From Candidatus Zhuqueibacterota bacterium (GTDB taxonomy: Bacteria; Zhuqueibacterota; Zhuqueibacteria; Residuimicrobiales; Residuimicrobiaceae), in NCBI GenBank assembly GCA_963169875.1, contig CAUJEL010000012.1, forward strand, positions 1 through 32,950: a DNA stretch of 32,950 nt. The letters run 5' to 3'. The translations under genes were made by a program, and so were the position numbers. Of this stretch, positions 1-32,950 are shown piece after piece; positions within the stretch are counted from its first letter, which is position 1, and every line of letters starts with the position of its first letter. Under the pieces are notes generated by a model that saw only the letters and a program-made list of their open reading frames with translations, was not told the DNA's origin and did not search any database.

Positions 1-205
1 ACGCGGCTTTGATTTATTCGGTAATGGCTACAGCCAAATATCATGATGTCAATCCGGCTTTGTATCTGGAGTATGTCTTCCAGACCATACTGGACTATCC
101 CTTCCACAAATTAGCTGATCTGCTGCCCCAGAACTGGAAGACCCGTTCCCAAAACTAAGCCGCTCCCACTCCTTCCTGGTGGGGTGTGCTTGGCCGAATG
201 CTTAC
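1..205 (+). mobile_element. Right end of an IS66-family insertion sequence (partial)
   Basis: The window opens inside an IS66-type element. The transposase C-terminus ends at 158. The last bases of 181-205, read on the minus strand, start GTAAGCATTCGGCC; IS66-family terminal repeats typically begin GTAAGC, so I place the right boundary at 205. IS66 elements usually make 8-bp target duplications, which would make 206-213 (acaatatt) the duplicated target. The left end lies outside the window, so the duplication cannot be confirmed here. Confidence 0.65.
3..158 (+). CDS. IS66 family transposase, C-terminal fragment
   Basis: An open frame enters from the left edge and gives 51 residues before a TAA stop. 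It contains LIYSVMATAKYHDVNPALYL, then LADLLPQNWK near the end. This matches the C-terminal tail of IS66 transposases (usually S-L-x-E-T-A-K, then Y-L-x-x-V, then LLPWNW). Only this tail is visible, so nothing can be said about the catalytic DDE residues or whether the element is active. It sits 47 bases before the inferred right terminal repeat, a normal arrangement for this family. Confidence 0.7.
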   Translation, partial: AALIYSVMATAKYHDVNPALYLEYVFQTILDYPFHKLADLLPQNWKTRSQN

Positions 206-631
206 ACAATATTTAATGATGTCTTACATCGCAAGTCGGATAATCTGGGAATAATAGCCAAGGAGGTGATAAAGCCTTACTCTGTAACGTTTCGAAATAA
301 ATTAGAAGTACCAGGATTTGAAGACACAACAAGAATAATTGGCCTACCGAATTTACCTGAAGATTATCCACAAGGTAATGATGATTTTGATGAAAATATT
401 TTTCCTAATTTAGTACATGTCTCTAAGAGTAAACTTGATGGTTGGCCAACGTGGGTGCAAACTAGTGAACCACCAAAAACTCAGAGTCATGAACAATTGT
501 ATTTCCTTGGTCAGTTGGACTGGATGCTATGCGACAACGCGACTTGGTGCCTTGGTGGGTATGCATATCTATTTCTTTTTGGATCCGAGACGTCAATATT
601 TCGTTGTGACATGGTAATCCAAACAACATAA
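206..631 (+). pseudogene. DUF1963 (YwqG-like) protein, 5'-truncated by the IS66 element
   Basis: The frame runs across the IS66 boundary, and a GTG at 179 inside the insertion sequence could act as a fortuitous start. The native part begins at about 206. The remaining about 140 residues keep features of DUF1963: an I-x-G-L-P-x-L-P segment, a K-L-D-G-W-P-T-W-V-Q segment, a F-L-G-Q-L-D segment, then G-G-Y-A-Y-L-F-L and a final aromatic/Cys stretch. Complete family members are usually well over 200 residues, so the N-terminal half is missing. The family's biochemical role is unknown. The stretch is AT-rich compared with the genes further right. An attC-like site begins 52 bases after the stop, so I infer it was a cassette gene. 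Confidence 0.55.
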
Positions 632-683
632 AAATTAATTTGAAATATCAAACAAATTGTGCTGGCTATTTCATATATCAATT

Positions 684-782
684 GTCTAACCCTCGGCTGT
701 TGCGGATTGCCGCTGGAGCAGTTTTCTATTTGAAGTTCGGTTTTCACATTACCGCGGCAACCGCAAAGCCGTCGCGTTGTGC
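684..782 (+). other. attC-like recombination site A (integron cassette)
   Basis: A 99-bp imperfect inverted repeat. The left end GTCTAAC (684-690) matches the attC R'' consensus RYYYAAC; the right end GTTGTGC (776-782) is close to GTTRRRY and can pair with it apart from one mismatch. The arms CGGCTGTTGCGGATTGCC and CCGCGGCAACCGCAAAGCCG pair nearly perfectly, leaving three unpaired bases all on the left arm, like the extrahelical bases that orient attC recombination. It lies 52 bases after the DUF1963 stop codon. No other gene occupies 632-846. Confidence 0.55.
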
Positions 783-846
783 GTTTAAAAATCTGCTTCA
801 TTTTCAGAAACCATGGTTCGGGCAGGAGCTAGAAGGAGGGCGGCTC

Positions 847-954
847 ATGAGAGCTTTGGATGAGATCCAAATGGGTGAGCACAGCCAGAGTGAACTCATC
901 CCAACTGCCTGCAAGGAATGTGATAATGAGCATGCATTTTGCATGCAAGTTTGA
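847..954 (+). CDS. Possible 35-residue Cys-containing small protein
   Basis: An ATG at 847 follows a strong ribosome-binding sequence (GAAGGAGG, 830-837). It opens a short frame starting MRALDEIQMGEH and ending with three cysteines in C-K-E-C-D-N-E-H-A-F-C, stop at 954. I recognise no family. The case rests only on the ribosome-binding site and on filling otherwise empty sequence between attC-like site A and the next gene. It could be the remnant of a longer cassette gene. From 955 to 1032 only the upstream region and ribosome-binding site of the next gene are visible. Confidence 0.25.
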   Translation: MRALDEIQMGEHSQSELIPTACKECDNEHAFCMQV

Positions 955-1032
955 TTATAGTCCGGATAATACCAACTGGATAGAGTCGGTGGGAGCACTT
1001 GTAGTCGGATTTATTGCAGGAGAATTGACCTG

Positions 1033-3192
1033 GTGAGGTGTCAAAAATATTTTCTACTCCAGTTGCTTTTTCCGATCATCCTCTTTGCACAAATGACGGG
1101 ATGGCAGGAGAATAAAGAGATTTTTATGCCCAGCGGAGTCGAGATCGACTCCCTCAATATCGATTTCCAGGTCCTGCACTGGAATGGCGATAACTGGCCC
1201 GATATTCTCATCAACGAAAACGGCCGCCTGAGCTATTTCCAGAATATCGATCCTCAGGATTATATTTTCGAAAAGTGCAATCTCACACTTCCAGCCTTAC
1301 CACCACATTCCTTTCCAGATTGGCTCAACGAAAGTAATAACTTTTGTGCCGCGGACATGGATTATGACGGCGATTGGGACCTGGTCGCCGACAGCCTGCT
1401 ATTCTACCGAAATACCGGCTCCAATGCCCATCCCGCCTGGCAGCTAGAGCCCGCTTTCTTTGAAAACCGGATAGACTCGGTCGATCTGGAATACACCCGG
1501 GGGATCTGCAATGATGATTTCACATTTTTCGATTTTGAGGGAGATGGCGATCTCGATCTCCTCGCCAGGCATCGCGATATATCCGGGGCGACCGAGGGGT
1601 ATACTTATCTCTTCCTGAACGACCCGCTACGTCAGCGCTGGATTTTTAGGGAACGTTTTGCATGGCTGTTTTTCCGTGGCAGCGAGAACATCCATCTGGC
1701 TGATCTGGACAGCGATGGTGATCCCGATCTCTTCACTTCATGGAAAGCTTACGGAGGTATGTCCATGAATGATATATTCTGGTTCAATCTATATCCCAAC
1801 CTGGGTACCACCATCCAGCCCGTCTATGAGAATCAGCCCACCCTGAGCGGCAGCTTCATACGTCCCCATTCCAGGTATATAGTCAGCGATCAGTTTTATG
1901 ACATCGATAGCGATGGTGATCTGGATTACATCTGGCTCACCCCCAGCCGTCATCTGGATATTCGTTTCAATGAAACCCTGAGCAGCCAGGCTTTCGTCTT
2001 CACGGATAAAAATATCCGGCTCGGCCGCCTCTGCGTCACGGCCAACGCCCAACCGGCGCTCTTCCGGGAGCCGGATCGCCCATATCCTTCCCTTATCGTC
2101 AGTGAAAACTATGACGACTGGTACTGGGCTTCGGATATGTTTATGCGTCTTTATGGGCGCCTGCTCGAATTGGGCACCTGGGGTGCCTTCAACCGGGACT
2201 TTGCAACCATGGACAATTTCTGGGCCCTGAACTGGAACGAGTTTAATATCCGGAGTGATCAAATGAAGACAGTCTGCTATGACCACTGCATCACTTTCCC
2301 GGAGAATCCAGCCGGCAGCATCGCGATCTCTTATCGATACTATTATAATTGGGAGCACAAGGGCTACAAGGTCCAGTTCTTTCGCCGTAAGAGCGTCGGG
2401 GATTCTGCTTTCTGGGAGATGGATTCCACTCTGGCCGCCTTTTCCTTGTCACCCAGGCTCTATAACCGGCCAGTGCTGTCGGACATAGATCTTGATGTTT
2501 CGCCGGAGTTGTTCATCCGGGAGGACACAGTCTATACCTGCTTTAAAAATTTTGGCACACTAGAGGCAACGGACTGGCAGCCCTCGCCGGACGGCCTCGA
2601 GGGAATCGCGGAGCGTAGTCATTTCCACCTCGCCATGGCGGACCTGGACAGCGATGGCGATCCCGATATGATCTTCGGCGATGCAGATGGCTCGCTACAC
2701 TACTACCGCAATCTGCGGCCGGTCTCCCCTAATTGGCAGCATATGCCCGAGGTTTTCGCGGGATTGGATGTGGGCGAGGATGCGGCCCCAGCCATCGGTG
2801 ATGTAGACCAGGACGGCGATATGGATTTGATCGTGGGCAACCGCATCGGTCAGCTCTACAGCTTTCAGCTGCCGGAATATCTACAGGTGGAGAGGAAAAA
2901 GGCGAAGCTGCCAGCGGAATTTCGCCTGCTGCCGGCCTTTCCCAATCCTTTCAACAACACAACGACAATTGCCATTGAAACCAGTAAGAAGGAATGGCTG
3001 GAGATTTCTGTCTTAAACTCCCGCGGACAGCTCGTTAAAACCCTTCTAAAGAGCGAGATTCCTCCCGGCTTGCACAAGATAGCATGGGATGGTCAAGGCA
3101 GTTCCGGGCAGGTAGCTTCCTCAGGACTCTATCTCATCTACGCTCGCAGCCGGACGATGACGCACCAAATTAAAGCCATTCTGTTGAAATGA
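1033..3192 (+). CDS. Secreted FG-GAP/VCBS-repeat protein with T9SS C-terminal sorting domain
   Basis: 719 residues from a GTG start chosen because AGGAGA lies 9 bases upstream and the frame is closed just before it. Residues 1-19 form a signal peptide (KYFLLQLLFPIILFAQ). The body holds at least five calcium-loop repeats of the form D-x-D-x-D-G-D-x-D, near residues 108, 166, 223, 297 and in the 530-600 region, each followed by a strand ending in Y-x-N; this is the FG-GAP/VCBS beta-propeller pattern. The last about 80 residues are a T9SS tail: FPNPFNN, a G-Q-L-V-K strand, W-D-G-x-x-x-x-G, S-G-L-Y, ending ILLK. By family the tail is recognised by the type IX machinery and removed on export. The propeller probably binds a surface ligand, but no substrate can be inferred. 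Confidence 0.85.
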   Translation: MRCQKYFLLQLLFPIILFAQMTGWQENKEIFMPSGVEIDSLNIDFQVLHWNGDNWPDILINENGRLSYFQNIDPQDYIFEKCNLTLPALPPHSFPDWLNESNNFCAADMDYDGDWDLVADSLLFYRNTGSNAHPAWQLEPAFFENRIDSVDLEYTRGICNDDFTFFDFEGDGDLDLLARHRDISGATEGYTYLFLNDPLRQRWIFRERFAWLFFRGSENIHLADLDSDGDPDLFTSWKAYGGMSMNDIFWFNLYPNLGTTIQPVYENQPTLSGSFIRPHSRYIVSDQFYDIDSDGDLDYIWLTPSRHLDIRFNETLSSQAFVFTDKNIRLGRLCVTANAQPALFREPDRPYPSLIVSENYDDWYWASDMFMRLYGRLLELGTWGAFNRDFATMDNFWALNWNEFNIRSDQMKTVCYDHCITFPENPAGSIAISYRYYYNWEHKGYKVQFFRRKSVGDSAFWEMDSTLAAFSLSPRLYNRPVLSDIDLDVSPELFIREDTVYTCFKNFGTLEATDWQPSPDGLEGIAERSHFHLAMADLDSDGDPDMIFGDADGSLHYYRNLRPVSPNWQHMPEVFAGLDVGEDAAPAIGDVDQDGDMDLIVGNRIGQLYSFQLPEYLQVERKKAKLPAEFRLLPAFPNPFNNTTTIAIETSKKEWLEISVLNSRGQLVKTLLKSEIPPGLHKIAWDGQGSSGQVASSGLYLIYARSRTMTHQIKAILLK

Positions 3193-3410
3193 GTATCTGG
3201 CGTGATCTGAATGATCACTACTTCAAGATTAATGATTTTCTTCTTTTAGCAATTGAATTTTGATTTTGCTGGGGTTCAAAGAAACCGAGAAAATTATCTT
3301 CTATCAGGCGTCTGATACCCAGCCATTTCCCCATTTCCAGAGCGCCAGGCAATATCCGGTATTCTTATGGCTCCTAACTTGCCGATAAATTAGATAGCTC
3401 AGATAAAAAT
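3193..3410. other. Non-coding stretch after the VCBS gene
   Basis: AT-rich sequence with no convincing gene on either strand. No strong terminator hairpin follows the stop at 3192. Together with the doubtful 67-residue frame (3411-3614), attC-like site B and the 107-bp repeat, it makes up the 686-bp gap up to the DUF6064 gene. Confidence 0.4.
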
Positions 3411-3614
3411 ATGATTCGTAAGATAATAAAATATATTCGGTCTAATTCTGCTTGGTCAGAAAAAGAAGAAGTCATCGTCAAATTAATTTTGACAACAAGT
3501 GTTAGCGATTGGAGGCAAATAATACTTGAAGGCAAGCTTCCAAGTAGGCCTCAATCCATTTATGATCCTATTAATGGTGGTCAAATATTAATTAAGGCGG
3601 CAGCAATAAGATAA
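3411..3614 (+). CDS. Small hypothetical protein (67 aa), possible cassette ORF
   Basis: An AT-rich frame beginning MIRKIIKYIRSNSAWSEKEE and ending KAAAIR. I recognise no family. There is no clear ribosome-binding site upstream (gataaaaat). Its stop lies only 3 bases before attC-like site B, the normal place for a cassette gene, which is the main reason to list it. It may equally be chance coding in AT-rich DNA or the tail of a longer lost gene. Confidence 0.3.
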   Translation: MIRKIIKYIRSNSAWSEKEEVIVKLILTTSVSDWRQIILEGKLPSRPQSIYDPINGGQILIKAAAIR

Positions 3615-3617
3615 AAC

Positions 3618-3714
3618 GCCCAACCCTCGGCTTGTGCGGATAGCCGCTGGTTCATTTGTGATTTTTAGAGGCATTGAAATTTGCCGCGGCTACCGCACAG
3701 CCGTCTCGTTCAGC
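3618..3714 (+). other. attC-like recombination site B (integron cassette)
   Basis: A 97-bp imperfect palindrome. The left end GCCCAAC (3618-3624) fits RYYYAAC; the right end GTTCAGC (3708-3714) is a degenerate GTTRRRY. The left arm CGGCTTGTGCGGATAGCC pairs with CCGCGGCTACCGCACAGCCG, again with three unpaired bases on the left arm at the same places as in site A. Relative to site A several base pairs differ on both arms at once, preserving the fold. This compensatory change is good evidence that the hairpin itself is selected. Confidence 0.55.
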
Positions 3715-3733
3715 CCTCGCGTTGCTCGGGCTG

Positions 3734-3840
3734 AATCGCGGCGCTGAGCATCGAGTGCCTGAGCCTTCGCTCCGCTCAGGCTGAACCAGGCACTCGAGCA
3801 GACACGCCCCCTGCGGGGGCTGCTGCTCAGCGCCGCGATT
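3734..3840. repeat. 107-bp cloverleaf palindromic repeat, copy 1
   Basis: The element is bounded by perfect 17-base inverted arms AATCGCGGCGCTGAGCA and TGCTCAGCGCCGCGATT. Inside are a second stem (TCGAGTGCCTG with CAGGCACTCGA) and a third (GCCCCC-TGC-GGGGGC), so a single strand can fold into a cloverleaf. Copy 2 at 13617-13723 has the same length and orientation with only two differences. About 12 bases of similarity continue upstream (TTGCTCGGGCTG here). A separate hairpin (TTCAGCCC with GGGCTGAA) overlaps the left edge of this copy only. There is no open reading frame inside. Confidence 0.85.
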
Positions 3841-3878
3841 AGTCGCACCTTATTGAGTTCAATTCGGAGGCAGAATTA

Positions 3879-4514
3879 GTGAATTTTACATTTTCTGAAT
3901 TTCTTGAAATGATGGCCAGATATAATAATCACTATTGGCTAATGCTTCCGATCAATTACTCCCTTTGCATTATCGCTATATTATGTTCACTTCGCAAAAC
4001 CGAATATTCTAGCCGCATTGTAACGAGCGTGTTGGCAGTGCTCTGGCTGTGGACAGGAGTTGTTTTTAATGGGTTAGTGTTTAGCGAAATATCGCCTCGA
4101 GCGATAATTTTTGCTGCTGTGTTCGTTTTCGAAAGTATGCTGTTAGTGTTTTATGGTTTTTACATGAGCGAACTAATTTTTCGCGTCAGAGCAGATCTGA
4201 TTGGAGCAGTGGGCTGGGCATCGATCCTTTATGGATTACTTGGCTATCCACTAATAGCATCGTTGTTGGGACGTGGTTATCCACAATCTCTAGTGGTAGG
4301 GTTAGCTCCCTGTCCTACTGTAGTATTCACATTAGGCTTACTGTTCTGGAGTGAGCGAAGGCTTTCTAAAGCAATATTAGCAATTCCTTTGTTCTATGCA
4401 CTTGTAGGAGGAGCGATGGTCAGCTCCAAGGGCGTTGTTGAAGACCTTGGTATGATTATCATAGCAATGGCAATGATCGGCGTCGTTATTTATAGAGACC
4501 GTATACAAGCATAG
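3879..4514 (+). CDS. DUF6064 family integral membrane protein
   Basis: 211 residues from a GTG at 3879, supported by CGGAGG 8 bases upstream. About six hydrophobic spans are visible, with a short N-terminal segment reading FTFSEFLEMMARYN before the first. Diagnostic family features are W-L-W-T-G-V-V-F-N near residue 55 and G-R-G-Y-P then A-P-C-P-T-V-V-F-T-L-G near residues 132-153. An acidic E-D-L-G motif lies near residue 188. The molecular role of DUF6064 is unknown. The gene is flanked by attC-like sites and on the same strand as its neighbours, as expected for a cassette gene. A promoter could lie in the repeat-rich DNA before it, but none is obvious. Confidence 0.75.
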   Translation: MNFTFSEFLEMMARYNNHYWLMLPINYSLCIIAILCSLRKTEYSSRIVTSVLAVLWLWTGVVFNGLVFSEISPRAIIFAAVFVFESMLLVFYGFYMSELIFRVRADLIGAVGWASILYGLLGYPLIASLLGRGYPQSLVVGLAPCPTVVFTLGLLFWSERRLSKAILAIPLFYALVGGAMVSSKGVVEDLGMIIIAMAMIGVVIYRDRIQA

Positions 4515-4541
4515 TGATAGCGTCAAAGTCAATAGTCTGGC

Positions 4542-4668
4542 TCCTAACCCCGCCGTTGCACCCGACGCGCAGCATACTGCGGCGGAGTAGTTCGGTTGAT
4601 TTGCGCTCGAAAAGCTGTTAGCGCCTCAAAACTGTCCGAGCGCGCGCCTGAGTGGCCAGGCGTTAACT
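4542..4668 (+). other. Candidate attC-like site C
   Basis: It begins 27 bases after the DUF6064 stop. The left end reads TCCTAAC followed by CCCGCCGTTGCACCCGACGC. The right side reads GCGCGCCTGAGTGGCCAGGC then GTTAACT. The outer arms pair only partly (GACGCGC with GCGCGCC; CTAAC with GTTAA), so this is weaker than sites A and B. A second GTTAGCG at 4617-4623 is another possible right end. I call it from position and layout more than from a clean fold. Confidence 0.4.
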
Positions 4669-4697
4669 AGTCTGACTAATTTATAAGGAGAATAATT

Positions 4698-5084
4698 ATG
4701 AGCTTCAAAACACTGGCTGTTACAACGGCAATCATCGCCTTTCTGCTCGGCTTAGGATATCTTCTCTTCGGAAGCATTATAGTTGGCAGGTGGCAAATTC
4801 AGCCGACAGAAAGCGTTCTTCTTTTGGGGCGACGATTGGCAGCTCTCTATATTGGCTTGGCGGTAATCTTCTTTCTCGCCAGATCAGCTCCAGTTTCTGC
4901 AGTGCGCACATCCTTGTGTATCGGAGCTGCGGTTGCGCTATCCATGCTCGCCTTGCTTGGGATTTGTGAGCTGCTATTAGGTCATGTAGGCTATGGAATA
5001 TTAGCCAGTGTAGCAATAGAGTCCTTGCTTGCAATTGGCTATATTGGGATATTATTAACCGGGAGGGTAAATAAATCAGCATAA
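4698..5084 (+). CDS. Small four-helix membrane protein, unknown function
   Basis: 128 residues, preceded by AAGGAG (4685-4690). Four hydrophobic spans are visible at about residues 5-28, 44-62, 68-92 and 97-120. A G-R-R-L-A-A-L-Y-I-G segment leads into the second span. The layout, with an N-terminal span and an R-x-x-G/A-rich second helix, is common in short uncharacterised inner-membrane proteins carried on cassettes. I do not recognise a named domain and infer no function. It lies between attC candidate C and an attC-like half-site, again same-strand and closely spaced. Confidence 0.65.
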   Translation: MSFKTLAVTTAIIAFLLGLGYLLFGSIIVGRWQIQPTESVLLLGRRLAALYIGLAVIFFLARSAPVSAVRTSLCIGAAVALSMLALLGICELLLGHVGYGILASVAIESLLAIGYIGILLTGRVNKSA

Positions 5085-5106
5085 TTCATCACAATTAATA
5101 AAGCAG

Positions 5107-5137
5107 TTGCTAACCATAGCGCGCCCCCGACACGCTG
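5107..5137 (+). other. attC-like half-site D
   Basis: TTGCTAACCATAGCGCGCCC and the following bases resemble the left half of an attC site (C-T-A-A-C core then a GC-rich arm). It begins 22 bases after the 4-TM gene's stop. No matching right half is seen before the methyltransferase gene, so it would be truncated. It is clearly similar to the half-site at 14468-14500. The remaining sequence up to 5268 shows no gene. Confidence 0.35.
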
Positions 5138-5268
5138 TACTTGTGCATTAAGTAAAAATCGGATAATTTTCACCTATCATTCATTTTGCAGTTTAATCAC
5201 CTCCATGTTGTGCCAGTGGCGCTTTTCGTCAGGTGGCCAAACAGATTGCTGTTCAGAGGGTGAGACCG

Positions 5269-5895
5269 ATGTCAATCAGCAGGTTCCTGGCAACTCAATT
5301 GGGGAAGCCCTCCGGGATTTTTGGAAGACTAGTAATGCTCCCGGCCCTGAATCGTCACAATTTGCCTGTCAACGCATTGGCACTGATGCAGCTCCATCTC
5401 GGCTCCACGGATCGTGTTTTGGAGGTGGGGTTTGGTGGTGGAGCACTGTTGTGTCAAGTTGTTGCAAGTGCTCATCAAGGGCACGTCGCAGGGGTGGATT
5501 ATTCCATTGATGCGGTAGAGCATTGTCGCCGGAAACTGTCGAGGCATGTTTCCTCAGGTCTGCTGGAATTACATTGCGCTGACGTATGCCAGCTGCCATT
5601 TTCTTCCGGCACATTTTCCAGGGTCTGTTCCGTGAACACCGTCTATTTTTGGCCTGATCCGCATGCTGCTTTCGGTGAAATTCATAGAGTGCTGCAAAAG
5701 GATGGGCTATTTGTTCTGTGTTTCAGCCCACGAAAGGAAATGCAGAGTCGGCAATTCACGCTGCATGGCTTCAGGCTATACGAACAGCAAGAGTTGATAG
5801 AACTCCTGATATCTGCCGGTTTCCGGGATGTCTCTGCTGAATCCACATCACACAAGTCTGATCACTGGGTGGCTTTGATGGCTTCGAAGGCATAG
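5269..5895 (+). CDS. Class I SAM-dependent methyltransferase
   Basis: 208 residues from ATG 5269, chosen because AGAGGG sits 8 bases upstream; a GTG at 5233 would add 12 residues but lacks a good ribosome site. The Rossmann motifs appear in order: motif I V-L-E-V-G-F-G-G-G at residues 50-58, an acidic position in V-A-G-V-D-Y-S at 73-79, C-A-D-V-C-Q-L-P-F at 103-111, and a motif IV-like region V-N-T-V-Y-F-W-P-D at 122-130. The family (methyltransferase type 11 fold) transfers a methyl group from S-adenosylmethionine in the cytoplasm; the substrate cannot be told. An attC-like site starts 21 bases after its stop, supporting a cassette origin. Confidence 0.85.
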   Translation: MSISRFLATQLGKPSGIFGRLVMLPALNRHNLPVNALALMQLHLGSTDRVLEVGFGGGALLCQVVASAHQGHVAGVDYSIDAVEHCRRKLSRHVSSGLLELHCADVCQLPFSSGTFSRVCSVNTVYFWPDPHAAFGEIHRVLQKDGLFVLCFSPRKEMQSRQFTLHGFRLYEQQELIELLISAGFRDVSAESTSHKSDHWVALMASKA

Positions 5896-5916
5896 TCAAA
5901 GAAAAGTCTGCTGTTC

Positions 5917-5973
5917 GGCCAACTAGCACGCAACTGCACCTGACGCCGCGTCGGGGCAGTACAGGTGTTGAAT
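5917..5973 (+). other. attC-like site E downstream of the methyltransferase
   Basis: A 57-bp site starting 21 bases after the methyltransferase stop. The left end GGCCAAC is close to RYYYAAC; the right end GTTGAAT (5967-5973) is an exact GTTRRRY. Between them CAAC-TG-CACCTG pairs with CAGGTG-TTG, leaving a small bulge on the left arm. The length matches the short end of the known attC range. Bases 5974-6084 contain no recognisable gene. Confidence 0.45.
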
Positions 5974-6084
5974 TTAGCCATCTGTAAAAGAGCCTCATCT
6001 TCCCGAAACACGTTGCGGAAACGAATGAATGGATGGCCCTGACGACAAGACCGTGACGCGAGTCGAAGACAAGGGAAGAGCAAC

Positions 6085-6180
6085 ATGATGAAGATCGCAA
6101 AGAACACGATTTGCCTTTGGTACGAACGCGATGCAGAGGAGGCAGCGTGGTTCTACGCCAAAACCTTTCCCGATTTGTGC
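6085..6180 (+). pseudogene. VOC (PhnB-like) protein, N-terminal fragment only
   Basis: An ATG-ATG start followed by K-N-T-I-C-L-W-Y-E-R-D-A-E-E-A-A-W-F-Y-A and K-T-F-P-D is the typical opening of the VOC / PhnB-like family (often misannotated as 3-demethylubiquinone-9 3-methyltransferase), usually about 150 residues long. Similarity stops after about 30 codons and the frame continues into unrelated sequence to 6327. GGAAGAG precedes the start. The rest of the gene is replaced by the lipoprotein segment, so I regard this as a truncated remnant. Confidence 0.65.
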
Positions 6181-6398
6181 GGTCTATGGGTCGGGACAGA
6201 AGCCGTCTTTGGCGGTCCAGAGGCCCGTTTGAGGAGGAATCCATGCACACTGAAGACCAGGAACCACACCACGAGGAGCGTCGCCACACCGCTCGGGCCG
6301 TCAACGGGTCCGGGAACCCAGACTTGAGGTCCAGCAGCGTCGGGAATGCAGACCCCGGGGGCTCCCTATCCTCCAGCCGTGGGCGGGCTGGTGGCTTT

Positions 6399-7207
6399 AT
6401 GCACTGGCTGTGGAACACGCTTCCCCGTGTACTGCTTGTCATCGCTTTCAGTTTCATGTCCGGATGCAAACAACCCAATACTCCAAATACTACCAGGACT
6501 CCCAGTCCTTGTCAGGTAGACTGGGGAGCGGGAAGCGCGGATACCAATCCAAAGATCGTCTCGCAAGCGGAAAGGATGCTCTCGGAGCACGGAGTGACCA
6601 TCACGGATCCCGTAGCAGACTGGGTCTGGCCCGGCAATCAGGAAGACTTAAAAACCCTTATCCCGTGCCGTGGGCAGATTTTACCAGCGCCACGTTCGCT
6701 GTCGATGCCAACTATCTCTATGTACGCGTGACGGTTGATGGGGTGTTTCCAAGCACCGAAGAGGCACTGCCACGGTACGGACAGGATCAGATTACCAAGT
6801 ACAACATGAACATCTGCCTCGACACGGACAACAACAAGGACACAGGATGTCTTTCGGATGGAGGCTCCGAGGTATCGCTCGGGGCTGACATGATGATGAC
6901 GCCGAATTGTGGGTGGATGGATGTGTACGACTTTTGGTACGGAGCTACGGGAATCGAACAGCCGGAAATGGCAAGATATGCGCACATTTTCAACCGGAAT
7001 CTAATGGTCGCGGCGTGGGGAGGTGCGGGGCATAACTATCGAATAATTGTCTACCCGGTCGGGCAGCTTGGCATTCATCCCGGTCAGACAATTGCGGTGA
7101 TTGGCTGGGACGAGTGCGCAAGCGTGCAGTACGCAAACTGCCACGCGACATTCGACGTATTGGGCACGGGCGGAATGAACAACCGCGTGGTAATTCTACT
7201 GCCCTAA
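6399..7207 (+). pseudogene. Putative secreted lipoprotein with beta-sandwich-like domain, frameshifted
   Basis: Two overlapping frames join into one protein. The first starts at ATG 6399 with a lipoprotein signal (MHWLWNTLPRVLLVIAFSFM then S-G-C, lipobox Cys at residue 23) and runs to ...W-P-G-N-Q-E-D-L-K. At the A5 run 6650-6654 coding moves to the next frame (N-P-Y-P-V-P-W-A-D-F-T) and continues to the stop at 7207. One missing base would explain it. The C-terminal part has N-Y-L-Y-V-R-V-T-V-D-G and L-D-T-D-N-N-K-D-T-G-C, reminiscent of CBM9-like or DOMON sandwich domains, but this is only a resemblance. An in-frame ATG at 6243 has a better ribosome site (GGAGG, 6233-6237) but would put the signal peptide 52 residues in. 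GC content is higher than in neighbouring cassettes. Confidence 0.6.
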
Positions 7208-7236
7208 GGAGAAAGCCCCCGTTTGCTGGAAGGAGT

Positions 7237-7439
7237 AGACTCGCGGGCACCTATACCAACAGCATTCCCAACCAGCTGATCGAGTATTCGTTGGGAGACA
7301 AGGCGGCCAAGGTTGAGTTCGTTGAAGTATCTGGCGGGGGCAGTGTAAGGGTTATCTTTGACGCCGAAGAAACTCACTCCGTAGAGCAGCAGCAAGTGGC
7401 TGGCAGGCTATTCTTAATAACTTCGCCCGCGACGCTTAA
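7237..7439 (+). pseudogene. AHSA1-type SRPBCC protein, C-terminal fragment with frameshift
   Basis: From G-T-Y-T-N-S-I-P-N-Q-L-I-E-Y-S-L-G-D through R-V-I-F-D-A-E-E-T-H-S-V-E-Q-Q-Q the translation follows the C-terminal half of the activator-of-Hsp90-ATPase-like (AHSA1/SRPBCC) family. The family's closing helix, G-W-Q-A-I-L-N-N-F-A-R, appears only after shifting frame at about 7396-7398 and then meets TAA at 7437-7439; in the unshifted frame the helix is lost and the frame stops at 7452. The N-terminal half is absent. VOC and AHSA1 genes are often neighbours, so this and the fragment at 6085 probably come from one former pair. An attC-like site starts 21 bases after 7439. Confidence 0.65.
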
Positions 7440-7460
7440 GGTCGGCAATTGAGTACCGGC

Positions 7461-7521
7461 CGCTAATCATTCATTCGAGCAAACGTCCCTGTCGGGCCGC
7501 CGCTCAACTCAAACATTAGCC
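7461..7521 (+). other. attC-like site F (61 bp)
   Basis: CGCTAATCATTCATTCGAGC at the left and GCTCAACTCAAACATTAGCC at the right follow the layout of classical short attC sites such as those of aadA cassettes (CTAACAATTCGTTCAAGC ... GGCTTAACTC ... GTTAGGC). The left end CGCTAAT pairs with ATTAGCC. Both core triplets carry one change from the consensus (AAT for AAC, ATT for GTT), so it may be weak or inactive. The rest of the gap to 7649 holds the upstream region of the next gene. Confidence 0.55.
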
Positions 7522-7649
7522 GGAGAAAATAGTGCGTCTGCCAAATAGAAAACCTGGGTATCATTTTCTCTCCGATATGATAATTTTCGACTCATCTAAT
7601 ATTCGGAGACACTTGGTGGAGACTATGAGTTAATCTTGGAGGAAAACGT

Positions 7650-10600
7650 ATGAAAAGACTGATTTTCTTACTGTGTTTCCTTTTTGCCATTGCTCTTGTG
7701 CCAAACCCGGCAAGCGGCCAGCAAGGTCAGGCCATACTGAAAATTGTCAAGAGCGAAGACGGCACAGTCAAAATGTATGATCTGCAGGGTAATGAAATAC
7801 AGCCATCCTCTGCGACTGCCGGTGAACCTGCCCCTGTTCAATTACCCGCGACTAAAACGGTTTATGAACTAGCGTCAAGTTCGAAGCATTCCATAGCATC
7901 CAAAGTACCAGTAAAACCAAAGATGACGACAGACTCTTTGGAAATGCCGTCGGCGCGTGAAGCAATAAAATTTGAACCAAAAGAAATCAATGCCAACCCG
8001 GCAACTTGGCAAACGAATCCTGATAAAAAAGTCCAGGATACTACAGCAGGAGTTATGAATCCCGGCCCGGACTTGACTCTTTATATGTGTATTGATTCGT
8101 ATAATAACAACTGGAATGTGACCCTTTATGAAAGGGTGAGAAACAGTGGAACAGCATCTTCCGGAAACTGCTATCTGGGATATTTTTTATCCACCGATAA
8201 AATCGTCGGTGCAGATCTATTTTTGGGACAGGATCTGGTGAGTCCCCTAATGCCCGGAATGGAGCAAGAAATAAGTCGGATTTTTGATCTCGGTTTGTAT
8301 CCAGGGATCTGGTATATTTTACGGATCATTGACTATACCGGTGTTGTTGACGAAGATAATGAATCGAATAATTTTGATTTTTCTTTATTCTTTGGTCCTG
8401 GCCCGAATCTGAAAGTTACTTCTGTCAATTGGTCGTATTCCGTCACTCATCAACTTGATATCCATGCCACCGTACTGAATAATGGAACTGTTTCAGCCGG
8501 TTCCAGCGTCCTGGGATTTTATTTATCGGCAGACATGGATATCTCAACCTTCGATCTTAAAATGGGTGACCTCCCGGTTTTCTCCTTATCTCCCGGCGCT
8601 GAAACTGTTAAATCGTTCACCACTATAGGTGATATTTGTAAAACGGTTCCTTCCGGAATATGGTACGTTGGTGCTGTGATTGATGAAACAAACGCTGTGG
8701 ATGAACTAAACGAATTTGATAATGTACACTTATCTTTCGAGCCGTTATCTATCAATGATTGCTCAATTATTGTAACCCATCCTAATGGCGGAGAAACTTG
8801 GGATGAAGGCTCCACCCAGACCATCCGATGGACGTCCAGCAATACCAGCGGAAAAGTGAAAATTTTATACAGTCTGGACAGCGGCACCTCATGGACGACC
8901 ATAAAGGATAATTTGCCGGATAATCACAGTGCCTCCTGGATTATCCCCGAGGTCGGTTCTGATCAGCCGCACTGCCGGATCAAGATCGAGGATGTCCTCC
9001 TTTCCGGTTGCTCGGATATCAGTGACGCCGATTTCACGATCAGAAATTTGGCTTATTCTTTAAACTTAGCCGTTAATCCGCCGGGTTCAGGCAGCGTCAG
9101 CAAGGATCCCGACAAGACGAATTATGGCCATAACGAGTCGGTGCAATTGACCGCCCATGCCGCGCCCGGCTACCGGTTTGATCATTGGAACGGTGATTTG
9201 AGCGGAAATAACAATCATGCAGAACTGGTGATGGATGGCGACAAAAGCATCAGTGCCCTTTTTGTGAGCAATGCTTCTGCTGACTATATCTGGGTGACCA
9301 ATTGCAGCGATGCCGGGCCCGGCTCGTTAAGGGAAGCCATCCATATCGCCAATCGTCACGCCGGACCCGATACGATTTTATTCGCCATTCCGGAGGGGGT
9401 GCCCGGCTATCAGGCAGATGCCGGTATCTGGGTGATCCAGCCGCAGACCGAGTTACCGCTCATCACCGATGGCAAATTGCTCATTTACGCGTTTTCACAG
9501 TCAACCTTTATTGGCCGGGATGCCAACCCCGATGGCCCAGAAATTATCCTGGACGGTCAGCATGCTGGCCAGGATGCGAGCGGATTACATCTTGCGGCGC
9601 CGGAAGTATCCATCGTCGGATTGACGGTCAATCATTACGCTAATGTCGGCATCTGGATGGATCGTGTCGATGCCGGTCACATTGCCGGCTGTTACATCGG
9701 CACCGATCATAGCGGGACTGTAGCAGCGCCCAATGGCCTGGGCATCTGCATCGGCAACCGCTGTCAGCATGTCACCGTCGCTCCGATGGATACCCTTCGT
9801 AACGTAATTACCGGCAATATCAACGGCGGGATTCTTGTCTCGGATTCCTCGCACGCCATTACTGTCTTGAACAGCATTATCGGATTGGATCGCACATCCC
9901 AGGCGGCTCCGGGAAATGGCGGTTTTGGCGGCTTGTGTATTCAGCAGTTTTGCGACAGCGTGATCGTCATCGATAACCGGATCGGCGGTAACGTGTTCGG
10001 TCTGTTTATCAATAATTCCGTCCATAATACGATTCAATCGAACTGGATCGGGATTTCTCCGGAAAATCTGGATCTCAAACCCGGTGATCTCATTCCGCTG
10101 ACCGGAAACAAGAACGATGGCATCTACCTTGCTGGTGAATCCACTGATAACCTGATTTCTCAAAACATCATATGCCAGAATGAAGGGCCGGGGGTAGGCA
10201 TTTATGGAGAAGAGCCGGTACGCAATCGTATCAGCCAGAACTGCATCAGCCAAAATATCGGGCCTGGAATTCTTTATGCCTCAGCCGGCGCCAATATGAT
10301 CCCGGCGCCGATAATCAACAGCGCCACCGGCACCTCCGTATCAGGAACGGCCATACCTGATGCCACGATTGAAATCTACACGGATGCAGAGGTCGAAGGA
10401 CAAATGTTTCAGGGCGTAACCCAATCCGGTTCAGATGGACATTTCAACTGGACGGGAGTTATTGCGGGACCCCTGCCCAATATTACCGCTCTTGCCATTA
10501 ATGCCGAGGGCAGCACCTCTCCGTTTTCCAGCGCATTCTTGACGGCTGTGGAAGAGCCCCCAATGGTCAGTATGCCTTCCTTGTTTTCGCTCGAGCAAAA

Positions 10601-10841
10601 TTATCCCAACCCGTTCAACCCGGAGACGATAATTTCCTACACCATTCCTTCGACTTCCAGGGTTCGGCTTACGGTGCACGACATCCTGGGTAAAGAAGTG
10701 GCCGTTCTGGTTGATGAAGTGAAACAACCCGGCGTTTACCAGGCGATATTTGAGGGCGTTACCTGTCCCAGCGGTTTGTATTTTTACACCCTGGAGGCCG
10801 GCGGAAATATCTTTATGCGAAAGATGATGCTGCTCAAATAG
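7650..10841 (+). CDS. Secreted multidomain beta-helix protein (CARDB, Ig-like, InlB B-repeat-like) with T9SS tail
   Basis: 1063 residues; GGAGG lies 7 bases before the ATG. Residues 1-23 are a signal peptide (MKRLIFLLCFLFAIALVPNP). Domains in order: a low-complexity region to about 135; two CARDB-type sandwiches at about 138-247 and 250-365, each with V-x-N-x-G-T-x-S-x-G and ending V-V/A-D-E-x-N-E; an Ig-like domain with P-N-G-G-E-T-W at about 378-465; a bacterial B-repeat-like domain with G-Y-R-F-D-H-W-N-G at about 468-540; a right-handed parallel beta-helix opening with G-P-G-S-L-R-E-A-I at about 548-930; and a T9SS sorting tail (Q-N-Y-P-N-P-F-N-P-E-T ... MMLLK) from about 985. Such proteins act on the cell surface as adhesins or polysaccharide-binding or -cleaving factors; no catalytic residues are recognised. 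The next gene shares the helix domain and starts 65 bases later. Confidence 0.88.
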   Translation: MKRLIFLLCFLFAIALVPNPASGQQGQAILKIVKSEDGTVKMYDLQGNEIQPSSATAGEPAPVQLPATKTVYELASSSKHSIASKVPVKPKMTTDSLEMPSAREAIKFEPKEINANPATWQTNPDKKVQDTTAGVMNPGPDLTLYMCIDSYNNNWNVTLYERVRNSGTASSGNCYLGYFLSTDKIVGADLFLGQDLVSPLMPGMEQEISRIFDLGLYPGIWYILRIIDYTGVVDEDNESNNFDFSLFFGPGPNLKVTSVNWSYSVTHQLDIHATVLNNGTVSAGSSVLGFYLSADMDISTFDLKMGDLPVFSLSPGAETVKSFTTIGDICKTVPSGIWYVGAVIDETNAVDELNEFDNVHLSFEPLSINDCSIIVTHPNGGETWDEGSTQTIRWTSSNTSGKVKILYSLDSGTSWTTIKDNLPDNHSASWIIPEVGSDQPHCRIKIEDVLLSGCSDISDADFTIRNLAYSLNLAVNPPGSGSVSKDPDKTNYGHNESVQLTAHAAPGYRFDHWNGDLSGNNNHAELVMDGDKSISALFVSNASADYIWVTNCSDAGPGSLREAIHIANRHAGPDTILFAIPEGVPGYQADAGIWVIQPQTELPLITDGKLLIYAFSQSTFIGRDANPDGPEIILDGQHAGQDASGLHLAAPEVSIVGLTVNHYANVGIWMDRVDAGHIAGCYIGTDHSGTVAAPNGLGICIGNRCQHVTVAPMDTLRNVITGNINGGILVSDSSHAITVLNSIIGLDRTSQAAPGNGGFGGLCIQQFCDSVIVIDNRIGGNVFGLFINNSVHNTIQSNWIGISPENLDLKPGDLIPLTGNKNDGIYLAGESTDNLISQNIICQNEGPGVGIYGEEPVRNRISQNCISQNIGPGILYASAGANMIPAPIINSATGTSVSGTAIPDATIEIYTDAEVEGQMFQGVTQSGSDGHFNWTGVIAGPLPNITALAINAEGSTSPFSSAFLTAVEEPPMVSMPSLFSLEQNYPNPFNPETIISYTIPSTSRVRLTVHDILGKEVAVLVDEVKQPGVYQAIFEGVTCPSGLYFYTLEAGGNIFMRKMMLLK

Positions 10842-10906
10842 GAAAATACCATGCAGGCCTATCATGAAAAGATGCTATCAGATGCAAACATTACAGAGGG
10901 GACGAA

Positions 10907-13441
10907 ATGAATTTTAATAAACCAGCATCCAAGCCGGAGGATCTGTTCAATAATATCCTCGTATTCATTATTCTGCTTCCATATCTCCTGACGGGAATTT
11001 TGCATGCCCAAACTTATCCCATCACTTTGAATGTTATCAGCAAAAATTATGAAGGTACCAGCATAGAAGACATCCAGGTGCAGGGGAATCTTGCCTTTCT
11101 GGCCAATGGAGTCGGTGGTGCATCCATTATCGACATAAGTAATCCAACTGCTCCCGTATTTCTATCAAATATTCAAACCCAATACAGTTGTGATATGGTA
11201 CGCAATCTTGGATCCTGTTTATATCTGGAAGACGCAAGCACTCTGCGCATATACAACATTGAGACGCCTTCTGCCCCTGTTCAATGCGGAGCGTTTGCGG
11301 CCGGGAACATAATCATGGATATGAGCATTCACAATCAGACGGCTTTTATTCTTTGTCAATACCAGGATTTAATCATCGCTGACCTAACAAATCCCTCACT
11401 TCCGCAGGTCATTTACAAAATTCCTCTGCCCCTGAGCGGCTCTGATTTTGCCAGACTTTTGACGGTTATCGAACCCTATGCGTACGTGCTTACTTTAAAT
11501 GGCCGGCTTTTTATATTTGATATCGGAGATTTAAAACAACCAAAAGCGATCTCCATTACAGATGCCGGCCCGACCCGAACATTTTATACCACCGGCCGTC
11601 ATGTTTATGTTTTTCCGAATGAGGAACCGGCTAAAATATTCAACATTGAAAATCCGGTTCTGGTCCAACAAGCCGCCACCTTTTTTGCTCCGGTTAGCGG
11701 TCCCGGTGATGCAAAAAAGATCGGGGATTTTATGATTCTGGGAGGCCAGGAAATCGCTGTTTATGATATCAGCACTCCCTTGGTACCAAAACTTGCCGCA
11801 AGCATGGTTCATTTGGGTGCAGGACTGGTACGAAAAATGGCCATCCAAGACAACCTCATTTATGCTGCAACGCATCAATCAGGATTGTACATCCTAACCA
11901 TCACCGCTGCCAATCCCTATCAAGTCACCAACACCCATGACAGCGGGCCGGGCAGTTTGCGTCAGGCTTTGGCAAATGCTGCCCTAGACCCCGATCCGGT
12001 CCCCATCGTATTTGGCATTCCCAAATCAGATCCCGGTTACCGCAGCGAAGATGATGTCTGGACGATTAAGCCAACCATGGTTTATAGTATCGGCCGCAGC
12101 CATCATACAATTGATGGCGCTTCGCAGGCGAGATACCTGGGTCTTCCGGAAAACTCACCCCCGAAGATTGAGCTGGATGGAAGTTCGGCACCGGATGGCT
12201 ATGGTATCTCTGTCAGCGCCAACGATTGTGGTTTGAATGGTCTGATTATCAATAATTATGCAAATGCGGCAATCAGCTTCTCCTATTTGGATTTGGGCCA
12301 TGTCTATAATTGTTACATTGGCACCGATGCTACCGGCAGCATAGCACGCGGCAATGGTACAGGAATCCATATCATTCATGCCAGCAACATTGTCGTCGCC
12401 CCAATCGATAGTATGGTGCGAGGTTCCATTATCTCCGGAAATATCACAGGAATTAGTTTACATGATTCCAGCTATAGGGCAATTATATCGGGTAACATTA
12501 TCGGTTCTGACCGGTCTATTACGAAAAAATTGGGGAACAGCCTTCATGGTATCTGCCTGCAGAATTCGTGCGCAGAGGTATTGATTGCTCATAACGTGCT
12601 GGTTGACAATGGTTATGGAATATATGATCAGTCCGGATTTAAAAACACCATTGTATTTAATCATATCGGTACGGATACTATGAACGTGACTGACATGGGC
12701 AATAAAAATGATGGCATTTATATTGCATCGACTATGGATGGGTGTTTTATGAATACCATCGCATATAACCATGGGTATGGCTTGCTGCTCATGGGTGATT
12801 CTCATACCTCCAATACAATTTCAAAAAACTCGATTTACCGGAATCATGCGGGAGGTATAGATATACGTTACGGCGCAAATTGTGAACTCACGCCGCCACA
12901 GATTCTCTCTGTAACCAGGAACTCTGTATCCGGATTGACCGGTGCAAACCATACGGTTGAGGTATTCGCCGACTCTGTTGACCAGGGCCGATATTTTTTA
13001 GGAACCACAAAAGCGGATCAGGACGGAAAATTTATGCTGCACCTCGACCAATGGCCTTATGATTTACCGGTCACGGCGACAACACGAGATGAATTCGGCA
13101 ACACATCCAAATTCAGCACGCCTTGTGTAATCAGCAAGGTTGCCAATCCGGATAATCAGCCGGAAAAATTCATGATCAGCCAGGCTTACCCGAATCCGTT
13201 CAATATGTCGACTGGTTTGCAGATGACACTGGCACGCGAACAACACACGACTGTTCAAATATTCAATTATCAGGGACAAAAAGTCCGGGATCTGTTATCG
13301 CAGAGATTGGGCCAGGGAACTCATCAGATCAACTGGCAGGGTACCGATGATGCAGGAAAAACCCTGGCAAGCGGCATATATTATTTTCTATGCAAAATCG
13401 GAACGCTTCAGGAATGGCGTAAAGCTGTCCTGCTCAAATAA
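10907..13441 (+). CDS. Secreted LVIVD-repeat / beta-helix protein with T9SS tail
   Basis: 844 residues; GAGGGG lies about 5 bases before the ATG. A hydrophobic signal segment ends near L-H-A-Q at residue 35. Residues about 45-330 contain repeats of the LVIVD type (I-D-I-S-N-P-T-A-P-V), predicted to form a beta-propeller. From about 340 a beta-helix opens with G-P-G-S-L-R-Q-A-L and continues to about 750, with C-Y-I-G-T-D-A-T-G-S and I-I-S-G-N-I-T-G rungs. The last about 75 residues are a T9SS tail (A-Y-P-N-P-F-N-M-S ... AVLLK). The helix is clearly related to that of the preceding protein, so the pair probably arose by duplication with exchange of N-terminal modules. Short spacing and equal orientation suggest co-transcription. 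Extracellular or surface-bound; the ligand is unknown. Confidence 0.85.
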   Translation: MNFNKPASKPEDLFNNILVFIILLPYLLTGILHAQTYPITLNVISKNYEGTSIEDIQVQGNLAFLANGVGGASIIDISNPTAPVFLSNIQTQYSCDMVRNLGSCLYLEDASTLRIYNIETPSAPVQCGAFAAGNIIMDMSIHNQTAFILCQYQDLIIADLTNPSLPQVIYKIPLPLSGSDFARLLTVIEPYAYVLTLNGRLFIFDIGDLKQPKAISITDAGPTRTFYTTGRHVYVFPNEEPAKIFNIENPVLVQQAATFFAPVSGPGDAKKIGDFMILGGQEIAVYDISTPLVPKLAASMVHLGAGLVRKMAIQDNLIYAATHQSGLYILTITAANPYQVTNTHDSGPGSLRQALANAALDPDPVPIVFGIPKSDPGYRSEDDVWTIKPTMVYSIGRSHHTIDGASQARYLGLPENSPPKIELDGSSAPDGYGISVSANDCGLNGLIINNYANAAISFSYLDLGHVYNCYIGTDATGSIARGNGTGIHIIHASNIVVAPIDSMVRGSIISGNITGISLHDSSYRAIISGNIIGSDRSITKKLGNSLHGICLQNSCAEVLIAHNVLVDNGYGIYDQSGFKNTIVFNHIGTDTMNVTDMGNKNDGIYIASTMDGCFMNTIAYNHGYGLLLMGDSHTSNTISKNSIYRNHAGGIDIRYGANCELTPPQILSVTRNSVSGLTGANHTVEVFADSVDQGRYFLGTTKADQDGKFMLHLDQWPYDLPVTATTRDEFGNTSKFSTPCVISKVANPDNQPEKFMISQAYPNPFNMSTGLQMTLAREQHTTVQIFNYQGQKVRDLLSQRLGQGTHQINWQGTDDAGKTLASGIYYFLCKIGTLQEWRKAVLLK

Positions 13442-13616
13442 TGTGCGGTTTATAGCATGGATAGGGCAAAGCTTTCAGAGCTGGCCAAGATCGTTCCTGA
13501 CTTTGTCAGCAGGGAATCCAGGAATCACAAAATGCAGCATCTGACCCCCGCATGCAACAAACTCGCTACACTCGACGCTGATGCCGCGCGATCCAGGCTT
13601 ATCTTTGTTCGGGCTG
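13442..13616. other. Gene-free gap before cloverleaf copy 2
   Basis: No gene or complete attC-like site is visible. With the 107-bp repeat and the short toxin-antitoxin leader it makes up the 361-bp gap between the beta-helix gene and the antitoxin. Confidence 0.4.
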
Positions 13617-13723
13617 AATCGCGGCGCTGAGCATCGAGTGCCTGAGCCTTCGCTCCGCTCAGGCTGAACCAGGCTCTCGAGCAGACACGCCCCCTGCGGG
13701 GGCTACTGCTCAGCGCCGCGATT
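13617..13723. repeat. 107-bp cloverleaf palindromic repeat, copy 2
   Basis: Same length, orientation and outer arms (AATCGCGGCGCTGAGCA / TGCTCAGCGCCGCGATT) as the copy at 3734-3840, with two substitutions. One breaks a pair in the inner stem (CAGGCTCTCGA instead of CAGGCACTCGA); the other lies next to the right outer arm. About 12 upstream bases are also shared (TTGTTCGGGCTG). Flanking sequence beyond that is unrelated to copy 1, so the unit has moved or been copied as a discrete piece. It lies directly before the toxin-antitoxin pair. Confidence 0.85.
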
Positions 13724-13769
13724 GGCACTGTCGAATTTACTTGCTTTTTATGATCCAAAATCTTATTAT

Positions 13770-13781
13770 CTTACTAGTAAG
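13770..13781. promoter_or_regulatory. Candidate operator palindrome of the toxin-antitoxin pair
   Basis: CTTACTAGTAAG is a perfect 12-bp palindrome 12 bases before the antitoxin's ribosome-binding site. AbrB-fold antitoxins usually repress their own operon by binding such inverted repeats, so this is the natural candidate site. The assignment is inferred from position and symmetry only. Confidence 0.4.
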
Positions 13782-13802
13782 AATGTTGATTTTGGAGGTT
13801 AT

Positions 13803-14066
13803 ATGTCTTTCGTAGAAACAACAAAGATGTCGTCAAAAGGTCAGGTGGTCATTCCCGAAAATATTCGGAAAAGGCTTGGTCTCAAAACTGGTTCACAATT
13901 CGTGGTAGTTGGCGACAAAGATGTAGTCATTCTCAAATCGATCACTCCACCATCGATGTCCGATTTTGACAATATGGTCGATAAAGCCCGGGAGCAGGCT
14001 AAAAAGGTGGGATTCAAAGAGTCAGACCTTAAAGACATGATCACTCTGGCAAGAGAACATAAATGA
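13803..14066 (+). CDS. AbrB/SpoVT-family antitoxin
   Basis: 87 residues. The start ATG 13803 is chosen because GGAGG is 4 bases upstream and the swapped-hairpin domain begins right there; upstream in-frame sequence runs back towards the repeat. Residues 6-48 give the AbrB fold signature: T-K-M-S-S-K-G-Q-V-V-I-P-E-N-I-R-K-R-L-G-L followed by G-S-Q-F-V-V-V. The C-terminal half is a charged helix (D-K-A-R-E-Q-A-K-K) of the kind that wraps the toxin. By family it binds its own promoter DNA and neutralises the PIN toxin encoded next, with which it overlaps by 4 bases (ATGA), so the two are translationally coupled. Such pairs are frequent passengers in integron arrays. Confidence 0.88.
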   Translation: MSFVETTKMSSKGQVVIPENIRKRLGLKTGSQFVVVGDKDVVILKSITPPSMSDFDNMVDKAREQAKKVGFKESDLKDMITLAREHK

Positions 14067-14467
14067 GAATCGTTTTAGATACAAATGTCCTAATCTCGGG
14101 GATATTTTTTCATGGACCCTCTTATCGAATCTTGCAAGCCTGGAAACAGAAAAAAATACAATTTGTAATTACACCGGAGATTTATGCGGAATATAGTCGT
14201 GTCGCAGAAGTGATCTCAACGAAATATCCAGGTATTGATATTGCTGAAATTCTAAATCTCATCGCAATTTATTCCGAAATTGTTCAATCATTTACTTTAT
14301 CAGAACCTGTTTGTGAAGACCCGGACGACGACAAATTTATTGCATGTGCGATTTCAAATGAGGTAAGATATATTGTAAGCGGCGATAAGCACTTGCTCAA
14401 AATATCAGGATACCATGGAATACGAGTGATCAAGCCACAAGAATTTTGCACCGAATTTCTGAATTAA
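14063..14467 (+). CDS. PIN-domain toxin (putative ribonuclease)
   Basis: 134 residues, close to the usual length of the PIN toxin-component family. The acidic metal-binding residues of the PIN fold are visible: Asp6 in I-V-L-D-T-N-V-L-I-S-G, Glu39/Glu43 in P-E-I-Y-A-E-Y, a D-P-D-D-D-K-F segment at 86-92, and Asp108 in V-S-G-D-K-H-L-L. By family it is a Mg/Mn-dependent RNase that cleaves RNA when free of its antitoxin. The start overlaps the antitoxin stop (ATGA). No defect is visible, so the pair could be functional. An attC-like half-site begins directly after the stop codon. Confidence 0.87.
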   Translation: MRIVLDTNVLISGIFFHGPSYRILQAWKQKKIQFVITPEIYAEYSRVAEVISTKYPGIDIAEILNLIAIYSEIVQSFTLSEPVCEDPDDDKFIACAISNEVRYIVSGDKHLLKISGYHGIRVIKPQEFCTEFLN

Positions 14468-14500
14468 GTGCCAACAATGGCGCGCACCTGACCTTCGCTG
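14468..14500 (+). other. attC-like half-site G after the toxin gene
   Basis: GTGCCAACAATGGCGCGCAC and the following bases start right after the PIN stop codon. The sequence resembles the left half of an attC site and is similar along its length to half-site D (5107-5137). No convincing right half follows before the esterase gene. The rest of 14501-14678 holds only a small hairpin and the esterase leader. Confidence 0.35.
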
Positions 14501-14587
14501 CCGATCGCTCAAGCAACGAATATTGAATGTGAATATATTGGGAGCCCCTAAAGTTGGTTCGATGCGGCTCGGCGGGTGGCCCCTGTC

Positions 14588-14616
14588 GTTCCCGAGACAC
14601 TTACGCGTCTCAGGAC
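14588..14616. repeat. Small hairpin sharing its left arm with the one at 16358
   Basis: GTTCCCGAGAC pairs imperfectly with GTCTCAGGAC across a short loop. The left arm is identical in 11 of 11 bases to that of the hairpin after the DJ-1 gene (GTTCCCGAGAC at 16357). It may belong to a dispersed repeat family in this genome. It is not followed by a T-run, so it is not a typical terminator. Confidence 0.4.
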
Positions 14617-14678
14617 TTGATAATTCGCGAGTACAGCAGATCACGCCACTATTCATTCGAACAACTGGAGAAGATGAC

Positions 14679-15647
14679 ATGAGAAAAATCTCGTATCATT
14701 CGACTAAGCGAGCATTCGCGCGGGCAAGCCATTCTCGTTCGGCAGCCGCGGTTTTTACATTGGTCGCCGCGCTTGCATCTCAAATTCTGGCGCAGAACGA
14801 CCGCATGACACGCATCGAAACGCCTTCGCAGCCCGATGCGATCGAAATCGGGACCGGTCCGCTGCCTGGTGCGACGAACCCGGAGGCCTGGCATATGCAG
14901 TACGGCAGTCAGTTCGCACGAAACGTTACTGTGGCAACGCTGACGCCCTTTCTTCCGGATCCCGCCAAAGCAAGCGGTGCCGCTGTTGTCGTCGCACCCG
15001 GCGGTGGTTTCCTCACCTTGTCTATGGAAAATGAAGGCTGGAACGTCGCCCGCGCATTGGCGGAAAAAGGTGTCGCCGCGTTTGTTCTCAAATACCGCCT
15101 GAACCAGACACCGGCGGAAATGCCGGCGTTCGAAAAATCCATGCGGGATATGTTTTCTTCCGCGGCGCGGCCGACGCGCCCCGACCCGGAAAAAGCCATG
15201 GCCGGTCTTGCACCGCAGATCGCCGACGCCCGCGCGGCGTTCGCGCTTATCCGGCAACGTTCCGCGGAGTGGCATGTCGACCCGGACCGGATCGGCATGG
15301 TCGGCTTTTCCGCCGGCGCTATGCTGACCATGTCGACCGCGCTTGCAGGCGAGGATGCGAAGCCCGCCTTCATCGGCAACATCTACGGTCCTCTCGCGAC
15401 GGTCACGGTGCCGGCCGATGCGCCGCCTCTGTTTATCGCCTTGGCTGCGGACGATCCCTTCTTCGCGAACAGCGGCTACGGGCTCATCGACAGCTGGAAA
15501 GCCGCCAAACGCCCCGTTGAATTCCATCTTTATGAACAAGGCGGCCACGGCTTCGGGATGTACCCAAAGGAAACGACGAGCACCGGTTGGTTCGACGCCT
15601 TTGTGCGCTGGCTCGGAATGCACGGTATGTTGAAACCGAAAGGATAA
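14679..15647 (+). CDS. Secreted alpha/beta hydrolase (BD-FAE-like esterase)
   Basis: 322 residues from ATG 14679 (CTGGAG about 9 bases upstream); an upstream GTG in the same frame would only add leader sequence. Residues 1-39 form a signal peptide with a long basic n-region (A-V-F-T-L-V-A-A-L-A-S-Q-I-L-A-Q). The catalytic set is visible: oxyanion-region A-P-G-G-G at 106-110, nucleophile Ser211 in G-F-S-A-G, acid in A-A-D-D-P at 256-260, and His290 in G-G-H-G-F-G. This matches the carbohydrate-esterase/dienelactone-like hydrolases that remove acyl groups from plant polysaccharides outside the cytoplasm; the substrate is inferred. The gene is much richer in GC than the AT-rich toxin-antitoxin pair before it, suggesting a different origin. 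Confidence 0.85.
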   Translation: MRKISYHSTKRAFARASHSRSAAAVFTLVAALASQILAQNDRMTRIETPSQPDAIEIGTGPLPGATNPEAWHMQYGSQFARNVTVATLTPFLPDPAKASGAAVVVAPGGGFLTLSMENEGWNVARALAEKGVAAFVLKYRLNQTPAEMPAFEKSMRDMFSSAARPTRPDPEKAMAGLAPQIADARAAFALIRQRSAEWHVDPDRIGMVGFSAGAMLTMSTALAGEDAKPAFIGNIYGPLATVTVPADAPPLFIALAADDPFFANSGYGLIDSWKAAKRPVEFHLYEQGGHGFGMYPKETTSTGWFDAFVRWLGMHGMLKPKG

Positions 15648-15700
15648 TAAAGCCGCAACAGAGTGTTACGTTGTTTAAACCTGCGAAGAGAGGAAAAAAA

Positions 15701-16348
15701 TTGAGCAAGATTGCATATCTTTATGTTTTTGATACGATGGCAGATTGGGAACCAAGTTTTGTTATAGCAGAGCTTCATTCAGGACGGTATTTCAAGGATA
15801 AAACGTTGAAATATGATGTGAAGACCGTTAGTTTAACGCATGAGCCAATTACGACAATGGGTGGTGTGAAAATACTCCCGGATCTGACTATTCAGCAATT
15901 GATGGCTCATGAGGCTGGTGTATTGATCTTACCCGGAGGCGATACCTGGCTCGAACCGCTCCATGCTCCTATTTTTGACTGCGTGAGCGAATTTTTGCAT
16001 GCGCACATTCCTGTTGCTGCGATTTGTGGGGCAACGTTCGGGTTAGCAGCACATGGGTTTCTGAACAATCGTCAACACACCAGCAATGATCGTGACTATC
16101 TCAAAGCAATCTGTCCAGCTTATGTAGGAGAATCGTTCTATCTCCACCAACCAGCAGTTTTTGACGGGGATCTGATTACTGCATCAGGGGTTGCACCGCT
16201 TGATTTTGCCTATACGATCTTGGACAAGCTTGAGGTCTTCCTCCCGGCGACCCTTGAGGCATGGTATAAATTATACCAGACGCACGAAGCCAGGTATTTT
16301 TTTGCTCTGATGGCATCTTTACCACAGGTTCCACAAGAGAAACGGTAA
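15701..16348 (+). CDS. DJ-1/PfpI family protein (type 1 glutamine amidotransferase-like)
   Basis: 215 residues from a TTG at 15701, chosen because AGAGAGG lies about 8 bases upstream and the Rossmann-like strand K-I-A-Y-L-Y-V-F begins at once. The nucleophile elbow A-A-I-C-G-A-T places the reactive Cys at residue 109; Glu17 in D-W-E-P is the usual partner acid, and a L-I-L-P-G-G-D loop lies at 75-81. By family such proteins are proteases, deglycases or chaperone-like stress proteins; the exact activity is uncertain. It resembles the YoaZ-like subgroup. A good stem-loop lies 10 bases after its stop, between it and the convergent vWA gene. Confidence 0.83.
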   Translation: MSKIAYLYVFDTMADWEPSFVIAELHSGRYFKDKTLKYDVKTVSLTHEPITTMGGVKILPDLTIQQLMAHEAGVLILPGGDTWLEPLHAPIFDCVSEFLHAHIPVAAICGATFGLAAHGFLNNRQHTSNDRDYLKAICPAYVGESFYLHQPAVFDGDLITASGVAPLDFAYTILDKLEVFLPATLEAWYKLYQTHEARYFFALMASLPQVPQEKR

Positions 16349-16357
16349 GGGTTTTCG

Positions 16358-16385
16358 TTCCCGAGACGCCTGGGCATCTCGGGAA
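16358..16385. terminator. Stem-loop between convergent genes
   Basis: TTCCCGAGA (16358-16366) pairs with TCTCGGGAA (16377-16385), and the loop can extend the stem with GCC/GGC. It lies between the stop of the DJ-1 gene and the stop of the opposite-strand vWA gene, so it could end transcription from both sides. There is no long T-run on either strand, so termination strength is uncertain. Confidence 0.5.
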
Positions 16386-16419
16386 TGATTAAAATACAGA
16401 ATTTGCCCTGCGCCCCTGC

Positions 16420-18897
16420 TTATTTCAACAGCAACAGCTTCAGCGTCCGGTAATACCCCGGACCTTGCAGCACCGCCACATAGACGCCGCTGCCGGCCGC
16501 TGCGCCGGCCCCATCCGCACCATCCCATCTGATCTCCGCCATTCCGCGGCCCTGACCATCGATGCGGAATTCGCGAATTTTTTGTCCCAGCATATTATAG
16601 ATGACGAGTGTCCATGCCGAGTTTTCGCTGTACTCCGGTAAGGCCAGGCGCAGGGTCACCACACTGTTGAATGGATTCGGATAAGCCTTCATATCAAAGA
16701 GCAGGGCATCATCGTTTTCTACCGGGGCCTCAACGCCGGTTGACGGCGTCTCGTTGTCCCCGCCGCCGGCCTCATTGCTGTTTTTATCATTACCCTGCGC
16801 GATGTTGAGCGGATCATAGCCATAGTTCTCATCCGGCCGCTGCACAATAAAAGACGTATAGGGTGTGACGATGCGCTGCTTCAGACTGGTGTCCATGATC
16901 TCCATGATGGTGGCATTGGTCTGCCGTTCCAGCAGCAGTTCATGGATGCGGTTGCCGTGCCACGCCAGCGCCAGCTTTTCATCGCCCGGAATCACATCGC
17001 CATCAGTGATGGTGAATTGATCGCTGAATTTCTCCAGGCGCGTCTTGCCCAGCACCGTGATCTCCAGCGGCAGCGAACCCTGGAAGCGCCCGATTTGCAT
17101 GATGGGAAAATGCAGCGGATAATAACCCTGATTGAGCGCGATGACATACTTGCCAAACGCATAGCCGCTGGCAAAACGGGTCTGCACTTCGATTTCCTGG
17201 TAATGGGTGATGTGCTCATAAAAGAGCGCCGAGAGAATATTTTTTAACGAGTGATAACGCAGAAAAAAGAGATTGCCACCCGTCTGATTGCACATGAAGC
17301 CGTAAAAACTCTGCAGCTGCGCCACGTATTGATTATCCCGCGAACTGTACACCAGATTGGATTGATTTTCCAGATCGACCACGTGGATTGTGGTGCCTTT
17401 GGGCAGCATGGCGATGATCTGGGCCGCCAATCCCTCCCGGCTCGTATCAGCCTGGTAATCGGGCAGGGATATTTCATCCGTATTGCTGAAAAGCATCACA
17501 TCCACGGGTTTGCTCTTGTATTTTAGAAATCCGGCCGCTGCAGTGACCAGCGCCTGAAAATTGCTGTAGGAGGGAAAAGAACGCTTCAACACATTTTGGA
17601 ACAGGGTATCCAGGTTCTTTTCCGTGCACGCCACAAAATCAGCGGCGCCCCAGACCAGATCGTCAAATGCGACCACAATATTCACAGAGTCCTGCGCGCT
17701 CATGGCCTGCTGCATCGTCTCCTTGAGCAACATGAGCACCAGTTCGCCATCCAGTCCCCTGGTATTGTAGCGGTTGAAATCGACCAGGATGAGATAATTA
17801 CGCGGCGTTCTCACCTCGTCCTGCTGCGGCGGATAAACCGCGAGCTGGTAATAGGCATCACCATTTTTTGTGTACGTGCTGAAGTAATGCTTGTCCACGA
17901 TGGGAGACGGATAAATCAGTTCAACGAACATATCATAATCAAGTTGAATGACATAATCCCAGCTATTGGTAACCGCATTATAGGTCTCATTTTCAATATC
18001 GGCACCCAACAGATCCGGCTGATGGCCCTCCATGAAATGTAACTGCAGGGTACGGGCGCCCGGACTCGACCGCGAGGTCAATTGCGTGATGGGCAACCAG
18101 ACGCGCAGGGTTTCGTTGGTGGGCCGCGCCGGCAGCAGGTACTCCAGCTTGAACGTGCGTTTGATGTTGCGCATGACGGGATAGATGCGCACATTATAGT
18201 TGACCTGGCCTTCGCGGTCGGCAAAGGAGCGCGTCAGCAGGGCCGGATTGCGCACCGGACTGCTGACCTCGCTGAAGAGCAGTTCCGCCGTCCACTTGTC
18301 CAGCAGCGTGGCGTTAAGCAGCGAATCCTCCTGCCACAGCCAGAAACCCGTGATGCTCGCCTGATCGGGCAGGCTGAATTCCCACATGAATTCCAGTTCG
18401 TCGTAATTTTTGAAATACCAGCTGTTGAAATCGTAGGAAACGGTCAATTCGAGCGTCATCTCGAGAAAGGCACCGCGCGGCACGATGGTCAAATCCGCCG
18501 TATCGACGCGCACGTTATAATCCTTGACGTTGGGGTAATTGGCCTCGTAGACGCTGAAATTCGCCGCAAAAACAGTGCTGGTCAGAAGCAGCATCAGCAG
18601 CACCGGTATAGTCATAACAGGATAATTATGGCCGATATGACCATGCGTCATGCGCGGCCACAGCCTCATAAATAATGTGCGCACGGCGCGCCAACAGGCA
18701 GGTGCCGCAGAATCGCCCGAAGGAAGCATCGGCGCCCCCATGGCCGTTCCAGGGGTTTGCCGGGGGGCAGGTGCGATAAAACTGTCCGGAGGCGGCAGCG
18801 GTGGCGCCCATAAAGCCGTTTTAGGGCCACGCCGGGAGGCAGCTGCAAGACGCCCAACCAACACAGCCGGCAGAAGTTTATTCAGGTATGTTTTCAT
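16420..18897 (-). CDS. VIT / degenerate vWA surface protein with T9SS tail
   Basis: 825 residues. The ATG at 18897 has GAGGA about 7 bases upstream and starts 12 bases after the preceding gene's stop, suggesting coupling. After the first 15 residues comes an Ala/Pro-rich stretch encoded by a tandem repeat, and only then a signal-peptide core (I-P-V-L-L-M-L-L-L-T-S-T-V-F-A) before A-N-F-S. In-frame ATGs at 18651 and 18615 are alternative starts without good ribosome sites. A VIT-like domain follows, then a vWA-like domain opening Y-L-I-L-V-D-F-N-R-Y, where the metal-site D-x-S-x-S is lost. The helix T-P-Y-T-S-F-I-V typical of VIT-vWA proteins is kept. The C-terminus is a T9SS tail (A-Y-P-N-P-F-N-S ... 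LLLLK). By family these are surface or extracellular scaffolds; without the metal site, ligand binding must differ. Confidence 0.8.
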   Translation of the reverse strand: MKTYLNKLLPAVLVGRLAAASRRGPKTALWAPPLPPPDSFIAPAPRQTPGTAMGAPMLPSGDSAAPACWRAVRTLFMRLWPRMTHGHIGHNYPVMTIPVLLMLLLTSTVFAANFSVYEANYPNVKDYNVRVDTADLTIVPRGAFLEMTLELTVSYDFNSWYFKNYDELEFMWEFSLPDQASITGFWLWQEDSLLNATLLDKWTAELLFSEVSSPVRNPALLTRSFADREGQVNYNVRIYPVMRNIKRTFKLEYLLPARPTNETLRVWLPITQLTSRSSPGARTLQLHFMEGHQPDLLGADIENETYNAVTNSWDYVIQLDYDMFVELIYPSPIVDKHYFSTYTKNGDAYYQLAVYPPQQDEVRTPRNYLILVDFNRYNTRGLDGELVLMLLKETMQQAMSAQDSVNIVVAFDDLVWGAADFVACTEKNLDTLFQNVLKRSFPSYSNFQALVTAAAGFLKYKSKPVDVMLFSNTDEISLPDYQADTSREGLAAQIIAMLPKGTTIHVVDLENQSNLVYSSRDNQYVAQLQSFYGFMCNQTGGNLFFLRYHSLKNILSALFYEHITHYQEIEVQTRFASGYAFGKYVIALNQGYYPLHFPIMQIGRFQGSLPLEITVLGKTRLEKFSDQFTITDGDVIPGDEKLALAWHGNRIHELLLERQTNATIMEIMDTSLKQRIVTPYTSFIVQRPDENYGYDPLNIAQGNDKNSNEAGGGDNETPSTGVEAPVENDDALLFDMKAYPNPFNSVVTLRLALPEYSENSAWTLVIYNMLGQKIREFRIDGQGRGMAEIRWDGADGAGAAAGSGVYVAVLQGPGYYRTLKLLLLK
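18690..18855. repeat. Imperfect tandem repeat (69 + 72 bp + partial) inside the vWA gene's 5' end
   Basis: Units start at 18690 (GCCAACAGGCAGGTG), 18759 (GCCGGGGGGCAGGTG) and 18831 (GCCGGGAGGCAGCTG). Each also contains a GGCGCCC core and a GCCGTT motif. Unit lengths are multiples of three, so the frame of the enclosing minus-strand gene stays open. It encodes two Ala/Pro-rich units (T-A-L-W-A-P-P-L-P and T-A-M-G-A-P-M-L-P). The repeat lies between the first 15 codons and the hydrophobic core of the signal peptide. Confidence 0.65.
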
Positions 18898-18909
18898 GGC
18901 CGTCCTCGC

Positions 18910-21039
18910 TTATCTGAGCAACGATATTTTTGCATTTTTTCTGAACGACCCGGCTTGCACCTGTACCAGATAGGTGCCCGAGCCAGCCGGACGGCCGGCT
19001 TGATCGAGGCCGTCCCAGACCACGCGCAGACTGGATCGCGCAGACGCGTGCATCTGATATTCATAGACGATCTGGCCCATATAATTGACGACGCGGATCA
19101 GGACGGGCCGGGTATCGTCAAAATCGGGCAAGGTGATGCTGAGCGTTGTGGATGCGTTGAAAGGGTTGGGGAAGGCCATCAGATTGTGCTCCTTGGGCGC
19201 TTCGGCTGGCGGAGGTTGCTGTACTTCCACAGCGCTCTCCGCGCCCTCCTCCAGCCGCATAAAAGCCAACAATCCCTCTGCACCGGGGACGATGAATCCG
19301 CTGTAGGGCGTCAGCAGGCGCCGGCTGACGCTGGTGTTTTCAATATAGGTGATGGTTTCATAACTTTGCGGCTCCAGCAAGCGATTTTGAATGTAGCGAT
19401 CGTACCAGTAGGTGACCACGGCTTCCCAGCCCGGATCGGCGCTTTGACGGTCGATGGCCACGGTCCGGGCGAAGAGGGAACCCTGGAAAGAACCATAAAA
19501 ATGCACATCAAAGGGCGCCGCTCCGTCATACACGCCCATCTCGTAATAGGGCATGGTGACGGGGAAATTGACTCTGCCTTGATTCAACCGAAAACGGGAG
19601 TGGGTCAATCCGCCCTGTGGTGCCGGGTCGATTTCCACGGTATTGACCGTGGGTGCGATGGCGTCGAGCATGATATCAAGGAACTCGTAGGATACCGCCT
19701 CGCGCAACCTGACAAACGTGCCCCAGCTCGCTCTGGCCAGATTCTCATATAAATAATCATTGCCGTAGTAAACCTGCGCGTTGATGGTCTGTCTGAACTG
19801 ATAATTCCGGTCCGCACTGATGACGCGAAAGACCAGGGGCCTGGCCGCCCCGCCGTGGGTTTGCTGTATAATTTCCATGGCCGTGGCGAGCGGATCGCAA
19901 TGGCGGTTGGCGTCGCTGAGCAGCCAGATTTCGCCGCCGCGTTGCGCCTCATTAAAAAAATCCACCGCCTGGCGCAGCAGCTGCGGCAGGGTATTGAGGA
20001 TCGGAGGCGATTGATTTTGCGGTCCAATGAAGAGTTGATCCAGCCGGGGAGCTGTATAAGGCGCAAACGCCGCATCGGCCTGAATGGGACTGAAGCTCGA
20101 ATAAATCAGAGAAATCGAATCCGTATCAATGAGGGATAAGCGGACAGCCTCCTTGAATGTCTTCACCAGGTCCAAGTAATTGGCTTGCTGGTTGGTGAGG
20201 TCAATGGCCAGCATGATATTCCGCGGCTGTTGCCGGGTTTTGTCCACCGGTGGCAGCACGGCTAATTGATAAAAAGTGGCGTCCTCTTTCAGACACGTGC
20301 GCAAATAGGAACGCGACGCGGATTCCGGCGCCAGGCCCAGGACTGTTTTGCTGGTTTGCGTGTTGGTGCGCCAGAAATCGCCCGATTTTTCCCAATTGTA
20401 GCCCACACCGGCCAGGGTGATTGGCTGCACGGAAGGATTATCGTGATCCCAAACCTGCAGCATGGGTGTGGAACTTTGGACATACGTTGAAAATTCCTGC
20501 AACGGCACGATGATGCGACGCGTGTTGTAATAGGGCAGGCAGGGAGAGAGGTAACGGATTTTGATCGTCGGTGCCTGGGTGACTGTGACCGGTGAAAAAT
20601 TCATCTGAAATCGCTTCTGCACCTCGCCGTTCCAGTTGCGATACCAGCGGTGCCGCAGCAGCAGGCGCGGTTTTGAGGCGGGCTGCTGCTGGTAGCGCCG
20701 CTCCGCGCTGGACAAATCAACGATCTCGGCATTCTGAAACGCCGTGGCGCCATAAGCCTTGATCCAGCAATCGGTGATGACCGCGCCTTCGATGAGATCG
20801 AAATCCCAGGTGATCTCATAGGTGCCGGGCGGTATCTCGCTATAGGACCAGGGCGCCAGCGCGAGCTGGAAGGTGATGGTCGTCTCATAGAACAGGCCAA
20901 AAGCCTCAACTTCGCAGGAAAGCTGTTTCAAATCGAAGTTGCTCCAGCCGTAGCCGTTTTCGCTGAGATTGCGAGCGTAAAAGGAAGCATGCGCAGTGGA
21001 AAAGCAGGCGAGCATGAAAACAAGTAACCAGCGTTTCAT
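18910..21039 (-). CDS. VIT-like / degenerate vWA surface protein with T9SS tail
   Basis: 709 residues; AGGAGG lies 7 bases before the ATG. Residues 1-18 are a signal peptide (MKRWLLVFMLACFSTAHA). A VIT-like domain spans about 25-170, with L-L-L-R-H-R-W-Y-R-N-W and K-I-R-Y-L-S-P. A vWA-like domain starts near residue 270 with N-I-M-L-A-I-D-L-T-N-Q, so the D-x-S-x-S metal motif is replaced. A later L-L-S-D-A-N keeps only part of the third metal loop. The segment R-R-L-L-T-P-Y-S-G-F-I-V is the usual VIT-vWA closing helix. The tail (A-F-P-N-P-F-N-A-S ... SLLR) marks T9SS export. It is the upstream partner of the 825-residue protein and shares its whole domain order, suggesting an old tandem duplication and probably a shared surface complex. 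Confidence 0.82.
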   Translation of the reverse strand: MKRWLLVFMLACFSTAHASFYARNLSENGYGWSNFDLKQLSCEVEAFGLFYETTITFQLALAPWSYSEIPPGTYEITWDFDLIEGAVITDCWIKAYGATAFQNAEIVDLSSAERRYQQQPASKPRLLLRHRWYRNWNGEVQKRFQMNFSPVTVTQAPTIKIRYLSPCLPYYNTRRIIVPLQEFSTYVQSSTPMLQVWDHDNPSVQPITLAGVGYNWEKSGDFWRTNTQTSKTVLGLAPESASRSYLRTCLKEDATFYQLAVLPPVDKTRQQPRNIMLAIDLTNQQANYLDLVKTFKEAVRLSLIDTDSISLIYSSFSPIQADAAFAPYTAPRLDQLFIGPQNQSPPILNTLPQLLRQAVDFFNEAQRGGEIWLLSDANRHCDPLATAMEIIQQTHGGAARPLVFRVISADRNYQFRQTINAQVYYGNDYLYENLARASWGTFVRLREAVSYEFLDIMLDAIAPTVNTVEIDPAPQGGLTHSRFRLNQGRVNFPVTMPYYEMGVYDGAAPFDVHFYGSFQGSLFARTVAIDRQSADPGWEAVVTYWYDRYIQNRLLEPQSYETITYIENTSVSRRLLTPYSGFIVPGAEGLLAFMRLEEGAESAVEVQQPPPAEAPKEHNLMAFPNPFNASTTLSITLPDFDDTRPVLIRVVNYMGQIVYEYQMHASARSSLRVVWDGLDQAGRPAGSGTYLVQVQAGSFRKNAKISLLR

Positions 21040-21292
21040 GTCATATCCTCCTGAAAAAAGGACGAATTTGCGGGCGGCTCTTTAATCCGTGTCGCTGCAG
21101 ATCAGGAATGTTCGATACATGTTCAGGTGAACTGGGGGAATGAGTCCAGCGGCATAATGAAATGTAGGATAAAATTGCATGCAATACAATTTATATTTTG
21201 TATCAGGCTAAATTGTTTATCAGGTGTTGAATCTATGCAATTAAAAGTCCGCAACGCCGTTCCGTCAACCGCAAGCGACAGAATGCGGATGC

Positions 21293-21345
21293 GTGCCAGG
21301 CACGTGCCCGGCACCCAAACCCTTATGCGGGAGGGTGCCTGGCAC
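21293..21345. repeat. REP-like hairpin with GTGCCAGGCAC / GTGCCTGGCAC arms
   Basis: Perfect 11-base inverted arms GTGCCAGGCAC (21293-21303) and GTGCCTGGCAC (21335-21345), with a second GTGCCCGGCACC beside the left arm and GGGAGGG beside the right. GTGCCAGGCAC-type palindromes are a widespread dispersed-repeat theme in bacteria. It begins 8 bases after the ferritin stop, so it may also work as its transcript end, although there is no T-run. Apart from this hairpin, 21040-21353 shows no gene. Confidence 0.55.
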
Positions 21346-21353
21346 CCCTGCTG

Positions 21354-21857
21354 TTAACGGCTCGCTCTGGTTAGCATCATGGTTAAATCCTCAAGCAGGG
21401 CCTGAAGATCCTCCTCATGCTGCACTTCATCCTGCAGAATTTGCACCGCCATGTTGTAGGTGACGGGGTCTTTGAGCCCTACTTCCTGGACGAGTTTATT
21501 GTAGACGGAAATGGCGCACTGTTCGCCCTTGATATTTTGTTCAAGAATGATCTGCACAAAAGGATCTGCAGGCTCATCATAGCCGCAATTGGTCATCTTG
21601 AACCACTGCTGCGGCGTGGTCAGGGGTTTTCCGCCCAGCTGGATGATACGATTGGCCACCATGTCCGCATGGCGCAGTTCGTCGGCAGCGTGCTGCAACA
21701 ATTCCGTGATGACGTTGTCTTTCATGGGCCCGGAAATGATTTTCGCGCCGAGCCAATACTGATAATACGCCAGCCATTCGTCTGCAAAAGCCCTGTTGAG
21801 CAGATCCAGAACATGATTGATGTCGATACCGACAATTTCACGACCTTTGGTTCCCAT
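21354..21857 (-). CDS. DPSL-type (Dps-like) ferritin, thioferritin-like
   Basis: 167 residues from ATG 21857, chosen because AAAGGAG lies 6 bases upstream; the longer frame from 21911 lacks a ribosome site. A four-helix ferritin bundle is indicated by Glu27 (A-D-E-W), Glu60-x-x-His63 (D-E-L-R-H), Glu112 (G-E-Q-C) and Glu144-x-x-His147 (D-E-V-Q-H), the diiron ligands. Cys91 (T-N-C-G-Y) and Cys114 (G-E-Q-C-A-I) match the paired cysteines near the metal site that define the DPSL/thioferritin branch. By family it forms a 12-subunit cage that uses peroxide to oxidise and store iron, protecting the cell from oxidative damage. It stands alone on the minus strand, with a hairpin 8 bases after its stop. 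Confidence 0.82.
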   Translation of the reverse strand: MGTKGREIVGIDINHVLDLLNRAFADEWLAYYQYWLGAKIISGPMKDNVITELLQHAADELRHADMVANRIIQLGGKPLTTPQQWFKMTNCGYDEPADPFVQIILEQNIKGEQCAISVYNKLVQEVGLKDPVTYNMAVQILQDEVQHEEDLQALLEDLTMMLTRASR

Positions 21858-22107
21858 ATTAGCTCCTTTCTGATTATCGCCTGAAATGAATGATACAGCG
21901 CATAGAGACAACCTGGCGAAGGTTGAAAGCCTGCGTTAGTTGCTTGATTGTTTTATGTTGCGCAAAATAGGCAAGAACTGCCGGACACCTTGGAGGGATC
22001 CGGTATTTGTTCCCGGATGATATGATTTTGGAAAAGCCCTCTCCCACTTCAGGTGCGTCCAGGAATGGATGAGCATGCGCAGTCACCTGTGTCATGCTCG
22101 TATCGAG
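21858..22107. other. Upstream region of the ferritin gene, no gene seen
   Basis: Leader of the ferritin gene and low-information sequence. I see no convincing coding frame or clear regulator site on either strand. Confidence 0.4.
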
Positions 22108-22251
22108 TTATTCGGATTTCTCCAAATCGGCCAGCCGCTGTTTGATCGCATTCAACTCAGCCTGCATGGCATCTGCCTCATCTAGCAAAATTCGTTTTTC
22201 GCTCTCCGGATCAAGCTCTGGCGGCAGCCATCCCGGATTTTTGAACCATCC
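22108..22251 (-). pseudogene. DUF5320-like C-terminal remnant
   Basis: A minus-strand frame of 47 codons ends at TAA (22110-22108). It reads W-F-K-N-P-G-W-L-P-P-E-L-D, then a short coiled coil D-E-A-D-A-M-Q-A-E-L-N-A-I-K-Q-R-L-A-D-L-E. This resembles the C-terminal coiled coil of DUF5320-type small proteins. An in-frame TGA lies just upstream and there is no start codon, so it looks like a 5'-deleted relic. Sequence from 22252 to 22434 shows nothing else recognisable. Confidence 0.3.
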
Positions 22252-22434
22252 TGGCTCTCAACCGCACCGATCTCAACCCTGGCATCTTGAATGCGTGGAT
22301 GATGACATTGATGCGGCGAGATTGATCCTCTGGGGGCTGATCTATCTTTTATCATTTTTCCCAAACCGGCCATCTCTCTTGTGCAGGCCAAAGGTACAGT
22401 GGCATTTTCCCCCTGTTGCACGCTTCCAAAACGT

Positions 22435-23262
22435 CTAATTTATTTTCGCCTTTACCAGCTTTTGGTAATATTCAATCGCCCGGTCGGCCAGCACCTGGGT
22501 GGCGCTCACCACCGGCACACCGGAGCGCGCGGCATTGAACGCCAGCGGGATCTCGGTGCAGCCGAGCACCACCACCGCGGCGCCCTTGGCCTCCAATTCC
22601 TTGCCAGCTTCATAAAGCCACTCCTCGGCCTGACGCTTGTCGCCATGCGCCTTGATGGAATAGACGGCTTTCATGACGTTATTCTCCACCATTTCCGGAG
22701 AAGGCTTCACCACCTCGATACCGAGTGCAGTTAATTCCTTTTCATAAAGGCCGGTCCGGATGGTTCCGGAAGTGGCCAGCAGTCCCACTTTTTTCGCCCC
22801 GGGATGTTTCGCGGCCACCTCCGCGGCGGTCTCGCGGATCATGTGGATGATCGGTATCTTGACGCTGCGTTGCATATGATCGAAAAAGTAATGGACGGTA
22901 TTGCAGGGGATGGCGATGAACGATGCGCCGCTCTTTTCCAGTCGCGTCACGCCTTCGGTGAGATAGGGGAATATGGTGGTATCGCCGCTAAAAATCGCAG
23001 CGGTACGATCCGGCACCTGCGGCAAACTGTAAATGAGTGTGGGGATGTGCTCCTGATCCTTTGCCGCGGGTGTGCTGGTGACGATCAGTTGATAGAGATT
23101 GGCGGTCGCCTCCGGCCCCATGCCGCCGAAGATGCCGCAAATGATGTGAGATGCCGGCACATCCGGCATTGTCGAACCCTGGCGCGCGGCCGGGCAGCAG
23201 CCGAACATCATACCCATCACAAAGAGAATCAAACACCAGGTGGCCAATCTCTTTCTCATCAT
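22435..23262 (-). CDS. Aspartate/glutamate racemase family protein with lipoprotein signal
   Basis: 275 residues from the first of two ATGs (23262 or 23259) after GGGAGGAG; the longer frame from 23418 has no ribosome site. The N-terminus R-K-R-L-A-T-W-C-L-I-L-F-V-M-G-M-M-F-G-C is a lipoprotein signal with the lipid-bearing Cys at 22. The enzyme body follows: G-I-F-G-G-M-G-P-E-A-T at 43-53, first catalytic Cys120 in I-P-C-N-T-V, second Cys235 in L-G-C-T-E-I-P. Both cysteines needed for cofactor-free racemisation are present. Family members are normally cytoplasmic and supply D-amino acids; here export and lipid anchoring are predicted. The gene stands alone, with no transporter or wall gene beside it. 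Confidence 0.83.
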   Translation of the reverse strand: MMRKRLATWCLILFVMGMMFGCCPAARQGSTMPDVPASHIICGIFGGMGPEATANLYQLIVTSTPAAKDQEHIPTLIYSLPQVPDRTAAIFSGDTTIFPYLTEGVTRLEKSGASFIAIPCNTVHYFFDHMQRSVKIPIIHMIRETAAEVAAKHPGAKKVGLLATSGTIRTGLYEKELTALGIEVVKPSPEMVENNVMKAVYSIKAHGDKRQAEEWLYEAGKELEAKGAAVVVLGCTEIPLAFNAARSGVPVVSATQVLADRAIEYYQKLVKAKIN

Positions 23263-23738
23263 AACTCCTCCCGGAAAATCCATTTCGTGTACAGTGAGCT
23301 GCAGTAAAAAAATCCCGTCTATCACAGCCGAGCTAATCCCGCAGAAGACTGTTTGCCACTTATTACGTCTGTGCGTAGCTATCTTGGCTCTTATCCCACA
23401 GCAGATTAAATCCCGCACGAGAGGGTCTGTCGCCGCAGATTTTTGCGGTTCGAGTCTTGTGCGCAGAATTGGCTATCGCTACTGCTTATAATGTAATACT
23501 ATTCTTGTGAAAATCAAAAAGATTCACAGAATGGCAAGCAGGCCCCTGACATGGCAGGGGTGTTGTACCAGGGAGGGAATTGCGCATCCTGAAAGAATGT
23601 TACACCATGGCAGGGCGGTAGGCTGGCAACTCGGCTGGCTGTGACGACACTTGTCAACCAGCAGGGATCTTTTAGCTTCTTCGCCGGGCTCTGCAGCAGA
23701 TGTCGAAAATGGTTACAGCTTGACCGCGAGGAGTTTTT
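23263..23738. other. Divergent intergenic region with small hairpins
   Basis: Upstream region shared by the racemase (minus) and DUF6498 (plus) genes. It contains CCCCTG-acatgg-CAGGGG and a second CATGGCAGGG about 60 bases later, giving possible local structure. I could not match it to a known riboswitch class. No coding frame is convincing. Confidence 0.4.
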
Positions 23739-24374
23739 ATGTCTGCATCCCATACGAGAAAAAATATCGATCCGGTCGAAACGATGCGGCTGTCCACGCC
23801 GGCTCTGATATCGCGCACGGTGACCGTTATTCTTACCAACCTCATCCCGCTCTACGGTGTCTGGCATCATGGCTGGAACAGCTTTATCCTCATCGTGCTC
23901 TTTGTCGTCGAAGGTATTATTGTTTTTTTGATGGATCTGCTCAAGCGTCCATTCATGAAAATCAAGGATGAATCGAAAATTCTGTTTTTTGAGTTCGTTT
24001 TCATCTTTTTCTTCGGCTTTTTTGCCATTCTCATCTTTGGCCGCGACGAAGACAGCACCGATCTGGTCATGACCATCCGCACTTCCTTTAAAGCGGCATG
24101 TGCGCTGCCGTTGTGGCCGATTTTGGCTATCCTCCTCATGCGTTTGTTGCGAACGGGAGAAGAACTGTTGGCAGCCGGCGTCTTCATTGGCAGCGGCCGC
24201 CAGCCGCTCTATTTCAAGGGCGGCGGCTGGATGCTGCTCCTCTTCTTTTTGGTGATGACCGCGCCCTTCATCGCTGATAAAAGTCCCAATCCCATGGCAG
24301 GACTCATCGCGGTCATTTTCATCAAAACCCTGGGAGAAGTTTTTGGTGTCTGGGCGCACCGAATCGCCAAATAA
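23739..24374 (+). CDS. DUF6498 family membrane protein
   Basis: 211 residues; GAGGAG lies 6 bases before the ATG. About six membrane spans are visible. The family signature sits at the start: T-N-L-I-P-L-Y-G-V-W-H-H-G-W, then E-G-I-I-V-F-L-M-D-L-L-K-R near residues 58-70, as in DUF6498 proteins, where an N-L-x-P-L-x-G-V segment precedes an E-x-x-I helix. The middle span is very Phe-rich (F-E-F-V-F-I-F-F-F-G-F-F). The function of the family is unknown. The gene stands alone between the racemase and a secreted peptidase and shows no sign of decay. Confidence 0.65.
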   Translation: MSASHTRKNIDPVETMRLSTPALISRTVTVILTNLIPLYGVWHHGWNSFILIVLFVVEGIIVFLMDLLKRPFMKIKDESKILFFEFVFIFFFGFFAILIFGRDEDSTDLVMTIRTSFKAACALPLWPILAILLMRLLRTGEELLAAGVFIGSGRQPLYFKGGGWMLLLFFLVMTAPFIADKSPNPMAGLIAVIFIKTLGEVFGVWAHRIAK

Positions 24375-24757
24375 TTCAGCGACCCTGCTGCGAAGTTGCG
24401 GTTTTGTGACGAGCATCTATGTTTAATTAGCCGAAATTATTATTTTTACTTGGCCTGTTCTATTTACCCGGATTCTTGTGCTAACTTGCCCGCACCATAT
24501 GGGTGGGTATATTTTATCAGGATCACTGCAATCGTTGACACCGGATCAGGGTTTTATAAACCGCCGAGCGCGCAAAGCCTGTACAGCTGTTTTTATTGGC
24601 ATTATAAAGCAAACGCCCGGCACAAATATAAAATAGATTCTTCCACACAGATCTTTTCCGGTTCGCCTGCTGTCTGATCAGCCTGGTATTTTTTCCATAT
24701 TGCTTCATCATACGCACACCATTCCTCCATCAATGTTGATAATTCCGGAGGCATCAA
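24375..24757. other. Intergenic region before the metallopeptidase gene
   Basis: 383 bases with no convincing gene on either strand. It probably holds the end of the DUF6498 transcript and the promoter of the next gene, but I see no clear terminator or promoter hexamers. Confidence 0.4.
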
Positions 24758-26446
24758 ATGAAAAAAATCACCACCATTTGCTTTGTTGTTGCTTTTGCTT
24801 TTGCATGGACACAAGCGGCAGTGGCAACCGAAAACCGCACAGCGAGCAGCGGAATTCTCTATACCCGATTTTATCCTGCGGCGATTTTTCCCGATGGGAA
24901 GGATGCAACAACCCTCGAGGTGGTGACCGACGGCATGAATATCCAGGAGGTGCAGGTCTATTGGCACTGGTACGACCCGGATTGGCAATCCCTTTATGAT
25001 GATGGCACGCATGGCGACCGCATCCCGGGAGATGGCGTCTACACGCTCAATGACTTGAAAGCCACCTTTGCCAATTTTTATGCTTTCTTTGGAAACCACA
25101 TTCGCGATTTCGGCGTCGACATAAAAGTAACCACAACAGGAGGTGAAGATAAAACGTCCTGGGTGCAGCTGGGTCTGGCCGATCCGGAAATGTCTTATCC
25201 GGCTGCCAACCTCGCTGGTAATTGTTACGCTACGACATGCGCCTTTTTCATTGTCGATCAGGCTGGTGAGATTTTCGCCGGCTATCCGGTGACCTCTATC
25301 GATTGTGGCAGACAACTTTTCCCGGTCGCCTATAAAAAGCTATATGAGCGCTTTGCTGATGTTTTTGATTTCATCATTGTGATGCCCGCGACACGGCTTG
25401 TGGAACCGGACGATTATGTCGAGCGAGTGCCGTATTGCATCACGGTACGCAATGATGTGCAGCATATCGGCGTCCCCCTCTTTGACGAGAGTTCCAAATG
25501 TTATTCGAAAGGACATCTGCGTTCCGTCATTTATCACAGTTATGGATTTGGCGCCATTCTCGAGCATGAATTGGGTCATACCTGGGGCATGCGGTTGGGG
25601 AGTACGCTCGGCTTGATCAAGGAAGATCAGAATGTCGAAGGACTTTACGGCCACTGGCTGGCTCAATCAGACGTTGACGGTCAAATGAGTTCGTTTATTG
25701 CTGGATGTACGCTGAGTGATAATGGCAATGGCACCTGGCGGCTGAAAGACCAGAATCGGGACTATATGCCGTATTCTCCATTGGAGCTCTATGCCATGGG
25801 GCTTGTGCCGCCCGAGCAGGTGCCTCCCGCCCATATCCTGTACGGCCTGGACACCTCGAACCCGGAAATGGTGACGGCAGATTCCACAAAGACCATCACC
25901 ATTCAACAGATCATGGCGGCGCACGGCGGAGAACGGATTCCAACCTCCGCCACCTCTCAAAAAGATTTTCGCGTCGCCTTCATCTTCGTCTCGGATCGTG
26001 AATTCAGCGCCGGCGAATTCGCCTATTTTTCCGGCCTGGCGGAGTACTTTGCTTCTGACCGGCCGGGGAGCTGGTATATGATGCCATTCGAAGCTGCCAC
26101 CGGGGGACGCGCGACACTGGATGCTTCCCTGCCCGGCATGGAATATCTGGCCGTCGCAACACCGGGCGATGAGACTGTCGTGTCCGGCTTTGATTTGACA
26201 CAAAACTATCCGAATCCGTTCAACGCGAATACGCGCATTACCTTTTTTCTGGATCGAGCGGCCGAGGTTTCCATCTCCGTTTTTGATGCTCTCGGCAGAG
26301 AGGTTTTATCCCGATCAAATCAGCGTTATGCGGCTGGCCAACATGCGCTGCTACTGGAAGCGACAGATTGGCCCTCGGGCCTCTATCTCTGCCGCTTGCG
26401 CAAAGGCGCACAATCGCAGACCATAAAAATGCTCATGATCCGATAA
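24758..26446 (+). CDS. Secreted HELGH metallopeptidase-like protein with T9SS tail
   Basis: 562 residues; GGAGG lies 6 bases before the ATG. Residues 1-20 are a signal peptide (MKKITTICFVVAFAFAWTQA). An N-terminal sandwich at about 30-130 contains D-D-G-T-H-G-D-R-I-P-G-D-G-V-Y, seen in secreted choice-of-anchor type domains. The zinc-binding helix H270-E-L-G-H274 (I-L-E-H-E-L-G-H-T-W-G) is clear; the third ligand is not certain, with H in Y-G-H-W about 25 residues later a candidate. The C-terminus is a T9SS tail (Q-N-Y-P-N-P-F-N-A-N ... MLMIR). By motif this is an extracellular zinc peptidase, but I do not recognise the exact peptidase family. The gene stands alone, with a hairpin 28 bases after its stop. 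Confidence 0.78.
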   Translation: MKKITTICFVVAFAFAWTQAAVATENRTASSGILYTRFYPAAIFPDGKDATTLEVVTDGMNIQEVQVYWHWYDPDWQSLYDDGTHGDRIPGDGVYTLNDLKATFANFYAFFGNHIRDFGVDIKVTTTGGEDKTSWVQLGLADPEMSYPAANLAGNCYATTCAFFIVDQAGEIFAGYPVTSIDCGRQLFPVAYKKLYERFADVFDFIIVMPATRLVEPDDYVERVPYCITVRNDVQHIGVPLFDESSKCYSKGHLRSVIYHSYGFGAILEHELGHTWGMRLGSTLGLIKEDQNVEGLYGHWLAQSDVDGQMSSFIAGCTLSDNGNGTWRLKDQNRDYMPYSPLELYAMGLVPPEQVPPAHILYGLDTSNPEMVTADSTKTITIQQIMAAHGGERIPTSATSQKDFRVAFIFVSDREFSAGEFAYFSGLAEYFASDRPGSWYMMPFEAATGGRATLDASLPGMEYLAVATPGDETVVSGFDLTQNYPNPFNANTRITFFLDRAAEVSISVFDALGREVLSRSNQRYAAGQHALLLEATDWPSGLYLCRLRKGAQSQTIKMLMIR

Positions 26447-26473
26447 AATTACTGGTAAATGACAAGACGGCCA

Positions 26474-26499
26474 AGGCGCCAGGGGGAACTCTGGTGCCT
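26474..26499. terminator. Hairpin after the metallopeptidase gene
   Basis: AGGCGCCAG pairs with CTGGTGCCT (one G-T pair) around an 8-base loop, 28 bases after the stop. It has no T-run, so it is at best a weak terminator. Confidence 0.35.
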
Positions 26500-26637
26500 C
26501 GCACATGACCATGCTTTCCCGAAGAATTACTCTGTCAGCCCGGGTCTGTTTATGATGATCGATTGTCTGGTTTTGGAAGGTAACATCTGACTTTTGCTAC
26601 CGCCAGATACGGAAACGTACGTAGCGGCGGTGTGAGA

Positions 26638-26661
26638 GGCGTCAGGGGCCATCCTGACGCC
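26638..26661. terminator. Hairpin at the end of the vWA operon
   Basis: GGCGTCAGG and CCTGACGCC form a perfect 9-bp stem with a 6-base loop. It lies about 20 bases after the stop of the minus-strand vWA gene. No T-run follows on the minus strand, so its role as terminator is inferred from place and strength only. Confidence 0.4.
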
Positions 26662-26681
26662 TGTTCGATTGTGCCGGCTTG

Positions 26682-27809
26682 TCAGAAGGAATAATTTGCT
26701 TTGCCGGCCTGGGTGCGCAGGGCTTTGCTCATCACCTTGTCCAGCGTGTTTTCGGGCTGACTAGCCGCCCGCCTTTTTTGTTCGGCGACGATATAATCCG
26801 CTCGCTCTTGCCGCAGCTCATCGATGCGTTTCTGAATTTTTTCGCGTTCCGTCCGTTTCGTCTCCAGATACTTTTTCTGTTCGTCCAGAGACAGCGATTT
26901 CATCTCCGCCGGCAGGTCTTCTCTTTTCACCTCATCCAGTTCGATTTCACCTTCGTTGACAGCATCGACCAGGTCCCAACTGGTGTTCTTGTAGATGGCC
27001 TGGGATTTGGTGATGGAGCGCTGTACGATGGAAGCGGGCGACGCCTTGGCCGCGTTCAAATCCTGGCGTTCCTGATTGGCCCTTCCCGCAGCGCCGCTCT
27101 GCCCAAAACCGATATAGGTTGTGTTCAGCGCCGCACCCAAATCGACCAGTTCCTTGTCAAAGGGCGTCGGGATTTCCGCAACCTGCTGATTCTGATCGAT
27201 ATTGAAATAAGCGCCATCGGCGAGATCGGCGCCATCCTTCCAGTTGGTTTCGACACCCTCGTTGTAATTGCCGCAAAAAATGGCATTAACCAGAATGCCC
27301 TTGCTGATGGCGCGTTTGCAAGTGATCCGGTAATCGACGCGTCCCTGGGTGAACTCTTCATTGCCCGCAATGAAAATGGCGCGATAATCATTTTTACCGA
27401 TGCCCCACGCGAGTTCATCGACGGCTTTGCCGATCACGGTGCCGCAGTATTCATCGCCGCCGCTGGTGCTGAGATTGAACAGGGCATCGGAGACCTTGTC
27501 CAGGTCGGTGGTCAACGGCGTGAGCTGTTTGACATATCCGGTTCGTTCTCCCAGCGCCGGCGTGCCATAGTGGTAGAGCGCGACCTGAATGTCCGGGCGC
27601 TGCCCATCGACCGAGGCGGTGATGAATTCATTGACGATTTTCCACAGCTGACTCTTGGCCTGTTCGATGAGTCCGTCCATGGAATTGCTGGTATCCAGCA
27701 ACAAGGCCAGTTGCACCACGGGTTTCTCCGCTGCAGCAGAAGGCATCCCTGGTACGGCCCAGAGGCTCCCGGACAGCAATACAACGAGTAAAAGAATCCA
27801 TTTATTCAT
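26682..27809 (-). CDS. Exported vWA-domain protein with C-terminal coiled coil
   Basis: 375 residues; AAAGGA lies about 7 bases before the ATG. Residues 1-27 are a signal peptide (M-N-K-W-I-L-L-L-V-V-L-L-S-G-S-L-W-A). The vWA domain starts at once, with an intact metal site D39-T-S41-N-S43, and continues to about 215. Then come G-Q-S-G-A-A near 248, Y-K-N-T-S-W-D-L-V-D-A near 285, and a charged coiled coil at about 305-355. No membrane anchor or T9SS tail is visible, so it is probably periplasmic. It is the second gene of an operon: the VIT-vWA gene ends 22 bases upstream. The two share a C-terminal module (see findings), suggesting they work together. The function of this family is not established. 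Confidence 0.82.
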   Translation of the reverse strand: MNKWILLLVVLLSGSLWAVPGMPSAAAEKPVVQLALLLDTSNSMDGLIEQAKSQLWKIVNEFITASVDGQRPDIQVALYHYGTPALGERTGYVKQLTPLTTDLDKVSDALFNLSTSGGDEYCGTVIGKAVDELAWGIGKNDYRAIFIAGNEEFTQGRVDYRITCKRAISKGILVNAIFCGNYNEGVETNWKDGADLADGAYFNIDQNQQVAEIPTPFDKELVDLGAALNTTYIGFGQSGAAGRANQERQDLNAAKASPASIVQRSITKSQAIYKNTSWDLVDAVNEGEIELDEVKREDLPAEMKSLSLDEQKKYLETKRTEREKIQKRIDELRQERADYIVAEQKRRAASQPENTLDKVMSKALRTQAGKANYSF

Positions 27810-27831
27810 TTTACAATCCTTTCATGGAGGA

Positions 27832-30105
27832 CTAGTCTGTGATTTCATATACTTTGCCGGCCAGAAGAACCTGCATGTTTCTGCCGGCGGAGAGCCACTG
27901 CGGCGCATTCTTGTCCAGATCGAGAAGACGATAATATTCTTCGGAGGCGAATTTGATCTGCACCGGTTTTTCAGCTTGAGCAGCCTGTATCCTGGCATCG
28001 ATCCAGATATTATTATTTTGATAGAAGGTTTGATTGGCGATACTCTTCTGCAGGCCGGATTGCAGCGCTTCCCGCACTTTGACCGCAGCGGGTGCGGCGG
28101 CGCCGCTCTGACCGCGTTCAAAATAGGCGTTGGCTTGCACCTCGGCCTTGTCCTGGTTGGCATTTTTCAACATGGAAAGGGACTGGGCCGCGCCGACCGC
28201 CATGTCGCCGCTCTTTTCACGATGCACCTGATCGTACATGCGCCCGGTCTCGCGCTCCAGGAGTGGATCGTTGAAGACGATGGTGCGGCGCGGGGAAGGA
28301 ATGTTGCGCACGGTTTCGTCTTCGATGATAAGATACGCGGTGTATGGCGTGACGATGCCATAGCGCCGCGCCAGGATCGTCACTTCCTCTTTTAACTCAT
28401 CATTTTCGCCATGGAGGCGGATTTGATCCAGAAGAAAACCGATGCGCCGCGAAGCCCAGATGCGGGGAATGAAATCATAAGCCACGGCTTCCTCCGGAAA
28501 TTGCACCCGGAAAAGCCAATTTTCGCTGCGGCCATTGACCTTGCCGGTGAGTGATATCTCGGCCCTGCCGGAACCGCTGTACTGCCCCAGCAGCAGCAAT
28601 TGTTCTCCCTTGAAAATATCCGGCAACTGCGACGGTGTCATCCTGCTCAGGCGCACAGGACCAGTCACTGTTATTTCGGGCCTGGCCAGCACCGGCATGT
28701 TGATCTTGTCAAAAAAATGGGCGATTTTTGCGGTGAGATCTTCTTCCGGAAGGATATATTGCCCGGCTGCGCGCGTCTCCGCGGTGAGGCGATCCAACAG
28801 ATGGGTATTGAGGTCGCTGCCAACGCCGAGACAAAAGATGCGCACTTGATCATCGCGCAGGCGCCTGGTCACTTGCGCCAGTATGGCATTTTCACCGGTT
28901 TCGCCCACCGTGGGTTTGCCATCGGTGATGAGGATGACCATATACGGGCGCTGTTCGCTTTCCCCATTTCTCAAAGGCCGCAGCGCCAGGTCAAGAGCTT
29001 CGGCGAGGGCGGTGCCGCCAATGGGTTTGAGGTCGTCGACAAAGTCACCGGCCTGGTCGAGAGAGCGCGCACTCACCGGACGCAGTTCGCCGAAAAGCGC
29101 TTCCGCTTCGGTGGAAAAACGCACGATTTCAAAACGGTCCTGGGTGTTCATATGGCGCAGGCAGTAGCGCAGCGCCTCCCTGGCCTGATTCATTTTTTCC
29201 TTTTCTGCCATGGATCCCGAGGTGTCCAGCACAAAGACCAGGTCTTTCGCCAGGACCTCTTCGCTGGCGACGTCCGCGGCCGGGGAGAGCATGAGCATAA
29301 AGTGGCCTTCCCGGGCCTGATCGGGATCGCGAAAAGCGAGAAGATGGGCGCCGATCGATTGAGGCCCCTGGCTGGCGATGAAGAGCTGGAAATCCGTGTC
29401 CGGCTTGATCTCCCGGTCCTCGTAGCCGATCACGGCGCGATGGCGCGACGGCCGGCGAATCTCGATTTCATGGCTCGGCGAATATATGTCCTGCAGCGGT
29501 TGGCTGGATTCAACTTCTATCTTAAGGGCGACGCTTTTGAGCGGCGTGGCCGAGAATTTTTCCGTGTTCAGGGGATAGAGATACTCCATCAACCCATTGT
29601 CCTGCTTGAGGATTTGTGTGTAACGCAGCTTGATCTGTTTTTCAGCGCGCGGCGGGATCGGGAAGATGCGCACCCGGTAGAGGCCCTGGTTCGTGTATTC
29701 AAGCAGGGCGGGATCGCGCAGGGAACGAACGATGTCTTCATAAATACGACGCGCTTTCCCGGCATCGAGCAGTTCAGCTTCCACCATCTTGCCGTTGATA
29801 TCCATGGAAAACTGGTCGATTTCTCCGCCCCGGGGGATGGGGAACAGATAAATGCCCTCCAGCTGTGCCGGCTGGGGATTATAAAAAACCTGGTCGATTT
29901 CCGTGACAGCCACCTGATCTTTGATTTGTACCGAGACGTGGTGGTAACGGACCTCCAGGGGCGCAAAGGCATAGTGCGGCGGCCTGTGATGCGGCGGGTG
30001 CGGCGGACGCGGAATGATGATCATACCGTCGGCTAAAACCGATCCGGTCATGAAAAGTAACACCATGACAATGGAATTGACGACACCCGTAACAAAATGG
30101 CGCAT
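27832..30105 (-). CDS. VIT and vWA domain protein (exported)
   Basis: 757 residues; AAAGGG lies about 7 bases before the ATG. Residues 1-25 are a signal peptide, followed by a His/Pro-rich linker (PRPPHPPHHRPPH). The VIT domain spans about 50-175 with F-Y-N-P-Q-P-A-Q-L-E-G-I-Y-L-F-P-I-P. The vWA domain spans about 287-470 with an intact metal site D294-T-S296-G-S298 and the third loop I-T-D-G-K-P-T. Then a sandwich domain and the closing helix Y-G-I-V-T-P-Y-T-A-Y-L-I. The last about 120 residues contain G-Q-S-G-A-A and W-I-D-A, also seen in the next gene. It lacks a T9SS tail, unlike the two VIT-vWA proteins at 16.4-21 kb. By family it resembles inter-alpha-trypsin-inhibitor heavy-chain-like bacterial proteins, probably binding a protein partner in the envelope. 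Confidence 0.88.
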   Translation of the reverse strand: MRHFVTGVVNSIVMVLLFMTGSVLADGMIIIPRPPHPPHHRPPHYAFAPLEVRYHHVSVQIKDQVAVTEIDQVFYNPQPAQLEGIYLFPIPRGGEIDQFSMDINGKMVEAELLDAGKARRIYEDIVRSLRDPALLEYTNQGLYRVRIFPIPPRAEKQIKLRYTQILKQDNGLMEYLYPLNTEKFSATPLKSVALKIEVESSQPLQDIYSPSHEIEIRRPSRHRAVIGYEDREIKPDTDFQLFIASQGPQSIGAHLLAFRDPDQAREGHFMLMLSPAADVASEEVLAKDLVFVLDTSGSMAEKEKMNQAREALRYCLRHMNTQDRFEIVRFSTEAEALFGELRPVSARSLDQAGDFVDDLKPIGGTALAEALDLALRPLRNGESEQRPYMVILITDGKPTVGETGENAILAQVTRRLRDDQVRIFCLGVGSDLNTHLLDRLTAETRAAGQYILPEEDLTAKIAHFFDKINMPVLARPEITVTGPVRLSRMTPSQLPDIFKGEQLLLLGQYSGSGRAEISLTGKVNGRSENWLFRVQFPEEAVAYDFIPRIWASRRIGFLLDQIRLHGENDELKEEVTILARRYGIVTPYTAYLIIEDETVRNIPSPRRTIVFNDPLLERETGRMYDQVHREKSGDMAVGAAQSLSMLKNANQDKAEVQANAYFERGQSGAAAPAAVKVREALQSGLQKSIANQTFYQNNNIWIDARIQAAQAEKPVQIKFASEEYYRLLDLDKNAPQWLSAGRNMQVLLAGKVYEITD

Positions 30106-30423
30106 GGCTGATCCCTTTCAGCAAAAGGATTGAATCTACCCATGAAACGACAAAAATATTAAAAAGTTCATGATTTATTCAGGGCGGTGTCAACGGAATA
30201 CCAGGAATTACTCGCCATGGAGCATTGTTCCCATAAGTACAGTATCTGCACGCGCAGGGACAGATGATTTTTTCTCTGGTCCGGGTATGAGCGGATTAAT
30301 ATTTGAATAAACAAATCATTGAATCCTTATTAAAATATGGACGACTGTTTGGCCTGAATTATGCATGCGTCAAGGTCATATCAGGTACGTGATAAATAAA
30401 TCATCAAACCAAACGGAGGTAGT
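30106..30423. other. Divergent promoter region
   Basis: 318 AT-rich bases between the start of the VIT-vWA operon (minus) and the start of the coiled-coil gene (plus). It must hold both promoters; I see no sure hexamers or operator palindrome and no gene. Confidence 0.45.
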
Positions 30424-31122
30424 ATGCGTTATTTTTTGACATTGATGGTTGCTGTGGGGCTGCTTTTCGCCACGGTTGTCAACGCTCAGGAGGTTCGCGC
30501 GCAAGTGGAGCGCGCCAAGGATCAGAAAGCAATCAAAACGGATAAAGTGGCTGTCATGGATGATCGTATGGATCTCAACCGGCTTTCGGATCTGGTCATG
30601 AAATGGGATCAATTGCGCAAGAGCAAGGCCACAGCGGCCGAGCTGGAAATGATCGAGAAAGAGATCGCATTTGAATTGCGCCGCGATGTGGCCGAAAACA
30701 AACAGCAGGTCGAAGCGGCCCAGAAGGAGGTCAAGCAATCAGAGGCCGAACTGAGGCAATCCAGGCGGGAGGTGCGCAAGGAGCGCAAGGATAAAGATCA
30801 AGACCAGAAAGCCTTGCGGGATGACAAGCAGGACCGCCGTGATGACCGCCGTGATGTGAAGGACGATGTCAAGGACGCGGAGAAAGCCGCAGAGCTGCTG
30901 CAGAAGAAGCAGGCGGTCGCTGCCGAGTTGCTGGAGCTGCAAAAGAAAATCGATGCAGCCGGACCCAGAGTGGACAAGGCGCTGCGGAATCAGCAGGACG
31001 CGCTCCTGGAGAAATATCTGCTGCTGTCCCAGGAGGAGATGAAAATGGGGACGCGCGAACTCAAAGAGGGCAAGAAAGAGAAACGCGAAGACCGTCGCGA
31101 GCGGAAAGAGGACAGGCGCTGA
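30424..31122 (+). CDS. Exported highly charged coiled-coil protein
   Basis: 232 residues; GGAGG lies 4 bases before the ATG. Residues 1-21 are a signal peptide (MRYFLTLMVAVGLLFATVVN then A-Q). Everything after about residue 60 is extremely rich in Lys, Arg, Asp and Glu and almost lacks Gly and aromatic residues. Runs such as D-D-K-Q-D-R-R-D-D-R-R-D-V-K-D-D-V-K-D and a C-terminal K-E-K-R-E-D-R-R-E-R-K-E-D-R-R predict long single helices or coiled coil. No domain is recognised. It may be a periplasmic spacer or binder of charged polymer. It faces the vWA operon head to head and ends in a good terminator. Confidence 0.75.
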   Translation: MRYFLTLMVAVGLLFATVVNAQEVRAQVERAKDQKAIKTDKVAVMDDRMDLNRLSDLVMKWDQLRKSKATAAELEMIEKEIAFELRRDVAENKQQVEAAQKEVKQSEAELRQSRREVRKERKDKDQDQKALRDDKQDRRDDRRDVKDDVKDAEKAAELLQKKQAVAAELLELQKKIDAAGPRVDKALRNQQDALLEKYLLLSQEEMKMGTRELKEGKKEKREDRRERKEDRR

Positions 31123-31175
31123 AAAATGTTCCACAGCGGTCAATGTTCACTTGACTTCTGACCCTCGTTGTAAAC

Positions 31176-31230
31176 AAAACGGCATGCCATCCATCCGGTG
31201 TCTCTTTGGATTTATGGCGTGCCGTTTTTT
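31176..31230 (+). terminator. Rho-independent terminator of the coiled-coil gene
   Basis: AAAACGGCATGCCAT (31176-31190) pairs with ATGGCGTGCCGTTTTTT (31214-31230), one G-T pair, followed by a T-run on the plus strand. A run of A at the left makes it usable in both directions. From 31231 to 31454 I see no gene. Confidence 0.8.
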
Positions 31231-31454
31231 GTGCAGGGCATCGTCCCGGTAAATAGACGAATAATTGTCGGTGTTAATAATTCATTGTGCGCCCAAGAGC
31301 GCAAGCGTTTCAGCGAATGACCCGGAATGGCCGGCATCATTCGTTCGCTCGCGCAGGCGTGTGCCAACAACGGTGTGCCACAGTGGATTTGGTGCCGAGA
31401 GGCAAAACCTCCCCGCAACCTCGCAGTTTCCCCGCGCGAATGGCGCGCTGTTTA

Positions 31455-32120
31455 TCACGAATTCCGCTTGCGTTCGTTTTCCTGGTTGGCGCGATCCTCA
31501 TCATCGAAGGCCACCTGATTTTTTGCATTTTGGCGATAGGCGGCGATGTTCTTGGAGACAGAGTGCCAGGCAGCCTTATTGCCATGGCTGGTTTTGTCAA
31601 AGGCCAGGGCCTGGCTACCGGCAAAGCCAATACTCATCGCTTCACCGATGGCGTCGAGGTCGGCGCTGAGGAAGACAAACTGCCATTTCTCATTCCCGGT
31701 TTTTTCCTGTATCATTTTCAGAATTTGATCACGCTTGAATTCCCGGCTGGCATTTTCCTGGCCATCGGTGATGACGACAAAAACCACCTTCTCGGGCCGT
31801 TCTGTTTCCGCCAGGTCCAGCAGGGATTTATCGAGATCATTGATGCCCCGGCCAAGGGCATCGAGCAGCGGCGTGGAGGCGCGCGGTACATAGGTTTGCC
31901 GGGTCAGGTCGGGCACCTGGGACAGATTCCGGAAACGGTGGATCACTTCGTAGGGATCCTGCGAGTCGAATTGCACCAGGGTGAGTGTGGCCGATCCGGG
32001 CAGTTCTTGCTGGGATTTTAAAAACGTATTAAATCCGCCGATGGTGTCGTCGCGGATCGATTCCATCGATCCGGTGCGATCCAGGATGATGGTGATGTGG
32101 GTGTAGTCTTTTTTTGTCAT
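31455..32120 (-). CDS. Cytosolic vWA-domain protein
   Basis: 221 residues; AGGAGG lies 7 bases before the ATG. There is no signal peptide: the vWA domain begins directly with Y-T-H-I-T-I-I-L-D14-R-T16-G-S18-M, a D-x-T-x-S version of the metal site. The second loop (R-A-S-T-P-L-L-D-A) and third loop (V-I-T-D-G-Q-E-N-A-S) are present, so metal binding is plausible. The last about 35 residues are charged and look disordered. Similar stand-alone vWA proteins occur in stress and phage-related clusters, but no partner (MoxR ATPase or other) is encoded here. A terminator separates it from the cold-shock gene upstream. Confidence 0.82.
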   Translation of the reverse strand: MTKKDYTHITIILDRTGSMESIRDDTIGGFNTFLKSQQELPGSATLTLVQFDSQDPYEVIHRFRNLSQVPDLTRQTYVPRASTPLLDALGRGINDLDKSLLDLAETERPEKVVFVVITDGQENASREFKRDQILKMIQEKTGNEKWQFVFLSADLDAIGEAMSIGFAGSQALAFDKTSHGNKAAWHSVSKNIAAYRQNAKNQVAFDDEDRANQENERKRNS

Positions 32121-32139
32121 GACAGATCCTCCTGAAACG

Positions 32140-32169
32140 AAAAAACCCCGGTCTTGTGAACCGGGGTTT
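32140..32169 (-). terminator. Rho-independent terminator of the cold-shock gene
   Basis: Read on the minus strand, AAACCCCGG, a 9-base loop and CCGGGGTTT are followed by more T (six in all after the G-run). It lies 18 bases after the cold-shock gene's stop and before the vWA gene's ribosome site, so the vWA gene needs its own promoter or read-through. Confidence 0.85.
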
Positions 32170-32186
32170 CGAAGGTTTATCTGAAC

Positions 32187-32387
32187 TTATAGTTTGGTGA
32201 CGTTGCTGGCCTGCGGGCCTTTCTGACCCTGCGTGACCTCGAACTCGACCTGATCGCCTTCATCCAGAGTCCGGTAGCCGGTGCCCTGAATCGCATTAAA
32301 ATGAACGAACACGTCGCCGCCGCTCTCTCTGGTGATAAAGCCATAGCCTTTGGCGCCATTAAACCATTTGACAGTTCCTCTTTCCAT
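32187..32387 (-). CDS. Cold-shock protein (CspA family)
   Basis: 66 residues, the standard length; AAGGA lies about 8 bases before the ATG. The whole protein is one cold-shock (OB-fold) domain. RNP1 K-G-Y-G-F-I is at 13-18 and RNP2 V-F-V-H-F at 26-30; it opens G-T-V-K-W-F-N and ends S-N-V-T-K-L. By family it binds single-stranded nucleic acid and melts RNA structure, often as a cold or growth regulator. Many csp genes have long AT-rich leaders that control translation, and the sequence upstream here fits that. A strong terminator follows it. Confidence 0.95.
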
Positions 32388-32950
32388 CTTGCAAATCCTT
32401 ACTAAAAAAAAACCAAAAACCTTGTAACACTCTTTTCCTCACACGACACCAAAAAAAAATCGCGTGCAAATGGTCTTTTTTACCATTTTCGCGATCAACA
32501 GTTTCGCGTGAAAGGACCTTTAACCAACAGAGAAAGGCGGGTAAAAAAGTGTACCTTAATTTGACGCTTAATCTACATAATAAATTATAAAAAGGCAATA
32601 AAAATTATCAATTTTTTAAAAAATTTTTATCTATTCCATTTAACCTGAATCATTGCTAACCACGAAGAACATGAGGCAAAATGATTTTATATTTCATTTA
32701 ATTATATATATTTAACAAAGCACCCATCGTACGATTCATGGGCTTTGTGGTAGAATACAGTTTCATTGTCTTGATAATGAAAACCGTTCTTAAAAGTAAA
32801 ACTTTTCCTTCTAGTGGTTATAACCCTGATTCAGTGTCAGAGATTGTCCTGAGTTCATTTCAATGCACCCTTTTTGTGAAATCACTTGAACATGAAGGTC
32901 GCGTTGACAAGAATCCGGGAATGAATAATGCAGGTTCACCCGATCTATTG
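32388..32950. other. AT-rich leader and end of window, no gene seen
   Basis: Very AT-rich sequence containing the cold-shock promoter and leader on the minus strand. A possible minus-strand -10 element (TATAAT) lies near 32588, but this is weak. No coding frame is convincing up to the window edge. Confidence 0.4.

Follow-up and report, generated by a model that had tools for sequence, protein, structure and literature searches.

Two hairpins in a bacterium of the KSB1 lineage as probable attC sites of a sedentary chromosomal integron

Two sequences, A and B, lie in the window, the whole stretch of 32,950 nucleotides that we analysed (contig CAUJEL010000012.1), and an earlier note made from the letters alone described them as attC-like hairpins. 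They raise the question of whether they are recombination sites of an integron, which integrase would act on them, and whether their sequence changes follow the folded single strand. The hairpins were found at 684-782 and 3618-3714 and, as the note had claimed, have one fold in common: both are imperfect palindromes folding to hairpins with an unpaired central spacer. Their parts are as follows.

684..782, + strand: attC site A (65.2 bits with attC model R2), beginning with R'' GTCTAAC 684-690 and spacer CCT 691-693
694-716, + strand: left arm of A, with stem CGGCT 694-698, extra G 699, TTGCGG 700-705, extra A 706, TTGCCGC 707-713, extra T 714 and GG 715-716, the loop coming next
752-782, + strand: right arm of A 752-771, spacer TCGC 772-775 and R' GTTGTGC 776-782
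776..777, + strand: predicted crossover G|TT of A, placed by the attC consensus (PMC3053210)
3618..3714, + strand: attC site B (67.7 bits with R2), beginning with R'' GCCCAAC 3618-3624 and spacer CCT
3628-3648, + strand: left arm of B, with stem CGGCT 3628-3632, extra T 3633, GTGCGG 3634-3639, extra A 3640, TAGCCGC 3641-3647 and extra T 3648
3684-3714, + strand: right arm of B 3684-3703, spacer TCTC 3704-3707 and R' GTTCAGC 3708-3714
3708..3709, + strand: predicted crossover G|TT of B; the TT and all that follows to 3840 are part of a dispersed palindromic repeat

Single-strand DNA folding gave z-scores of -4.4 and -4.1 for site A and of -3.2 and -3.1 for site B (+ and - strand, respectively), and 0 or 1 of 200 shuffles was as stable as either site. 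In a generic scan for attC architecture A scored 47.5 and B 49.0; 1.63 Mb of dinucleotide-shuffled control sequence gave four hits of 36 or more, the best at 38.5 and none at 40 or above. Both R'' boxes fit RYYYAAC at 7/7 positions, and both R' boxes fit GTTRRRY at 6/7 with the GTT intact. A search of the window against Rfam returned zero families at gathering score. The two sites are about 75% identical and are therefore not recent duplicates. Only two stem pairs differ between them, T-A to G-C (TTGCGG/CCGCAA in A, GTGCGG/CCGCAC in B) and T-A to A-T, and both are compensated, so the claim that stem differences occur on both arms together stands. The claim that the same three bases stay unpaired on the left arm was right about the positions, which are equal (699/706/714 and 3633/3640/3648), but not about the first base, which is G in A and T in B.

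These features are those of attC sites of sedentary chromosomal integrons, such as the V. cholerae VCR, and of class 1 cassettes. A and B resemble them in the RYYYAAC and GTT boxes, the unpaired central spacer and the variable terminal loop, and in having extra bases six apart on the R''-L'' arm with a bottom-strand T (PMC2727003, PMC3053210); with three extra bases each they are like VCR2/1 (PMC2727003, PMC3053210). They differ from them in their R' boxes, at 6/7 to consensus, and in the bottom-strand extra base nearest the central spacer, usually G, which is C in A and A in B. N6 separates the first two extra bases, and read on the bottom strand these are T-N6-C in A and in a further site, C, described below, and T-N6-A in B. 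Larouche and Roy found excision to be best with extra bases spaced by six and being T and G or T and C (PMC3053210), so A and B, with T-N6 on the bottom strand, have the spacing and form that integrases excise best. The note had assigned strand selection to all the unpaired bases. That role is a published one, although Bouvier et al. attribute it mainly to the first extra base, the three not being equal in this respect, and found integration to depend little on which base stands there (PMC2727003).

The surroundings of A and B are those of gene cassettes, each ORF lying upstream of its attC in the same orientation.

3..158, + strand: C-terminal end of an IS66 transposase (PF13817, E=2.1e-9), at the contig edge
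179..631, + strand: 150-aa ORF of the cassette ending in site A, with zero Pfam matches and its stop codon 52 bp ahead of attC A
777..3708, + strand: cassette between both crossovers, 2,932 bp and unusually long
1033..3192, + strand: 719-aa protein in this cassette, with FG-GAP repeats, a match to FlgD_ig and, below threshold, one to the Por secretion tail
3411..3614, + strand: 67-aa ORF (start and stop checked, zero Pfam matches) ending 3 bp ahead of attC B
3879..4514, + strand: 211-aa DUF6064 ORF, downstream of site B

The 3-bp gap between the 67-aa ORF and attC B is the usual spacing of gene and attC. On the IS66 transposase side the array is cut off at the contig edge, and on the other side the generic scan found no intact attC after the DUF6064 ORF in the window. 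Two stretches of the window, 4538-4640 and 5918-5990, look like broken attC sites, with boxes and without matching arms, and suggest that the array once reached further right of site B; on account of its broken look, 4538-4640 was left out of the attC count. Sites less than 4 kb apart are counted as an attC cluster (PMC9668308), and A and B lie within that distance with zero intI beside them, in the manner of a CALIN, an attC cluster lacking an integrase. The likeness ends at the level of the genome (a 5.0 Mb draft of 215 contigs), where an integron integrase with a homologous site was found on another contig, C111. At least nine further attC sites of the same anatomy lie on other contigs, a count that comes from models and selected stretches, so that sites with long loops may have gone unseen; G, H, I and J escaped model R2 in the whole-genome search.

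C111:5190-6500, + strand: intI, a single open frame (TIGR02249, 354 bits against a cut-off of 265)
C111:4131-4229, - strand: site C, 84% identical to A, about 1 kb from intI in canonical orientation
C111:621-702: site D, following site C in the same array
Contig C4: sites J, G, I and E, four in one orientation with genes in between, including a Sde182-like gene between I and E; an ADP-ribosylglycohydrolase gene comes after E
Contig C153: sites H and F
Contig C41: site L, partly decayed

Transcription of intI runs away from the cassettes, which occupy the opposite strand; there, reading away from the gene, come two ORFs, site C, three ORFs, site D, a repeat and an ORF. This order is the canonical integron layout. 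Between sites A and C four stem pairs have changed, each with compensation on the other arm. Another stretch of this contig, C111:3240-3370, has a perfect stem and was not counted as an attC, having neither extra bases nor GTT. The encoded protein aligns to the V. cholerae integrase (2A3V) with E 2e-67, through the integron-specific insert and with conservation of the catalytic residues R, K, HxxR, H and Y, and it is like VchIntIA also in being divergent from the cassettes. With an IntI above cut-off, a site adjoining its gene and the further sites of the genome, the attC-like hairpins of the note can be called attC: we hold it to be highly probable that A and B are the attC sites of cassettes, that these belong to a sedentary chromosomal integron in this KSB1-lineage bacterium, and that IntI would recombine their bottom strand at G|TT. 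When the stretch is single-stranded, its bottom strand would fold into the hairpin. By analogy with published integrons, IntI would then bind the half-sites R and L made by the fold, would read the extra bases and so pick the bottom strand, and would cut between G and TT, excising or inserting the cassette. A and B themselves can confidently be added to a known kind of site, the integron attC. What is gained is the placing of a working-looking integron with textbook attC anatomy in the KSB1 lineage; we did not find integron, attC and KSB1 named together in the papers searched. Less ordinary are two things around the sites, namely the duplicated DNA-binding domain of the integrase and the repeats at the crossovers, and both may bear on the choice of partners by the integrase and on the origin of cassettes.

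Unlike VchIntIA, the C111 IntI has 436 aa and carries an N-terminal extension. In a profile comparison this extension matched the normal core-binding domain with E 1.9e-5 over 66 columns, and Pfam gave a weak SAM_4 match within it; it is a second SAM-like core-binding domain. In a tree of 21 rows the long IntI form a fully supported clade that holds the C111 protein, KSB1-lineage relatives and a Kiritimatiellota protein, and the closest named integrase matches were from a candidate division KSB1 MAG (57%) and another bacterium (55%). We did not find an integron integrase, an N-terminal extension and attC discussed together in the papers searched. Between intI and the first ORF no attI could be clearly called. 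Just upstream of the intI start, at C111:5155-5177 (L011), lies an inverted repeat, CTGTATAT-N7-ATATACAG, possibly an operator or part of attI.

The long IntI of C111 is the most likely enzyme for A and B. No other full IntI was found in this genome, where the remaining TIGR02249 matches are weak and below the cut-off; its gene and A and B are on different contigs of the draft. Alternatively, the sites could be attC of a decaying cluster whose former short IntI has been lost, the long IntI being a neighbour with another substrate. Among the 60 genomes of the class, own included, 28 have integrases at E 1e-60 or better and ten have A-type sites, all but one of the latter in the same order. No attC was found in the flanks read around long-type IntI genes of relatives (L077, about 17 kb; L034, 10 kb; L033, 3.3 kb); at the intI loci of relatives in general, model R2 gave almost nothing and the generic attC scanner did better. 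In a genome of the same family (G005) an array of attC sites comes after a short-type intI, and the stem arms of one of these sites equal those of our sites G and H. A genome of the same genus has an A-type site and no IntI found at E 1e-60 or better. The flanks free of attC, the short-type intI of G005 and the same-genus genome favour a lost enzyme; the G005 array counts for the attC reading of our sites as well. They are set against an intact long IntI, with site C, 84% identical to A, about 1 kb from its gene in canonical orientation and D next to it, and we consider a lost short enzyme unlikely. The long IntI of C111 thus stays the candidate that we prefer.

The note had concluded that the changes in the stems point to selection on the folded strand and not on sequence, and we compared further copies. 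Ten sites could be aligned arm to arm and have a common layout, 7-3-5-1-6-1-6+: a 7-nt R'', a 3-nt spacer, 5 bp, an extra base, 6 bp, an extra A and at least 6 bp, then a variable loop, the right arm, a 4-nt spacer (3 in E) and GTT. The central spacer is 3/4 nt in nine of the ten and 3/3 in the decayed E; the decayed sites also include F and I. Changes on both sides were seen at 14 of the 17 stem pairs, with 43 compensated, 2 wobble and 13 unpaired cells, the unpaired ones coming from E, F and I plus one or two in D and J. The covariation score of the ten sites was 0.584, compared with a shuffled mean of 0.177 (none of 500 shuffles was as high) and at most 0.132 in slid controls. We then widened the comparison to 24 sites that are similar in sequence and come from ten genomes. 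Here too covariation exceeds every shuffle, but in a plain count unpaired changes are at least as frequent as compensated ones, since some half of these copies are decayed, with two or more broken pairs. One reading is that the wider set holds intact sites together with remnants, as is normal in old arrays. The conclusion of the note is thus borne out by the ten sites, whose covariation greatly exceeds that of shuffles and slid controls, and is mixed in the 24; paired changes dominate among intact sites, and their dominance is lost when decayed copies are counted in. The note had named further copies with unpaired changes as often as paired ones as a ground for refutation, and its conclusion withstands this only with the decayed sites set aside.

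The arms of a palindrome can correct each other, and compensatory changes might for that reason stem from repair or template switching between the arms and not from selection on the folded strand. Such correction would, however, erase the extra bases, whereas two left-arm extra bases hold their position in 10/10 aligned sites, the second always being A. We regard arm repair as a very improbable source of the changes and retain the folded strand as the probable target of selection.

The second of the less ordinary features was seen at 5 of 11 attC sites, where the base that follows the crossover (G|TT) is the first of a dispersed palindromic repeat. Three unrelated families are involved, the first of which, P1, starts there at sites B, D and G.

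3709..3840 of the window, + strand: repeat P1, nested hairpins running TTCAGCC...GCGATT, starting at the first base past the crossover of site B
L011 490-623, - strand; L014; L017; window 13605-13723: further P1 copies
L048 9093-9120 (C4:31092-31119, at the crossover of site I) and window 16358-16385: palindrome family TTCCCGAGACGC...GCGTCTCGGGAA
C41:34397-34419 (L075, L108): REP-like repeat TTCGTAGTTCCGGCTTTAGCCGG with GTAG, starting at the crossover of site L

The genome has 28 matches to P1 and the same-genus genome 21, and the three copies at 99-100% identity all start right after an attC crossover. A perfect palindrome, TTTCCGAGACGC...GCGTCTCGGAAA, takes that position at site I; the TTCCCGAGACGC...GCGTCTCGGGAA family has 9 matches at 7 distinct places in the genome. 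The REP-like family of TTCGTAGTTCCGGCTTTAGCCGG has about 74 matches genome-wide, with covarying stems. A genome so rich in dispersed palindromic repeats lends some credit to the idea that A and B are themselves a REP- or MITE-like palindrome merely resembling attC. Against it, A and B have attC boxes, spacing and extra bases, have a common orientation 3' of genes and belong to a genome in which an IntI gene adjoins such a site; P1, a true dispersed palindrome, is at noise level on R2 (E of 0.1 or worse). We give a dispersed repeat in attC guise next to no weight and keep to A and B as attC sites.

Five exact adjacencies of repeat and crossover compare with 0.0002 under random placement, a rough figure given that the copies are not independent; in other genomes, 18 sites were inspected and a repeat at the crossover was seen at none. 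Outside the array, YG stands before most copies of two families, and the copies of TTCCCGAGACGC...GCGTCTCGGGAA other than that at site I have YG before them, which means that either the repeats insert at YG|TT, offered by attC, or the integrase joins attC to repeats, two possibilities that we cannot separate. It is a distinctly improbable proposal that the dispersed repeats are off-target partners of IntI, an attC being joined to the folded repeat at G|TT so that adjoining genes become the fronts of cassettes; such joining, if true, would let one see how cassettes are born, a question of long standing. IS1111 elements targeting attC or REP sequences (PMC11187229) and REP transposases (PMC8266576) have been described, and the available portions of these two papers contain no mention of repeats at attC crossovers, which could be the part that is new. 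The idea that P1 is an attC too was dropped, model R2 giving it 12 to 15 bits with E above 0.1. One more palindrome of the window, a long and imperfect one that is not an attC, is intergenic at 21263-21376 and passes a looser hairpin scan.

Follow-up and report, generated by a model that had tools for sequence, protein, structure and literature searches.

The window, by which we mean the whole stretch of 32,950 nucleotides analysed here (from contig CAUJEL010000012.1 of a Candidatus Zhuqueibacterota bacterium), holds two neighbouring genes, termed A and B, both on the minus strand and separated by 12 bp when counted from the annotated ATG of A. Each encodes a VIT domain, a von Willebrand type A (vWA) domain, a hybrid-type domain and a tail typical of the type IX secretion system (T9SS), and in each the metal site (MIDAS) of the vWA domain departs from its usual form (Table 1). 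A canonical VIT-vWA protein (‘protein C’), encoded about 7 kb from the pair, serves as a comparison.

Table 1. Positions of the features of genes A and B and of protein C in the window
Feature	Positions	Strand	Remarks
Gene A (VIT, vWA and hybrid-type domains, T9SS tail; D-F-N-R-Y-N-T in place of the MIDAS)	16420..18897	-	possible internal start near 18615
A, T9SS type A sorting domain (YPNPFN ... LKLLLLK)	16423..16701	-	TIGR04183
A, hybrid-type sheet plus helices behind the vWA domain, with TPYTSFIV at the end	16831..17205	-	model
A, vWA domain	17206..17805	-	model residues 256-455
A, Asn at the loop-4 position of the MIDAS Asp	17482..17484	-	20/20 A-family members
A, former MIDAS loop 1 (DFNRYNT)	17761..17781	-	family D-[FY]-[NS]-x-x-N-[TS]; 91st percentile of 7-residue vWA windows
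A, VIT-like domain	18091..18525	-	Pfam VIT 23.0-23.4 bits (cut-off 26.5); AlphaFold2 model
Gene B (VIT, vWA and hybrid-type domains, T9SS tail; eroded MIDAS, D-L-T-N-Q)	18910..21039	-	immediately upstream of A
B, T9SS-type sorting domain (FPNPFN ... AKISLLR)	18913..19155	-	FlgD_ig; TIGR04183 just under cut-off
B, hybrid-type sheet plus helices behind the vWA domain, with TPYSGFIV at the end	19285..19653	-	model
B, vWA domain	19654..20226	-	model residues 253-443
B, former MIDAS loop 1 (DLTNQQA)	20182..20202	-	Asp invariant; conservation of the other residues is among the lowest in the B vWA
B, VIT-like domain	20503..20949	-	structure only, no Pfam match
Protein C: canonical VIT-vWA, MIDAS intact (DTSGS, T, TDG), without T9SS tail	27832..30105	-	outside the pair

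Where translation of A starts is uncertain: the first 90 or so residues are not conserved, even in a sister species of the same genus (G001), and the core of its signal peptide (MTIPVLLMLLLTSTVFAA) begins only near 18615. Hydrophobic N-terminal stretches, judged by eye, are found in A (behind the unconserved leader), in B and in their homologues. The leader itself (18615..18897, minus strand) is rich in proline and alanine, differs in G001 and is absent in G002; a repeated or mobile origin was considered for it and ruled out, the leader DNA being single-copy in the genome.

Elsewhere in the window, another vWA protein, with the motif DTSNS (26682..27809, minus strand), comes directly after protein C, the two probably forming a two-gene unit of their own. 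Two plus-strand frames at 14463..16348 encode an esterase-like and a DJ-1/PfpI-like protein; they share about 110 bp, unless their starts, which are uncertain, lie elsewhere.

Domain architecture and structural relatives

Structures of A and B were modelled with AlphaFold2 from alignments of 31 and 27 relatives, respectively (mean pLDDT 82 for A and 86 for B). In both models a VIT domain precedes a vWA domain; a hybrid-type sheet comes next, then two helices, and a disordered link joins these to the tail. The best whole-chain match of each is the human blood-matrix protein inter-alpha-inhibitor heavy chain 1 (ITIH1; Z 21.3 for A, across 508 residues, and Z 20.4 for B, across 489). The whole-chain rmsd is high (about 10-12 Å), which points to domains that agree but stand at different angles. 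The original prediction, made from the sequence alone, of a VIT layout and a vWA fold in both genes was thus borne out by the models, in which the domain in question does fold as vWA. Sequence searches (Pfam and NCBIfam) recognise a VIT domain only in A, and there weakly: the VIT match of A reaches 27.4 bits in a whole-genome scan, above the Pfam cut-off and above its value when searched singly, and B has neither a VIT nor a vWA match. A sequence profile of the A family together with its single-gene relatives (‘S’, described below) places ITIH4 and ITIH1 at the top, again weakly (E 0.02-0.06), and a search with single sequences yielded no convincing solved relative.

Behind the vWA domain of both proteins lie the hybrid-type domain and a TPYTAFL-like segment. 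This T-P-Y-x-x-F-I-V segment, which had been taken for a closing helix shared by the two genes, forms a short beta-strand (E572-576 in A and E561-565 in B) behind the two helices, and canonical VIT-vWA proteins have it as well (TPYTAYLI in protein C).

ITIH1 (PDB 6fpy, 6fpz) shares with A and B the VIT / vWA / hybrid scaffold of about 500 residues and is likewise an extracellular binding protein; it differs in having a working MIDAS and no T9SS tail, in being attached to hyaluronan in animals, and in its sequence (about 12% identity). It self-associates in a MIDAS-dependent manner and binds vitronectin and fibronectin independently of the MIDAS (PMC7170535). The marine proteobacterial sortase target proteins of TIGR03788 have the same VIT-vWA layout but carry a sortase signal where A and B carry a T9SS tail; against the cut-off of 551.65 bits for that model, protein C scores 284.5 bits, A 21.6 bits, and B gives no match. 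Also among the strongest matches to the A and B models (Z about 16.5-18.5) are the vWA folds of TFIIH p34, Sec23/24, Rpn10 and archaeal ArnAB, which are cytosolic and lack both VIT domain and T9SS tail; the likeness in fold shows no common function. Several vWA modules of this type lack a working MIDAS and take part in protein-protein assemblies.

Distribution and pairing of the two genes

Across 82 genomes of the phylum, mostly drafts in many contigs, A was found in 21 copies distributed over 17 genomes, and a search for co-occurring pairs returned B immediately upstream of A, on the same strand, beside every one of the 21, fragmentary contigs included. Four genomes, the window's among them, carry two such B-A pairs each. 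The distance from the stop of B to the likely start of A is mostly 8-121 bp. The subtree of A closely resembles that of B in shape, with a correlation of pairwise distances of 0.94 (17 pairs), a value that species history alone would also make high. A related single-gene group, S, occurs in 10 genomes without an adjacent B. Among the contexts examined, no third gene is conserved beside the pair, save for an occasional canonical VIT-vWA gene.

Among 388 genomes searched, no full-length member was recovered outside the phylum; the matches there covered the VIT part only, with the exception of one short C-terminal match. Viral contigs held no relative of the pair, and a search of assembled genome contigs returned only two close relatives, both apparently from the same phylum. 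No literature was found that combines VIT-vWA, or KSB1, with T9SS, a result that says little about subscription journals; KSB1 is the candidate phylum in which class UBA2214 has been placed (PMC9386943) and to which the genome of the window probably belongs. A and B are described as a family of putative surface proteins that is small, specific to the phylum and uncharacterised, and not as a new kind of system.

Sorting tails and export

Both genes encode tails of the T9SS type, as had been predicted, with a PNPFN motif in each: the tail of A passes the TIGR04183 cut-off (26.1 versus 23 bits), and that of B falls 0.4 bits short of it (22.6) but passes FlgD_ig (29.2 versus 27). Nearly all of the complete A and B tails inspected carry a motif of the PNPFN type. 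The genome from which the window derives encodes PorU (887 bits) and SprA (863 bits, in a frame that includes neighbours), and a search of it with A gave 132 matches, nearly all to the tail alone. A and B are therefore putatively exported by the T9SS and attached outside the outer membrane.

That such tails are unusual for VIT-vWA proteins, as was initially suggested, fails within the phylum, where T9SS-tailed proteins with an intact MIDAS are common (G015, G029, G040, G042, G044, G046, G050, G052, G054, G061, G066 and G070), and the corresponding gene adjoins B-A or S in four of these genomes. None of 17 VIT-vWA proteins sampled outside the phylum carries a T9SS tail, and the tail is thus a habit of the phylum and not of the pair.

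Three large frames that resemble parts of PorU (G000:C10:9042-13151, C178:26666-30748 and C18:321-5348; about 1630-1890 aa) are present besides the real PorU at C172, and are possibly C25-type peptidases.

Fate of the metal site

The MIDAS was compared across an alignment of 64 VIT-vWA proteins (15 canonical, 20 A, 18 B, 8 S and 3 of a further degenerate subgroup, ‘X’), and was scored as intact when all five of its residues were present: the Asp and two Ser of DxSxS, the loop-2 Thr and the loop-4 Asp. All 15 canonical proteins retain the five residues, and none of the 49 others does (0/20 A, 0/18 B, 0/8 S, 0/3 X), although the first Asp persists in 48 of those 49.

The claim that D-x-S-x-S is replaced in both genes stands as far as the motifs go (DFNRY in A, DLTNQ in B), but the two losses are not equally secure. 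In A the loss is firm: an aromatic residue occupies the position of the second Ser in 12 of 20 members, the loop-4 Asp has become Asn throughout, and for the stretches of former loop 1 and loop 4, conservation relative to the rest of the vWA domain falls between the 91st and 93rd percentiles. In B the loss is probable. Residues 262-270 lie at the 2nd percentile of conservation within its vWA domain, and the loop-4 position is mixed across the 18 members (6 N, 5 D, 3 S, 3 T, 1 A); the window's own B, however, retains Asp at MIDAS positions 1 and 4 and Thr at position 3, which makes metal loss less certain there than in A. To judge from these residues, the B protein of the window may still bind metal weakly, and a metal-dependent self-association of the kind seen in ITIH1 would be open to the pair only if it does. 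It seems that A gained a new surface at the old metal face and that B let its own go; the two should not be read as equivalent genes.

In a tree built from 538 columns, with those of MIDAS loop 1 excluded, the canonical proteins (the tailed ones of the phylum, which share domain order, tail type and sometimes adjacency with A and B, among them) are separated from A, B, S and X by a branch with 100/100 support, and A and B form sister groups (97/92) inside the degenerate clade. The passage from intact to lost MIDAS takes one change on this tree, provided that the root lies among or beside the canonical proteins; this is reasonable, because the DxSxS-type motif is general, being intact in all 17 VIT-vWA proteins from other phyla that were read out. 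Since A, B, S and X make up one clade, a single ancestral loss suffices, and the parallel loss in two paralogues that the original prediction proposed is unsupported.

The X subgroup, like S, has a degenerate MIDAS, and carries in addition an insert inside its vWA domain. Its members (L131:1025-3883, L132:666-3452, L136:533-2593 and L137:296-3083) are about 930-950 aa long where complete; the insert is some 200 residues in length, shows recurring motifs (CWKFPGI and GLLVVSG among them) and has no match in Pfam.

A possible cation-independent surface complex

The pair of metal-site-poor, T9SS-tailed VIT-vWA proteins does exist, and its two genes are strongly conserved together. A new, metal-free binding role for it, as first put forward, is plausible, though ITIH1 is already a known case of metal-independent binding by a VIT-vWA protein (PMC7170535). 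The reading we prefer, to which we give an even chance of being correct, is that A and B together make up a surface complex that is specific to the phylum, secreted through the T9SS and based on an ITIH1-like scaffold, and that this complex binds its partner without a cation switch. Once outside the cell, B and A would bind each other as a heterodimer or a larger assembly, and this heteromer would hold a partner without the cation switch of its MIDAS-bearing relatives. The former metal face of A, now a conserved polar surface (D-[FY]-N-x-x-N-T together with the invariant Asn), would be the likely contact or ligand face, and B, the former metal face of which is unconstrained, is more likely to be a scaffold or anchor partner. 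The evidence that bears on a B-A heteromer, which would resemble Sec23/24 in joining paralogous vWA proteins, consists of the adjacency of the genes and their matching trees, which can also arise from a common function without physical contact. A more specific version, in which the pair forms a T9SS-delivered, ITIH-like heteromeric adhesin whose cation-dependent adhesion site decayed in one subunit and in the other was converted, once, to a conserved contact face independent of cations (D-[FY]-N-x-x-N-T ... N), is offered only tentatively and is the less probable of the two.

The strongest rival, though an unlikely one in our estimate, is a mixed assembly in which the degenerate proteins are partners of the MIDAS-bearing, tailed VIT-vWA proteins, with the metal-bearing subunit contacting an acidic residue on the metal-free one, so that loss of the MIDAS marks the ligand side. 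Contiguous genes in the order C-B-A in G015, C-S in G061 and S-C in G044 and G050 (C here being a canonical gene) speak for such an assembly, as does the dimerisation of ITIH1 via its MIDAS, for which the authors of that work suggest that the MIDAS of one chain might be contacted by an acidic side chain from the other (PMC7170535); most B-A pairs, however, have no adjacent canonical gene, and that of the window is both distant and tail-less. We give a similarly low probability to the proposal that the vWA domain is a structural spacer only, the VIT and hybrid domains doing the work and A and B acting separately. The VIT domain is indeed the best conserved domain of A (mean JSD 0.58, versus 0.53 for vWA), and ITIH1 does not need its vWA domain to bind vitronectin and fibronectin (PMC7170535), but the VIT domain of B is no better conserved than its vWA domain (0.44 versus 0.48), the former MIDAS loops of A belong to the best conserved tenth of the vWA domain and include an invariant Asn that would not be expected of a pure spacer, and the strict pairing speaks against separate action. 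More improbable still is a MIDAS that has been rewritten and binds a cation via other residues, at least in B: the near-universal first Asp and the D, T and D of the window's B at positions 1, 3 and loop 4 agree with it, while the universal loop-4 Asn and frequent aromatic substitution in A, and the high variability of loop 1 in B, do not.

The phylum offers a clean natural series, from T9SS-tailed VIT-vWA proteins with intact MIDAS through the single degenerate S proteins to the obligate B-A pair, in which to ask how an integrin-like, metal-switched adhesion domain turns metal-free. The analysis also provides a fold and a likely class of function for proteins that would otherwise be left as ‘T9SS sorting domain protein’, B among them with no Pfam match to VIT or vWA.

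The S and canonical VIT-vWA genes of G044 and G050 (L082 and L084) lie within a longer run of tail-bearing genes, which also holds a gene like that of the FG-GAP protein at 1033..3192 of the window.
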